Origin: an uncultured Erysipelotrichaceae bacterium
Lineage (GTDB): Bacteria > Bacillota_I > Bacilli_A > Erysipelotrichales > Erysipelotrichaceae
NCBI GenBank assembly: GCA_947569705.1
Contig: CANOSP010000012.1
Coordinates: 1-53,209, forward strand
DNA: 53,209 bases
Reading direction: 5' to 3'
Part shown: positions 1-53,209 of the stretch, piece by piece
Layout of the letters: each line of letters begins with the position of its first letter
Numbering within the stretch: the stretch's first letter is position 1
Position numbers and translations under genes: made by a program
The notes under the pieces: model-generated
The model's database searches: none
What the model saw: the letters and a program-made list of their open reading frames with translations, nothing else
What the model was told of the DNA's origin: nothing

Positions 1-2
1 AT

Positions 3-140
3 GGTTATTATTACCCGGGAAAAAATGTCGGCGGAGCTTTAACAGGTGATGAAACGAATTTAATGTTTTTAGGTGTATTAAATTTCATATCATTAGGTTT
101 ATTTATAATGCTTTATAAAAAGAAACTAACAGAAAAATAA
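3..140 (+). CDS. C-terminal end of a surface protein with LPXTG-like sorting signal (5' truncated)
   Basis: The reading frame enters from outside the window and gives 45 residues. It contains the motif GGALTGDETNL, then a hydrophobic segment of about 19 residues (MFLGVLNFISLGLFIML), then the basic tail YKKKLTEK and a stop. Motif, membrane span and positive tail in that order are the layout of a Gram-positive cell-wall sorting signal; ALTGD would be a variant of LPXTG. A sortase would cleave near the TG and attach the protein to peptidoglycan. The passenger domain lies outside the window, so its function is unknown. The same GALTGDxTNL string recurs in the 43-aa protein at 22905-23036, which suggests a genome-specific signal. 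Confidence is good for a sorting signal and low for the exact sortase class. Confidence 0.7.
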   Translation, partial: GYYYPGKNVGGALTGDETNLMFLGVLNFISLGLFIMLYKKKLTEK

Positions 141-143
141 AAC

Positions 144-170
144 AAACAGGAAAGCCGCGCTTTCCTGTTT
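144..170. terminator. Bidirectional intrinsic terminator
   Basis: A perfect 12-bp stem (144-155 with 159-170) with a 3-nt loop. T-rich sequence follows on both strands. It lies between the convergent surface-protein gene and fumC and can serve both. Confidence 0.85.
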
Positions 171-233
171 ATACTATTTAGCTATAATTTTTTATGAATT
201 ATTTGAAAGAATCAAATAAGCAGTCTGTATTTT

Positions 234-1595
234 TTACACCATCTGTTTCGGAATAATGAATTGCTCAAATTCAGCCTCACTGAGCAATCCGAGCGCAATA
301 CAGGCTTCTTTCAATGAGATATTTTCCTGATAGGCTTTTTTCGCGCACTTGGCAGCATTTTCATAACCGATATGCGGATTCAATGCCGTAACCAACATTA
401 AAGAATGATGCAGGTAATATTCCATCTGTTGTTGATTGGCGGTGATACCCGAAACACAATGGATATTAAATGAATGAATACTGTCTGCCAATAAATGAAC
501 ACTTTGCATGAAATTATAAATAATCACCGGCATAAAGACATTTAATTCAAAGTTTCCCTGACTTGCCGCAAAACCGACTGCGGCATCATTTCCCATAACC
601 TGTACGCACACCATTGTCATAGATTCACACTGAGTCGGATTCACTTTTCCCGGCATGATCGAAGATCCCGGTTCATTTTCAGGGATTTTGATTTCACCTA
701 AACCGCATCGCGGACCGCTTGCCAGCCAACGCACATCATTCGCGATTTTCATCAGATTCGCTGCTAAAGCTTTCAATGCGCCGTGAGCGAATACAATATC
801 ATCCTTAGCTGCTAATGCGTGAAATTTATTAGAATCACTGATGAATACCGTATGCAGTTCCTCACTTAATAAGCTGCATACCGTTTCACCGAATCCCTCA
901 GGCGCATTTAATCCTGTTCCGACCGCAGTACCGCCGATCGCAAGCTTTCTGAGTGCATCAACAGCTTGTTTCAACATCGAAAGATTATTCTTCAGCATCG
1001 CATTCCATCCGCTGATCTCCTGTGAAAAACGCAGCGGAGTCGCATCCTGTAAATGCGTTCTGCCGATTTTAATAATATCATGGTTTTCTTGTTCCAATCG
1101 CTCTAACACAGCGATTAATTCCTTCAGCTTCGGCATCAGATAACGCTCTACACCTAAGACAGCCGCAATATACATCGCACTGGGGAATGTATCATTTGAA
1201 CTTTGTGAACGATTTACATCGTCATTGGGATGTAAGTTCGCATGAAACAACTCATTGCCGCGATTGGCAATTACTTCATTCACATTCATATTGCTTTGAG
1301 TGCCGCTGCCTGTCTGCCAAACGGATAAAGGAAAATGATCATCTAATTTGCGATCACAGATTTCATCACAAACCTTGATGATAGCTTCTGCCTTTTCGGT
1401 AGAAATCTTATCCAAAGAAGCATTTGCTTTTGCACAAGCTTTCTTTAAATAAGCCATGGCATAAATGACATCCATCGGAATTTTTTCCTCATGTATTTTA
1501 AAATTCTCAAAACTGCGCTGTGTTTGCGCTCCCCAATATTTATCTGCTTCTACGGCAATTTTGCCCATAGAATCATGTTCTGTTCTTGTTTTCAT
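234..1595 (-). CDS. fumC: Class II fumarate hydratase
   Basis: Class II (iron-independent) fumarase, converting fumarate and malate in the cytosol. The 453 residues match the usual length of about 460. The superfamily signature GSSIMPGKVNPTQ is intact in the C-terminal half, the substrate-site stretch GSGTQSNMN is near residue 96, and GRTHLQDATP near residue 177 carries the conserved His of the family. The start ATG follows an AAGAAGG-type ribosome site. The gene stands alone, convergent with the partial surface-protein gene and followed by the shared hairpin at 144-170. No succinate dehydrogenase or malate dehydrogenase gene is nearby, so its role in a reductive or amino-acid route is inference. 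Identity is very secure. Confidence 0.97.
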   Translation of the reverse strand: MKTRTEHDSMGKIAVEADKYWGAQTQRSFENFKIHEEKIPMDVIYAMAYLKKACAKANASLDKISTEKAEAIIKVCDEICDRKLDDHFPLSVWQTGSGTQSNMNVNEVIANRGNELFHANLHPNDDVNRSQSSNDTFPSAMYIAAVLGVERYLMPKLKELIAVLERLEQENHDIIKIGRTHLQDATPLRFSQEISGWNAMLKNNLSMLKQAVDALRKLAIGGTAVGTGLNAPEGFGETVCSLLSEELHTVFISDSNKFHALAAKDDIVFAHGALKALAANLMKIANDVRWLASGPRCGLGEIKIPENEPGSSIMPGKVNPTQCESMTMVCVQVMGNDAAVGFAASQGNFELNVFMPVIIYNFMQSVHLLADSIHSFNIHCVSGITANQQQMEYYLHHSLMLVTALNPHIGYENAAKCAKKAYQENISLKEACIALGLLSEAEFEQFIIPKQMV

Positions 1596-1720
1596 TTAAT
1601 GACCTTCTTTCTTTGACATCATAATAACAAAAAATAATACGAATGTCTATGTCACAAGCATCTTTCTGTTCATGTTTTTCTTATGGTAATTTTAAATAAA
1701 AAATAAAGAGACAAGACGAC

Positions 1721-1751
1721 ATAAAAATACAAGCCGAATCCGGCTTGTATT
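1721..1751 (-). terminator. Intrinsic terminator of the thioredoxin-like lipoprotein gene
   Basis: An 11-bp stem (1726-1736 with 1741-1751) with a 4-nt loop, followed on the minus strand by TTTTTAT. It begins 4 nt after the stop codon of the lipoprotein gene. Confidence 0.85.
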
Positions 1752-1755
1752 AAAA

Positions 1756-2337
1756 TTATTTGATTGTTTGGAACATTTCCTGATAGCGTTTTTTCAGCTC
1801 TGCTTTTTCTTCATCAGTCATTTTGCGTTCATGCGCATCATGAGAATCTACGGTACCGGTGTGATAAGAAGTGATTTCGCCTTCTTTTATCGTAATGACA
1901 TAAGGGACATAAAGATGCGGATTACCCTCATCGTCTTTATCTAATTTGTCAGGGATTCTCGCTTCAATCGCTTTGCTGTCTTCTTCTTTTGTGGTTTCAG
2001 CTTTTTTATCGATATAGAAAATCTTTACATCAAACTCTTTCGCAACTTCATTCATAATCGGAACCGCCTCGACACACCATGGACATGTGGTATATCCGAA
2101 ATAATAAATTCCGGTAGCGCCGGCATCCAACTTTAAAAGAAAATCACTCATAGGAACTTCGACAAACTGATGCTCGTTATCCATAAAGCCCTCGTAGCCG
2201 GACATATCGCTGCGCTCTGTTACATCGCAAAGCTCATCGCTGTCACAGCCTTTCGGATCACTTGTATCTTTTTTATCGGCTGAACAGGAACTGCATATTA
2301 ATAAACTGATAAATAACCAACAGATTGTTTTTTTCAT
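1756..2337 (-). CDS. Thioredoxin-fold lipoprotein (CPWC motif)
   Basis: A 193-residue exported protein. The N-terminus MKKTICWLFISLLICSSC is a lipoprotein signal peptide with a lipobox-like end, so the mature protein should be membrane-anchored outside the cell. A thioredoxin-like core follows, with the redox motif CPWC inside FGYTTCPWCVEAVP and the typical strand VKIFYIDKK. It resembles the thioredoxin-fold 'bacteriocin transport accessory' proteins, a name that does not establish function. I chose this ATG over one 14 codons upstream because GGAGGATGCAGT sits directly before it and the signal peptide starts here. It lies about 104 nt after aconitase on the same strand with no obvious terminator between, so co-transcription is possible. 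A second CxxC lipoprotein lies at 49724-50137. The exact reaction is unknown. Confidence 0.8.
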   Translation of the reverse strand: MKKTICWLFISLLICSSCSADKKDTSDPKGCDSDELCDVTERSDMSGYEGFMDNEHQFVEVPMSDFLLKLDAGATGIYYFGYTTCPWCVEAVPIMNEVAKEFDVKIFYIDKKAETTKEEDSKAIEARIPDKLDKDDEGNPHLYVPYVITIKEGEITSYHTGTVDSHDAHERKMTDEEKAELKKRYQEMFQTIK

Positions 2338-2441
2338 ACTGCATCCTCCATCTATATATAGTAATACCACGATCATCATTTCGTAAGCTATGAAAATAAG
2401 AATGATGAAGCGATGTATCGGATAAGCATATCAAAGGAAAT

Positions 2442-4370
2442 TTATTTTACTTGATTTTCCGCTTTGATTAAATTAAGTGTACCGCCGTAAGCAAGTGTGC
2501 GAATATCCAATTCACTTAATGCATAGGTCAAAGTAAGCTTACTGTTTTTAGTTAAATTCTTCGCAACGATTGTTTGATTCGGCTTTAAATCATTTAGATT
2601 ATTCAGTTGAATGACATCACCCTCATCAATTTTATCATAATCGGTTTCATCCGCAAACTGTAACGGTAAAATTCCGAAATTGATTAAATTCGCATGATGA
2701 ATTCTGGCAAAGCTTTTGGCAATTACCGCTTTAATGCCTAAATACATCGGTGCTAACGCTGCATGTTCACGAGATGAACCTTGTCCGTAATTACTGCCGG
2801 CAATGATAATACCGCCGTTGTGATTTTGACAGCGCTTCGCAAAGTCCGCACATACATCACGGAATACAAACTGTGAGATCTTTTCAATATTGGAACGATA
2901 AGGGAGAACCTTGGCACCTGCCGGCATGATATGATCGGTGGTGATATTATCCTCAACTTTTAACAAGACGGATTTCTCAATCGTATTTTCCATTGGCTGA
3001 TTAATCGGAAGTGCTTTGATATTCGGACCTCTGATGACTTCTATCGATTCAGCGTTGTTTGGATCGGGAACGATGATACAGCGATCATCAATTAAGAATT
3101 CGTCAGGTTCTTCCGGCAGTTCATAAGCTGTTTTACGCGGGTCACTGATGACACCGTTGACGGCACTGGCTGCGGCTACCTCAGGTGATACAAGACAGAC
3201 ATTGGCGCTCAGTGTTCCGCTTCTGCCGTAGAAATTGCGATTAAAGGTACGAAGTGACCAAGCGTTTGTGATCGGGGACTGTCCCATGCCGATGCAGGGA
3301 CCGCAGGTGCTTTCCAAAATGCGGGCGCCTGCCGCAATCATATCCGCAAGAGCGCCGTTTTGTGCAATCATATTTAAGACCTGTTTAGAACCCGGAGAAA
3401 TAGTCAAAGAGACATTTTGATGAGCGACTTTATTTTTTAAGATAGCCGCTACGCTCATCATATCCATATAAGAAGAATTGGTACAGCTGCCGATCGAACA
3501 CTGGTCTATCGGCTTACCTTCCACCTCGGTGATACTGACAACATTATCAGGACTGTGCGGCATTGCGACCATCGGCTCCAAAGTGCTTAAATCAATCGTA
3601 TATGCTTCATCATATACGGAATCATCATCGGCACAAAACGGAGTGAAATCATCGGCTCGCTGTTGTTTGCGCAAAAATGCTTCGGTAATTTCATCACTCG
3701 GGAAAATCGAAGTGGTAGCGCCAAGCTCCGCACCCATATTAGTAATCGTTGCGCGCTGCGGAACACTTAATGTTTTTACACCGTCGCCGCAATATTCGAT
3801 GACCTTTCCGACTCCGCCCTTGACACTCATCAGCGATAACAGCTTTAAGATAATATCCTTTGAGGATACCCCCTGTGTCAGCTTGCCGATCAGCTCTACT
3901 TTAACGATTTTCGGCATAGTCAGTTGGAAAGGACGTCCTGCCATTGCACAAGCGACATCTAAACCGCCGGCACCCATCGCAAACGCACCGATACCGCCTG
4001 CGGTCGGTGTATGAGAATCACTTCCTAACAGCGTCTTACCCGGCTTCGCAAAACGCTCTAAATGCACCTGATGACAAATACCGTTCCCGGCACGTGAGAA
4101 ATAAATTCCGTGCTTCGCCGCAACAGTTTGTAAATATTTATGATCATCGGCATTTTCAAACCCGCTCTGTAATGTGTTATGATCCACATAACTTAAAGAT
4201 AATTCCGTTTTCACTTGATCGACTCCCATAGCCTCCAGTTGTAAATAAGCCATAGTTCCGGTCGCATCCTGTGTTAACGTCTGGTCTATTTTAAGGGCAA
4301 TTTTCTTTCCCCGTTCTAATGTTCCTTCCACTAAATGCTTTTGAATAATTTTTTCAGTCATTGTTGGCAT
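2442..4370 (-). CDS. acnA: Aconitate hydratase (Aquifex-type, short form)
   Basis: Aconitase, isomerising citrate to isocitrate with a [4Fe-4S] cluster. About 642 residues, the length of the short Aquifex/mitochondrial-like family rather than the 900-residue AcnA. The cluster cysteines are visible in GSCTNSS and in STCGPCIGMGQ. GSDSHTPTAGGIGAFAMG and the C-terminal swivel-domain motif GSNYGQGSSREHAA are also present. Three ATGs lie close together; the AGAAGGG site is about 10 nt before the one at 4370 and only 1 nt before the one at 4379, so I use 4370. It is transcribed divergently from citrate synthase-isocitrate dehydrogenase and supplies the middle step of the same pathway. The gene symbol is approximate because naming of this subfamily varies. 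Confidence 0.95.
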   Translation of the reverse strand: MPTMTEKIIQKHLVEGTLERGKKIALKIDQTLTQDATGTMAYLQLEAMGVDQVKTELSLSYVDHNTLQSGFENADDHKYLQTVAAKHGIYFSRAGNGICHQVHLERFAKPGKTLLGSDSHTPTAGGIGAFAMGAGGLDVACAMAGRPFQLTMPKIVKVELIGKLTQGVSSKDIILKLLSLMSVKGGVGKVIEYCGDGVKTLSVPQRATITNMGAELGATTSIFPSDEITEAFLRKQQRADDFTPFCADDDSVYDEAYTIDLSTLEPMVAMPHSPDNVVSITEVEGKPIDQCSIGSCTNSSYMDMMSVAAILKNKVAHQNVSLTISPGSKQVLNMIAQNGALADMIAAGARILESTCGPCIGMGQSPITNAWSLRTFNRNFYGRSGTLSANVCLVSPEVAAASAVNGVISDPRKTAYELPEEPDEFLIDDRCIIVPDPNNAESIEVIRGPNIKALPINQPMENTIEKSVLLKVEDNITTDHIMPAGAKVLPYRSNIEKISQFVFRDVCADFAKRCQNHNGGIIIAGSNYGQGSSREHAALAPMYLGIKAVIAKSFARIHHANLINFGILPLQFADETDYDKIDEGDVIQLNNLNDLKPNQTIVAKNLTKNSKLTLTYALSELDIRTLAYGGTLNLIKAENQVK

Positions 4371-4417
4371 AAGATTCATTCCCTTCTGTTATCATAATGT
4401 ATAACTGCATATGTTCT

Positions 4418-4473
4418 ATTATAACATTAATGATGAAAAAATTTCATTAAAAATGTGAAAAATATGATATAAT
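4418..4473. promoter_or_regulatory. Back-to-back divergent promoters, acn and citrate synthase
   Basis: TATAAT at 4468-4473 on the plus strand serves citrate synthase. A TATAAT on the minus strand at 4418-4423 serves aconitase. The weak -35 regions of both would fall at about 4441-4450 and overlap. The two transcription units could therefore share one regulator, which is inference. No clear operator palindrome was recognised. Confidence 0.6.
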
Positions 4474-4503
4474 AAATGAAATAAATTGAAAGATGGTGAA
4501 GCT

Positions 4504-5847
4504 ATGAATCAAAAAATCATTGAATTTTATCAAAAGGGATTAAGCTATAATCAAATTCCCAATGAATATTTTAAACAATATGATGTTAAAAAAGGTCTGC
4601 GCAATGAAGACGGTACCGGTGTATGCGTAGGACTTACGAAAATAGCCGATGTAGTCGGATACAAAAGAGAAGATCAAAAAAAGATCGCAATCGAAGGTAA
4701 GCTTTACTATCGAGGAATTGAAGTGCATGATTTAATATACGGAAGATACCAGAACAATCATGCATATGCATATGAAGAAACATGCTTTTTACTGTTGTTT
4801 GGGTACTTACCGACGAAGCAGGAGTTGGCAGCTTTCAGTGAAGTGCTGCAACAGGAATATGAATTGCCGGATCAGTTTTTAGAAACAGCCATTTTACAGC
4901 TGCCTTCCAAAAACTTGATGAATCAGCTGCAGCAGGCAGTGCTTTCGCTTTATGATTTTGATGATCTTCCCGATGCGACCGATGTAAACAACACACTTCG
5001 TCAAGGCTTATCAATTATGGCAAAGCTTCCGTCGATGCTGTGCTATGCTTATCATTCGATGGCACATCATTTTGAAAAGGCTTCCCTGCATATTCACTAT
5101 CCGCAAAAGCATTACAGTATGGCTGAGAATATACTGCACATGCTTCGCAGCGACAGTCAGTTTACCAAAAGAGAAGCATTGATGCTGGATCTGATGCTTG
5201 TGCTTCATGCCGATCACGGCGGCGGCAATAATTCCACCTTTACCAATGTGGTGATCTCATCTACGGGTACCGATATTTATTCCACGGTGGCAGGCTCGAT
5301 CGGATCTTTAAAGGGACCGCGGCACGGCGGTGCGAATTTACAAGTATGTAATATGATGAAGGAAGTCATTGAGGAAATCGGTTTAGCTGCGGATGAAAAC
5401 GCGATGAAAGAGATCCAGCGTAAACTGTTAAATAAAGAGCGCTATGATCACAGCGGTTTGATTTACGGTATGGGACATGCGATCTATACACTGTCCGATC
5501 CGCGAGCGGAGCTGCTGCGTGAGCATTTATATGAATTGGCGTTGGAAAAACATGAAGAACAACGCTTTGATTTCTATCGTCGTTTTGAGAAATGTGCCAA
5601 AGAAGTGATCAGTGAGGTCAAAGGCATTCCGGTATCTGCCAATGTCGATTTCTACAGCGGTCTTGTTTATGAGATGATGAATATACCGCAGGATTTATTT
5701 ACACCGTTGTTTGTATGTGCGCGAATGGTCGGCTGGCTTGCACATAATATTGAAAATAAATTATATGACGGCAGAATTATGCGCCCGGCAACGAAATATG
5801 TCGGTGAGCTTCAGGAATATATTAATATAGAGGAGAGATTGAAATGA
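4504..5847 (+). CDS. gltA: Citrate synthase
   Basis: Condenses oxaloacetate and acetyl-CoA to citrate. 447 residues, in the long class seen in anaerobic Bacillota and Bacteroidota. The catalytic region reads HADHGGGNNSTFTNVV with SIGSLKGPRHGGANL after it, and the second active-site segment YGMGHAIYTLSDPRA carries the conserved His. The later stretch VSANVDFYSG contains the conserved Asp. I placed the start at 4504, after GGTGAAGCT, rather than at an ATG six codons upstream that has no ribosome site. The last base pairs overlap isocitrate dehydrogenase as ATGA, so the two are translationally coupled. With aconitase they make the oxidative branch to 2-oxoglutarate, probably for glutamate synthesis since no later cycle enzyme is present here. 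Confidence 0.96.
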   Translation: MNQKIIEFYQKGLSYNQIPNEYFKQYDVKKGLRNEDGTGVCVGLTKIADVVGYKREDQKKIAIEGKLYYRGIEVHDLIYGRYQNNHAYAYEETCFLLLFGYLPTKQELAAFSEVLQQEYELPDQFLETAILQLPSKNLMNQLQQAVLSLYDFDDLPDATDVNNTLRQGLSIMAKLPSMLCYAYHSMAHHFEKASLHIHYPQKHYSMAENILHMLRSDSQFTKREALMLDLMLVLHADHGGGNNSTFTNVVISSTGTDIYSTVAGSIGSLKGPRHGGANLQVCNMMKEVIEEIGLAADENAMKEIQRKLLNKERYDHSGLIYGMGHAIYTLSDPRAELLREHLYELALEKHEEQRFDFYRRFEKCAKEVISEVKGIPVSANVDFYSGLVYEMMNIPQDLFTPLFVCARMVGWLAHNIENKLYDGRIMRPATKYVGELQEYINIEERLK

Positions 5848-6845
5848 CAAATAAAATAACAGTGATGAAAGGTGACGGCATCGGACCGGAAATTTGCGAT
5901 GCAGTTATGCAGATTTTAAAGGCTGCGAAGGCAGATGTCACATTTGAATGCTTTGAAGTCGGTGAAGCCGAATACAAGCGCAACGGAGAATTGATTCCTA
6001 AGGAAGCCTATGAATCCTTTGAACGCAATCGCATTATGTTGAAAGCACCGATTACAACACCGATCGGCAAAGGCTTTCGTTCTTTGAATGTCACTTTGCG
6101 TAAGCGTTATGATTTATATGCGAATATTCGTCCGGCAAAGTCAAATACTGCGGTAGTGACACCGTTTCCGAATGTTGATATTGTGACCTTTCGTGAAAAC
6201 ACTGAGGATCTGTATGTCGGTGTTGAGGAAGAAGTCGATGAGAACACCGTACATGCGACAAAGATCATTACGCGCAAGGCAAGTGAACGCATTATTGAAG
6301 ATGCGTTTGAATATGCGCTGAAGCACGGACGCAAAAAAGTTACGTGTGTTCATAAGGCAAATATTTTGAAGCTGAGCGACGGTATGTTCTTATCCATCTT
6401 TCAAGAGATCGCAAAGCGCTATCCGAGCATTATTGCCGAGGATAAGATTATTGATGCGCTCTGTATGCGGCTTGTAATGGATCCGAGTGAATTTGATGTA
6501 CTTGTCATGCCGAATTTATACGGTGATATTGTATCGGATTTAACAAGCGGCTTGATCGGCGGACTCGGATTATTGCCGTCTGCGAATTTAGGTAAGGATC
6601 ATGCGATGTTTGAAGCAGTACACGGGAGCGCTCCCGATATTGCAGGAAAGCATATCGCAAACCCTACCGCATTGCTTTGGTCGGCTTGCATGATGTTGGA
6701 GTATTTAGGACAAAATGATTGTGCCGGTAAAATCAGAAAAGCAGTGGACGTGGTACTGGCAGAGGGTACGAGTGTTACTCCGGATTTGAAAGGCAATGCG
6801 ACAACCGAGCAGTATCGTGATGCGATTATCGCAAAGCTTTCATAA
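5844..6845 (+). CDS. icd: NAD-type isocitrate dehydrogenase
   Basis: Oxidative decarboxylation of isocitrate to 2-oxoglutarate. 333 residues, the short form shared by NAD-dependent IDH, homoisocitrate and isopropylmalate dehydrogenases. GDGIGPEI opens the fold, [14 protein letters not shown] is the substrate loop, and [19 protein letters not shown] carries the metal-binding aspartates. The cofactor loop reads [17 protein letters not shown]; Asp after Pro is the NAD signature, where NADP enzymes have Lys. The serine in the ENTE region and the citrate synthase/aconitase context favour isocitrate over isopropylmalate. The ATG overlaps the stop of citrate synthase by 4 nt, and a hairpin terminator follows at 6901. 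Confidence 0.92.
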
Positions 6846-6900
6846 GATAACGCTTGATGTCTGGGATAAACACATAGATTTCGACTTACAAAATCATTCA

Positions 6901-6925
6901 AAAACAGTCTTCGGACTGTTTTTTT
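6901..6925 (+). terminator. Intrinsic terminator after isocitrate dehydrogenase
   Basis: A 9-bp stem (6901-6909 with 6914-6922) closed by a TTCG tetraloop and followed by a T run. Confidence 0.9.
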
Positions 6926-6973
6926 ACATAGCCGCTCAACAGCTTTGCCAAACTATCTACAGGAGGTAATAGA

Positions 6974-7351
6974 ATGATTACAAATATTTCACGAATTACA
7001 CTTTTCGTAGATGATCAACAACAAGCCAAAGACTTTTGGGTAAAGAAAATGGGCTTTCATGTAGTCGAGGAACAAAAGCTGGAACGCGGTAAATGGCTTG
7101 AGGTGGCACCGCCGAACAGCTCGGTTCGCTTTGTACTGTATGATAAAGAATTGATGAAGCAACAAAATCCGCAGGCAATCACAACTCATCCCTCACTCAT
7201 ATTATCAACGCTGCATTTAGGCAATACAAGAAAAATTCTTAAGGAACGTGATGTGGATATTGAAGAAATCATCACAATGCCGTACGGCAGTATGTGTACC
7301 TTTTATGATCCGGACGGCAATGCATATTTATTAAGAGAAGATAAACATTAA
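6974..7351 (+). CDS. VOC (glyoxalase/bleomycin-resistance fold) protein
   Basis: A 125-residue cytosolic protein of the vicinal oxygen chelate superfamily. It opens with the classic ITNISRITLFVDDQQQAKDFWVKKMGF and closes with TFYDPDGNAYLLRE, the two ends of paired beta-alpha-beta-beta-beta modules. One VOC unit of this size usually acts as a dimer. The substrate cannot be told: members include glyoxalase I, dioxygenases and antibiotic-binding proteins. AGGAGG lies 7 nt before the ATG. It precedes the DtxR-type regulator gene by about 78 nt in the same direction, without a clear terminator between them. Confidence 0.85.
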   Translation: MITNISRITLFVDDQQQAKDFWVKKMGFHVVEEQKLERGKWLEVAPPNSSVRFVLYDKELMKQQNPQAITTHPSLILSTLHLGNTRKILKERDVDIEEIITMPYGSMCTFYDPDGNAYLLREDKH

Positions 7352-7429
7352 GTGTCGTTTTTTATGGGCTGTATTATTGCATAACTGAGGGCGTCCGTGT
7401 TAGAATTAATGCACAAGGCAGGCGATCAT

Positions 7430-7795
7430 ATGAAGCTACAGGAATCAGGCGAGGATTATTTAGAATCCATCTTAAAAATTGAACGACAAAAAGGTGTGGT
7501 ACGATCCATTGATATTGCGAATGATCTTCATGTATCCAAACCGAGTGTAAGTCGTGCAATTCATATTTTGGCAGAACGAGGCTTTATTCATATACAGGAT
7601 AATATGCTTGTATTGAGTGATACCGGCAGAGAAATAGCCGAGAAAATTTATGAACGTCATTTGTTGTTTTCCGATTTTCTTGTACGCATAGGTGTCGACA
7701 AGGAAACGGCAGCTGAAGATGCCTGCCGTATGGAACATGCCTTAAGTGATGAGAGCTTTGCGGCATTAAAGCGCTATATTGAAGCACATCAATAA
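7430..7795 (+). CDS. DtxR/MntR-family metal-dependent repressor
   Basis: A 121-residue regulator with an N-terminal winged helix (ESGEDYLESILKIERQKGVVRSIDIANDLHVSKPSVSRAIHIL) followed by a metal-binding and dimerisation helix region. Candidate ligands are the Asp/Glu near residues 8-12, the His of ERHLLFSDFL, and Asp, Glu and His of DACRMEHALS. There is no C-terminal FeoA/SH3 domain, as in MntR-like members. The start at 7430 follows AAGGCAGG with 7-nt spacing; a GTG 11 codons upstream is less likely because the family motif begins here. Such proteins repress manganese or iron uptake genes, but no metal transporter gene is in the window, so the target is unknown. Confidence 0.88.
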   Translation: MKLQESGEDYLESILKIERQKGVVRSIDIANDLHVSKPSVSRAIHILAERGFIHIQDNMLVLSDTGREIAEKIYERHLLFSDFLVRIGVDKETAAEDACRMEHALSDESFAALKRYIEAHQ

Positions 7796-7867
7796 TGATA
7801 GAAAAAAAGTGTGAACGGCTTTATCACATGTGAGGGTAAACAGATAAAAATGTCACTGTTTAATGAT

Positions 7868-7908
7868 AATCAGAGTGTATATTCATAAAGAATTCCTCTG
7901 ATTTTTTT
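7868..7908 (+). terminator. Intrinsic terminator after the DtxR-family gene
   Basis: An 8-bp outer stem (7868-7875 with 7896-7903) with a smaller inner stem (7881-7884 with 7890-7893), followed by a run of T residues. Confidence 0.7.
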
Positions 7909-8031
7909 ATTTTACTTTATTGTGATACCGCAGTCTGTATGATAAGATCGTTTTGAAATACGCAAAGGAGTTTGAATTTAATCATGTTTCATAGGTACGG
8001 TTTTTATCGGATTATTTTGAAATTGATTATT

Positions 8032-8059
8032 TTGCAATTTATTCGATTTGTTATATAAT
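8032..8059 (+). promoter_or_regulatory. Sigma-A-type promoter of azlCD
   Basis: TTGCAA at 8032-8037, 16-nt spacer, TATAAT at 8054-8059. The azlC ATG follows 22 nt later, after GGAG. Confidence 0.7.
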
Positions 8060-8080
8060 ACAGGCAACGGAGCGTGAACT

Positions 8081-8797
8081 ATGGAGAAACAAAATACATT
8101 GCGTTTTCAAAACGGATTAAAGGATGGTATACCGATTGCTTTAGGTTATTTATCGGTATCTTTTACCTTTGGCTTAACTGCGATCTCAATGGGAATCCCG
8201 TTGGAAGCAGCGGTTGTAATCTCATTGACTAATTTAACCAGTGCGGGTCAGTTTGCGGCTTTGGAAATAATTGCGATGTTTTCATCTTATACAGAAATGA
8301 TCTTCACGCAGCTGTTAATCAATCTGCGTTATGCACTGATGTCATTATCTTTATCACAAAAGGTAGAAAAGAATATGCCTACACATCAGCGAATGTTGAT
8401 GTCTTATGGGATTACCGATGAAATATTCGCTTTGGCTGCGGCAAAGGAACAGCCGTTGAACTGCGCTTATTTTTGCGGCTTGATGCTTTTGCCGATCTGC
8501 GGTTGGACGTTCGGCACATGGCTCGGCGCTGCTGCTACAGCACTGATGCCCGATGATATTCGATCCGCAATGGGAATCGCAATTTACGGTATGTTTTTAG
8601 CCATCATCATACCGCCTGCTAAAAAACAAACGGCGATACGAAATGTTGTGCTGCTTGCGGCCGGTTTATCCTGTCTGATGGAAATACTGTCTTCAATTCT
8701 ATCTGTCAGCGGTGGTTTCGCACTGATTCTTTGTACGCTGCTTGCGGCTGCTTTTGGCGCATGGCGTTACCCGATCCAAAAGGAGAATATAAAATGA
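8081..8797 (+). CDS. azlC: AzlC family branched-chain amino acid exporter, large subunit
   Basis: A 238-residue integral membrane protein with five or more hydrophobic segments. The family opening FQNGLKDGIPIALGYLSVSFTFGL is clear, as is the central QLLINLRYALMSLSLSQK, which is typical of AzlC. With AzlD it exports branched-chain amino acids or analogues; resistance to 4-azaleucine gave the name. The stop overlaps the azlD start as ATGA, the standard arrangement for the pair. A good promoter lies directly upstream, so the unit is self-contained. No Lrp-type regulator gene is adjacent. Confidence 0.93.
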   Translation: MEKQNTLRFQNGLKDGIPIALGYLSVSFTFGLTAISMGIPLEAAVVISLTNLTSAGQFAALEIIAMFSSYTEMIFTQLLINLRYALMSLSLSQKVEKNMPTHQRMLMSYGITDEIFALAAAKEQPLNCAYFCGLMLLPICGWTFGTWLGAAATALMPDDIRSAMGIAIYGMFLAIIIPPAKKQTAIRNVVLLAAGLSCLMEILSSILSVSGGFALILCTLLAAAFGAWRYPIQKENIK

Positions 8798-9102
8798 GCG
8801 AATATATTCCGTATATCATCATAATGGCAGGTGTCACCTATTTAATACGAATGCTTCCGCTGACTTGCTTTCAAAAAGAACTGAAAAGTCCGTTTATTCA
8901 ATCTTTTCTGTATTATGTTCCTTATGCAGTGCTGGGAGCTATGACATTCCCTGCTGTATTTACATCTGCCGGCAATCTCATTCCATCCCTGATCGCTGCA
9001 TTTGTTGCGTGCCTGCTTGCCTATAAAGAAAAAAGCTTGCTGGTTGTCGCAAGCTTTGCCTGTCTTTGTGCATATGTAATTAATCTGATTTTGCTGCTTT
9101 AA
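8794..9102 (+). CDS. azlD: AzlD family branched-chain amino acid exporter, small subunit
   Basis: A 102-residue membrane protein with about four hydrophobic helices. The N-terminal IIIMAGVTYLIRMLPLTCF is characteristic of AzlD, including the arginine-containing TYLIRMLPL. It partners AzlC. The start at 8794 is set by AAGGAG 8 nt upstream and by the 4-nt overlap with azlC; an in-frame start further upstream lies inside azlC and is rejected. Confidence 0.92.
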   Translation: MSEYIPYIIIMAGVTYLIRMLPLTCFQKELKSPFIQSFLYYVPYAVLGAMTFPAVFTSAGNLIPSLIAAFVACLLAYKEKSLLVVASFACLCAYVINLILLL

Positions 9103-9110
9103 ATATCTTT

Positions 9111-9431
9111 TTAGATCGGTATATTTTTTATCACAGCCAATGCATAGCTTTTATGCTTTTGATCCAGCTGTCGATAATTTCTTAATAATTCAACTTCATC
9201 GTCAGTTAAGCTTTGAATGTCAATGTTCGTACTTCCGTAAAATAATTGATTGGCATCAATATGAAAATAACGTACAATATGACAGATTGTATTCATGTCC
9301 GGTATACGTTTATCCAAGATATAATTGCTCAGTGACTGCGGTGAAATATGTAAGAGTGAAGCAGCTTGTTTTTGATTCAGATTATGATAATTCAGCACTT
9401 TAGACAAATATTCCCCGAATGTTAATTCCAT
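9111..9431 (-). CDS. XRE-family helix-turn-helix regulator
   Basis: A 106-residue DNA-binding protein. Residues 6-65 form a Cro/C1-type domain: NLNQKQAASLLHISPQSLSNYILDKRIPD contains the helix-turn-helix with the recognition helix around SPQSLSNYIL. The C-terminal part (DDEVELLRNYRQLDQKHKSYALAVI) is the helical tail common in single-domain XRE regulators. It is convergent with azlCD, 8 nt away, so it does not obviously control it. Its own promoter carries an inverted repeat over the -10 box (9455-9470), consistent with autorepression. Confidence 0.88.
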   Translation of the reverse strand: MELTFGEYLSKVLNYHNLNQKQAASLLHISPQSLSNYILDKRIPDMNTICHIVRYFHIDANQLFYGSTNIDIQSLTDDEVELLRNYRQLDQKHKSYALAVIKNIPI

Positions 9432-9454
9432 TAGCTATTCTATCCTTTCAAAAT

Positions 9455-9490
9455 CGTTACTATTATAACGAATGAAGCTGTTATTGTGAA
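9455..9490 (-). promoter_or_regulatory. Promoter and probable operator of the XRE regulator
   Basis: On the minus strand TTCACA (9485-9490), 17-nt spacer and TATAAT (9462-9467) form a strong promoter. The -10 box lies inside the inverted repeat CGTTA-N6-TAACG (9455-9470), placed where a bound repressor would block RNA polymerase. Autoregulation by the XRE protein is inference. Confidence 0.65.
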
Positions 9491-9836
9491 TATTAACATT
9501 AAAATTGGCTATTTTAGACAATTTCAAGCCATAAATAAGTAGAAAATAATAAAGAATTACATTTTTTCTGTTTGTAAAATAATAAAATTGAATGATAGGA
9601 TCCTTGTGTTAGTAACGGGTGCTTGGCCAGCTTTCATATAAGCAGAAATAATCATGAATGAATTTGCGAGTAAATCAAAACGATGATGTACCGGTTTCTT
9701 ATTTACAAAACTGATAATCTGATGAAATCAAAAAAAATTCATAAATTTTTGGGGATCTCCGTTTTTTTGCGTGTATAACAATATTAGGAGCTGTTTAAAG
9801 CTTTGTTCTAAGTGAAAAAGGAGGAGAAACTAATTA
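9491..9836. other. Gene-free AT-rich stretch upstream of the broken transposase-like gene
   Basis: The 405-nt gap between the XRE gene and the next gene holds the XRE promoter at its left end. The rest has no open frame with a ribosome site and no convincing hairpin terminator, tRNA or riboswitch. A poly-A and poly-T rich segment at about 9727-9770 and a strong AGGAGG site at 9820-9827 are the only marks. It may be part of the mobile unit that brought the following gene. Confidence 0.4.
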
Positions 9837-10818
9837 ATGGAAAAAACAAAAATAGCGGAAGTAATTGATCGTAATCAATATAATCCCGCATATGATGAAT
9901 GTTGTAAAAAGATCCTTTGTAATAAACAAATATTGGCTCGGATTATTAAAGAGTGTGTTTCGGAATTTCGTGATATACCGATAGCCGAAATACCGGATTA
10001 TATCGAAAGTGATCCGACAGGCGAATATGAATATCGATAAAGCTGCCGATCAGATTTACGGTATGAATCCTGAAGATCATACTGTATACGGGGCCAAAAT
10101 CATCTTTGATATTATTGTAGGAATCAGATTGCCGCAGGAAACAGAAAGCATCGGCTTAATATTGAATATCGAAGCACAGGCAAACAGTAATACACAATAT
10201 CCGTTATTAGGTCGTGCAATTTATTATTGTAGCAGATTACTGGCAAGACAAAAGAATCGTCCTGACGGCTTTCAACATTCTGATTTTCAGAATTTAAAAA
10301 AGGTTTATTCGATATGGATCATTATGAATTCCAAGAAGGCAACCGAGGGTGTAATGAATGAATATACGATCAGTGAAAAATGTTTAAAACGAGCATATCA
10401 TTTCCCTAAAGAAACGTATGATAAACTGAATATCATTATGATTTACCCCAACAGTAAGTACGATATGAATGATGATCACTATGGTTTAATGGAGATGTTA
10501 CATATCTTGTTTAAAGCAAAAATGACGGCACAGGAGAAAAAGTGCCAATTAGAAAAAAACTATGGTATAATGATGACAAAGAAAACAGAACGGGAGGTTG
10601 AAGGTATGTGTAATTTGTCACAGATTCATGTGGATGCAGGTCGTAAAGAAGGATTGGCAGAGGGACTGATAAAGGGAATGACACAGAATGTTATTACGAT
10701 AATGAAAAAAACAAACAAAACTGTGGGTGAAGCTATGGATCTGTTAGACATTGATGAATCACTTCGACCTGAAATAAACAAGCTTATTCATAAGCAAGCC
10801 AATGAGAATGTGATATAG
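9837..10818 (+). pseudogene. PD-(D/E)XK nuclease / putative transposase-like gene, frameshifted
   Basis: Two frames together make one member of the large family of PD-(D/E)XK 'transposase/nuclease' proteins abundant in gut Bacillota. The first frame (9837-10040) gives the family N-terminus, with IDRNQYNPAYDECCKKILCNKQILARI. The second (10009-10818) continues with NPEDHTVYGAKIIFDIIVGI, the core GLILNIEAQANS, and GRAIYYCSRLLARQ and KVYSIWIIMN. The switch between frames falls near 10009-10030, where no slippery heptamer is seen, so a single-base indel (or a sequencing error) is likelier than programmed shifting. The core Asp and Glu-x-Gln residues remain. The promoter region is undefined, but AGGAGG lies before the first ATG. 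A hairpin terminator follows at 10873. The family is linked to Rpn-type recombination-promoting nucleases by fold only. Confidence 0.8.
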
Positions 10819-10872
10819 ATTTCAGTTAAGATTGTTGATAAAAATAATAACAGTGAAAAGGGAAAATGAAAG

Positions 10873-10924
10873 AAGCAGTAAGTATACAACACAAGCTAAA
10901 TCATGTGTTACTTACTGCTTTTTA
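10873..10924 (+). terminator. Intrinsic terminator after the transposase-like pseudogene
   Basis: A 10-bp stem (10873-10882 with 10911-10920) with extra pairing inside, followed by TTTTT. Confidence 0.8.
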
Positions 10925-11094
10925 TAACGGAAACTTAATATATTTACGTTTCATAATCCATAAAGGATAATAATACTGAATTGAAAATCGTTATCAAAAC
11001 TATTTAATAAAAGCATAAATAGAGTTGTAAAATCAACGAGATAAACTAATAAATATTCATCAAGAACAGGATCGAAAAAGCTGTTTGTATGCGG

Positions 11095-12942
11095 TTATTG
11101 AAACAGATCCTTATCTTTCGGCAATTTTGGCTTTTTTTCTTTTTTAAACAGCTTCTTCTTTGCTTTACCTTCATAATACAAGGTGTTTTTTATGGTAGTT
11201 AAAGAGTTATCCAATGCCCGCATCCAATAAATCGGTGATTGTGCATCGGCATTGGCGTGGAAATACCAAACAGGTGCATCTAAGGGAATAGAAGTGAATT
11301 TCTTTCCCCATATATCGGTAATATCAAAGATCCAAGCATACGGCAACATATCTTCAAAATAATAAGGATTATCATATAAATAAGTAGTCAGCTGTTCACT
11401 GTTTGCCGTTCTGATATATTGACGCAATGATAACAGTCGTAAATACAGGTTGCGTCCGTAAAAGGTTCTGCGATCCATAAATATGATAATGCAGGCAAAT
11501 AACAAAGTGAGGACAAAATTAATCGCTGCATATACAACCGGTGTTTGATTCATTAGTAAATAACGATACAGTAAGGCACCGCTGATAAAGTTAATCAGCA
11601 TTGTTAAAACACGATACACATCCTGCGTGCTTTTTGATAGACGATAGCGTTTTTTTAGTATCCAAATCCATGGGATACAATTCAAATAAATGATTCCGGC
11701 ACAGCTTCCCGCATACCAAAGGCTCTTTACGAATTGATATTGCTGCTCATAAATGCAGGCAAACATCGTAAGGGCAAGCGGAATACAGATTGCCGGTACC
11801 GACAACAGCTGCCATAAATATGAAGTATTTGCATAAATTGCATTTTTTCGCTTTCGCTCTTGTTCAGCATAAATTTCTTTTTCAACAGCGAGCATCTGTT
11901 TCTTCATATCACGTGTTTTTAATTGATCGACGGTAACCATAGTATATTGAGTGAAAATGGCATCAAATAAGTGCTGCTCATAAGGCTTTGCACTCTGCGG
12001 CAATTCATTGATGATTACCAGTGATATTGTCTGATTTTCATCACGTATTTGAATATAATTCTGATTCGCCCATTCAATTAAAATGGAGATAATATCGGCT
12101 TCATCAACGATACCGTCAAGAATGTATCCGAGTGTTCCCATTTCGATTTCTTTAATCGGAAAGCTTTCTTTTAGCATGTCTTTTTTATGAAAACGATTGC
12201 TGTGGATAATGCCGAAGTAACATCCCATTACAAGAATAATTGAAAACAGGGAAAAGAATAAATGCAGAGTCAACGGATGAGAATAGTTGAAAAAGAAATT
12301 ACGAAGTGTCGCAAAAACCATGATTCCCGTGCCGGGTTTCAAAGCTTGGGTTGAGGTGATTTTAATTGTTTTATCACTGACAGCGGCATTCAGAGAACCG
12401 ATGCGATTAAGAGCCTGATCATTTTGATAAACATCAAATCCGGTGTCGGGACGATTCGGTAAAGTGATCGATGCGCTGAAGTTTTCAATAGTACCGCTGT
12501 GATTCGGAGAAATCAGTTGATAAAGGAAAATGTTGGCATCCTCTGCATCAAACCGGCGAAAACGTACTTGATAGTGAATGATGATATTTGCATCCTTTTC
12601 TTTTAATGTAAGATGAAGGCGATGCGCTCCGTTTTCGTAAGAGGATGTATAATCAGCACCTTCTACACGAATACTGCTGATCTCATAAGCATAAATTTCC
12701 GGTGTTCCGTCTTGATCGGCATCGTAGCTGTAATCCTGCAGGATCTCTTTATCAAAGCTGAGGGAATCACAATCACGAAAGGTGATGTTTTCCTCAACCT
12801 TCATCACCGCACTTTTATCGATGTCGGCATGAATCTGATAGTTCGATATTGTATAGGTCTCTGCAGCCGAAGCAGAAAAAAAGCAGGCACATAAACAAAA
12901 ACATAAGAAACCGATCAAACTGATTTTGATTTTTTTTCTCAT
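11095..12942 (-). CDS. DUF2207 membrane protein with signal peptide
   Basis: A 615-residue membrane protein of unknown function. A signal peptide (MRKKIKISLIGFLCFCLCACFFSASA) leads into a beta-rich extracellular DUF2207 domain to about residue 210, containing ISNYQIHADIDKSAVMKVEENITF and the typical FLYQLISPNHSGTIENF. A membrane helix follows at about residues 225-245, then a cytosolic region with a winged-helix-like stretch (GYILDGIVDEADIISILIEWANQNYIQI), two pairs of helices in the C-terminal half, and a lysine-rich tail KKKLFKKEKKPKLPKDKD. The start at 12942 is chosen because AAAGGGG lies 8 nt before it and the signal peptide begins there. The gene is divergent from a tRNA cluster and stands alone. 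Identity as DUF2207 is good; no function is claimed. Confidence 0.85.
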   Translation of the reverse strand: MRKKIKISLIGFLCFCLCACFFSASAAETYTISNYQIHADIDKSAVMKVEENITFRDCDSLSFDKEILQDYSYDADQDGTPEIYAYEISSIRVEGADYTSSYENGAHRLHLTLKEKDANIIIHYQVRFRRFDAEDANIFLYQLISPNHSGTIENFSASITLPNRPDTGFDVYQNDQALNRIGSLNAAVSDKTIKITSTQALKPGTGIMVFATLRNFFFNYSHPLTLHLFFSLFSIILVMGCYFGIIHSNRFHKKDMLKESFPIKEIEMGTLGYILDGIVDEADIISILIEWANQNYIQIRDENQTISLVIINELPQSAKPYEQHLFDAIFTQYTMVTVDQLKTRDMKKQMLAVEKEIYAEQERKRKNAIYANTSYLWQLLSVPAICIPLALTMFACIYEQQYQFVKSLWYAGSCAGIIYLNCIPWIWILKKRYRLSKSTQDVYRVLTMLINFISGALLYRYLLMNQTPVVYAAINFVLTLLFACIIIFMDRRTFYGRNLYLRLLSLRQYIRTANSEQLTTYLYDNPYYFEDMLPYAWIFDITDIWGKKFTSIPLDAPVWYFHANADAQSPIYWMRALDNSLTTIKNTLYYEGKAKKKLFKKEKKPKLPKDKDLFQ

Positions 12943-13013
12943 GTGCATTGCCCCTTTCTGTTTTACTGACATACTTTTCTATTTCTGTGTTTTGTGTTAA
13001 AATATAAACAGCC

Positions 13014-13090
13014 GTGCCCGTGGCGCAATTGGATAGCGCATTTGATTCCGATTCAAAAGGTTGCAGGTTCGATTCCTGTCGGGTGCGCCA
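13014..13090 (+). tRNA. tRNA-Arg (anticodon CCG)
   Basis: A full cloverleaf. The acceptor GTGCCCG pairs with CGGGTGC with two wobble pairs, the D-arm is GCGC/GCGC, and the anticodon loop TTCCGAT gives anticodon CCG, reading CGG. The T-arm contains TTCGATT. CCA is encoded at 13088-13090. It forms a pair with the next tRNA gene. Confidence 0.93.
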
Positions 13091-13097
13091 TTTTTAC

Positions 13098-13172
13098 GCC
13101 CTCTTGGTGAAATGGATATCACGGGATCCTCCTAAGATCTAATTGTAGGTTCGATTCCTACAGAGGGTGCCA
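13098..13172 (+). tRNA. tRNA-Arg (anticodon CCT)
   Basis: The acceptor GCCCTCT pairs with AGAGGGT, starting with a G-U pair. The anticodon loop CTCCTAA gives CCT, which reads AGG. The T-loop TTCGATT and an encoded CCA at 13170-13172 are present. It lies 7 nt after tRNA-Arg(CCG), so both probably share one transcript. Confidence 0.93.
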
Positions 13173-13180
13173 TTTTCGAT

Positions 13181-13202
13181 AAGCAGCACACGCTGTTTTT
13201 TA
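13181..13202 (+). terminator. Intrinsic terminator of the tRNA-Arg pair
   Basis: A 7-bp stem with one G-T pair (13181-13187 with 13192-13198) and a 4-nt loop, leading directly into a T run. Confidence 0.75.
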
Positions 13203-13393
13203 TTATCCGATAATCATAACAATTATATCATAGATATGTGATTTATGGTTAAGAATATATAACAGATGTGAAACGGCGATCAATTTTCGCTTTTTTTCAT
13301 CAGGATATTAATAGGAAAGCTTTATTCAGGAAAATCATGTAATCTGCTTGACAAACTGATGGTTTCCAAGTAAAATAATACCGTTACTGATAT

Positions 13394-13469
13394 TGGGGTA
13401 TAGCCAAGCGGTAAGGCACCAGACTCTGAATCTGGCATTTCCTTGGTTCGAATCCAAGTACCCCAGCCA
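13394..13469 (+). tRNA. tRNA-Gln (anticodon CTG)
   Basis: The acceptor TGGGGTA pairs perfectly with TACCCCA. The first pair is U-A with G as discriminator, as in tRNA-Gln. The anticodon stem CCAGA/TCTGG encloses the loop CTCTGAA, giving anticodon CTG. The T-loop TTCGAAT is present and CCA is encoded at 13467-13469. Confidence 0.94.
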
Positions 13470-13479
13470 TATGATAATA

Positions 13480-13504
13480 AAAGCCTTTGTTTAAAGGCTT
13501 TTTT
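13480..13504 (+). terminator. Intrinsic terminator of tRNA-Gln
   Basis: A 9-bp stem (13480-13488 with 13493-13501) with a GTTT loop, ending in a T run. Confidence 0.88.
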
Positions 13505-13805
13505 AATGCTCTGAAACAGCAAATTCCGAAAAAGTGTACTTTCAACAGACGCAAACAACGATTGTTTCAACATCGATCTTGATTAATCTTTCAAGAAACT
13601 AATAATTATTTTTCGGCAGTTTGGCATTGCTTGATGCATTTCATCGTAATTCAAGCTGTTTATCTTTATGTCGCATTCATGAATGGAAGTTATCAATTCC
13701 ATTATACCGCAGTGTTATTGATTAATCATACAAAACAAAGGTTTCTCATGGCTTTTTTTATAGTTTTGCGATACAATAAGAGAAGCGACAAGGAGGAATG
13801 AGAAA
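13505..13805. other. Gene-free stretch before the aminopeptidase gene
   Basis: About 300 nt without a supported gene. It has one 7-bp hairpin (13682-13688 with 13697-13703) without a T run. A possible -10 box TACAAT lies at 13772-13777, about 28 nt before the GTG start of the next gene. No riboswitch or small open frame with a ribosome site was recognised. Confidence 0.4.
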
Positions 13806-15602
13806 GTGGAACAAATACAAGCAAGATTAAAGGCGCTCAGAAATGAGATGAAACAGCGTGAGATAGATGTTTATATTATTCCGACAAGCGATTTTCACGA
13901 AACGGAATATGTCGGAGATCATTTTAAAGCAAGGGCGTGGATGAGCAATTTCAGCGGTTCGGCGGGAACGCTTGTTGTGTGTCACGACAGCGCTGCGTTA
14001 TGGACTGACGGACGTTATTTTATTCAGGCGGCAAAAGAACTGGAAGGAACCGGTATTGAACTCATGAAAATGGGTGTGGAAACAACACCGCCGATGGCAC
14101 AGTATATTTATGATCATATGAGTGAAGGACATGCGCTTGGCTTTGACGGACGTGTCATCAATACAAAGCTGGCAGAGGCATTAAAGCAAAAGCTTGCCGA
14201 TAAGCACGCAAGTTTGAAGTGTGATGAAGATTTGGTCGGGATCATTTGGTCAGATCGTCCTGCATTACCGCAGGAGCCGGCATTTGCACTTGATGTGAAA
14301 TACTGCGGTAAAAGCAGTGCCGATAAGCTGAATCAGGCACGTACATGGATGAATGCACACAAGATTGATGCACATATCGTAACGACACTGGATGATATTG
14401 CGTGGTATTTGAATATGCGCGGTAATGACATCGCATGTTATCCGGTTGTGCTTGCTTATTTAATCATTGAAGCGAAGCAGGCGCATTTATTTACAGAGGA
14501 ATCAAAACTGAATGATGCCTTGAAGCAACAGCTGATGCATGATAATGTAGTACTTCATCCTTACGATGCGGTATATGATTATGTGAAAACAATGAATCAT
14601 ACAAAGCATATTCTGTTAGACAAAGGATGTGTCAATTATCGAATCACTTCTTCTCTGCCTAAGGAATGTGAAGTGCGTAGTCAAAAAAATCCGAGTCAGC
14701 TTTGGAAGGCGATTAAAAATGAAACAGAATTAGCCAATAATCGCATTGCTCATATCAAAGACGGTGTGGCAGTTACTAACTTTATGTATTGGTTGAAAAA
14801 TAATATCGGTAAAATCTCTATTGATGAGGTAAGTGCTTCTGATTATTTAGAGGAGTGCCGTAAACAACAGGAGAACTTTATCGAAATCAGCTTTGATACA
14901 ATTGCGGCGTATAATGAAAATGCGGCTATGATGCATTATCATGCGACAAAAGAACATTGTGCAAAGCTTGAGCCGAATGGCTTTTTACTCGTAGACAGCG
15001 GCGGTCAGTATTTTGAGGGAACAACCGATATTACACGTACTTTTGTATTAGGAGAAATCAGCGATGAGATGCGCAGACACTTTACAAAGGTCGCAAGAGG
15101 AATGATGAATTTATCAAGAGCTAAATTCCTATACGGATGTACCGGTATCAATCTTGATATTTTGGCAAGACAACCGCTATGGAGCGAGGATATCGATTAT
15201 CAATGCGGAACCGGACATGGTGTCGGCTTTGTGTTAAATGTTCATGAAGGACCGAACGGTTTTCGTTGGAAGCGTGTTCCTGAACGCGAGGACAGCGAGG
15301 TACTGCAAGAGGGCATGGTAACTACGATTGAACCGGGTGTTTATTTAGAAGGTCGCTACGGCATCAGAACCGAAAATGAGTTGATTTGCCGTAAAGGTAA
15401 GAAAAATGAATACGGTCAGTTTATGGAATTTGAGACGATCACCTTTGCGCCGATTGATCTTGACGGTATTGATGTTACACTGTTAAGTGAAGAAGAAAGA
15501 ACATGGCTCAACGTTTATCATAAGGAAGTCTATGAAAAACTGTCTCCGTATTTAAGTGATGAAGTGAAGGAATGGCTGAAAGTTTATACGCGTGCAATCT
15601 AA
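13806..15602 (+). CDS. pepP: Aminopeptidase P family protein (M24, Xaa-Pro aminopeptidase)
   Basis: A 598-residue cytosolic metallopeptidase that removes an N-terminal residue before proline. It has the long, three-domain layout of eukaryote-like aminopeptidase P: two creatinase-like N-terminal domains (opening RLKALRNEMKQREIDVYIIPTSDFH and SNFSGSAGTLVV), then a pita-bread catalytic domain. The metal ligands are visible as the two Asp of LLVDSGGQYFEGTTDITRTF, the His of GTGHGVGF, and the two Glu of TTIEPGVYLEGRYGIRTENE. The start is GTG at 13806, set by AGGAGG nine bases upstream; the nearer ATG is in another frame. The gene stands alone, with a TTCG-loop terminator after it. Confidence 0.93.
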   Translation: MEQIQARLKALRNEMKQREIDVYIIPTSDFHETEYVGDHFKARAWMSNFSGSAGTLVVCHDSAALWTDGRYFIQAAKELEGTGIELMKMGVETTPPMAQYIYDHMSEGHALGFDGRVINTKLAEALKQKLADKHASLKCDEDLVGIIWSDRPALPQEPAFALDVKYCGKSSADKLNQARTWMNAHKIDAHIVTTLDDIAWYLNMRGNDIACYPVVLAYLIIEAKQAHLFTEESKLNDALKQQLMHDNVVLHPYDAVYDYVKTMNHTKHILLDKGCVNYRITSSLPKECEVRSQKNPSQLWKAIKNETELANNRIAHIKDGVAVTNFMYWLKNNIGKISIDEVSASDYLEECRKQQENFIEISFDTIAAYNENAAMMHYHATKEHCAKLEPNGFLLVDSGGQYFEGTTDITRTFVLGEISDEMRRHFTKVARGMMNLSRAKFLYGCTGINLDILARQPLWSEDIDYQCGTGHGVGFVLNVHEGPNGFRWKRVPEREDSEVLQEGMVTTIEPGVYLEGRYGIRTENELICRKGKKNEYGQFMEFETITFAPIDLDGIDVTLLSEEERTWLNVYHKEVYEKLSPYLSDEVKEWLKVYTRAI

Positions 15603-15676
15603 TCTTTTAAGGGAATTGATATGATGGAAGCTTTTCGTAAAAAACATCATTTATTAAATTGAATTATTTAATTTAC

Positions 15677-15698
15677 GACACTCTTCGGAGTGTCTTTT
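15677..15698 (+). terminator. Intrinsic terminator after pepP
   Basis: A 7-bp GC-rich stem (15677-15683 with 15688-15694) with a TTCG loop, followed by TTTT. Confidence 0.85.
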
Positions 15699-15718
15699 CA
15701 TTAGATCTTGAATAAATT

Positions 15719-15789
15719 TTAGCACTTAGGTGTTGACTCTGCTAATAAATTGGTCTATACTATTAGCAGACTTAATAAAAGAGTGCTAA
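15719..15789 (+). promoter_or_regulatory. htpG promoter with two CIRCE-like (HrcA) operators
   Basis: The core promoter is TTGACT (15733-15738), 17-nt spacer, TATACT (15756-15761). Two 27-bp elements have the CIRCE geometry of 9+9+9. The first is TTAGCACTT-N9-CTCTGCTAA (15719-15745), covering the -35 box. The second is TTAGCAGAC-N9-GAGTGCTAA (15763-15789), starting just after the -10 box and ending at the ribosome site. Each has one near-consensus half and one half that keeps only TTAGCA or TGCTAA. HrcA control of htpG is inferred from the motif. Confidence 0.8.
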
Positions 15790-15802
15790 CGGAGGTATGA
15801 AG

Positions 15803-17746
15803 ATGAGCAGAAAAAAACAATTTAAAGCGGAATCGAAACGCTTATTGGATTTAATGATTAATTCTATTTATACACATAAGGAAATATTTTTACGTGAATT
15901 GGTATCCAATGCCAGTGATGCGATTGATAAACTGTACTATCAGGCATTGAGTGAAAACTTACAGGATATTAACCGTGATGATCTAAAAATTGAAATTTCA
16001 TTGGATAAAGAAAACCGTACAATTACCATTCAGGATAACGGTGTCGGTATGGATAAAGCGGAAATGGAAGAGAATTTAGGAACGATTGCGAAAAGCGGTT
16101 CCTTGGCCTTTAAACAAAAGTTGGCACAAGAGGAAGGAAAGCAGGATGAAGATGTCGATATTATCGGACAGTTCGGTGTCGGTTTCTATTCTGCCTTTAT
16201 GGTCGCAAGTCGTGTCGATGTGACAAGCAAGAAATACGGTGAAGAACTTGCATATCGTTGGAGTTCCGATGCGAGTGACGGCTATACGATTGACGAGGTT
16301 GCCAAGGACAGTCACGGTACCGAAATTGTGTTGTATTTAAAGGATAACAGTGAGGATGAGGATTATGATAAATATTTAAGCCAGTATGAAATTGAAGGCT
16401 TGATTAAGAAGTATTCCGATTATATCCGCTATCCGATTGAGATGGAAGTAGAAGTTCAAAAGGAAGTGGAGAGCGAAGCATCCGAAGATGAAGAGAAGAA
16501 AGAGCCTGTATATGAAACGGTACAGGAAACCAAAACCTTAAACTCGATGATTCCGCTGTGGAAGCGCCCGAAAAAAGAAATTACCAAAGAGGAATACGAT
16601 TCTTTTTATAAGGATAAATTCGATGATTTTAACGATCCGCAAAAGGTGATTCATACAAGTGTTGAGGGCAATGTTTCCTTTGATGCCTTAATGTATATTC
16701 CGAGCAAAGCGCCTTATAACTATTATTCACAGGATTATCAAAAGGGATTACAGCTATACAGCCGCGGTGTCTTTATTATGGATAAGGCTGAAGAGTTGAT
16801 TCCCGAATATTTCCGCTTTGTGAAAGGTTTGGTTGATTCTCAGGATTTAAGCTTGAATATCTCTCGTGAAATGCTTCAGCATGATCGCCAGCTGAAAGTC
16901 ATCGCATCACGCATCGAAAAGAAAATCAAGAGTGAACTTGTATTGATGTTAAAGAACGATCGTGAAGAATATGAAAAATTCTGGAGTAATTTCGGTCTTC
17001 AGATTAAATTCGGTGTTTATAATAACTATGGCATGGATAAGGAAAAGCTACAGGATTTACTGTTATTCTATTCCTCAAAGGAACAAAAGCTTGTGACGCT
17101 TGATGAATATATCAATCGTATGGAAGAAGGACAGGAAAGCATTTACTTTATGTCCGGTGACAGTGTTGATAAAATTGACAAGCTGCCGCAGTGTGCATTG
17201 GTGAAGGAAAAAGGCTATGAAATTCTGTATTTGACCGATAATGTGGATGAGTTTGTGATGCAGACATTAAATACCTATAAAGAAAAGAAATTCAAAAATA
17301 TTTCTCAGGGTGATTTGGATTTAGCCAGTGAGGATGAAAAGAAGGAACTTGAAGCAAAAGCAGAGGAAAACAAGGATCTGTTAACTCATATTAAAGAAGC
17401 GTTAAAGGATCAAGTCAAAGAGGTAAAAATCTCTGCGCGTTTAATTGATGATCCGGTTTGTCTGTCTACCGAGGAAGGATTGTCCTTTGAGATGGAGAAA
17501 GTATTATCGGCAATGCCGGAAGGAAATCCATACGGTATGAAAGCACCGCGTATTTTAGAAATTAATCCGAAGCATGAGATCTTTAAGGCTTTACAGGCTG
17601 TTTACCAAAAAGATCCTGACGCAGTGAGTGATTATGCGGATCTGCTGTATCAACAGGCACTTTTGATTGAAGGTTTCCCTATCGATGATCCGATGGAATT
17701 CTCACGTAAGATTTGCGCATTTATGGTAAAGGCGACAGCTGAGTAA
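15803..17746 (+). CDS. htpG: Molecular chaperone HtpG (Hsp90)
   Basis: A cytosolic Hsp90-family ATP-dependent chaperone of 647 residues; bacterial HtpG is usually about 620-630. The GHKL ATPase domain shows ELVSNASDAIDKL near residue 32, DNGVGMD, and GQFGVGFYSAFMVA. The middle domain has LYSRGVFIMD and LVDSQDLSLNISREMLQ with the conserved Arg. The C-terminal dimerisation domain is complete. An acidic linker around residues 220-235 explains part of the extra length. GGAGG is one base before an ATG at 15797 but seven before 15803, and the conserved sequence starts at MSRKKQFKAES, so 15803 is the start. Transcription is from the CIRCE-like promoter just upstream, implying a heat-stress role. Confidence 0.97.
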   Translation: MSRKKQFKAESKRLLDLMINSIYTHKEIFLRELVSNASDAIDKLYYQALSENLQDINRDDLKIEISLDKENRTITIQDNGVGMDKAEMEENLGTIAKSGSLAFKQKLAQEEGKQDEDVDIIGQFGVGFYSAFMVASRVDVTSKKYGEELAYRWSSDASDGYTIDEVAKDSHGTEIVLYLKDNSEDEDYDKYLSQYEIEGLIKKYSDYIRYPIEMEVEVQKEVESEASEDEEKKEPVYETVQETKTLNSMIPLWKRPKKEITKEEYDSFYKDKFDDFNDPQKVIHTSVEGNVSFDALMYIPSKAPYNYYSQDYQKGLQLYSRGVFIMDKAEELIPEYFRFVKGLVDSQDLSLNISREMLQHDRQLKVIASRIEKKIKSELVLMLKNDREEYEKFWSNFGLQIKFGVYNNYGMDKEKLQDLLLFYSSKEQKLVTLDEYINRMEEGQESIYFMSGDSVDKIDKLPQCALVKEKGYEILYLTDNVDEFVMQTLNTYKEKKFKNISQGDLDLASEDEKKELEAKAEENKDLLTHIKEALKDQVKEVKISARLIDDPVCLSTEEGLSFEMEKVLSAMPEGNPYGMKAPRILEINPKHEIFKALQAVYQKDPDAVSDYADLLYQQALLIEGFPIDDPMEFSRKICAFMVKATAE

Positions 17747-17764
17747 GCAAAATCATATATAATA

Positions 17765-17812
17765 AAAGACACAGTAACGACTATACAAAAAGTCGCTGTC
17801 TGTGTCTTTATT
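17765..17812 (+). terminator. Hairpin terminator after htpG
   Basis: A 10-bp outer stem (17765-17774 with 17800-17809) with an inner CGACT/AGTCG stem. The following T run is short and interrupted. Confidence 0.6.
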
Positions 17813-17904
17813 GCTTTTAAGCAGATGTAATAATGTCAGATTTATCATCAAGCGAATAATTTTTATTAAGCGTTTTGTATCAGCGAGCCTGCTTTTAACT
17901 GCTT

Positions 17905-19104
17905 TTAATATTCCTCTTTTAACAGAAAGTCTGAAAGATGGATAATTTTAACTCCGTTCATATTACCGCTCGCAAGTTCATCAAGCGTTACCACATATTT
18001 TGGATAATGATCTTTAATTTCAAGCAGATTAGCGATCTCACGATCGGAGTTTTCAGGTAACTGGCGACATACTTGTACATAAATGCGCTCATCGCGCTTT
18101 ATTGCGACAAAATCAATTTCTTTTGTTGCATTCTTACCGATATAAACCTTATAGCCTTTTCTCAAAAGTTCAAAATACACAATGTTTTCAAGCATTGCGG
18201 TAATTGCTTGTGTGTGAAATCCCATCATGCAGTATTTGAGCGAAGCATCGGCGAGATAGAATTTTTCCTGTGTTTTCAGTACTGACTTTCCCTGCAAGTC
18301 ATAGCGTTGACAGCGATAGATAACAAAAGCTTTTTCCAACCATTCTAAATAATTATATACCGCTTCTACCGAAAGTGAGCGTCCCTGACTTTTCATAAAT
18401 TTCACAATCGTGTTTGTCGAAAAAGTCTTTCCGACATTTTCAATGATAAACTTTACTACGCGATTGAATAAATCAAAATTCGTTACTTTTTGACGCCTTG
18501 TAATATCGTTTGAAATAACAGAATGATAAATGCCTTCGACAATTTGATAAGCAGCGTCCTCATCTAAATTGCTTACGGCTATAATCGGAAAGCCACCCAT
18601 GCGAATATATTCATTTAAAAGCTCTTTCTTTGTCTTTCGGCTTGTTTTTTTGAATTCTGAAAATTCTTGAAAGGACAGGGTGAAAATCGGTATTGATACA
18701 TATCTTCCGGTTAAGTAAGTAGATATTTCACTTGACATTAGCTTGGAATTAGAACCGGTAACATAAATATCCGTATTGTCATTTTCAAGCAGACTGTTTA
18801 CTGCTTTTTCCCAGCCGGTGATTTCCTGTACCTCATCAAGCAATAAATAGTATCGTCCTTGTTCTGTCATTTTTGCTTTGATACTGTGATACATCTCTTT
18901 GTCCGTCATTTGATCATCAAGATCCTCTGAGGTATAGCTGATATGAATGATGTGATCGCCGGATACACCGTTTTTGATTAAATCATTATGCAGCATAGTT
19001 AAAATCGTTGATTTGCCGCAGCGGCGAATACCGGCAAGCACCTTAACTAACGGAATATTACGATAGGTTTTTAATAGTTCTAAATAATAGGGTCTTTCTA
19101 TCAT
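17905..19104 (-). CDS. ATP-binding protein, AAA_14 + DUF4143
   Basis: A 399-residue protein with the two-part layout of a widespread prokaryotic ATPase family. Walker A is GIRRCGKST at residues 25-33, Walker B is YYLLLDEVQE at about 85-94, and a sensor-like VTGSNSKLMSSE follows. The C-terminal DUF4143 part is PD-(D/E)XK nuclease-like, with EIDFVAIKRDERIYVQV carrying a plausible Asp and IYVQV core. The family is common in anaerobes in many copies and its function is unsettled. There is no adjacent partner gene: an unlinked methyltransferase diverges on one side and htpG converges on the other. Family assignment is secure; no role is claimed. Confidence 0.9.
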   Translation of the reverse strand: MIERPYYLELLKTYRNIPLVKVLAGIRRCGKSTILTMLHNDLIKNGVSGDHIIHISYTSEDLDDQMTDKEMYHSIKAKMTEQGRYYLLLDEVQEITGWEKAVNSLLENDNTDIYVTGSNSKLMSSEISTYLTGRYVSIPIFTLSFQEFSEFKKTSRKTKKELLNEYIRMGGFPIIAVSNLDEDAAYQIVEGIYHSVISNDITRRQKVTNFDLFNRVVKFIIENVGKTFSTNTIVKFMKSQGRSLSVEAVYNYLEWLEKAFVIYRCQRYDLQGKSVLKTQEKFYLADASLKYCMMGFHTQAITAMLENIVYFELLRKGYKVYIGKNATKEIDFVAIKRDERIYVQVCRQLPENSDREIANLLEIKDHYPKYVVTLDELASGNMNGVKIIHLSDFLLKEEY

Positions 19105-19338
19105 ATAAACACCTTCTTTTTATATAGTATACCAAAATTGTTGTAGTGAATCAAAAGTTTTTACTTAAATAACGAAAAAACTTTATAAATAATATGAGTT
19201 TTTTAGCAATTCATATCTCAATGATTTTCATTAAATTCTGATAGAAACTCACTAATAAAATATATGCTTGAAAAAGCTTCTGTGATTTGTTAGACTTACA
19301 CTAATTTAAAACATGTTACAATAAAGGAGTGAAATCAT

Positions 19339-19956
19339 ATGGCAAACCCTTGGACAGAAATCAGTTTAGATATATATGAAGCTCATATGAAGCAGGATAA
19401 TGTCAGACAGCTTCAAGCATTAAATGAAATGATGCATGAACAAATAAGCGGCTTTTCTGTCTCAGTATTAATGATACTCGGAGTAGCCGGGGGAAACGGC
19501 TTGGAACATATCGATCCTAATTGCTGTCAAAGAGTATATGGTATTGATATTAATGAAGCTTATTTACAAGCTGTGTCACAAAGATATTCGCATTTATCAG
19601 AAGTTTTAAAGTTGCTGTGCATTGATTTACAGACACAATTTCATCAATTGCCGCAGGTTGAATATGTAATTGCGGATTTATTAATTGAATATATCGGTAT
19701 TGATTGTTTCCAAGCAGTGCTTCATCACGTGAAACCACAATTTGTATCATGTATCATTCAAATAGATCATGAGCATAAATGGGTATCGGATACAGACTAT
19801 CAAGCGGCTTTTCAAGGCTTGCAGCAATTACATCAGCGAATTGATGAAAAGCAGCTGATTGAGAGTATGAAGGAATTACATTATTCAATATTGTATGAAC
19901 AGCGCAGAGAGTTGCCGAATCACAAAGAATTGTTGAGACTTGATTTTCGACTGTAG
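19339..19956 (+). CDS. Class I SAM-dependent methyltransferase
   Basis: A 205-residue protein with a Rossmann-like methyltransferase core. Motif I is VLMILGVAGGNGLEHI at about residues 43-58 with a glycine-rich turn, followed by the acidic residue of VYGIDINEAYL that would bind the ribose of SAM. VEYVIADLLIEYIG matches motif IV. AAAGGAG lies 9 nt before the ATG. The substrate is unknown; related short proteins are often annotated as type 11 or 12 methyltransferases. A hairpin and tRNA-Pro on the opposite strand follow, and no operon partner is present. Confidence 0.75.
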   Translation: MANPWTEISLDIYEAHMKQDNVRQLQALNEMMHEQISGFSVSVLMILGVAGGNGLEHIDPNCCQRVYGIDINEAYLQAVSQRYSHLSEVLKLLCIDLQTQFHQLPQVEYVIADLLIEYIGIDCFQAVLHHVKPQFVSCIIQIDHEHKWVSDTDYQAAFQGLQQLHQRIDEKQLIESMKELHYSILYEQRRELPNHKELLRLDFRL

Positions 19957-20013
19957 AAGCAGCCGGCAACAAATTACCGATTTTAGACTGATTTGATTCA
20001 AAATGAATAATAA

Positions 20014-20047
20014 AAAGGGCAGGTCGTTTGATTGAGCGATGCCCTTT
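20014..20047 (-). terminator. Terminator of tRNA-Pro
   Basis: An 8-bp stem (20014-20021 with 20040-20047) with a small inner TCG/CGA pairing. On the minus strand it is followed by TTTTTATTATTC, the right orientation for the tRNA gene upstream of it. Confidence 0.7.
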
Positions 20048-20086
20048 AAACATTCTTAAAATATGAGTTTCTATTCAAATAAAAAA

Positions 20087-20163
20087 TGGTCGGGATGACA
20101 GGATTTGAACCTGCGACCCCTAGCACCCCATGCTAGTGCACTACCAAGCTGTGCTACATCCCG
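20087..20163 (-). tRNA. tRNA-Pro (anticodon GGG)
   Basis: On the minus strand the acceptor CGGGATG pairs with CATCCCG. The anticodon stem CTAGC/GCTAG encloses ATGGGGT, giving anticodon GGG, which reads CCC and CCU. The T-loop TTCAAAT is present, and CCA is encoded (20087-20089 on the plus strand as TGG). This gene lies head to head with the helicase gene. Confidence 0.92.
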
Positions 20164-20288
20164 ATGTCACTATTTTACTATACAGGCTATGCAAAAGTAA
20201 AGAAAAATATGCGATGAAGCAGCTTTTAGGAAAATGTCTTGCAATAGCTTCACTTTTCAGCGATAATAAAGAAAGAAATGAGGCATAT

Positions 20289-21728
20289 ATGAACTTTCAA
20301 AATATTATACAAGAGGAAACACTGTTGGCGGCGATTGCAAAGCTGAACTGGAAACAGCCGACAGAAATTCAGCAGCAAGTCATACCGCTGTTAAAAAATA
20401 ATCAAAATATTGTTATGCAGGCAGATACAGGCAGCGGCAAAACCGGTGCATACGGATTGGGGATTTTAGAGCAGCTGAAATGGGAAAATAAAACAGCGCA
20501 ATGCTTAATCATTGCCCCGACAAGAGAGCTGGCACTGCAAATAAAAAATGATATAGAGCATATCGGTAAATATAAACGAATAAAATGCACTGCTTTGATC
20601 GGTAAAGAGCCTATGGAACAACAGCTTCATGATCTAAAACAAAAGCATCATGTGATCAGCGGAACACCGGGAAGAATTCTTGATCATATTCAACAGGGCA
20701 ATATTAACCTTTCATCACTTACGCATATCGTTGTCGATGAAGTCGATGAATTATGTGCGATGGGCTTTTATGATACCCTTTGTGCGATATTGGATGCAAT
20801 AGTACAGCCTTGTTGTATGTGTTTTTGTTCGGCAACAATCGATGATGCGGTATGCGGACTTGCCGAGCGCTACGCTGAAAACTATGAAACAGTCTCACTT
20901 TGTGAGGAAAAACTGAAAAAGCAATTTCAAAATGAGGTTTATCAAGTAAGTGAAGCTGACAAGCCTGCGTTTTTATGGAAGCTGTTATTATATCAAGCAG
21001 ACAGCACGACGATCATATTCTGTAATACAAGAGATACTTGTGAAAGTGTCTATCGAAATATCAGAAAACATATGCAGGAGGTCGCAATCTATCACGGTGC
21101 ACTTGATCAACAAAAACGTCGTCAAGAGTTAGCGAAGCTGTACAGCGGGCAGGCACAGATCATGGTAGCCAGTGATATTGCGGCACGCGGTTTAGACATT
21201 GATAAAGTGGATACTATCATTAACTATGATCTGCCTAATGATGCCGTGCGCTTTCAGCATCGTGCCGGGCGAAGCGGCAGGGGCAATCGCAGCGGTCATG
21301 TGATTACGCTTGCGGATGTGTCGCAGACTGACTTGCTTAAACAGTTTCAGGAGGCACTTGATTGTGAGTTTATCAATGGTGCAGTTGATTGCATTCATGC
21401 ACAAAGTGATGATCCTCAATCACTTGCGAAGCTGTTAAGTAAACGGCAATTTAAAACCGGCAAAGCAGCGGCATTTCAAAATGATATTTTACGTCTGTAT
21501 ATTCACGGCGGAAAAAAGAAAAAAATTCGTGCCAAGGATCTTGTCGGAGCCATCTGTCAAATTGATACGATCAGCTTTGCGGATATCGGGGTCATTGAAA
21601 TTCAAGAAAACGGCAGTTATGTTGAAATACTCAATCATAAGGGAATGCAGGTATATGAGCAGCTGAAGACATTACCTATAAAAAATCGTCGTTTAAAAGT
21701 TGAAATCAGTTATAAGCAATATGAATAA
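20289..21728 (+). CDS. dbpA: DEAD-box RNA helicase of the DbpA/YxiN type
   Basis: A 479-residue ATP-dependent RNA helicase. The Q motif is KLNWKQPTEIQQQVIP, motif I ADTGSGKT, Ia PTRELALQ, III SAT, V ASDIAARGLDI and VI HRAGRSGRG. Motif II reads VVDEVDE, so DEVD replaces DEAD; the acidic residues that coordinate Mg-ATP are kept. The C-terminal 70 residues (IRAKDLVGAICQI through IGVIEIQENGSYVEIL to the end) match the RNA-recognition domain that directs DbpA/YxiN to hairpin 92 of 23S rRNA, so a role in large-subunit assembly is likely. The start at 20289 follows GAGG; a longer frame would run back through the tRNA-Pro gene and is rejected. A strong terminator follows. Confidence 0.9.
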   Translation: MNFQNIIQEETLLAAIAKLNWKQPTEIQQQVIPLLKNNQNIVMQADTGSGKTGAYGLGILEQLKWENKTAQCLIIAPTRELALQIKNDIEHIGKYKRIKCTALIGKEPMEQQLHDLKQKHHVISGTPGRILDHIQQGNINLSSLTHIVVDEVDELCAMGFYDTLCAILDAIVQPCCMCFCSATIDDAVCGLAERYAENYETVSLCEEKLKKQFQNEVYQVSEADKPAFLWKLLLYQADSTTIIFCNTRDTCESVYRNIRKHMQEVAIYHGALDQQKRRQELAKLYSGQAQIMVASDIAARGLDIDKVDTIINYDLPNDAVRFQHRAGRSGRGNRSGHVITLADVSQTDLLKQFQEALDCEFINGAVDCIHAQSDDPQSLAKLLSKRQFKTGKAAAFQNDILRLYIHGGKKKKIRAKDLVGAICQIDTISFADIGVIEIQENGSYVEILNHKGMQVYEQLKTLPIKNRRLKVEISYKQYE

Positions 21729-21775
21729 CCTATTAATTATCTGAACAACGAACATCAATCAAAGTAAATGAAATT

Positions 21776-21815
21776 ACGTAAACGCTTTCAATTTATCGAA
21801 AAAGTTTACGTTTTT
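21776..21815 (+). terminator. Intrinsic terminator after dbpA
   Basis: An 8-bp stem (21776-21783 with 21804-21811) with an inner TTTC/GAAA stem, followed by TTTTT. Confidence 0.85.
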
Positions 21816-21986
21816 ATATTGTTTCTTTTAAGATAAAGTTGTAAAATGAAGCTATAAGAAACTGTAAGCATATTTATATCATTTGAATCATATAATTTAG
21901 CGAACCATTTATCGTGTGTGTATTTAAGCAGCTCAGCGAAACAATCTTTGATTATAATTGAAACAAAGGAAGAAAGAAGGATTTAT

Positions 21987-22838
21987 ATGGCAATTTATGA
22001 ACTGTTATATGATATTAAGGATCAACGGGAAGCAGACGGTATCTGTAGCTTTAACGGTTATTTAGAGGATTATTTAACCACAATAGAAAATCAATCCGAG
22101 GATCAGAGAACTGAATTTTTTCAATCATTATTAAAAAAAGATGAAGATCTTCGTATCTGTGTGGATTTAAAACTAAATATTAATCGCAGCGCTGTTGCCA
22201 ATCAGATCATTCGCTATAAAGATGCCTTTAAGCTTCCGAAAGGAACTATCTGTTGTCCTTATATTATTTACGGAACTTTCCGTAATGAGCAGAAAGCGAT
22301 GATTTTAACATGGGGAGAGCGAGCATCTTACATTATCGCCAAGGCTTTATATTTTGTAATCAGTGAACCTGATAATGAATATGAAGGATCACGCAATGAA
22401 ATGATAGCCTGTTATGCACAAGCGAATCAAATAAAGATTGCCGAAACAGCTATGGATCGCTTTTTTTGGAATAATGAAAAGGCGGGGATTGTTCAGCGCA
22501 GTTTAGATGCACAGATTTATTCAAATTATCAGGAAATGTATGAAACGGCATTACAGTTGGCAAATGATCAAATTGAGCATAAAGAGAATCTGCTGGCGGA
22601 AAGTGAAGACAGTGAGGAAGCTGTCAATCAAATGATTGCCACATGGTTTTTGTTAAAGAAGTTTGTATATGTACAATATATGATGGATAAAAAGCACTTA
22701 AGAGAGCATGAAGATGATGTGCGCAAGCAGCGGCGATATGCGAAAGAAAAATGCGATTCTATCGGCTTTATCTCTTACAGTGAATTGTGGAAATCGGCAC
22801 AGAATTTCAAACAAAACCGGAAAAATGATAGGATATAA
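21987..22838 (+). CDS. Hypothetical protein, 283 aa, no recognised family
   Basis: I do not recognise this protein. It has no signal peptide and no membrane segment, is rich in charged residues, and looks mainly helical, especially the long stretch from about residue 190 to 280 with heptad-like Glu/Lys/Leu spacing. The only distinctive segment is KLPKGTICCPYIIYGTFRNEQKAMILTWGERASYII in the middle, which could be a beta-rich core. The ATG at 21987 follows AGAAGGA with good spacing; an in-frame ATG 23 codons upstream lacks one. Transcribed alone: a terminator precedes it at 21776 and its stop codon lies inside its own terminator at 22830. It is clearly coding, with ordinary codon use like its neighbours. 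Confidence 0.75.
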   Translation: MAIYELLYDIKDQREADGICSFNGYLEDYLTTIENQSEDQRTEFFQSLLKKDEDLRICVDLKLNINRSAVANQIIRYKDAFKLPKGTICCPYIIYGTFRNEQKAMILTWGERASYIIAKALYFVISEPDNEYEGSRNEMIACYAQANQIKIAETAMDRFFWNNEKAGIVQRSLDAQIYSNYQEMYETALQLANDQIEHKENLLAESEDSEEAVNQMIATWFLLKKFVYVQYMMDKKHLREHEDDVRKQRRYAKEKCDSIGFISYSELWKSAQNFKQNRKNDRI

Positions 22839-22858
22839 AAAAATATCCTTTTCTTTTA
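22830..22858 (+). terminator. Terminator overlapping the stop codon of the 283-aa gene
   Basis: A 7-bp stem (22830-22836 with 22843-22849) with an all-A loop, followed by TTTTCTTTT. The TAA stop (22836-22838) starts in the stem and ends in the loop. Confidence 0.75.
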
Positions 22859-22904
22859 CATAAAAAAAGATTATAATGATAACAGAAACAAAGGAGGGAT
22901 TCTT

Positions 22905-23036
22905 ATGCGTACCGGAGCTTTAACAGGCGATACGACTAATCTTACGTTGTATTTTGCATTAGCGATACTGGCATTTTTTATCCTGTTGATTATACTATTA
23001 TTGAAACGACGCAAGGACAAGGATGAGGACCAATAA
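22905..23036 (+). CDS. 43-aa stand-alone LPXTG-like sorting-signal microprotein
   Basis: A complete small gene with a -10 box TATAAT (22872-22877), the near-perfect ribosome site AAGGAGGG 6 nt before the ATG, 43 codons, and a terminator whose loop holds the stop. The protein is MRTGALTGDTTN followed by a hydrophobic helix of about 22 residues and a highly charged tail KRRKDKDEDQ. Motif, membrane helix and positive residues in this order form a cell-wall sorting signal, yet there is no signal peptide and no passenger domain. GALTGDxTNL is identical in layout to the end of the surface protein at 3-140. It may be a membrane microprotein, a sortase competitor or decoy, or an anchor relic. The coding call is strong; the function is unknown. 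Confidence 0.8.
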   Translation: MRTGALTGDTTNLTLYFALAILAFFILLIILLLKRRKDKDEDQ

Positions 23037-23052
23037 CGGTCTTTTTCTTTTT
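23026..23052 (+). terminator. Terminator with the microprotein stop codon in its loop
   Basis: A 6-bp stem (23026-23031 with 23038-23043) followed by TTTTCTTTTT. The TAA of the 43-aa gene (23034-23036) lies in the loop. Confidence 0.7.
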
Positions 23053-23063
23053 GATTAGATAAT

Positions 23064-23582
23064 ATGAAGTATTGTATAAAATGCGGACATCCGTTAGAAA
23101 AGCGCAGTTTAAAGCATGAGGGAATGATCCCTTATTGTGTGCATTGTGAAGAGTATCGCTTTCCGTATGCGAATACGGCAGTATCGATGATATTGTTGTC
23201 TCCGGATCAGTCACAGGTGCTGTTGATCCGGCAATATCAGAAAAAAGATTATATTCTGGTTGCCGGTTATGTGAATCAAAAAGAATCTTTAGAGGAAGCA
23301 CTTTATCGTGAATGCAGCGAAGAAACAGGCAGGAAGCTGCTTGGAATACAGTATTTGAAAAGTGCTTATTATGAAGCAAGCAATACATTAATGTGCTGTT
23401 TTATCACCGTTGCGGATTCTGTGTCACTAAAGAATATCAGCACTTGGGAAATCGATCAGGCAAATTGGTTTTCATTTACTGAGGCTTTACAAGTGATTAA
23501 GCCGAATTCATTAGCTAAGCAGTTTTTAGAAGCTTATTTAGCATATCGAAAAAATAATCCTTTGATTCCGATAAACAGATAG
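23064..23582 (+). CDS. NUDIX hydrolase with N-terminal zinc ribbon
   Basis: A 172-residue cytosolic hydrolase. Residues 4-27 contain two CxxC pairs (CIKCG and CVHCEEY), a zinc ribbon as in NADH pyrophosphatase NudC-like proteins. The Nudix box is GYVNQKESLEEALYRECSEE followed by TG, matching Gx5Ex7REUxEExG with all catalytic Glu residues. The likely substrate is a nucleoside diphosphate linked to another group, such as NAD(H) or an RNA cap, by family analogy only. The ATG has no clear ribosome site (GATTAGATAAT precedes it), which is unusual for this window. The last codons form the left arm of a 20-bp terminator shared with the convergent yigZ gene. Confidence 0.9.
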   Translation: MKYCIKCGHPLEKRSLKHEGMIPYCVHCEEYRFPYANTAVSMILLSPDQSQVLLIRQYQKKDYILVAGYVNQKESLEEALYRECSEETGRKLLGIQYLKSAYYEASNTLMCCFITVADSVSLKNISTWEIDQANWFSFTEALQVIKPNSLAKQFLEAYLAYRKNNPLIPINR

Positions 23583-23601
23583 GAATCAAAGGATTATTTT
23601 T
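23550..23601. terminator. 20-bp perfect bidirectional terminator shared by NUDIX and yigZ genes
   Basis: A perfect 20-bp inverted repeat (23550-23569 with 23582-23601) with a 12-nt loop. Both ends are A/T runs, so it works in both directions. The left arm encodes the last residues of the NUDIX protein; the stop codon of yigZ lies in the right arm. Confidence 0.92.
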
Positions 23602-24223
23602 CATTATGAGTTTGAGTGATCGGCATATCAACAACTATATCTTCAATAAATTGCACAGCGATCGTTCCGCTGCTTAATTCATTGATTTCGTCCTGCGGAA
23701 TTTTTTGACACAGAAACAGATAAGTGACCTGTTCTTCATATAGCTTATCCAGTACCTCAATCTGTTCACTGCGAAAGAAATAGTCCAGCTTGCCGATCAA
23801 ATCATAAGCAAAGGATATTTGACATTTTTTAAGCGTCTGCTTACGTGTCAGAACTGCTTCATCTATCGCTTGAGCGACACTTCCCGAATAAGCGCGTATC
23901 AAACCGCCGGCGCCTAATTTAATACCGCCGAAGTAACGAACGGTAATCGCTAATATATCCTGTAGCTTTCTTTGCTTTAAACATTCCAGCATCGGAACAC
24001 CGGCAGTACCGCTCGGTTCTTTATCATCATTACTGCGCTGTATCTCATCATGCTCACCGATAATAAAGGCGTAACAATGATGATTCGCATCAGGATGCAT
24101 TTTTTTAATTGCTTGAATATAAGCTTTAGCCTCTTCTTCACTTGTAGTATAATGCAGATAAGTGATAAAGCGGCTTTTTTTAATCACTGTTTCGCTTTCA
24201 CAATCAGCTTGAATATGATACAT
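23594..24223 (-). CDS. yigZ: YigZ/IMPACT family protein
   Basis: A 209-residue protein of the UPF0029/IMPACT family. The N-terminal domain shows KKSRFITYLHYTTSEEEAKAYI, then HPDANHHCYAFIIG, NDDKEPSGTAGVPML and ITVRYFGGIKLGAGGLIRAYSGSVAQAI, the strongest family signature. The C-terminal part is the ferredoxin-like DUF1949 domain. Bacterial members are conserved but of uncertain role; an RNA-related or translation-linked activity is suggested by the IMPACT relationship. I chose the ATG at 24223 because GGTGA lies 5 nt upstream and the family starts here; a longer frame would begin 15 codons earlier. Its 5' end overlaps the 3' end of the small membrane-protein gene at 24184-24471 by 40 nt. Confidence 0.92.
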   Translation of the reverse strand: MYHIQADCESETVIKKSRFITYLHYTTSEEEAKAYIQAIKKMHPDANHHCYAFIIGEHDEIQRSNDDKEPSGTAGVPMLECLKQRKLQDILAITVRYFGGIKLGAGGLIRAYSGSVAQAIDEAVLTRKQTLKKCQISFAYDLIGKLDYFFRSEQIEVLDKLYEEQVTYLFLCQKIPQDEINELSSGTIAVQFIEDIVVDMPITQTHNEK

Positions 24224-24471
24224 AACATCACCGTTACTATTATAACCGAAATTGCTTGATAACGCCATCCTCTCTTTATGAGCGACAGCTTTTCTTTTAC
24301 ATTAATAAATGATGCGATAATATAGATGAACTCGGTTATAATAAACATAGCATGGGATGAAGTGTATTTACGTGAAAACGGGGCTTTGAAATATTTATGA
24401 TTTCCTTGATAAACGGATGACATTTGGACATAAGCGTGATATGATAAACAAGAGCCAAACAATAACATTAC
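24184..24471 (-). CDS. Probable small membrane protein with three hydrophobic helices
   Basis: A 95-residue frame, not a recognised family. Hydrophobic stretches are near the N-terminus (MLLFGSCLSYHAYV), in the middle (AMFIITEFIYIIASFIN) and at the end (AISVIIVTVMLCIIFKLIV), with the positive residues KEKLSLIKRGWR and KAKQ between and after, as expected for a real membrane topology. AAGG lies 8 nt before the ATG at 24471; longer frames with TTG or other ATG starts up to 24537 lack ribosome sites and would run into the degV promoter. It overlaps yigZ by 40 nt in another frame, suggesting co-translation. Coding status is moderate because no homologue is recognised. Confidence 0.5.
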   Translation of the reverse strand, partial: VMLLFGSCLSYHAYVQMSSVYQGNHKYFKAPFSRKYTSSHAMFIITEFIYIIASFINVKEKLSLIKRGWRYQAISVIIVTVMLCIIFKLIVKAKQ

Positions 24472-24526
24472 ATATACCTTATGAAGATGTAAACGCATAG
24501 TATGAAGAACGATCATATAAAATAGT

Positions 24527-24554
24527 TTGACTTTCAAAACAATTCTGATATAAT
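24527..24554 (+). promoter_or_regulatory. Sigma-A-type promoter of the degV pair
   Basis: TTGACT (24527-24532), 16-nt spacer, TATAAT (24549-24554). The first degV ATG lies 25 nt downstream after GGAGGTAGG. Confidence 0.85.
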
Positions 24555-24579
24555 GATAACGTAATAACGGAGGTAGGAA

Positions 24580-25440
24580 ATGGAAAAAACAGCGATTTTA
24601 ACTGACAGCGGAACCGGATTAACGCAAAAAGAGGCACAGGATGCAGGTATTTTCTTTTTACCGTTGCAGGTGCTGCATGAAGAAAATCAATATTTAGACG
24701 GTGTCAGCATTCAGCTGCATGAGGTGTATGATTTATTAAAACAGCAGGCAAAGTTGACGACTTCGATGCCGCCGATCGGCTTAGTGGAAGAGACGTTAAA
24801 GCAGATTAAAGAAGCAGGATATGACAGTATCGTTTGTATACCGATCACATCCGGATTATCTTCCAGTATGGCATTGATTCAGACAAGCGCAGAGGAACTT
24901 CAAATAGATATTCATATGATTGACTGTTTTACTACTTGTTATATTCAGCGCTATTTGGCAATGTGTGCGAAAAAGCTGGCAGATCAGGGAATCGCAGCTG
25001 TGGAAATTGCGAAACGTCTGCGTGATTCCATTCAGTCAAGCAATACGCTGATTATTCCGGATGATCTTCAGCACTTAAAGCGCGGCGGTCGTTTAACACC
25101 GGTTGCGGCAACTTTAGGCGGATTGTTAAAAATCAAACCGTTGTTACAGCTGAATCAGTCATGTGACGGTAAAATTGATGTTTATGATAAAGTAAGAACG
25201 ATGTCAAAAGCACAGGACAAAGCGATCAGCACCTTTGTGAATGAGGGGGTTGACGGTGATTATATTTGTTCTTGTCTGCATACAGATGCGATGGAAGCAG
25301 GAACAGCTTTCAAGGAAAGAATGCAGGAAGCTTTGCCGAATACCGAGTTGTATTTCGGATATATCGGTGCCGTTATTTCTGTTCATACCGGAATCGGCTG
25401 TTTAGGAATACAGTATATTAAAAAAGTAGCCGGATGTTAG
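24580..25440 (+). CDS. DegV family fatty-acid-binding protein (first of two)
   Basis: A 286-residue cytosolic protein of the DegV/FakB family, which holds a long-chain fatty acid for phosphorylation by the kinase FakA. The N-terminal AILTDSGTGLTQKEAQ carries the phosphate-facing serine region, LTTSMPPIG matches the conserved T-S-x-P loop, and ITSGLSSS and LKRGGRLTPVAATLGGLLKIKPLL are standard family signatures. A clean promoter lies upstream. The second copy begins 20 nt after its stop; the two were probably made by tandem duplication and may prefer different chain lengths or saturation, as FakB1 and FakB2 do in Staphylococcus. No fakA gene is in the window. Confidence 0.92.
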   Translation: MEKTAILTDSGTGLTQKEAQDAGIFFLPLQVLHEENQYLDGVSIQLHEVYDLLKQQAKLTTSMPPIGLVEETLKQIKEAGYDSIVCIPITSGLSSSMALIQTSAEELQIDIHMIDCFTTCYIQRYLAMCAKKLADQGIAAVEIAKRLRDSIQSSNTLIIPDDLQHLKRGGRLTPVAATLGGLLKIKPLLQLNQSCDGKIDVYDKVRTMSKAQDKAISTFVNEGVDGDYICSCLHTDAMEAGTAFKERMQEALPNTELYFGYIGAVISVHTGIGCLGIQYIKKVAGC

Positions 25441-25460
25441 GCTGAAATTAGGAGAACAAG

Positions 25461-26312
25461 ATGAAAATTGCATTTATTACAGACAGCGGTACAGGGATCA
25501 GCAGTGCATTATGGGCGCAGGAAGGTATTTATTCACTGCCGCTGCAAATTAATGACGGTGATGAGAACTTTTATGATTTAGAGGACATTACGATTGAAGA
25601 AGTATATGAGCGACTTCGTGCGGGGCATATACTGTCAACCTCACTTCCTTCATTAGGAAAAATCGAAACTTTGTTTCAGCAGTTAAAGGAAGAAGGCTAT
25701 GATACGATTTTCGCAGTAGCGATCAGTGAGGGCTTATCGGGAACCTTAGGTGCGATCAGAATGTGTGCAACCTCACTGGATCTGCATTTTGAATATGTGG
25801 ATTGTTATGTGACTGCGGTTGTGCAGGCATATATGGTACGCAAAGCAAAAGCGATGGCGGGACAGGGAAAACGCGTGAGTGAAATCAAAGCGGTTTTAGA
25901 AAAAATCGTTCATTCCACCAACACATTGATATTGCCCGATGATCTTCAGCACTTAAAGCGCAGCGGCCGATTAACACCGTTGGCAGCAGCGTTAGGCGGA
26001 TTATTAAAGATCAAGCCGATGTTGCAGATTAATGAGCATACCGAGGGCAAGGTTGATGTATTGGACAAGGTTCGTACCATGTCTAAAGCAATGGATAAGG
26101 TCGTTGACAATATGAAGAAAGACGGAGTTGACAGCAGTTATGATATTACTGTTGCGCACGTTGATGATTTAGAAAATGCGATGATCCTGCAAGGAAAGCT
26201 GAAAGAAGCATTTCCCGATGCCCGTCATCATATGATTTCACTTGTCAGTGTAGTTGCTCTGCATACAGGGCAGGGAACACAGGCGGTTCAATACTTTAAA
26301 CGAATCGATTAA
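25461..26312 (+). CDS. DegV family fatty-acid-binding protein (second of two)
   Basis: A 283-residue paralogue of the preceding protein with the same signatures: AFITDSGTGISSALW, LSTSLPSLG, ISEGLSGTLG and LKRSGRLTPLAAALGGLLKIKPML. The segment DDLQHLKR and the following 30 residues are nearly identical in the two copies, while the ligand-pocket half differs more. The ATG follows AGGAGAACAAG. It is the last gene of the two-gene operon: a terminator starts 2 nt after the stop. Confidence 0.92.
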   Translation: MKIAFITDSGTGISSALWAQEGIYSLPLQINDGDENFYDLEDITIEEVYERLRAGHILSTSLPSLGKIETLFQQLKEEGYDTIFAVAISEGLSGTLGAIRMCATSLDLHFEYVDCYVTAVVQAYMVRKAKAMAGQGKRVSEIKAVLEKIVHSTNTLILPDDLQHLKRSGRLTPLAAALGGLLKIKPMLQINEHTEGKVDVLDKVRTMSKAMDKVVDNMKKDGVDSSYDITVAHVDDLENAMILQGKLKEAFPDARHHMISLVSVVALHTGQGTQAVQYFKRID

Positions 26313-26313
26313 T

Positions 26314-26336
26314 GCATCCGCAAGGGTGCTTTTTTT
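26314..26336 (+). terminator. Intrinsic terminator of the degV operon
   Basis: A 6-bp stem (26314-26319 with 26324-26329) with a GCAA tetraloop and a 7-nt T run, starting 2 nt after the stop codon. Confidence 0.88.
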
Positions 26337-26385
26337 GTTGCATCGCTTTATCAGCCGTGTTAAGATAAGCAAAAAGGAGATCGCT

Positions 26386-27318
26386 ATGATTTATACCGTA
26401 ACCTTAAATCCCGCCGTTGATGTTTATTTTACCATTAATAAGCCGCTTCAGGAAATTGAAGTAAACCGTGCCGATTCACAAGTAATGAAAGCAGCCGGCA
26501 AGGGCATAAATTGTTCATTGTTATTGGATACCTTATTGATTCCGTCAACGGCAATTGCTCTTTTGGGCGGCTTCAGCGGTGCTTTTATCAAAGCGCAATT
26601 ACAAGAAAAAAAGTTAATCAATGTGTTTGAAATTATGATGAAAGCTGAAAATCGCATCAATATGAAGCTGCTTCAAAAAGACACTTCTTTCAGTGTCAAC
26701 GCTTCAGGTTCGCCGATTGATGAAACAGTAATAAAAGCATTATTTGGTTGTACAGAAAGATTTACTGCCGATGATATTGTTTTGCTCAGCGGCAGTTTAA
26801 TACCCGGTTTCAGCGAAGCAGATTATATTGAATTATGTCGAAGCATCAAAGCGAAACAGGCTTTTTTAGCAGTTGATACGGAAATGCTTTCACTGTCATT
26901 GTTGAAAAAAATTCAGCCTGATTTAATCAAACCGAATTTATACGAATTATCATTATTATTGAAACGTGATTCGCTCAGTGAATCATTACATGATGAGCTT
27001 CGAGAAGTGATGCAATATACGCGCTGCGTACTCTTGTCTTTAGGGGCTGAAGGTGCTGTTTTCTGTAATCATGATACAACCCTGCGCATTACCCAACAGC
27101 CGATTCAGGCAAAGAATACCGTTGGCTGCGGTGATGCACTTTTGGCAGGCTTTATCGGTGAATATGCAAAAACGCATTCACTGTCAGCGGCACTTGCCAT
27201 GGGTGCTGCGTGTGCCTGCGCTCATGCGGAAGGAAATGATACATCTTTGGATCTCATCAAATCCTATTTGCCTAAAATCACGGTAACACCTGCAGAGTCT
27301 TTAAATTGCCAACTCTAA
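26386..27318 (+). CDS. 1-phosphofructokinase family sugar kinase (PfkB)
   Basis: A 310-residue ribokinase-fold kinase. MIYTVTLNPAVDVYFTI is the standard opening of FruK and tagatose-6-phosphate kinase. KAAGKGINCS is the substrate motif, LLSGSLIPG is in the middle, and the ATP/anion-hole motif is NTVGCGDALLAGF, where Cys replaces the usual Ala or Gly of GAGD; the catalytic Asp is intact. FruK phosphorylates fructose-1-phosphate, LacC tagatose-6-phosphate; the sequence does not separate them for me, and no PTS or lac genes adjoin. The start at 26386 follows AAAAAGGAG; a frame starting 44 codons earlier lies within degV. Its 3' end overlaps the convergent GNAT gene by 18 nt. Confidence 0.88.
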   Translation: MIYTVTLNPAVDVYFTINKPLQEIEVNRADSQVMKAAGKGINCSLLLDTLLIPSTAIALLGGFSGAFIKAQLQEKKLINVFEIMMKAENRINMKLLQKDTSFSVNASGSPIDETVIKALFGCTERFTADDIVLLSGSLIPGFSEADYIELCRSIKAKQAFLAVDTEMLSLSLLKKIQPDLIKPNLYELSLLLKRDSLSESLHDELREVMQYTRCVLLSLGAEGAVFCNHDTTLRITQQPIQAKNTVGCGDALLAGFIGEYAKTHSLSAALAMGAACACAHAEGNDTSLDLIKSYLPKITVTPAESLNCQL

Positions 27319-27792
27319 TATATAATCATCCATCACAAAGCCTGCGCCGATTTCCGCTTCCTTTGCGTCAATCGTTTTGAATCCCTTATAATGATACAAT
27401 GCCAGTGAGTTTTCATTGTATTTATTGCAGGTCAAATAGATTGCATCGCACTGATGCGTCTTGGCATGTTTGATACTTTTGTTTAATAAAACGGAAGCCA
27501 ATCCTTGTTTACGATATGCTTTGTTTACATAAAGCTTGCTTAAAAATAAGCGCTTATCCTGTACTTGAACACCGCAATAGGCAATCGGTGTATCATGCTT
27601 ACAAAGCATATAATATGTATAGTGATCCTCACGGATCGCTTTTTTTAATGCCTCGGCACTTTGAAATTTTTCAATCATATAATCAATCTGTTCTTGCGAA
27701 ATCAGCGAAATAAAATATTCATTCCATATTTCCTTTGCGCATATCGCCAGTGCTTCAATTTGTTTATCTGTTTTACATATTTGTAAATTCAT
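27301..27792 (-). CDS. GNAT family N-acetyltransferase
   Basis: A 163-residue acetyltransferase. The acetyl-CoA site is visible as LSKLYVNKAYRKQGLASVLL (motif A with R/Q-x-x-G-x-A), followed by CNKYNENSLALYHYKGFKTI, the motif B end. The N-terminal half with ICAKEIWNEYFISLISQEQIDYMI is a common layout in small-molecule or polyamine-type members, but the substrate is unknown. I start at 27792, five bases after GAGGA; a frame 76 codons longer would run through the promoter and the neighbouring terminator. Its own promoter is excellent (27815-27843). The gene converges on the PfkB gene with an 18-nt coding overlap. Confidence 0.88.
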   Translation of the reverse strand: MNLQICKTDKQIEALAICAKEIWNEYFISLISQEQIDYMIEKFQSAEALKKAIREDHYTYYMLCKHDTPIAYCGVQVQDKRLFLSKLYVNKAYRKQGLASVLLNKSIKHAKTHQCDAIYLTCNKYNENSLALYHYKGFKTIDAKEAEIGAGFVMDDYILELAI

Positions 27793-27814
27793 ATTATTCC
27801 TCATTTCCGATTTA

Positions 27815-27843
27815 ATTATACAGAAACAATTCAATGTTTTCAA
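27815..27843 (-). promoter_or_regulatory. Sigma-A-type promoter of the GNAT gene
   Basis: On the minus strand TTGAAA (27838-27843), 17-nt spacer, TATAAT (27815-27820), 22 nt before the start codon. Confidence 0.85.
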
Positions 27844-27932
27844 TCTTTGCTTTGTTTGGAGATAGAATGCATAAAATGAATGTTTTATCCTGCTTGTTTG
27901 ATAATAGCACATATTGTTTGATAAAGAACATA

Positions 27933-27957
27933 AGAAAAACCCGATCATTGACCGGGT
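27933..27957 (-). terminator. Terminator of the BceAB-like operon
   Basis: On the minus strand the stem ACCCG/CGGGT (27939-27943 with 27953-27957) has a 9-nt loop and leads into TTTTTCTT. Confidence 0.75.
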
Positions 27958-27964
27958 AATCGTG

Positions 27965-29986
27965 CTATTTCTTTGCCAAAATATTTTTGTAACCTGCATA
28001 GGTGATAAAGAAGTAAGCACCGTAGATTAACAGAATGATTCCGCCGGTTATTAGCGATGCCATAAACAAATCACTGCGCCCGAAAGCGACAACGATTGAG
28101 TTGACTACTTGAATCCCTACGACACTGTGTACAATCGCTAATAATAACGGTATAAAGAAATAAATACTGAGCTGAAAGAATATTGATTGATTGACCATGC
28201 GTTTTTCAGCTCCCAGCTTGTTTAAAATCAAATAGCGCTGTTTATTGTCAGAAGCCTGTGATAATTGTTGGAGCGCTAAGATTACGGCACTGGCCATTAA
28301 GAAAATCAATCCTAAATATAAACCGATATAAGTCATGACTACCGATAAACCTTTGCTGTTTTCTTTCACATATTCAGCTGTTACCGAGCTGTAGCTGTTT
28401 AAGCGCGGCTGTTGATTCGCATCGGCAGTATCATTGAACGCAGTGATTTTATCAGTCATATCATCTTGGAAGTTTGAAATATCTGTACGCTCACTCAAGG
28501 TCACATTCCAATACACACTGCTCAAGGGCGTATTTTTCGGAATCACATTGTCATTCACAACTACTGCTAAGGCAGCGGTACCGGTACCGGCAGAGGTTCC
28601 GAGATTAATCATTTCATAGTCTGTATTCTGAATTTTTAACGATTTGCCGTACAGCTTCAGCTCTTGTTCCTGTGTGATGATTTCATCAATCAGTTCTTTG
28701 AGCATTTCCACGCTGGTAAACACATAACATTCTTGATCATTTAAAGCAATCGGATCTAATTCATATTGGCGGCGAAGCTCATTGAATTCCGAAAGAGAAA
28801 TGACTTCAAGACTTTGCTCATAGAAAGTATCATTTGCCGTTCCCAATAATGCCTCAATTTGTTTTTGATATGTTTTTATTTTAATATCCGATTGATACTC
28901 ATGAACAAATGATTCACTTTTAATAGTTTCTGGATTTAATTGCAGCAGTTCAGCGATGTTGGAAAAATCAGACAGCTGTGTTTCATCTACGATGTAGCTG
29001 CTAAGTGTATAGTCATACGGTGTCGTATTAAGCAACGCATTATTGATTGTGCGATTCAAGTTAGAACCGGTTGCCAAGGCACCGATGGAAAACAGCAACA
29101 TAATGCATACGATGCTCATAGAAAGAAAATTACTGTTGACAGACGCGTTGATCTGACGCAGCACAAACATATTCAGCTTACGGTAATACAGCGATTTACT
29201 GCTTTGAACAAAACGCAACAGAAAGCCTGCCAGTGACATAAAGAATAATATTGTTCCCAGAATGCCCAAAGGGGCAATGATTTCAAGATGATTTAATGCA
29301 TTGATTCCCTGTGTTAAGGCATAATGGTACGTATAACCCAAAATCAAAACGGATAAAACAAACAATATAATGGAAACATAGATATTCTTGATTTTCAACA
29401 TCTCATGCTTTTGATCCGCATGAATTAAATCAATTAATTTATATCGATTTAAGATCAATGTATTAAAAACCATAATTACTAAGAAGATAAGCGCAAAAGC
29501 AATTACCGTTAATAACATGGCATCAAAAGAGAAGATAAAGGCATAGTGCAGCTTTACTTCAAACAGATTGGCGGTAATCACCGTCAACAGCTGTGAAACA
29601 AAGAAGCCTGATAATAAGCCTACTGCCAAAGAAAGCAATCCGACAATAAAGGTTTCATAAACTAATATTCTGGAAATGCGTGCTTTCGGCATACCGAGCA
29701 GTGTATATAAACCAAGTTCTTTTTTTCTGCGCTTGATTAAGAAGTTATTGGCATAGATTACCAAAAAGCCTAATACGACAGCGACAAACACGGATAAGAT
29801 TTTCATAATGAGCATAACGGAATCAATAATATCAGCCTGACCCTTGCTGAGATCCATCACCGCCTGCTGTGCTTGAAAGGAATTAAATGAATAAAACAGA
29901 CAGATGGAGAAGGCAAGCGTTAAGAAATAAATCATATAGTCCTTAAAGCTTTTCTTCACATTCTGCATCGCGAGTTTAAAGTACAT
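27965..29986 (-). CDS. BceB-like ABC transporter permease (FtsX fold)
   Basis: A 673-residue permease with about ten membrane helices: one at the N-terminus, three in FtsX-like blocks (residues about 55-180), then two pairs, and three at the C-terminus. A large extracytoplasmic domain of about 200 residues lies between helices 7 and 8 (around residues 305-525), the hallmark of Bce-type peptide-antibiotic detoxification permeases. FLIKRRKKELGLYTLLGMPKARISRIL is the FtsX coupling segment. Such transporters remove cell-wall-active peptides from lipid II-cycle targets and sense them for a BceRS two-component system. The start overlaps the ATPase gene by 11 nt. Which antibiotic is recognised is unknown. 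Confidence 0.9.
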   Translation of the reverse strand: MYFKLAMQNVKKSFKDYMIYFLTLAFSICLFYSFNSFQAQQAVMDLSKGQADIIDSVMLIMKILSVFVAVVLGFLVIYANNFLIKRRKKELGLYTLLGMPKARISRILVYETFIVGLLSLAVGLLSGFFVSQLLTVITANLFEVKLHYAFIFSFDAMLLTVIAFALIFLVIMVFNTLILNRYKLIDLIHADQKHEMLKIKNIYVSIILFVLSVLILGYTYHYALTQGINALNHLEIIAPLGILGTILFFMSLAGFLLRFVQSSKSLYYRKLNMFVLRQINASVNSNFLSMSIVCIMLLFSIGALATGSNLNRTINNALLNTTPYDYTLSSYIVDETQLSDFSNIAELLQLNPETIKSESFVHEYQSDIKIKTYQKQIEALLGTANDTFYEQSLEVISLSEFNELRRQYELDPIALNDQECYVFTSVEMLKELIDEIITQEQELKLYGKSLKIQNTDYEMINLGTSAGTGTAALAVVVNDNVIPKNTPLSSVYWNVTLSERTDISNFQDDMTDKITAFNDTADANQQPRLNSYSSVTAEYVKENSKGLSVVMTYIGLYLGLIFLMASAVILALQQLSQASDNKQRYLILNKLGAEKRMVNQSIFFQLSIYFFIPLLLAIVHSVVGIQVVNSIVVAFGRSDLFMASLITGGIILLIYGAYFFITYAGYKNILAKK

Positions 29987-30743
29987 TGGATGAGTCGCCT
30001 CCTAACAATGTTTCCACTTCAATGATGCGGTTAAAGAACGCTTTTCTTGTATCATTGCCGCGGATTAATTCATTAAAGATGCGTCCGTCTTTGATAAACA
30101 AAATACGTTTGGCATAAGAAGCGGTAAAGGCATCATGAGTGACCATTAAAATCGTCGCTTGATATTCTTCGTTCAATCGTTCAATACTGTCTAATAAAGC
30201 ACGGCTTGATTTAGAATCCAACGCACCCGTAGGCTCATCTGCTAAAATCAACGATGGATTAGTAACCAAAGCACGCGCACTCGCAACTCTTTGTTTTTGT
30301 CCGCCTGACATTTGATACGGATACTTTTGCAGGACATCGACAATATCCAGCTTTTTTGCAACACTCATAACCTGTTGTTTGATTTCACTCGGTTTCTTTT
30401 TTTGAATCGTCAGTGCCAAGGCAATATTTTCATAAGCGGTTAATGTATCTAATAAATTGAAATCCTGAAAGATAAAGCCGAGTTCTTCTCTGCGAAACTG
30501 ACTCAGGGAATTTTTCTTTAAGGCAGTAATGTCTTTGTTATTGATGCGTATATGACCGCTTGTGACTGTATCGATTGTGGCAATACAATTCAACAATGTG
30601 GTTTTACCGGAGCCGCTTGGTCCCATAATACCGATAAATTCACCGGTCTCAACTTGAAAAGAAACACGATCGACGGCTTTGGTTAAATTTCCTTTATTAC
30701 CGTAGTATTTTTCAATATTCGCTACTTCTAAAATCGGTGTCAT
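29976..30743 (-). CDS. BceA-like ABC transporter ATP-binding protein
   Basis: A 255-residue ATPase of the MacB/BceA class. Walker A is GPSGSGKTT at about residue 41, the Q-loop is [18 protein letters not shown], the signature is [15 protein letters not shown] and Walker B is [12 protein letters not shown], with the H-loop MVTHD. All residues needed for hydrolysis are present. It pairs with the overlapping permease gene. The two-component genes usually next to bceAB are absent from the window, yet the promoter region carries a BceR-type inverted repeat (30913-30926). Confidence 0.93.
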
Positions 30744-30861
30744 TTGATTTCCTCCTGTTCGCTTTCGCTGTCTTTTGCTGTTTTAGAAAAAGCATAAGAA
30801 TCAGCGAGTTTGTTTCATGAAGCATTTTCATCTGAATATGCATTTGTTTTATGTCACTGTT

Positions 30862-30926
30862 ATTATAAACAATTTCAATGCCTGTTTACCATTTTCTTAC
30901 GTAACATTTCACTTACAAACTTGTAA
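30862..30926 (-). promoter_or_regulatory. Promoter of the BceAB-like operon with BceR-type binding site
   Basis: On the minus strand a -10 box TATAAT (30862-30867) has only a poor -35 (GGTAAA at 30885-30890). About 60 nt upstream of the expected start lies TTACA-AACT-TGTAA (30913-30926). This fits the TNACA-N4-TGTAA consensus reported for BceR-like response regulators, as I recall it. A weak -35 with an upstream site fits activation; the regulator itself is not in the window. Confidence 0.6.
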
Positions 30927-31031
30927 GAATGCAAAAAGTATCTTGTTTCAGGCAGATGATCTTTTCGTCATTCAGCGTTCATGCTGTGAAATCGATATGT
31001 TATAATAAGATAAGTTTTAAAGAGGTGCCTT

Positions 31032-31694
31032 ATGAAATATTTAGATTTAGCCCAATACGAATTAAAAGAAATTGAGCTGTTAAAATACGGTTTTATCAAA
31101 CAATCAAAAAGCTATGTGTATACACAGCCTTTGCATCAAGAGGAATATCAGTGTCAGATTCAAGTATTCGATCATGAGATAACCGTGGATGTCTATGACA
31201 CATATGATCATGAACAGTTTCTGCCGTTTTATGTAAAGCATTCCCAAAGTGCTTATGTTGCGGAAATGAAAGCCGACATTGATCAGCTGATCACCGATAT
31301 ACTATCCGTATGCTTTGTAAAGTGTGATATAAAACAACAGCTGATTTCATTTGCGCAGGATATGTATCATACGATTCCTGTATATCCTTGGGAGAATTTA
31401 TCTCACTGTGTATTAAAAACAGCTGAACAAAAATGGTATGCGATTTTTATGAATATTCCGTATAAAACACTCGGAGTGAACAAACAGGGGAACATTGATA
31501 TTGTGAATGTAAAAGCGAGTCCGAAGCTCATTGAGCAGTTGATTGATTATGATCGTTATTTTCCGGCGTATCATATGAATAAAAAATATTGGCTGACAAT
31601 TGTATTGGATAAAGAAACGGATTTTGAAAAAACAACGAAATTGCTCAAACAAAGCTATGAATCAGTCACAGAGAAAAATAAAAGGCGCAGCTGA
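31032..31694 (+). CDS. MmcQ/YjbR-like domain protein
   Basis: A 220-residue cytosolic protein. The C-terminal half shows the YjbR fold signature: PWENLSHCVLKTAEQKWYAIFMNIP, then NVKASPKLIEQLI and YFPAYHMNKKYWLTIVLD, ending LLKQSYESV. The N-terminal 110 residues (LAQYELKEIELLKYGFIKQSKSYVYTQPL) form a separate region also found in longer members. The family was called DNA-binding from its fold, but function is not established. GAGG lies 5 nt before the ATG, and TATAAT is at about 31002-31007. The stop codon lies in the loop of the terminator at 31684-31709. Confidence 0.82.
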   Translation: MKYLDLAQYELKEIELLKYGFIKQSKSYVYTQPLHQEEYQCQIQVFDHEITVDVYDTYDHEQFLPFYVKHSQSAYVAEMKADIDQLITDILSVCFVKCDIKQQLISFAQDMYHTIPVYPWENLSHCVLKTAEQKWYAIFMNIPYKTLGVNKQGNIDIVNVKASPKLIEQLIDYDRYFPAYHMNKKYWLTIVLDKETDFEKTTKLLKQSYESVTEKNKRRS

Positions 31695-31709
31695 TTGTGC
31701 GCCGTTTTT
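31684..31709. terminator. Bidirectional terminator, YjbR-like and polymerase genes
   Basis: A GC-rich 6-bp stem (31684-31689 with 31698-31703), followed by GTTTTT on the plus strand and CTTTTATTTTT on the minus strand. The stop codon of the plus-strand gene lies in the loop. Confidence 0.85.
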
Positions 31710-33170
31710 CTATTGATCAGAAGTGATCGTCTCTGTATTTGAAGCTTTGTTCTTTACGGTTGTTTGATAATAGATTAATCCCATAATAATACTCATATAG
31801 ATGGAAACATTCGGTCTGCGCAGAATTGCTCCAGAGAATTGTGCCGAGGCAATCTGTAACAGATAGGTGATTAACAAGGCAAAGTTATAAGGATTGACAG
31901 CCTCTTTAAAGTTTGTGATTACCGCCTTCAGAATCAATAAAATGAAATAGGCTAAAAATAACACATATAAACCGAAACCGACATATCCGTAATAATAGAA
32001 TAAGGCAGAGTAGTCATTCTCTAAGTCAAGAATATCACCTTTAGGATTTTCAACATTTGTATATTCAAAACCGACCAGCTTAGTGAGTGTGTCACATTCA
32101 TTCCAAATCAGACTCGCATTGAGTCGTTTGGTTTTTCTGACATCGGTAATCAGCCATGAATCGGGAAGATAACCGTAAGCATAAAGAATCTTTTCTGTGC
32201 CGAAGCGATCCACCATGCCTTTATCAAACAACGGTGTATAATAGTTAATGATACGCTCTTTATCTTTCGGATCAGCTAGAATTTCTTCCAAGGTAATACC
32301 GCTTTTTTCTTCAAGACCGCCCAACTGTTCCTTGCGATCTACTTCATCTTGTTCACGCTCTGTATTGTATAAATGCGTCATATAATAGCGCGGTGTATTC
32401 GGATACACAACAATCGATAATCCCAAAATGCCTAAATAGATCAGCGGCATTATGATTTGCGGTTTGCCGTTTTCCTTGCGGTGAATAAAATATTGAAACA
32501 GATAGAAACAGATTGATCCGCCGAAGATGATAAAGATGGAAAAATAAGCAACTTTCGTACCGTTTGTAATCATCAAAAACCATGCAACAAGCGCTAATGC
32601 GATCATTGCGAACAGCTGTTTTTTCTGTCTGAGATATTCCAGTGCCAAAGGAATAATTGTCACAATGATAATGCTTTGAGAGTTTGAATTCGCAAACCAG
32701 CCTTTCAAACCGGACTTATACAGATTATAGGAATATTCTCCCGTACCTGTAAGATGGGCAATTCCCATCGTCACAAAGATAATTAACAGATTGATGAAAA
32801 AGGCTTTTTTGGTGATTTCGCCGTAAGTATCATCTTTAATTAAATAGATAAAGCAAAATGCCAGTATCGGCATCTGCATGACGCGTGCCATATATGCAAT
32901 ATCGGCAACCGGACTCAGATATCCGATCCGAAAGCAGTTAATCATATGTAAGGCACAATATCCGCCGATCAGTCCCATCCATGCCAAAAAGCTTTTTTTG
33001 TGCTTTGTGATCATTAAGGTGACGATCGGTAAAATGCACATAACCAGCAGGCGTGAATAACCGGCAAGTGAACCGATTACATTATCCTGTTGAAAAAAGG
33101 CAATGATATCAAAGATCGGCTGAAGAATCAAAACATAAAGCAGCCAATTTTTCTTAAAAGTTTCATTCAT
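31710..33170 (-). CDS. O-antigen ligase/polymerase-like membrane protein
   Basis: A 486-residue polytopic membrane protein with about eleven hydrophobic helices and one large external loop between about residues 265 and 390, which carries RYYMTHLYNTEREQDEVDRK and later DLENDYSALFYYYGYVGFGLYVLF. That layout, with a long polar loop near the C-terminus, fits the O-antigen ligase/Wzy polymerase superfamily, which joins repeat units outside the membrane. The start at 33170 follows GGAGGA with 6-nt spacing; a frame eight codons longer overlaps the ribosome site. It is the last gene of the four-gene minus-strand surface polysaccharide operon, 16 nt after the glycosyltransferase. Polymerase versus ligase cannot be decided here. 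Confidence 0.8.
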   Translation of the reverse strand: MNETFKKNWLLYVLILQPIFDIIAFFQQDNVIGSLAGYSRLLVMCILPIVTLMITKHKKSFLAWMGLIGGYCALHMINCFRIGYLSPVADIAYMARVMQMPILAFCFIYLIKDDTYGEITKKAFFINLLIIFVTMGIAHLTGTGEYSYNLYKSGLKGWFANSNSQSIIIVTIIPLALEYLRQKKQLFAMIALALVAWFLMITNGTKVAYFSIFIIFGGSICFYLFQYFIHRKENGKPQIIMPLIYLGILGLSIVVYPNTPRYYMTHLYNTEREQDEVDRKEQLGGLEEKSGITLEEILADPKDKERIINYYTPLFDKGMVDRFGTEKILYAYGYLPDSWLITDVRKTKRLNASLIWNECDTLTKLVGFEYTNVENPKGDILDLENDYSALFYYYGYVGFGLYVLFLAYFILLILKAVITNFKEAVNPYNFALLITYLLQIASAQFSGAILRRPNVSIYMSIIMGLIYYQTTVKNKASNTETITSDQ

Positions 33171-33186
33171 ATGGGTTCCTCCGTAA

Positions 33187-34143
33187 TTAAGCATGTGTAT
33201 AATATTTCATCAATCGCTGATTGCCCTTGATCAATCGTTTGATAAATGAATTGGACTTTAGATACAGCGGATGTTTGCGCCAATTTGGATTCAGCTTGTT
33301 TAAATATGCATATCCCTGTTCAATAAAAGCCTTTTTTAAATGCGGCTCTTTCTGATATTTTTGTTGGAGCATATAAACAGTAATTCGATTAATTGCATAA
33401 TATTCAAAATACGGCGCTATTGTATCATAGTTTTCATCATCACAGATTGCGTCTTTCAAATTTGTAAGAATCGTAAAAATATCAAAAACGCGTCGATCCA
33501 TCACCGTTGACTCACTTCCGGCATGAATCCAGTATTCCGTCAATGCCTCATTGACCTTACCGATACGTTTAGCCTTAACCAAGCATAACAGTACCGCATA
33601 CGCATCTTCATATTTTAGATTTTGCGGAAAGCTGATATTGTATTCATGAAATAAGGATGTACGATACAGCTTATTCCACGGACTGCTGTTAATATCGAAG
33701 AACAGCTGCGGGCATTCCTTTAAGGAACACGGTTCAAAATCAGGCAGGCTGATGCGTTTTCGCTCATTGCTTGTTTCATAGCATTCCGTATAATCACAGA
33801 CAACAATATCTAAATTCTCCGCTGTTGCCTTTTCATATAAGCATTCCAACATATTGGGATATATTGTATCATCGCTGTCAATAAAGGTGATATAGCTTCC
33901 CGATGCGAGCTGAATACCAAGATTTCTGACTGCGCCGATGCCTTGATTTTCTTGATTAATCACTTTTAAGCGCGGCTCTTTTTTTGCATATTTCGTTAAG
34001 ATTTCCAAAGAGGCATCACTTGAACCGTCATTGACGGCAATGATTTCAAAGTCTTTCCATGTTTGTGCGGATAAAGATGCAAGACATGCTTCTAAATATT
34101 TTGACGTATTGTACACCGGTACAATTACACTGATTTCTGCCAT
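33187..34143 (-). CDS. Family 2 glycosyltransferase
   Basis: A 318-residue GT-A glycosyltransferase. The opening ISVIVPVYNTSKYLEACLASL, the nucleotide site AVNDGSSDAS, and the metal-binding FIDSDDTIYPNML are classic. A helical C-terminal region follows, ending in a basic segment, and no membrane helix is seen, so it acts at the inner face of the membrane. It likely adds one sugar to the lipid-linked repeat unit made by this locus. The ATG at 34143 is chosen because TAGGAGA lies 6 nt before it; an in-frame TTG two codons upstream is too close. It lies between the flippase and polymerase genes with gaps of only 10 and 16 nt. Confidence 0.92.
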   Translation of the reverse strand: MAEISVIVPVYNTSKYLEACLASLSAQTWKDFEIIAVNDGSSDASLEILTKYAKKEPRLKVINQENQGIGAVRNLGIQLASGSYITFIDSDDTIYPNMLECLYEKATAENLDIVVCDYTECYETSNERKRISLPDFEPCSLKECPQLFFDINSSPWNKLYRTSLFHEYNISFPQNLKYEDAYAVLLCLVKAKRIGKVNEALTEYWIHAGSESTVMDRRVFDIFTILTNLKDAICDDENYDTIAPYFEYYAINRITVYMLQQKYQKEPHLKKAFIEQGYAYLNKLNPNWRKHPLYLKSNSFIKRLIKGNQRLMKYYTHA

Positions 34144-34153
34144 ATTCAATCTC

Positions 34154-35638
34154 CTATATCTTTAAATGCAGCTTAGTGATTAACTTTTGAAGCTTCATTT
34201 TCTCAACAATGATCTTTAACAGCGGATCTTTTGTCACATACAAATAGATTCCGTATAATAATGAACAAATGCCGCTGATTAACACGATATGAATTAAGTA
34301 ATTCACTTCAATCAGACGAATCGCATACGCAATCGGAAAGAAGCAGGCACAAACAATAAAATAGCCGAGAATTCTTTTTGATAACAGCTTGTATTTAATA
34401 TCAAGCCGTTTCATTGAATAAAACGATGTGATCACAATAAACAGCAAGTAAGAAATTGAAGTAGTAAATAACGAAGTTAAAGAGGTGAATTCACCGATAT
34501 ATAATAAGAAATAATTTAAGCCGACATTACAGAAGCCGAAGATACCTAAGAATAATACGAGTGCTTTTTCCAAGCTGTTTGCGTACATGACAAGATTAGA
34601 TACGATGCATTGATATCCGAGGACGATTCTCTGAATACATGCCGCAATCATTACCGCGCTCATAAAGCCCAGTGAAGACAAATACTGATTTCCGCAATAT
34701 AAATATAAGACCTCATAAGCCAAAACAGCTACACCGATACACATCGGAATTAACAGTGCCATAAATATATCAATCGTTTGATTCAGTGTTTCACAATAGC
34801 CTTTTTTATCGCCGGTGCCGATACGATGCGATAAGCGCGGAATGGCAACCGTAATTAATGACTGCGGTATCGTAAAGATCATACCGGATATATTATAAGG
34901 TATCGTATAATAATTAACGGCATTTTTAGAAACATACTCGCCCAACATAATGCGATCCACGGTACTGTATAAAATTTCCACATTTGTCAACAGTAAGGAA
35001 ACGATCAGCGGTCCGATATGAGTAAATATATCAAGGCACTCAAAATCAAACTCGATGCTTTTCTTTAAATAGAAATAGCTGATGATATTATTGATTACTA
35101 CAGTCATACAGATAATAAATGTATACGGCAGTACATCATCACTCTTTCTGACAAATAAAAAGATGGACAGTAAATAAAATAAACGTACAATGATGGTCTT
35201 CTTAGTAATAAAGCCATAGTTTTCAATCGCTTCATTAATAAATTCAATATAGAAGATATTACTGATTAATCGTAATATCATTATAAAATAGATCGATGTA
35301 TCAACACCGCTTGTATGCGATAAATAGAAAAACAGGAAATAGGCAATCGTCAATACATTGGAGACCACACCTAAAAGAAACAGGCTTGTAAATAAGCGAT
35401 TCATTTTCTGTTTATCATCTCTGATTTTACTGATTTCACGCATTCCGTAATTATAGATACCGAACGCACCGATTACGAAAAATACTTGAAAGTTAGAATA
35501 TGCCGTATTGTAAGAAGCCATCAAATCCTCGGTGATTATTCTGGTGACATAAGGACCGATTAACAGCGGTACAATCAAATTGAATATATTGAGGATTGTT
35601 TTATAAACAGCATTCTTAGCTAATGATTTACTACTCAT
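34154..35638 (-). CDS. Oligosaccharide flippase (Wzx/MOP superfamily)
   Basis: A 494-residue membrane protein with about fourteen hydrophobic helices. The N-terminus KNAVYKTILNIFNLIVPLLIGPYVTRII is characteristic of Wzx-type polysaccharide exporters, as are GAFGIYNYGMREIS and the central VDRIMLGEYVSKNAVNYYTIPYNI. It would flip lipid-linked repeat units across the membrane for polymerisation by the next-but-one gene. It sits third from the end of a four-gene operon, 31 nt after the cytidylyltransferase gene. The substrate is not predictable. Confidence 0.92.
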   Translation of the reverse strand: MSSKSLAKNAVYKTILNIFNLIVPLLIGPYVTRIITEDLMASYNTAYSNFQVFFVIGAFGIYNYGMREISKIRDDKQKMNRLFTSLFLLGVVSNVLTIAYFLFFYLSHTSGVDTSIYFIMILRLISNIFYIEFINEAIENYGFITKKTIIVRLFYLLSIFLFVRKSDDVLPYTFIICMTVVINNIISYFYLKKSIEFDFECLDIFTHIGPLIVSLLLTNVEILYSTVDRIMLGEYVSKNAVNYYTIPYNISGMIFTIPQSLITVAIPRLSHRIGTGDKKGYCETLNQTIDIFMALLIPMCIGVAVLAYEVLYLYCGNQYLSSLGFMSAVMIAACIQRIVLGYQCIVSNLVMYANSLEKALVLFLGIFGFCNVGLNYFLLYIGEFTSLTSLFTTSISYLLFIVITSFYSMKRLDIKYKLLSKRILGYFIVCACFFPIAYAIRLIEVNYLIHIVLISGICSLLYGIYLYVTKDPLLKIIVEKMKLQKLITKLHLKI

Positions 35639-35669
35639 AGGAAAATCCTTTCTTCAGAACAAGAAATCA

Positions 35670-36065
35670 TTACTGATGTTCCAATTCATTTTTGATTTTG
35701 GTTGTAGAAATATCCGGTGTACGATCCAAGTATACAACCTCGCAGCCTTCTTCCTTTAAGAAATCAAAATGCCCTTCCCAATCATTGCCGATCACAAAGG
35801 TATCTATTTTAAATTCATGGACATCACTTCGCTTCTGTTCCCAGCTTTCCTCGGGAATGACCAAATCTACATAGCGAATTGCTTCTAACAGATGCTTTCT
35901 TTGTTCATAATCAAAGTAACAAACTTTATTTTTCTTATCTTTATTAAATTCATCGGTAGATAATCCGACAATTAAATAATCTCCCTGTTCCTTTGCGCGT
36001 TTTAATAAATTAATGTGTCCGTAGTGCAAAAGATCAAATGTACCGTAAGTAATTACACGTTTCAT
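35670..36065 (-). CDS. tagD: Glycerol-3-phosphate cytidylyltransferase (TagD-like)
   Basis: A 131-residue cytidylyltransferase making CDP-glycerol from CTP and glycerol-3-phosphate. MKRVITYGTFDLLHYGHINLLKRA has the HxGH nucleotide motif, EQRKHLLEAIRYVDLVIPE follows, and RTPDISTTKIK is the C-terminal signature. The length matches TagD (about 130). I start at 36065 after GAGGCGGC, giving the standard MKRVITYG N-terminus; an ATG seven codons earlier is less well placed. It heads the minus-strand polysaccharide operon. CDP-glycerol here, together with a LicD-family transferase across the divergent promoter, suggests glycerol-phosphate decoration of the polymer, which is inference. Some relatives act on other polyol phosphates. 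Confidence 0.92.
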   Translation of the reverse strand: MKRVITYGTFDLLHYGHINLLKRAKEQGDYLIVGLSTDEFNKDKKNKVCYFDYEQRKHLLEAIRYVDLVIPEESWEQKRSDVHEFKIDTFVIGNDWEGHFDFLKEEGCEVVYLDRTPDISTTKIKNELEHQ

Positions 36066-36257
36066 ATGCCGCCTCTTTCTATTCATATTAAATTTCGATA
36101 TTTTGTTATGTTTATTATACTCTGTAAAAGTATCTCTATAATTATATCATATTCATTGACCGTACACCAAAATAATTTTATCCGAAACAAGTGATATACG
36201 TTGAAGGAAAACGGGAAAATTCTTCATAAGAAGCGCTTAAATTCAACTGGTCCGCTA

Positions 36258-36285
36258 TTGAAAATATAAGAAAATACAGTATAAT
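36258..36285 (+). promoter_or_regulatory. Sigma-A-type promoter of the licD unit
   Basis: TTGAAA (36258-36263), 16-nt spacer, TATAAT (36280-36285), 40 nt before the licD-like start codon. The tagD operon starts divergently from the same 260-nt gap. Confidence 0.8.
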
Positions 36286-36325
36286 AAATACGATATAAGA
36301 AAGAATCGAATAAAGGAGACTTGGA

Positions 36326-37189
36326 ATGAATAAAAAAGAGATTGCACAGGCAAGTGCAGATGCGATAAGTCTTAGAGAAATGCAGCTGAAGATGCTGCAG
36401 ACAACGAAAAAGATTCATGAAATCTGTGAAAAACATCATTTAAGATATTGGCTGATGTACGGTTCTTTATTAGGGGCGGTTCGTCATGACGGCTTTATTC
36501 CGTGGGATGATGATATGGATATTATGATGCCGCGCAAAGATCATCAAAAATTCATGGAGATTGCCGAAGCTGAATTGGGCGAAGATTATTTTATGCAGAC
36601 ACCTTTAACTGATCCTAAATATGATATTCTGCATGTTCCTTTTAAGGTGCGGGAAAATCATTCTACATTGATTGAGGATTTGAATAAGGATTATCATCAG
36701 GGAGCCTTTGTCGATATCTTTGCGATGGACTATATGGGTGATGATGAAGCGGCATTTCGTAAACTTCATAAAAAAACAAGTATGCTTGCGTCCTTGAAAA
36801 TGAAAATAGACTTTCATCAATTATCGGGGATTAAGCGATATATCAGAATTTTATTACAGTGTCTGTTTAAGCTGATTCCCACCAAAACAATGTTTAACTA
36901 TCTTCAAAAACAGGTGGAACAGGTTGTGGATAATGATGCGAGTGATTGTAAATATGCGATGAAGGGAATTGAATTCTTAGAAAAGGATCTTTATCATTTA
37001 GATGATATTTTCCCACTTCGCCTGCATCGCTTTGAGGATTGTGAATTCTATATTCCGAATAATGCCGATCAAATATTATCGGATTATTTCGGTGATTATA
37101 TGAAAATGCCGAGTGAAGATAAAAAGAAGCCGCATGGATTATATTACAGTGATAAGCGTTTTTATGAGATCCCGGGGAAACGCTCATGA
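36326..37189 (+). CDS. licD: LicD family phosphotransferase
   Basis: A 287-residue LicD-type protein with a nucleotidyltransferase-like core. Key region: MYGSLLGAVRHDGFIPWDDD, in which the aspartates after the GS motif bind metal; the later VRENHSTLIE and GAFVDIFAMD are also standard. Members transfer phosphocholine, phosphoribitol or glycerol-phosphate from CDP-linked donors to surface glycans. With TagD nearby, CDP-glycerol is the likeliest donor, but phosphocholine is not excluded. GGAGAC lies before the ATG, and the promoter at 36258 drives it. Its stop overlaps the following glycosyltransferase start as ATGA. Confidence 0.9.
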   Translation: MNKKEIAQASADAISLREMQLKMLQTTKKIHEICEKHHLRYWLMYGSLLGAVRHDGFIPWDDDMDIMMPRKDHQKFMEIAEAELGEDYFMQTPLTDPKYDILHVPFKVRENHSTLIEDLNKDYHQGAFVDIFAMDYMGDDEAAFRKLHKKTSMLASLKMKIDFHQLSGIKRYIRILLQCLFKLIPTKTMFNYLQKQVEQVVDNDASDCKYAMKGIEFLEKDLYHLDDIFPLRLHRFEDCEFYIPNNADQILSDYFGDYMKMPSEDKKKPHGLYYSDKRFYEIPGKRS

Positions 37190-38133
37190 GTGCTTTTAAG
37201 GTCAGTGTTGTCATTCCCGTCTATAATGCCGCTGCCTATTTAAAACAGTGCTTAGACAGCTTAGTGAATCAAACCTTATCGCAGATTGAAATCATCGCGG
37301 TAGATGACGGAAGTAGTGATCAGTCTTGGGAGTTGATTCAGGCATATGAAAAAGCCTATCCCGATAAAGTCCGCGGCTATCATAAAACAAACGGGGGCAT
37401 GTCCTCGGCACGCAACTTCGGACTCGATCATGTAAACGGTGAGTATGTAGGGTTTGTGGACAGCGATGACTGGGTGGAGGCGACGATGTTTGAACATTTA
37501 TATGAAAGTATTGAAAAGCATCACGCAAAGCTTGCGGTTTGTAATTTCCGCATGGTGTATGAGCACAGTGAAGTCCCTTTTATTGTGACAAATGAAAAGC
37601 ACTTTCAGTCCCATGTGAACTGTGTCTGGAACAAGCTGTATCATGCCTCATTGTTTCAACAGGCAAGATTTAAAGAAGGAATTCGTTATGAGGATCTGAA
37701 TCTGTTAATGAAGCTGTTGCCGGATGTATCACAACAGGAAATCGTATATTGCGATGAGATCTTTTATAACTATCGACAGACGGAAGGTTCGGTGATGAAT
37801 CAGCCGAATGCACAAAAAAACCTTGATATGATCAGTGTGTTTGATGATGCATTGGATTACTTTGCCAAGCATCCTAAGCCATTTGACACCCATCAATATG
37901 CAGGTGATTTATGGTTGGAACATGTGACTTTGAATACGATCACACGTTTAATCAAACAAAAGGACACACAGACAAAGCAGGTGATTCGTCAGTTGAATGC
38001 ATACGGAAAAAAACAGTTTCCGAACCTTTTTCAAAGTGAATATTATCGACAGCTGTCGATGAAGCGCAAGCTGATTGCATACTTAAACGGACATAACTTG
38101 AATACTGTATCAGCGCTTCTGTTAAAAAAATAA
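37186..38133 (+). CDS. Family 2 glycosyltransferase
   Basis: A 315-residue GT-A enzyme: VSVVIPVYNAAAYLKQCLDSL opens the fold, AVDDGSSDQSWEL is the nucleotide site and GFVDSDDWVEATMFEHL the metal site. Its C-terminal half resembles the family member encoded at 33187-34143, including VWNKLYHASLF and RYEDLNLL, so the two are related but diverged. It is translationally coupled to the LicD gene by a 4-nt overlap and probably acts in the same glycan pathway. A terminator follows at 38179. Confidence 0.92.
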   Translation: MSAFKVSVVIPVYNAAAYLKQCLDSLVNQTLSQIEIIAVDDGSSDQSWELIQAYEKAYPDKVRGYHKTNGGMSSARNFGLDHVNGEYVGFVDSDDWVEATMFEHLYESIEKHHAKLAVCNFRMVYEHSEVPFIVTNEKHFQSHVNCVWNKLYHASLFQQARFKEGIRYEDLNLLMKLLPDVSQQEIVYCDEIFYNYRQTEGSVMNQPNAQKNLDMISVFDDALDYFAKHPKPFDTHQYAGDLWLEHVTLNTITRLIKQKDTQTKQVIRQLNAYGKKQFPNLFQSEYYRQLSMKRKLIAYLNGHNLNTVSALLLKK

Positions 38134-38178
38134 ATTAGCAGCTGATTCGTAAATAATTAGCAGTTATAAAATGAAAAT

Positions 38179-38230
38179 ACGCGAAGCTTTCATTTCGAAG
38201 TTGATGGAATAAAGCATTCGTGTTTTTTTT
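38179..38230 (+). terminator. Intrinsic terminator of the licD-GT2 unit
   Basis: A bulged stem of about 12 bp (38179-38190 with 38211-38223) followed by eight T residues. Confidence 0.75.
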
Positions 38231-38360
38231 ATGTTTGTTTATTTATGATTTATTCATATAGCTATTTTATCTTTGCTTGTGTATAATGATAGTAATGATT
38301 TAAATAAAAATACGACATGAAAGTTATGAAATACGGGGAATGAAAAAGTGAGGAATGAAT

Positions 38361-39392
38361 ATGTTAAAAGAAATAACGAAATTTCAAAAGAAAATACAAG
38401 CACTGCATTTGAAAAAAGAACGAGTTCCGGATCATGCTTTTTATCTGTATTTAAGTATGATCTCTTCCGTAATGCATCAAGGATATAACTATCAACAGGA
38501 TTTAGATAAAGTTAATGAAAAAATCAAAAGAAAATTATCACAGATGAATGTGAAAGATGTACAGAGCTTGGACGAATGTATTCATTATAACTATCAGTGC
38601 GGTGATCAATATCAACAGTTTTTAACTTTTTGGGATGGTACACCTTGCTTTGATATCGAAACACAGAAAGATCATGTAAAACAGTTTATCAAGCGTTGTG
38701 AAGTGTATGCGAAACAGTTTTATCCGTTGACGAAACGCTTTGGTTTTTATGCTTGGGATGTTTCAGAAGCCATCTTTTTAATACGCAGTGCCTATTTATG
38801 TGGGTTTATTACCGTACAAGAGGCACAGGAACGAATTCAAAAGCAGGTTGATACGGCACGCCGTTACTTTACCGATTTTAATGAATATGCGATTTCTTAT
38901 GTATGCGGAAGTATGTATTATATGAAAAGAGAATCCGGTAATGAACAGTCGACAAAGAAGCTTGCGCAGGCAGCGCTGAAAATTTGCGAGCGTTTATTTT
39001 TTGATCATGATCGTGTATGGGCAAAAACCTCATGGCTGATTTCATCCCATTACTTTCAGCGATTGGAAAAGGTGGAAGATAAAGGATTGAAGCAGGGAAA
39101 TGAAGGCTGTATTGTCAGTAATCGCGTTTCAATCGATGATATGCCGATCGCTTATTTTTATCGCGAAAAGGCACTGAACGCTTTCCCTGACAGCGGATGG
39201 CGTTTTCTTGCGGGTGATGAAAGTGAAGCTTATTTGCAGGATGCAAAAAATGCACATGTGTTTGCTTTAAATACAATAGCGAATGTGTGTCCCGAAATTA
39301 TTCCTTTTTTGGATGAGCCGATCGGCAGTGCCTTTGTATTAGGAGAGGACGGCGTGTATCATTCACTGACGTCTAAGGAGGATCATCGCTGA
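38361..39392 (+). CDS. DUF1266 + DUF2185 (Imm33-like) fusion protein
   Basis: A 343-residue cytosolic protein of unknown role. Residues about 110-220 resemble DUF1266: FGFYAWDVSEAIFLIRSAYLCGFI and ARRYFTDFNEYAISYVCGSMYY. The last 100 residues match DUF2185: GCIVSNRVSIDDMPIAYFYR, SGWRFLAGDESEAYL, and PIGSAFVLGEDG. DUF2185 is related to immunity proteins of polymorphic toxin systems, and DUF1266 often occurs in the same kind of proteins. No toxin gene is adjacent, so an immunity role is only a possibility. The start at 38361 is set by GAGGA; an ATG two codons upstream touches the site. The stop overlaps the next start by 1 nt (TGATG). Confidence 0.8.
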   Translation: MLKEITKFQKKIQALHLKKERVPDHAFYLYLSMISSVMHQGYNYQQDLDKVNEKIKRKLSQMNVKDVQSLDECIHYNYQCGDQYQQFLTFWDGTPCFDIETQKDHVKQFIKRCEVYAKQFYPLTKRFGFYAWDVSEAIFLIRSAYLCGFITVQEAQERIQKQVDTARRYFTDFNEYAISYVCGSMYYMKRESGNEQSTKKLAQAALKICERLFFDHDRVWAKTSWLISSHYFQRLEKVEDKGLKQGNEGCIVSNRVSIDDMPIAYFYREKALNAFPDSGWRFLAGDESEAYLQDAKNAHVFALNTIANVCPEIIPFLDEPIGSAFVLGEDGVYHSLTSKEDHR

Positions 39393-39985
39393 TGAATTCA
39401 ATAAAGAATGTGATTTTTGATATTGGAAATGTCCTTGTGGATTTTCATCCGATACCGTATTTTCAAAAGCTAATGCCGCAAAGTGATATGGATACAATTT
39501 GTCCGTTGATCTTTGATGAGACATGGGAAAAGATTGATCAAGGCATCTATACATGTGAGGAAGCAAAAAATGAGCATATGCAAAAGCTTCCGCAGTTTCA
39601 TCCAGAAATTGAATGTATCTATGCGCAATGGAAAGAAATGATGGATTTGAATAAGGAAACTTATGCTTATTTAAAGGCATGTCAAAGTCATGGCTATCAA
39701 GTGTATTTACTAAGTAATATCGGTTTGGAAAGCCATCAATATTTAAAAGCACGCTATGCGTTTTTCGATGATGCGGACGGGGCGATTTTAAGTTATCAAG
39801 AATATGTGTTGAAACCTGATCAAAAGATTTATGAGTTGTTGTTAAGTCGTTACGGATTAAATGCCGAGGAATGCGTGTTTTTCGATGATAATGCAGCGAA
39901 TGTAACAGTGGCATGTACATTGGGAATCAAAGGCATTCGCTTTATCAATTGTGAGCAGGCGAAACAAGAGGCAGCTTTATGGTAA
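39392..39985 (+). CDS. HAD family hydrolase (HAD-IA, YihX-like)
   Basis: A 197-residue phosphatase-like protein. Motif I is VIFDIGNVLVDF, with the nucleophilic Asp followed by Ile-Gly in place of Asp-x-Asp; members with D-x-G-N-V-L include phosphosugar phosphatases such as YihX. Motif II is YLLSNIG, the motif III lysine is in LKPDQKIYELLL, and motif IV is CVFFDDNAANV. The substrate is probably a phosphosugar or nucleotide. AAGGAGG lies 9 nt before the ATG. It overlaps both neighbours (1 nt and 7 nt), giving a tight three-gene operon. Confidence 0.9.
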   Translation: MNSIKNVIFDIGNVLVDFHPIPYFQKLMPQSDMDTICPLIFDETWEKIDQGIYTCEEAKNEHMQKLPQFHPEIECIYAQWKEMMDLNKETYAYLKACQSHGYQVYLLSNIGLESHQYLKARYAFFDDADGAILSYQEYVLKPDQKIYELLLSRYGLNAEECVFFDDNAANVTVACTLGIKGIRFINCEQAKQEAALW

Positions 39986-41331
39986 AGATCAATCAAATTT
40001 ATCAGGTTGAAATCATTTCCCTTGCGGATAACGGCTACGGTCTCGCACGGCTGCACAACGATGTGATTTATGTGAAACAGGCATTGCCGCAGGAGCATGT
40101 CAGCGTGAAAATCACCAAGCGACTGCAACGGGGATATGTCGGAGAGATCGTAAAGTGGCAGGTGCGTGATCCGCATCGCGTCAAGAGCAGCTGTGATATT
40201 TATCATCATTGCGGAAGCTGTCATTTATTGCATTGTGAATATTCGCATCAGCTGAGTTTAAAACAGGCAATGGTAAAGAAATGGGTGAAGGACAGTTCAT
40301 TGTCATTAAAGGTATTGCCTGTGATCGGGATGAGAGAACCGTATCAGTATCGAAACAAAGTGATCGTCAGCTTTTATAAAGATCGAAACAGTAAATTACA
40401 GAAGGGATTCTATGAGGAATTTTCACATCGCATCATTCCTTATCAAAGCTGTTTGTTACATGATGAAATGATGGATGATATTGTGAATTCTATTGCGCTG
40501 ATTGCGAAAAAGCAGCGTATTGAACCGTATGATGAAAGAAGACACAGCGGATTTTTACGTCATGTACTGTTGCGCAAGGGGCGTGTCAGCAAGGAGATCA
40601 TGGTGGTGCCGGTCTGTACGTCCGAGCAGTTTCCCGGGCGCAAAAAATTTGTTTCCGAATTGTTAAAAGCACATCCTGAAATTACAACGATTGTGCAAAA
40701 TGTCAACGGAAGAAAAACAAGTGTTGTGTTGGGGTCACAAGAGCGTGTGTTATACGGCAGCGGTAAAATCGAAGATGTTCTTATGGGGAATCGCCATCAG
40801 ATTTCATCAAAGAGTTTTTATCAGATTAATCATGAGCAATGCGAGGTGTTGTATCATAAGGCGCTTGATTTACTTAATCTAAACGGTAATGAAACGGTAT
40901 TAGATGCGTATTGCGGAATCGGAACGATCGGCTTAAGTGTGGCAAACCATGTAAAGCAGGTGATCGGTGTGGAATCAAATCAACAGGCGGTGCATGATGC
41001 GATCGGCAATGCGGCGCTGAATCATATGACCAACGCTCGTTTTATCTGTGATGATGCGACTCATTTTATGGAGCAGGCGGCGGCACAGAAGCGACATTTT
41101 GATGCGGTGATTATGGATCCGCCCCGCAGCGGCAGCGATAAGGAGTTTATGAGGGCATGTGCCAAGATTCAGCCGAAACAGATCGTTTATATTTCATGCG
41201 ATCCGCGTACACAGATGCGCGATTTGGTGTTTTTTAAAAAGCTTGGGTATGAGGGAAAAGAAGTAATACCGGTGGATCTGTTTCCGAATACGAATCATGT
41301 GGAGACGATTGTACTTTTGTCTCGAAAGTAG
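39979..41331 (+). CDS. rlmCD: 23S rRNA (uracil-C5)-methyltransferase, RlmCD/RumA family
   Basis: A 450-residue SAM-dependent RNA methyltransferase. An N-terminal TRAM domain (residues 1-60) precedes a [4Fe-4S] site whose cysteines are in SSCDIYHHCGSCHLLHC. The catalytic domain contains DAYCGIGTIGLS (SAM site), MDPPRSG and YISCDPRTQMRDL, the latter holding the nucleophilic Cys. In Bacillota, RlmCD modifies U747 and U1939; this one could do either or both. Arginine codons are mostly CGN here (I count 4 AGA in 26), unlike the accessory dGTPase downstream. It ends the three-gene operon; no terminator is seen after it, and the accessory region begins. Confidence 0.92.
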   Translation: MVKINQIYQVEIISLADNGYGLARLHNDVIYVKQALPQEHVSVKITKRLQRGYVGEIVKWQVRDPHRVKSSCDIYHHCGSCHLLHCEYSHQLSLKQAMVKKWVKDSSLSLKVLPVIGMREPYQYRNKVIVSFYKDRNSKLQKGFYEEFSHRIIPYQSCLLHDEMMDDIVNSIALIAKKQRIEPYDERRHSGFLRHVLLRKGRVSKEIMVVPVCTSEQFPGRKKFVSELLKAHPEITTIVQNVNGRKTSVVLGSQERVLYGSGKIEDVLMGNRHQISSKSFYQINHEQCEVLYHKALDLLNLNGNETVLDAYCGIGTIGLSVANHVKQVIGVESNQQAVHDAIGNAALNHMTNARFICDDATHFMEQAAAQKRHFDAVIMDPPRSGSDKEFMRACAKIQPKQIVYISCDPRTQMRDLVFFKKLGYEGKEVIPVDLFPNTNHVETIVLLSRK

Positions 41332-41374
41332 TCACTACACAGTAATATCAACGTAAAGATTAAATTTGGAGAAG

Positions 41375-41531
41375 GTGATTGAACTTACCTTTAGATGTAA
41401 TTGCAGAGCGGGAAAAGAAATATCAATTGAAAATTACATATAAAAAATACAGAAATATGTTGAGCAGAAATATGGGTTTAAAGTACAAGCTGCGTATATG
41501 CAGAGATGAGAAAGTCTTTGTGATTAAATAA
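41375..41531 (+). pseudogene. Possible decayed gene remnant
   Basis: A short stretch with gene-like but broken content. In one frame a GTG at 41375 follows GAGAAG and gives MIELTFRCNCRAGKEISIE, stops after about 22 codons, and then reads KIQKYVEQKYGFKVQAAYMQR before another stop. The second piece resembles, from memory, the C-terminal extension (KYVEEKYGFKV type) attached to some clostridial RlmD-like methyltransferases. A different frame (TTG at 41379) gives 50 residues without known similarity. It may be the tail of a lost gene or the edge of an insertion. Confidence is low. Confidence 0.35.
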
Positions 41532-41614
41532 GCATGATGTTTCTTAGCAGAAATTTCTTAGAAGAGTGAATAAGCTGTTATAAAAAATTATGATGGGAGA
41601 AGAGGTGAGCGTGT

Positions 41615-42481
41615 ATGGCGAAAGTTGTAAAGGAAACTATTCATGCAAAAGGTATTGATATTGGCATCTATACTTCGAATTTTGAAAACGAGTTTATTTC
41701 ACTGACGGATATTGCAAAATATCGAAATGAGGATGATCCGCGATTTGTGATTCAAAACTGGATGAGAAATAGAAATACGATTGAGTTTTTGGGTGTATGG
41801 GAAGAATTGCACAATTCAGAGTTTAACCGTGTGCAATTCGAGGCGGTTAAAAATGAGGCAGGTTTAAATCGTTTTGTTATGACACCCACAAAGTGGATTA
41901 CACAAATGAATGCTATTGGTATTGCCTCAAAAGCAGGACGCTATGGCGGAACATATGCTCATAGTGATATTGCTATGTCTTTTGCAACTTGGATTTCTCC
42001 TGAGTTTCAGCTATATATTATGAAAGATTATAGGCGTTTAAAGACAGATGAAAACAGTCGGTTATCTTTGAATTGGAATTTGAATAGAGAAATTTCTAAG
42101 TTGAATTACAGGATACATACAGATGCAATTAAAGAAAATTTGATTCCGCTTGAATTAACAACTGCACAGATTGCCTATACATATGCCAATGAAGCAGATA
42201 TGTTGAATGTTGTTTTGTTCGGAAAATCAGCGAAACAGTGGAAGGATGAAAATGCAACCGCAAAAGGAAACATTAGAGATATTGCAACACTAAATCAATT
42301 ATTAGTGCTTGCCAATCTGGAAAGCTATAATGCTGTTCTGATTAATCAAGGGAAGAACCAAAAAGAGCGAATGAGATTGCTTCGACAGTTAGCAATACAG
42401 CAATTACAAACATTGGAAACTGTAAGTTTGCAAAATTTACCGAAAGTAGGAATTGATAAACAATATAGTAAGTTTGAATAA
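41615..42481 (+). CDS. KilA-N domain protein
   Basis: A 288-residue protein. Residues 10-120 form a KilA-N domain: ISLTDIAKYRNEDDPRFVIQNWMRNRNTIEFLGVWEELHN is the DNA-binding beginning, and GRYGGTYAHSDIAMSFATWISPEFQLYIMKDYRRL is its diagnostic end. The remaining part is helical and unrecognised. KilA-N occurs in phage and large DNA virus proteins and in bacterial chromosomes as a stand-alone family of unknown function. The ATG follows GAGAAGAGGTGAG. It lies 92 nt before a dGTPase gene on the same strand with no strong terminator between; a weak 5-bp hairpin follows the stop. No integrase or other phage gene is near, so a prophage is not supported. Confidence 0.9.
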   Translation: MAKVVKETIHAKGIDIGIYTSNFENEFISLTDIAKYRNEDDPRFVIQNWMRNRNTIEFLGVWEELHNSEFNRVQFEAVKNEAGLNRFVMTPTKWITQMNAIGIASKAGRYGGTYAHSDIAMSFATWISPEFQLYIMKDYRRLKTDENSRLSLNWNLNREISKLNYRIHTDAIKENLIPLELTTAQIAYTYANEADMLNVVLFGKSAKQWKDENATAKGNIRDIATLNQLLVLANLESYNAVLINQGKNQKERMRLLRQLAIQQLQTLETVSLQNLPKVGIDKQYSKFE

Positions 42482-42573
42482 TCTTCCAAAATCGGAAGTC
42501 CATCAAAATTGAATGTTTATAAAGAAAAACGTATTAAAAAATGATATTGAGAAAAGGTAGGAGGAAAATATTT

Positions 42574-44043
42574 ATGGAATGGAAAAAACTATTAACAGAA
42601 AGCCGATTCGGCAAAGAAGAAGAAAATCCGAGTGCTTTTGAGGATTATTACATAAGTCCGTTTGAAAGAGATTATGAGATGATTGTATCCAGTGCGGCTT
42701 TCAGACGTCTACAGGATAAGACACAAGTTTTTCCGTTATCCAAGAGTGATTTTGTCAGAACCAGATTAACACATTCTATTGAAGTATCGACTATAGCGAA
42801 ACAATTGGGAATCATGTGTTTTCAAAATACATCGTTTTATCAACATTTGCCGATAGATTATGATGAGCGAGATAATAAAAAATTAATAACTCAAAGAGTT
42901 GGTGATATTGAGGCGATTTTATCATGCGCCGGATTATTGCATGATCTCGGAAATCCACCGTTCGGTCATGTAGGCGAAGAGATCATAAGAGAATGGTTTA
43001 AGGATAATCTCAAAAAGATTTATTCCTTGAAAAGCAAAGACGAAAAACCTGTTTCTGAATTGTTGAATCAGAAGCAGATTATGGATTTGGAAAATTTTGA
43101 AGGAAATGCTCAGGCTCTCAGAATTTTATCAAAAGCTCGATATCAAAGAGAACTTAATTTGCCGTTTTCAATTATCAGTGCCTTAATTAAATATCCGACA
43201 AGATGCGATGAAATAGATAAAACCAATATTAGACATAAAATGGGATGTTATCAAGCAGAAGAAAATGCTTTTTTAGATATTGCAAAAGAAGTGGGTACAA
43301 TCAGAAATGAAGGAATAGTGATACGTCATCCTTTGGCATATTTGGTTGAGGCGGCAGATGATATTGCATATATGACTGCTGATTTAGAAGACGCTGTAAA
43401 ATCCGGCATTATCAGTGTAAACGACTTGTTGTATTTTTTCCAAGATACATATGAGTCATTGGGAGAAAAATACGGAGAATGTAAACAGCACGTCGAAAGA
43501 ACTAAAGAGATTATTAATAAATTAGACTACCTTAACAGGGCAGAAAAAGATAAGACAAAAGTCATGAGTCAATGGGGGACTTATCTCAGAAGATGGCTGA
43601 TGTATGTTGTGTGTTGGAGATTCTCAAAAAGTTATGACAGTATATTGCAAGGAACCTATGCTTACGATTTGTTCTATGATAATAATCATAGTTTAACAGT
43701 AAAAATGTTAAAAAAGGCTATGGGAGAATTTGTTTTTGATTCTCGTATTATCACAGAACCTGAAATGTCTGCACAGATCATCCTTAATTTTCTGTTGGAT
43801 AAGTTTATTCCTGCGGTCATAAGATTTGATGGTTATGGGGTAATGACGACGCAGGACAAAAAAGTAATTACGCTCATTTCAGCCAATTATATTGATGATT
43901 ATTTTAAGGTCAAAAAATTTGAAGGAATTACAGATGAAGCGGAACTTTTGTATCACAGAATATTGATGGCAACGGATTTTATCAGTGGTATGACAGATGG
44001 ATATGCAAAAGCGCTGTATAAAAAAATGTCAGGGTTAGAGTAA
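42574..44043 (+). CDS. dgt: dGTP triphosphohydrolase (Dgt-type HD hydrolase)
   Basis: A 489-residue hydrolase that cleaves dGTP, and often other dNTPs, to the nucleoside and triphosphate. The HD metal site is complete: the His of RTRLTHSIEVS, the His-Asp of GLLHDLGNPPFGHVGEE, and the Asp of EAADDIAYMTADLEDAVKSG. AAFRRLQDKTQVFPL is the standard N-terminal motif. The length is close to E. coli Dgt. The ATG follows AGGAGG with 9-nt spacing. Arginine is written mostly as AGA (17 of 24 by my count) against 4 of 26 in the neighbouring rlmCD, a sign of foreign origin. dGTPases are known in phage defence by dNTP depletion; that role here is inference from the accessory context. Confidence 0.93.
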   Translation: MEWKKLLTESRFGKEEENPSAFEDYYISPFERDYEMIVSSAAFRRLQDKTQVFPLSKSDFVRTRLTHSIEVSTIAKQLGIMCFQNTSFYQHLPIDYDERDNKKLITQRVGDIEAILSCAGLLHDLGNPPFGHVGEEIIREWFKDNLKKIYSLKSKDEKPVSELLNQKQIMDLENFEGNAQALRILSKARYQRELNLPFSIISALIKYPTRCDEIDKTNIRHKMGCYQAEENAFLDIAKEVGTIRNEGIVIRHPLAYLVEAADDIAYMTADLEDAVKSGIISVNDLLYFFQDTYESLGEKYGECKQHVERTKEIINKLDYLNRAEKDKTKVMSQWGTYLRRWLMYVVCWRFSKSYDSILQGTYAYDLFYDNNHSLTVKMLKKAMGEFVFDSRIITEPEMSAQIILNFLLDKFIPAVIRFDGYGVMTTQDKKVITLISANYIDDYFKVKKFEGITDEAELLYHRILMATDFISGMTDGYAKALYKKMSGLE

Positions 44044-44056
44044 AAATGATTACATA

Positions 44057-44089
44057 ACAATCACCGGCTAGGTCAGTGGTTGTTTTTTC
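44057..44089 (+). terminator. Intrinsic terminator after dgt
   Basis: An 8-bp stem (44057-44064 with 44076-44083, one G-T pair) followed by TTTTTT. Confidence 0.8.
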
Positions 44090-44138
44090 TACACAAAGCT
44101 TAAATATCCGAAACAGATGTGTTCTAGGTGAACAGGAA

Positions 44139-44744
44139 TTACTCATTCGTCGGTTTTAGTCTTATTTCATTTTTAAGCAGAACCAATCCATACAAACCTA
44201 AAATCAACCAAATTATATCCTCATAGGCGCTGAAGATCACCGATTTTATCCCTATTTATCCCCAAGCGGTCAAAAGCAGAAGAAGTAATTGATTCTTTTT
44301 TTCATAACAAGCGTAGACAGCTATACTTAAACTGATAACAGGGCAAGGCATAATGTACGTAACCATCTTCGGATAAGTATTACCCAGCAATATTGAGATC
44401 AGTGGATAAATGAGATAAAGTAATAAAAAAAATACTTGCAGCTTATTCGGTTTTAAAAGAATATCATTTTTATTACGAATACATTCATATAAAAATAAAC
44501 CGCCGCACAATAAAAATAACGGTAAAGCGAAATATATTTGAATAGGCTCTGTGCCGAACCATGCAAAAAATGCAATAGCGATAAACAGATTCGCTGTACC
44601 CAGTACAAACTTTGCCGCCCAATTAACTTTTTGTGTATAAGAAAATGCGAATCCTACGACTAGAAATATAAGCATACCGATTTGAAATACCATCGACTGC
44701 GTATTGTAATTTCCGATAACATCCCAAAATGCTGTTGCGTTCAT
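44139..44744 (-). pseudogene. DUF6064-like membrane protein with an in-frame stop
   Basis: A membrane protein of about 200 residues interrupted by TAA at 44256-44258. The first part (162 residues) begins MNATAFWDVIGNYNTQSMVFQIGML, typical of DUF6064, and has five or more hydrophobic helices. Reading straight through the stop in the same frame gives another 38 residues, IGIKSVIFSAYEDIIWLILG and onward, which completes the C-terminal helix expected of the family, up to a real stop at 44139. A single base change (TTA to TAA) would explain it, within TAWG-stop-IGIKS. The start at 44744 follows GGAAGTGATC. A sequencing error or readthrough cannot be excluded. Function is unknown. Confidence 0.75.
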
Positions 44745-44824
44745 ATGATCACTTCCACTGCTTTTCAATTCCCGTATTATAGCATAAATCCGAAATCGTG
44801 AAAACTATGGTTCATAATTTGATA

Positions 44825-45898
44825 TTATCGATACAATCGAATAAACCCTTCCTTGTTCAGCTGAACCAGAATCTGCAATAAAATCGGAGCGATAAAGATG
44901 CCCAAGAAGCCAAGACATTTTACTCCGAGAAACATACATGCAAGCATTAAAACGGGATGAATTCCCAAACGCTTGCCGACAATGCGCGGCTCAATGATCT
45001 GTCGGATGATATTAATGATCAAATGCAGAATTAACAGACCTGATGCGAGCTTCATCTGATGTTGAAAAAAGGCAATGATCATCCATGGATATAACACGGT
45101 GCCGGTACCCAAAATCGGAAAAATATCAAAAAAAGAAATCAGAAAAGCAATCGGTACCGCATACTCAACGTTCAATATGATTAATCCAACAGCCAATTCC
45201 GCAAACGTAATAATCATTAATCTGCCGTAGGCGCTGATATAATGAGCAACTGTATCAGTCACGATTGTGCGGAATCGATAGAACTTATCATGTGACTCCT
45301 TAGGAATTTGCCGCATGATAAAATGTGATAATACGGAGAAATCCATCGTAAAGAATATTGAGGACAACAGCGTCATGAAAAAAGAAACGATGATGCCGGG
45401 CAGCGATGCCGTTAGCGCTTTAAACAACGAAAACAAAGAAGCACTGGAAGAAATCGTAAATGCATGCAGGGAATCCATTGCCTGAATAAAAAATTCATTC
45501 ATATCAATTTGCGCTGTTAAAGGAAAATTTGCCAGTTCACTTTCTAATGTATGAAAACACTGATCCAGCATAGGCGCGATATTGGTTTCATATAAAGCAG
45601 GGAATTGAATGATAAAAGCAGATAAAAAATGAAAACAATAAATGCATAAAGCAGTTACTGCGGTTCCGATCGTACCGTAAAATAACAGTAAATAAAAAAA
45701 TGAAATCAGCTTTTGCGGAAACGGAAGCAGCTTAGAGGTGCGGCGAATTGCAGGACGCAGTGAAAACGCAATTAAAAAACCGATAAACAGCGGTAAGATC
45801 TCATACAGCACATAACGAAACAACAGATATAATAAACCGATCACCATGATCCAATAAAGAAAATGAATCATGAGGGCACGTTCTTTTTCTACATTCAT
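44825..45898 (-). CDS. AI-2E/PerM family permease (YtvI-like)
   Basis: A 357-residue polytopic membrane protein of the AI-2E exporter/PerM superfamily. FLIAFSLRPAIRRTSKLLP is the N-terminal signature, and GRLMIITFAELAVGLIILNVEYAVPIAFLISFFDIFPILGTGTVLYPW followed by IIEPRIVGKRLGIHP is the conserved C-terminal core. Its length and the PFPQKL region are nearest to YtvI, a sporulation-associated branch, but the assignment is by pattern only. The start at 45898 follows GGTGAAGCTT with 6-nt spacing; a frame beginning 42 codons earlier lacks a ribosome site. It is divergent from the micro-ORF and ankyrin gene. Confidence 0.88.
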   Translation of the reverse strand: MNVEKERALMIHFLYWIMVIGLLYLLFRYVLYEILPLFIGFLIAFSLRPAIRRTSKLLPFPQKLISFFYLLLFYGTIGTAVTALCIYCFHFLSAFIIQFPALYETNIAPMLDQCFHTLESELANFPLTAQIDMNEFFIQAMDSLHAFTISSSASLFSLFKALTASLPGIIVSFFMTLLSSIFFTMDFSVLSHFIMRQIPKESHDKFYRFRTIVTDTVAHYISAYGRLMIITFAELAVGLIILNVEYAVPIAFLISFFDIFPILGTGTVLYPWMIIAFFQHQMKLASGLLILHLIINIIRQIIEPRIVGKRLGIHPVLMLACMFLGVKCLGFLGIFIAPILLQILVQLNKEGFIRLYR

Positions 45899-46078
45899 AA
45901 GCTTCACCGCTAACATTATATGCGCTGCATAAGCAAAATATCGCACGTAACCTTCACCGATTATGCCATAAAATAACCGATTAGGACGAATTAACCGCTC
46001 ATCATAAGAAAACGCTTGCAACAAACATAAAATGCATTACAATATAGATATACTAAAGATGTGAGGAGGCGAATCGCT

Positions 46079-46168
46079 ATGGATCAAGGAAACGGATGCG
46101 AAAGAAAAGATCATGCGGTTGTGTTGAGACACATGTTTTTTTATCTGAAAGAAAGCGGGAAAAAGTGA
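46079..46168 (+). CDS. 29-aa micro-ORF ending inside a terminator
   Basis: A short frame with a strong ribosome site (GAGGAGG, 9 nt before the ATG) and 29 codons: MDQGNGCERKDHAVVLRHMF and then FYLKESGKK. Its stop lies in the loop of a terminator hairpin (46153-46183), the same architecture as the microprotein gene at 22905. It could be a real micro-protein, or a leader peptide whose translation controls the hairpin and thereby the ankyrin and EF-G-like genes downstream. A -10-like TATACT is seen at about 46049-46054. No homologue is recognised. Confidence 0.5.
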   Translation: MDQGNGCERKDHAVVLRHMFFYLKESGKK

Positions 46169-46183
46169 GGTTCCCGTTTTTAT
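46153..46183 (+). terminator. Intrinsic terminator/attenuator before the ankyrin gene
   Basis: A 9-bp stem with one G-T pair (46153-46161 with 46171-46179) and a 9-nt loop, leading into TTTTTATTT. The micro-ORF stop (46166-46168) is in the loop. The ankyrin ATG follows 36 nt later. Confidence 0.75.
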
Positions 46184-46219
46184 TTGTCTGATTAAAAATC
46201 ATATGAGGAGGTAAGCGAC

Positions 46220-46891
46220 ATGAATCAGATTGACATTAAGACTTTTTGGGATGCATGTGCGAACGGAGATTTCACCACTGTTTGTGCAGAAGTAAAAAAA
46301 GGAGCCGATATTAATTATCAAAACGGTGACGGAAGAACGGCATTGATGCGCGCGGCGAAGCGAGATCATAAGGATATTGTTCGCTATTTAGTCGATAACG
46401 GTGCCGATGTAAATGCAGAAGATAATAAAGGAAAAACGGCTATTATGGGGGCTGCGAAAAAAGGCAATAAAACAATATGCAAAAAGCTGATTGAAGCAGG
46501 CGCCGATGTGAATAAAAAAGATGATCGCGGCAGAACGGCATTGATGCGTGCGGCATTTTTAGGCAGAGATCGCTGTGTTGCGGTGCTGTTAGATGCCGGA
46601 GCTGATATTAATGCACAGGATGAAACCGGCAGAAGTGCCTTGATGGAAGCATGTATTGCCTTTAAAAAGGATGTTATTCGCTTATTGTTGGAGCGAGGCG
46701 CTGATGTAAATTTGGGTGATAATAACGGTTGTACGGCGTTGATGCGTGCAGCATACGGCGGTTATGCAGGCTTGGTAGAGGATTTAATTGCGAACGGAGC
46801 CGATAAAGAGTTAATTGATAAAGAAGGTCGAAAAGCAGTCCATTATGTCCGTGGCGAATGCTTAGATCAATTAAAACCGTTATTGAAGTAG
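46220..46891 (+). CDS. Ankyrin repeat protein
   Basis: A 223-residue cytosolic protein made almost wholly of ankyrin repeats. Five full 33-residue repeats start at residues 38, 71, 104, 137 and 170 with the consensus GRTALMRAA and GADVN; partial repeats cap both ends. There is no signal peptide or extra catalytic domain. Ankyrin repeats bind other proteins; in bacteria, isolated proteins like this have varied or unknown partners. AGGAGG lies 8 nt before the ATG. The EF-G-like gene starts 9 nt after its stop, so they form an operon, and the GTPase is a natural but untested candidate partner. Confidence 0.93.
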   Translation: MNQIDIKTFWDACANGDFTTVCAEVKKGADINYQNGDGRTALMRAAKRDHKDIVRYLVDNGADVNAEDNKGKTAIMGAAKKGNKTICKKLIEAGADVNKKDDRGRTALMRAAFLGRDRCVAVLLDAGADINAQDETGRSALMEACIAFKKDVIRLLLERGADVNLGDNNGCTALMRAAYGGYAGLVEDLIANGADKELIDKEGRKAVHYVRGECLDQLKPLLK

Positions 46892-46900
46892 AGCAATAAA

Positions 46901-48979
46901 ATGCGTGATTATTTAGCACACGAGGTCCGGAATGTAGCCGTTTTAGGACATAGCGGCGCCGGTAAAACAGCAGTATTGGAAAGCATGTTGTTTTTTACGA
47001 AGGCGAGTGATCGCTTCGGACATACAAGTGAAGGAAGCTCCTTGATTGACTACGACCCTGAGGAAGTGCGCCGAGGCATATCGGTATATACCTCAATCGT
47101 ACCGATTGAATGGAAAGAATGTAAAATCAATTTCTTAGATACTCCCGGCTATGCCGATTTCTGCGGTGAAAAAGAAGCGGCGATCGCTACTGCGGACAAC
47201 GCTTTGATTATCGTCGGTGCCAAGGAAGGAGTGCAGAGCGGAACAATTCGTGCATGGGAAGAAGCGCAGCAGCGCAAGCTTCCTACCATTTTCTTTATCA
47301 ATAAAACCGATGAAGAAAATGCATCTTTTGACACTGCCTACGCTAAGCTGCGTGAGGTATTCGGAAAAAGTGTAATTCCGTTTGAAGTTCCGATTATTGA
47401 AAATGATGAAGTGATCGGTTCCGTCAATATTTTGAGAGATAAAGCATGGTATTTCAAAGGCGCAAAAGCAGATCCGAATAAAGCTTGCGAGGTGCCGTCG
47501 CATATGGCTGAACAAGTTAAAGCTTACAAAGATCAAATCGCCGAAGCAGTCGCAATGGGCGATGATGAATTAATGGAAAAATTCTTCAACGGTGAGGAAT
47601 TCAGTGAAGCTGAACTGACCAAAGGGGTACGTTTGGGAGTGCGCAGCGGTGAAATACGTCCGGTATTCAGCGGGTCTGCCAATCTTACAGTCGGTATCGA
47701 ACGCTTGATGGATTTGATCATTAAATACTTTCCTGCATATGGTGAAGCAGGAAGCTTTATCGCCACCGATCAAGAAAAAAATGATGCGGTTATGCTGGAA
47801 ACAAATGAAAAAGAAGCATTGAGCGTACAGGTGTTTAAAACCATTGTAGATCCGTTTGTCGGCAGAATTTCCTATTTGAAAGTAATGTCCGGTGTATTAA
47901 GCAGCGATTCTGTTGTTTATAATACACAGAAAGATAAAACAGAAAAAATTTCTCAAATCTTTATTGTCAAAGGAAAGCATCAAACCGCAGTCGGTAAATT
48001 ATTTACCGGTGACATCGGTGCAGTGGTAAAGCTGCAGGTTACCCAAACCAATGATACACTGTGCGATAAAGGAAATCATTATGTAATTGAACCGATTCCG
48101 TTCTCTTTGCCGATGCTGGGAATGGCAGTTTATCCGAAGTCAAAAAACGATGAAGATAAAATGAGCAATGCATTGGCGCGAATCTGTGAAGAAGATGCGA
48201 CACTGCGTTTAGAGAATATTCAGGAGACCAAACAAACTGTATTGTACGGAGTCGGCGATCAGCATTTAGAGGTTGCGTTAAATAAATTAAAAACACGCTA
48301 TAAGGTCGAGGTAGAACTGAAGACGCCACGCGTTCCTTATCGAGAAACAATTCGTACCAAAACAATCGGTGAAGGAAGACATAAAAAACAAACCGGCGGA
48401 CACGGACAATTCGGACATGTATTTATTGAGTTTGAACCGAATGAGGAAGCAATCGAAATGGTATTTGTAGAAAAGGTATTCGGCGGAGCGATCCCGAAGG
48501 GATATTTCCCGGCAGTGGAAACCGGTTTGAAAGAATGTATGGAAAAAGGTGTTTTGGCAGGATATAAGGTTGTGAATATTAAAGCAACATTATTAGACGG
48601 AAAATACCATGATGTCGATTCCAGTGAAATGGCATTTAAGCTGGCAGCGCATTTAGCATACAAAGATGCGATGCCGAAGGCAAAGCCTGTCTTATTAGAA
48701 CCGATTGTAAATGTGCATGTCAGAGTGCCGGATGAATATACCGGAGATATTATAGGTGATTTTAATAAACGCCGCGGCGCGATTATAGGGATGGATATGA
48801 TTGACGGCTATCAAATTATCAATGCACAGGTTCCCTTAGCGGAAATGCAGAAATATCCGATTGAATTAAGAGCGATGACCAAAGGCAGAGGCAGCTATAC
48901 ACAGGTATTTGAGCGTTACGATCAAGTGCCGCAAAACCTCAGCGAGCGTATTATCGCACAAGCAAAGGAAGCCGCATAA
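46901..48979 (+). CDS. Elongation factor G-like translational GTPase (EF-G2 type)
   Basis: A 692-residue translational GTPase with the five-domain plan of EF-G. G1 is GHSGAGKT (residues 16-23), G3 DTPGYADF (80-87) and G4 NKTD (134-137). Tyr replaces the catalytic His in DTPGH of EF-G, as in the known EF-G-like subgroup, so GTP hydrolysis may be altered. Domain IV carries GGHGQFGHVFIEFEP and the C-terminal domain PIVNVHVRVPDEYTGDIIGDFNKRRGAI is intact. It is not the housekeeping EF-G: no rpsL, rpsG or tuf genes are near. The start has no clear ribosome site (TAGAGCAATAAA), so translation may depend on the ankyrin gene just upstream. Possible roles are ribosome recycling or stress, unproven. 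Confidence 0.92.
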   Translation: MRDYLAHEVRNVAVLGHSGAGKTAVLESMLFFTKASDRFGHTSEGSSLIDYDPEEVRRGISVYTSIVPIEWKECKINFLDTPGYADFCGEKEAAIATADNALIIVGAKEGVQSGTIRAWEEAQQRKLPTIFFINKTDEENASFDTAYAKLREVFGKSVIPFEVPIIENDEVIGSVNILRDKAWYFKGAKADPNKACEVPSHMAEQVKAYKDQIAEAVAMGDDELMEKFFNGEEFSEAELTKGVRLGVRSGEIRPVFSGSANLTVGIERLMDLIIKYFPAYGEAGSFIATDQEKNDAVMLETNEKEALSVQVFKTIVDPFVGRISYLKVMSGVLSSDSVVYNTQKDKTEKISQIFIVKGKHQTAVGKLFTGDIGAVVKLQVTQTNDTLCDKGNHYVIEPIPFSLPMLGMAVYPKSKNDEDKMSNALARICEEDATLRLENIQETKQTVLYGVGDQHLEVALNKLKTRYKVEVELKTPRVPYRETIRTKTIGEGRHKKQTGGHGQFGHVFIEFEPNEEAIEMVFVEKVFGGAIPKGYFPAVETGLKECMEKGVLAGYKVVNIKATLLDGKYHDVDSSEMAFKLAAHLAYKDAMPKAKPVLLEPIVNVHVRVPDEYTGDIIGDFNKRRGAIIGMDMIDGYQIINAQVPLAEMQKYPIELRAMTKGRGSYTQVFERYDQVPQNLSERIIAQAKEAA

Positions 48980-49011
48980 GCTGATTAATATCATAAAATT
49001 ATGAAGTAAAA

Positions 49012-49057
49012 AGAGTACGTCTGCCAAAACTGATGCAAAGTCGACGTACTTTTTTTA
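49012..49057 (+). terminator. Intrinsic terminator after the EF-G-like gene
   Basis: An 8-bp stem (49014-49021 with 49043-49050), extended by A-T pairs, followed by seven T residues. Confidence 0.82.
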
Positions 49058-49148
49058 TCATAAATAAAAAGAAACGATGAATCCTTGATGATTAATCATA
49101 TAAACATCATAAATTGGATACAATACATAGGTAGACAGGAGGAATACG

Positions 49149-49610
49149 ATGTACGAAAAATGTATTGATTATTTATCATCCAGAGGGGTTACGATTCGAG
49201 ATATTGCACAATGTGTTTTGTTTCTTCAAAAAGATTATCATCCGGAATTAAGTGAAGCCGTTTGTGAGCAGGCAGTAAAGGAAATTCTGCATAAACGCGA
49301 GGTTCAACATGCGGTCATCACCGGGATTTGCCTTGATATAGCAACAGAAGAGAAAAAGCTGGCAGATGAACAACTGACAAAGATTTTACAAATAGATTCA
49401 CCGCTGTACGGCATTGATGAAGTATTAGCATACGGAATTTGTAATTTATACGGCTCCATCGCATTGACAAACTACGGTTATATTGACAGATGTAAACCGG
49501 GTATTATTCGTCAACTTAATCAGCATCAGAAACAATGCAATACGTTTTTAGACGATATTGTCGGTGCGATTGCGGCTGCCGCAGCCGGAAAGCTTGCACA
49601 CAGCCTGTAA
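49149..49610 (+). CDS. pgpA: Phosphatidylglycerophosphatase A family protein (YutG-like)
   Basis: A 153-residue protein matching the Bacillota YutG branch of PgpA. Conserved segments are LSSRGVTIRDIAQCVLFLQKDYHPELS, KREVQHAVITGICLDI, PLYGIDEVLAYGICNLYGSIALTNYGYID, and TFLDDIVGAIAAAAAGKLAH near the C-terminus. PgpA removes phosphate from phosphatidylglycerol-phosphate; in this short branch the acidic DD pair of FLDDIVGA could hold the metal. No clear membrane anchor is seen, so soluble or peripheral membrane location is likely. AGGAGG lies 5 nt before the ATG. The gene is flanked by the EF-G terminator and by the separate promoter of the next operon. Confidence 0.88.
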   Translation: MYEKCIDYLSSRGVTIRDIAQCVLFLQKDYHPELSEAVCEQAVKEILHKREVQHAVITGICLDIATEEKKLADEQLTKILQIDSPLYGIDEVLAYGICNLYGSIALTNYGYIDRCKPGIIRQLNQHQKQCNTFLDDIVGAIAAAAAGKLAHSL

Positions 49611-49723
49611 GAGAATTTTATTATAATAGCATTATTCTTCAGAACCACAAAAAAGATAAACAATAAACCTCTTTTAATCAGTGAAGATTTACGGTATAAT
49701 ACAAGCGTAAGGAGGCAATGCAT

Positions 49724-50137
49724 ATGAAAAAATGGTTGATTGCTTGTTCATTGATGCTGGTATTATGCGGCTGTTCATCTGCAGGAAGTGAAAGCATGAA
49801 AAAAATAACTGCCGATGAGGTTATTCGCCGTATTCAAATCGATGGAGAAAACAGCTTCTTACTCGTATTAACCGCAAATAATTGTTATTCCTGTGATGAA
49901 TACGCAAAGGTTGTAGAAACCTTAGAACAAGAAAAACATTTTGATCTTTATTATATTGATGTGGATAATGAAGATAAAGATAAACTGGAAGAATTAAAAA
50001 TTACTTTAGGAGATATTGATACATTGCCGATGACCTATTATTTTGATGAGGGTGTATTGAAACAAGAGAATATTAAACGTAATTATATAGAATTGGAGAC
50101 ATATCGAGAATGGCTGAAGTTATTGAAGATATATTAA
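49724..50137 (+). CDS. Thioredoxin-fold lipoprotein (CYSC motif)
   Basis: A 137-residue lipoprotein. The signal peptide MKKWLIACSLMLVLCGC ends in a lipobox (LCGC), so the mature protein is lipid-anchored outside. A thioredoxin-like domain follows: LVLTANNCYSCDEYAKVVETL has the CxxC pair, HFDLYYIDVDNED is the next strand, and DIDTLPMTYYF contains the cis-proline. CYSC is not a standard catalytic sequence, so activity is uncertain. The start at 49724 is 8 nt after AAGGAGG; an ATG two codons upstream is too close. TATAAT at 49695-49700 is its likely -10. It overlaps the next gene by 28 nt in another frame and resembles in type the lipoprotein at 1756-2337. Confidence 0.82.
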   Translation: MKKWLIACSLMLVLCGCSSAGSESMKKITADEVIRRIQIDGENSFLLVLTANNCYSCDEYAKVVETLEQEKHFDLYYIDVDNEDKDKLEELKITLGDIDTLPMTYYFDEGVLKQENIKRNYIELETYREWLKLLKIY

Positions 50138-50922
50138 AAGAAGAAGGCATTGTCGATATTATCACCAAAGCGGATGTTATGCGTCAATTATCCAATTTAG
50201 GTGTACAGCGAGGAATGTTGTTGTTAATTGATGCGGACTGTACAAAGCTTGGCTATATCAGCGGCGGAGTACAGGTGTTGATTGAAGCATTAATGGAAAC
50301 TGTCGGTTATGAAGGAACCATTGTCATGCCTGCCTTTAACTGTGATAATTTAGACCCTGCTTGTTACGGGGCCAAGCGCATTGCCAGAGAAAATTGGGAT
50401 TTAATCAGAGATTATGCACTACCGTTCCACCGTAAATTAAGTGAACCGGATACGACCGATGCATTAGTACATCAGTTTTTACGCAATGAGGGGGTTGTGC
50501 GTTCATACCATCCGATTTATTCATTTGCGGCATGGGGAAAATATGCAAAAATCATTTGTGATAAGCATCCGCTGCATTTTGGATTATCAAAGGAATCACC
50601 GTTGGGCAAATTGACGGAATTAAATGGATATTCATTATTGCTCGGATGCAGCTATGATGACTGTACCGCATTTCAGCTTGCCCGTTACAGCGGAGATCAA
50701 TTGCCGATAAAAATTCTGTCAGCGCCGATTGAACAGAATAATCATACGGTTTGGAAAGATATGTTGGATTTGGAATTGGAACACAGTGGCTTTGAAGTAA
50801 TCGGTCAAGTAATGGAAGAGCGAAAAATTGTAAAAAATATGTATTTGAATACAGCTCGATGTCGCTTCTTTTCCGCAAGAGAGGCTGTGAATATAGCGAC
50901 GGCTTATTTCCATATTAATTGA
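50110..50922 (+). CDS. AAC(3) family acetyltransferase-like protein (YokD fold)
   Basis: A 270-residue cytosolic protein of the antibiotic N-acetyltransferase (AAC(3)/YokD) superfamily. MLLLIDADCTKLGYISGGVQVLIEALMETVGYEGTIVMPAF is the conserved opening, RSYHPIYSFAAWGKYAKII contains the expected catalytic His-Pro region, and ESPLGKLTELNGYSLLLGCSYDDCTAFQLA holds the second half of the site. Such proteins acetylate the 3-amino group of aminoglycosides in resistance strains, but many chromosomal members act on other amines, so resistance should not be assumed. The ATG overlaps the 3' end of the lipoprotein gene by 28 nt, with GGAG about 10 nt upstream. Confidence 0.88.
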   Translation: MAEVIEDILKEEGIVDIITKADVMRQLSNLGVQRGMLLLIDADCTKLGYISGGVQVLIEALMETVGYEGTIVMPAFNCDNLDPACYGAKRIARENWDLIRDYALPFHRKLSEPDTTDALVHQFLRNEGVVRSYHPIYSFAAWGKYAKIICDKHPLHFGLSKESPLGKLTELNGYSLLLGCSYDDCTAFQLARYSGDQLPIKILSAPIEQNNHTVWKDMLDLELEHSGFEVIGQVMEERKIVKNMYLNTARCRFFSAREAVNIATAYFHIN

Positions 50923-50955
50923 TGATATGGAATGTGACAAAAACGATAACATAAA

Positions 50956-51018
50956 AAACGAGTGTAAACTTTCGCATAATGATAATCATTGGGAATGTCG
51001 AAAGCAATGCACTCGTTT
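50956..51018. terminator. Long interrupted hairpin between convergent genes, with a Fur-box-like loop
   Basis: An outer 9-bp stem (50956-50964 with 51010-51018) and an inner 6-bp stem CTTTCG/CGAAAG form a long hairpin, followed by T-rich sequence. The loop contains ATAATGATAATCATT, which matches 15 contiguous bases of the classic Fur box. The position between convergent genes argues for a terminator; Fur binding there is uncertain. The rest of the 271-nt gap up to the next gene has only a 7-bp AATGAAT/ATTCATT repeat. Confidence 0.6.
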
Positions 51019-51193
51019 ATTTATAAAAAAGCATAAGAGAAATTCAAAAACAATAAGAAAAGCCGGCAAATAACAAGAGACAATACAGAACTGTACTGTA
51101 AACATTAAACAATGAATAACCTAGGGAAAATTCATTATTAAATTAGGAACAAATGAGCGAAAAAATAAACTGCTTTATCAATGAAGACGCCTA

Positions 51194-51670
51194 TTATCTT
51201 TTATTTTCTTTTTTATTAATGGAATGCTCGAAGATACTGACCACTTCCAACAGACCTTTCTCATCATCGGCATTAAAACGACAAAGAATCGGTGCATCGA
51301 TATCTAAAACAGCGATGATTTTGCGATGGTGAAAAACCGGCAGGACAATTTCCGATAAGCTGGCGCAATCACATGCGATATGAGTGGGGAACAACTTCAC
51401 ATTATCAACACGAATGACCTTTTCCTTTGTGAAGCAAGCACCGCAGACACCTTTATCATAAGGAATAGAAAAACATGCCGTTTTGCCTTGAAACGGTCCC
51501 AACAATAATCTCTGATCAATATTACGATAAAATCCTACCCAATTAATATCAGGTAAAGATTCATATAGTAAAGCACTTGTATTTGCCATATTAGCGATTA
51601 TATCATGTTCATTATCCAGCAATGCGGATAATTGGCGGCAAAGGTGATGATAAAAAGTGATCTTATCCAT
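51194..51670 (-). CDS. msrC: Free methionine-(R)-sulfoxide reductase (GAF domain)
   Basis: A 158-residue cytosolic GAF-domain enzyme that reduces free methionine-R-sulfoxide. The family pattern is clear: NWVGFYRN, LLLGPFQGKTACFSIPYDKGVCGACF and THIACDCASLSEIVLPVF. The three cysteine positions used for catalysis and thioredoxin recycling correspond to Cys in TAC, GVCG and IACD. VLDIDAP and F-HS near the C-terminus match as well. It stands alone, with its start just after GGAGCG on the minus strand. Names yebR and ytsP are also used. Confidence 0.92.
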   Translation of the reverse strand: MDKITFYHHLCRQLSALLDNEHDIIANMANTSALLYESLPDINWVGFYRNIDQRLLLGPFQGKTACFSIPYDKGVCGACFTKEKVIRVDNVKLFPTHIACDCASLSEIVLPVFHHRKIIAVLDIDAPILCRFNADDEKGLLEVVSIFEHSINKKENKR

Positions 51671-51874
51671 ATTAATACGCTCCTTTTCTTACGTTCAATA
51701 ATTATAGCATAAATGAAAATGATTCATGATATAAAGTAAGGTATGAACGTGAAAACTGCGCATGTTTTGTAAGAGATGAAATAAATGGATAAGAGAAAGA
51801 AAAATGTATATCAATATAGTAATAATGAAGATGAATAGGGGAATACAACAGCTTATCGTATGTAAAAAAGTCCA

Positions 51875-51897
51875 AAGAAAAAGCGATTACTCGCTTT
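51875..51897 (-). terminator. Terminator with the CotF-like stop codon in its loop
   Basis: On the minus strand a 7-bp stem (51891-51897 with 51880-51886) encloses a 4-nt loop GTAA, in which TAA is the stop of the CotF-like gene, and leads into TTTTCTTT. Confidence 0.8.
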
Positions 51898-52171
51898 CAC
51901 ACAGATCAGATTCACTGTCTGAGAATTTCTTATACGCTTTGGAAATACTGTCCTTTGTATCAGATTTCATCTTATACCATCCTTGAGCGCACATCATTTG
52001 AAAAACCTCACGTTGTAAATCGGAAATTTGATTATAAACTTGATTGATTTCATGAAACAGTTCCTCATTGCTGGCTTCTTGAGTGAACAGATTCAATTCC
52101 GATTTCATATGCTTTAAAGTAACTAATAAATTGGTTGCGATTTCTTTATCTGCATAAGTGCTCTTTGCCAT
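51887..52171 (-). CDS. CotF-like spore coat family protein
   Basis: A 94-residue, mainly helical protein. DKEIATNLLVTLKHMKSELNLFTQEASNEELFHEINQVYNQISDLQREVFQMMCAQGWYKM matches the coat F domain: the stretch DLQREVFQMMCAQGWY, with a Tyr near the end, is typical. Such four-helix proteins are spore-coat components in Bacilli, but also occur in non-sporulating relatives, so sporulation is not proven. GAGG lies 9 nt before the ATG at 52171; an in-frame ATG 17 codons upstream lies inside the neighbouring gene. It starts one nucleotide after the stop of the related upstream gene, forming a tight pair. Confidence 0.82.
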   Translation of the reverse strand: MAKSTYADKEIATNLLVTLKHMKSELNLFTQEASNEELFHEINQVYNQISDLQREVFQMMCAQGWYKMKSDTKDSISKAYKKFSDSESDLCESE

Positions 52172-52172
52172 A

Positions 52173-52391
52173 TTAATTTGCCTCTCTTTCCAGCTGTGCC
52201 AATAATGAACGATAGCTTTCACAAAGCACTTGATTTACATGTTGGAAGCACGCTTTTACCTCTTTGTCTTTAATCATGGTTAGGTCATTCGCAACGCGTA
52301 GATTCAAAACCAAAGTCTGATCGAGAATGTCGGTTAAATACAACACATCTTTTCCCGTCAGCATAAACGAATTTTGAGATTTCATAATCAT
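52173..52391 (-). CDS. Small CotF-like helical protein
   Basis: A 72-residue helical protein with LTGKDVLYLTDILDQTLVLNLRVANDLTMIKDKEVKACFQHV, like the first helical pair of coat F proteins. With the adjacent 94-aa gene it forms a two-gene operon; two short subunits may make one four-helix bundle. The ribosome site GGAGGA is unusually far (23 nt) from the ATG, but a 19-nt hairpin lies between and would bring it within about 5 nt. ATG at 52385 is a possible alternative start. Confidence 0.72.
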   Translation of the reverse strand: MIMKSQNSFMLTGKDVLYLTDILDQTLVLNLRVANDLTMIKDKEVKACFQHVNQVLCESYRSLLAQLEREAN

Positions 52392-52395
52392 TTGT

Positions 52396-52420
52396 CATGA
52401 CAGATTCTGTCATGTCCTCC
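52396..52420 (-). promoter_or_regulatory. Hairpin between ribosome site and start of the CotF-like operon
   Basis: On the minus strand GGAGGA (52415-52420) is followed by a perfect stem CATGACA-GAATC-TGTCATG (52396-52414), then ACAA and ATG. As RNA it shortens the spacer; as DNA it is a 19-bp palindrome that could be an operator. Confidence 0.65.
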
Positions 52421-52513
52421 TTTCTGCTTTACTTTTATTATGGGAAATGGAATAAGTTTTATACATAAGAGCATGATGTATGTTATAATTGGTTAACGGT
52501 AAGGAGTGTTCTT

Positions 52514-53038
52514 GTGGCAATAAAAGAAAAAGAGCGAGTGTATATACAAAGCTATAAACATGACGGAAGTCTGCATCGTACATGGGCGAAAGGATTTGTG
52601 ATTGAGGCAAATGTTGTTCGTATTGTCGCGGTAACCAACCGTTCCTTAGTGAGTGAGGCGGACGGACGCAAATGGGTAACAAGAGAACCGGCGCTATGTT
52701 TCTTCTATCCGGATCACTGGTATAATATTATTTGTATGATCCGTAAGAGCGGTATTCATTATTATTGTAATATGGCATCTCCCAGTATTTATGACGGAGA
52801 AGCAATCAAAAACATTGATTATGATTTAGATGTTAAGGTAACACCACGAGGCAAGATTCTTATTTTAGATGAAGATGAATATGCGAAGCATTCCGTTAAA
52901 ATGCAGTACGGAGAAAAGTTAGATGTGATTTTACATAAAGAAATGGATGAATTGATCTATAAAATAGAGAATGGAATTTCACCGTTTAACGAAGAAGAAA
53001 TCTGGGAATTATATGATCGATATTTGGCTATGCTGTAG
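52514..53038 (+). CDS. ntdP: Nucleoside tri-/diphosphate phosphatase NtdP (DUF402)
   Basis: A 174-residue DUF402 protein closely resembling the staphylococcal nucleoside tri- and diphosphatase. YIQSYKHDGSLHRTWAKGFVIEA, DGRKWVTREPALCFFYPDHWYNIICMIRKSGIHYYCNMASP and IDYDLDVKVTPRGKILILDEDEYAKH are nearly family-consensus, with the acidic metal-binding residues in YDLDVKV and LDEDEY. It hydrolyses purine and other nucleotides in the cytosol. The start is GTG at 52514, seven bases after AAGGAG. A TATAAT at 52484-52489 is its likely -10 box. It diverges from the CotF-like operon. Confidence 0.95.
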   Translation: MAIKEKERVYIQSYKHDGSLHRTWAKGFVIEANVVRIVAVTNRSLVSEADGRKWVTREPALCFFYPDHWYNIICMIRKSGIHYYCNMASPSIYDGEAIKNIDYDLDVKVTPRGKILILDEDEYAKHSVKMQYGEKLDVILHKEMDELIYKIENGISPFNEEEIWELYDRYLAML

Positions 53039-53174
53039 TGATCTTTTTTTATAAAAAAACAAAACAAAAGAATGAAAGGGGTTGCAGAAATGCGCTGTTT
53101 ATACGAATGAAATGCGACTCAACGGTCTTTTTCTGTAAAATGAATAAAAAATCAAAAAAAAGTAAAGAAAAAGA

Positions 53175-53204
53175 TTGACAAGAGAAAGAAGAGTGTTGTA
53201 TCAT
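53175..53204 (+). promoter_or_regulatory. Strong promoter at the right edge of the window
   Basis: A consensus TTGACA (53175-53180), 18-nt spacer and TATCAT (53199-53204). It reads out of the window into an unseen gene. The 136 nt after ntdP otherwise hold only short poly-A and poly-T runs and a six-codon frame. Confidence 0.7.
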
Positions 53205-53209
53205 ATACG

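Follow-up and report, generated by a model that had tools for sequence, protein, structure and literature searches.

A gene of 43 codons in an uncultured Erysipelotrichaceae bacterium encodes a sorting signal and no protein to be sorted. As read from the sequence, this gene is conserved, is under purifying selection and forms a unit of its own, while its product combines a motif matching that of the substrates in the same genome with a distinct helix and tail. We give about even chances to the reading that the microprotein is a dedicated, self-inserting, cargo-free ligand or substrate of sortase with a regulatory role. The broader proposal, that an encoded cargo-free ligand regulates or reports on the housekeeping class B sortase in at least two families of Erysipelotrichales, is put forward more tentatively.

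Genomes analyzed

The window, i.e. the whole stretch of DNA under study (53,209 nucleotides), is the entire contig C12 of genome G000. The genus comparison set comprised seven genomes from the genus of 'bacterium c-19' (Erysipelotrichaceae).

A sorting signal without a protein

The translation of the open reading frame between 22905 and 23036 nt is MRTGALTGDTTNLTLYFALAILAFFILLIILLLKRRKDKDEDQ, followed by a stop codon; MRT is succeeded by GALTGDTTNL, a single membrane helix, KRRK and an acidic tail. The features of the coding part are listed below with the evidence used for each.

22905-23036, forward strand: ORF of the 43-aa stand-alone sorting-signal microprotein (translation, profile scores, conservation, dN/dS)
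22914-22931, forward strand: sortase-like motif G-A-L-T/G-D, residues 4-9 (genus alignment; GAxTGD in large surface proteins)
22941-23003, forward strand: transmembrane helix, about residues 13-33 (Kyte-Doolittle comparison)
23004-23033, forward strand: predicted cytoplasmic tail, KRRK and acidic DKDEDQ (tail comparison)

The order of the elements is that of a sorting signal: the motif GALTGD, then hydrophobic residues 13-33, then the positive KRRK. Both LPXTG-anchor models accept the microprotein with a small margin, PF00746 (Pfam) at 20.5 bits over a curated cut-off of 20 and TIGR01167 (NCBIfam) at 16.9 bits over 15.9; TIGR01167 scored 22.8-24.4 on the microproteins of three species in the genus and of Thomasclavelia ramosa. 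A literal LPXTG is absent, its place being taken by GAxTGD, the usual motif of the genus. Neither a signal peptide nor an exported cargo domain is present, since the motif is preceded by two to four residues (MRT; MRRA in two species; MFT in one). The claim of the earlier note that this is a sorting signal without a protein is therefore confirmed in its layout and by both anchor models. The motif, helix and positive tail of the microprotein are ordered and spaced as in the known sorting signals (PF00746 Gram_pos_anchor, TIGR01167 LPXTG_anchor), from which it differs in having no cargo, no signal peptide, its own promoter region and terminator, a far more hydrophobic helix, an acidic tail and GAxTGD for LPXTG.

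Conservation in the genus

A separate short ORF of 43-54 aa was found in all seven genomes of the genus, and pairwise dN/dS was 0.02-0.21 for most unsaturated pairs and 0.33 for one distant pair. The invariant columns of the alignment include G4, A5, T7, G8 and D9, so that only x (L, F or Y) varies within the motif. The check on relatives was thus passed, the suggestion that the peptide is conserved stands, and conservation in 7/7 species makes the unit more than a chance occurrence. The upstream 306-aa gene adjoins the micro gene in six genomes, all those whose contig extends that far, and the NUDIX gene downstream was detected in 6/7. The 306-aa gene (21918-22838 of the window) is 55-69% identical across the genus, its product matched no Pfam or NCBIfam family, and its AlphaFold structure prediction is of low confidence (mean pLDDT 63).

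Transcription signals

The signals surrounding the coding sequence are as follows.

22830-22857, forward strand: hairpin AGGATAT-aaaaaa-ATATCCT and then TTTTCTTTT, probable intrinsic terminator for the 306-aa gene upstream (fold)
22846-22877, forward strand: promoter region TCCTTTTCTTTT-N14-TATAAT, with the -10 at 22872-22877 (one match per genome, alignment)
22891-22898, forward strand: ribosome-binding site AAGGAGGG, 6 bases before ATG (sequence; AGGAGG-type site in 7/7)
23025-23056, forward strand: intrinsic terminator overlapping the stop codon (hairpin fold; equivalent hairpin in 7/7 species)

The terminator at the stop codon is a 7-bp hairpin with a T-tract (-12.5 kcal/mol, z -4.0), as stable in 0 of 200 shuffled sequences. 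The hairpin at 22830-22857 is weaker (-7 kcal/mol, equal stability in 7 of 200 shuffles); its stem is changed on both sides in G001 and G003 (GGATG/CATCC) and is unclear in G004. Since the upstream gene has its own probable terminator there, the micro ORF is taken to be a unit of its own. TATAAT occupies the same place in 7/7 species with an invariant TCCTTTTCTTTT 13-14 bases upstream of it, and the pattern TCCTTTTCTTTT-N13/14-TATAAT has exactly one match in each of the seven genomes of the genus, just upstream of the micro ORF, the reversed control pattern having zero matches in the same genomes. A complete transcription unit had been proposed for this locus: its ribosome site and terminator hold, and the promoter does so in part, TATAAT and TCCTTTTCTTTT being conserved, with a consensus -35 absent from the alignment of the micro genes and the site not listed by a generic promoter scan. 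The TCCTTTTCTTTT block may act as promoter, terminator or both, because it is partly the T-tract of the upstream terminator; the block is kept in G004 despite the unclear stem.

These data bear on the origin of the gene. The microprotein resembles the C-terminal 40 residues of the large proteins of the same genome, as a remnant of a surface-protein gene would, but we regard such a remnant, or a chance ORF, as very improbable. The stop codon of the upstream gene lies 66 bases before the ATG, leaving no room for a coding remnant, and for this reason the micro gene cannot be the tail of a longer decayed gene. The ORF is conserved in 7/7 species under purifying selection with its own ribosome-binding site, a unique promoter-region element and terminators, and the helix and tail are unlike those of all surface proteins compared. 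The micro gene hence also passed the check for being the 3' fragment of a decayed gene.

The motif matches the surface proteins of the genome

The window itself holds one ordinary surface-protein end for comparison.

3-140, forward strand: C-terminus of a large GGALTGD surface protein of the ordinary kind, ...GGALTGDETNL-TM-KKKLTEK and stop (comparison only)

It is cut because the contig starts inside that gene; it does carry the motif of the microprotein, as had been observed. Thirty surface-protein ends were read in G000 and nearly all complete ones are GGA[NMLI]TGD; across the genus GA dominates the first two motif positions of the large surface proteins. The x of a sortase pentapeptide is a tolerant position in its recognition. 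The motif of the microprotein, GA-x-T-G-D invariant bar x, is what recognition of the pentapeptide by a sortase would predict, and the suggestions that the peptide competes for sortase or is regulatory are consistent with this evidence. The identity of x counts against a ligand, being hydrophobic or aromatic (L/F/Y) in the microproteins and mostly N, I, M or L in the large substrates of the genus.

The 2.1-Mb G000 genome has about 30 such ends (L112-L141), many of them within reading frames 1,500-2,050 codons long, and only two sortases; most of the ends are of the GGAxTGD type with YYPG or YNPxTS stretches before them. Contigs C1, C8, C12, C15, C19, C27, C29, C31, C47 and C52 of G000 start or end inside GGAxTGD surface-protein genes; the assembly was probably broken by these repeats, which makes short 'stand-alone' matches at those edges artefacts. 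In G000, G001 and G067, short open frames considered as stand-alone signals turned out to be the ends of large proteins cut at contig edges.

Helix and tail differ from ordinary sorting signals

Scored by their best 19-residue stretch, the helices have a mean Kyte-Doolittle value of 3.20 (3.06-3.32) in the genus versus 2.02 (1.49-2.53) for 35 ordinary signals, and of 2.85 (2.77-3.00) in Thomasclavelia versus 1.98 (1.44-2.42) for 19 ordinary signals, one of them from G053. The two ranges are fully separate in both genera; as the microproteins within a genus are orthologues, p-values overstate independence and it is the repetition of the pattern across genera that counts. Microprotein tails in the window's genus carry 4-8 acidic residues, ordinary sorting signals 0-2; the Thomasclavelia tail is not acidic. 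A helix of such hydrophobicity fits membrane insertion without a signal peptide, which supports the suggestion of a membrane microprotein.

Helix hydrophobicity and tail are the strongest distinctive features of the microprotein, and they would suit a small membrane protein with a job independent of sortase, either through a partner or in the membrane itself, its motif inherited from an ancestral sorting signal and TGD-x-TN possibly serving as a structural helix cap. We consider this unlikely, since x is the one pentapeptide position that varies, G, A, T and G being constant, and since the initial GA or its counterpart follows the host motif in two genera.

The same features bring to mind Streptococcus gordonii, in which the C-peptide left in the membrane by sortase A is sensed by the kinase SGO_1180 (Hall et al. 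2019, as described in PMC11326707 and PMC7763024; see also PMC11502775). Like the microprotein, these C-peptides are membrane-embedded sorting-signal helices that carry no protein; they are, however, by-products of adhesin cleavage, whereas the microprotein is separately encoded, carries an uncut motif and has no kinase linked to its locus. With this precedent, the microprotein could be a ready-made C-peptide mimic whose helix and tail are the intramembrane ligand of a sensor, for example a histidine kinase that follows the work of sortase, cleavage being optional or a trimming step. The conserved helix and acidic tail, so unlike the ordinary sorting signals of the window's genus, speak for it; but none of the genomes examined has a sensor gene linked to the locus, the Thomasclavelia tail lacks the acidity, and a mimic by itself leaves unexplained the invariant, substrate-matching GA on the outer side that is cleaved off. 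We rank it slightly below the sortase-independent membrane protein.

Stand-alone versions outside the genus

Thomasclavelia carries a stand-alone version in 8/9 genomes, including all six that are highly complete and little contaminated. These microproteins of 37-43 aa, T. ramosa included, resemble those of the window's genus in standing alone with no signal peptide, a motif near the N-terminus, a hydrophobic helix, a host-matching motif and purifying selection (ratio 0.07-0.34 for intact pairs), and differ from them in genomic locus, neighbours and the lack of an acidic tail. Since loci and neighbours differ, the two sets may have either a common or an independent origin. The motif is xVxTGD in 8/8, with V as in the large proteins there (mostly xVKTGD); the x before TGD is L, M, F or A in the microproteins and K or E in most large substrates, which was counted against a ligand. 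Extra, decayed copies in G233 and G237 (L088, L089) have TVD for TGD and have lost the ribosome site, that of G233 also the ATG; the G237 copy evolves without constraint (ratio 1.08 against its nearest relative). The motif is thus kept by the intact Thomasclavelia genes and lost by the decaying ones, and the loss of its G in the duplicates is a further argument against a job independent of sortase.

A 63-aa form was found in G053, from another genus, as SP-LSANTGDDTD-helix-KKKK with a signal peptide directly before SANTGD. That this genome arrives at almost the same product by way of a signal peptide speaks for a ligand; SANTGD is a poor match to the xVKTGD of its genome, which counts against one. 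No further intact stand-alone family was detected in protein searches phylum-wide (392 genomes) and family-wide (196 genomes), nor any plasmid or phage-family relative; the searches covered 1,278 genomes, counted with overlaps, by queries of the TGDxTN type, which would miss stand-alone signals of the LPXTG type. A DNA-pattern search that required a GGAG ribosome site before a stand-alone TGDxTN ORF was too strict: it gave one false match and missed the Thomasclavelia cases because the ribosome sites there are GGGGTG/AGGTGA.

Unannotated small proteins of 20, 31, 44 and 58 aa have been reported for Clostridium ramosum, now T. ramosa (PMC7903761); given these sizes, none is evidently the 38-aa microprotein of that species.

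Candidate sortase partner

G000 has two sortases: a class B enzyme, which scores 178.6 bits with TIGR03064 (cut-off 153.75), and a class D-like one. The other 15 genomes have at least one sortase each, with one match per genome of class B position and length; TIGR03064 was passed in the five of these 15 that were checked, giving six confirmed genomes with G000. G221, G230 and G053 (3 of 16 genomes) yielded no sortase other than the class B enzyme. Being found or fitting in all 16 and the sole sortase in three, the class B enzyme would be the best candidate partner of the microprotein; the class D-like sortase also present in the window's genus counts against this. No sortase gene neighbours the micro gene, which was counted against a ligand and agrees with a sortase-independent job. 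The class D-like sortase (L101:7946-8596, contig C2 of G000) has MYCC in the catalytic cysteine region where TLxTC is usual, and its gene overlaps that of a 192-aa membrane protein without a family.

Discussion

From the sequence comparisons we infer the topology, binding, cleavage and regulatory role of the microprotein as follows. With its very hydrophobic helix, short neutral N-tail and KRRK kept inside, it would insert itself as an N-out/C-in single-span protein, so placing GA-x-T/G-D just outside the membrane as in the GAxTGD surface proteins of the genus. The housekeeping class B sortase would bind the motif and probably cut between T and G, leaving the 7-residue stub MRTGALT (five or six residues in most Thomasclavelia) on the cell wall or lipid II. 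As only about seven residues would be attached to the wall, display is unlikely to be the purpose, and a regulatory ligand or substrate is favoured. What matters would then be that the sortase is occupied and/or that a defined remnant, GDTTNL with helix and acidic tail, stays in the membrane, the latter having its precedent in the C-peptide of S. gordonii; the most likely role would be the tuning or reporting of sortase traffic.

We found no prior description of stand-alone sorting signals or endogenous sortase regulators in the open-licence literature. Sorting signals are treated as passive tags; a conserved gene for the tag only, with a motif tuned to its genome, a helix of unusual hydrophobicity and a separate transcription unit, implies a function for the tag itself. 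T. ramosa, a culturable human gut species, carries a stand-alone version and allows testing. If the proposal is true, these bacteria would possess a natural cellular means of controlling sortase traffic.
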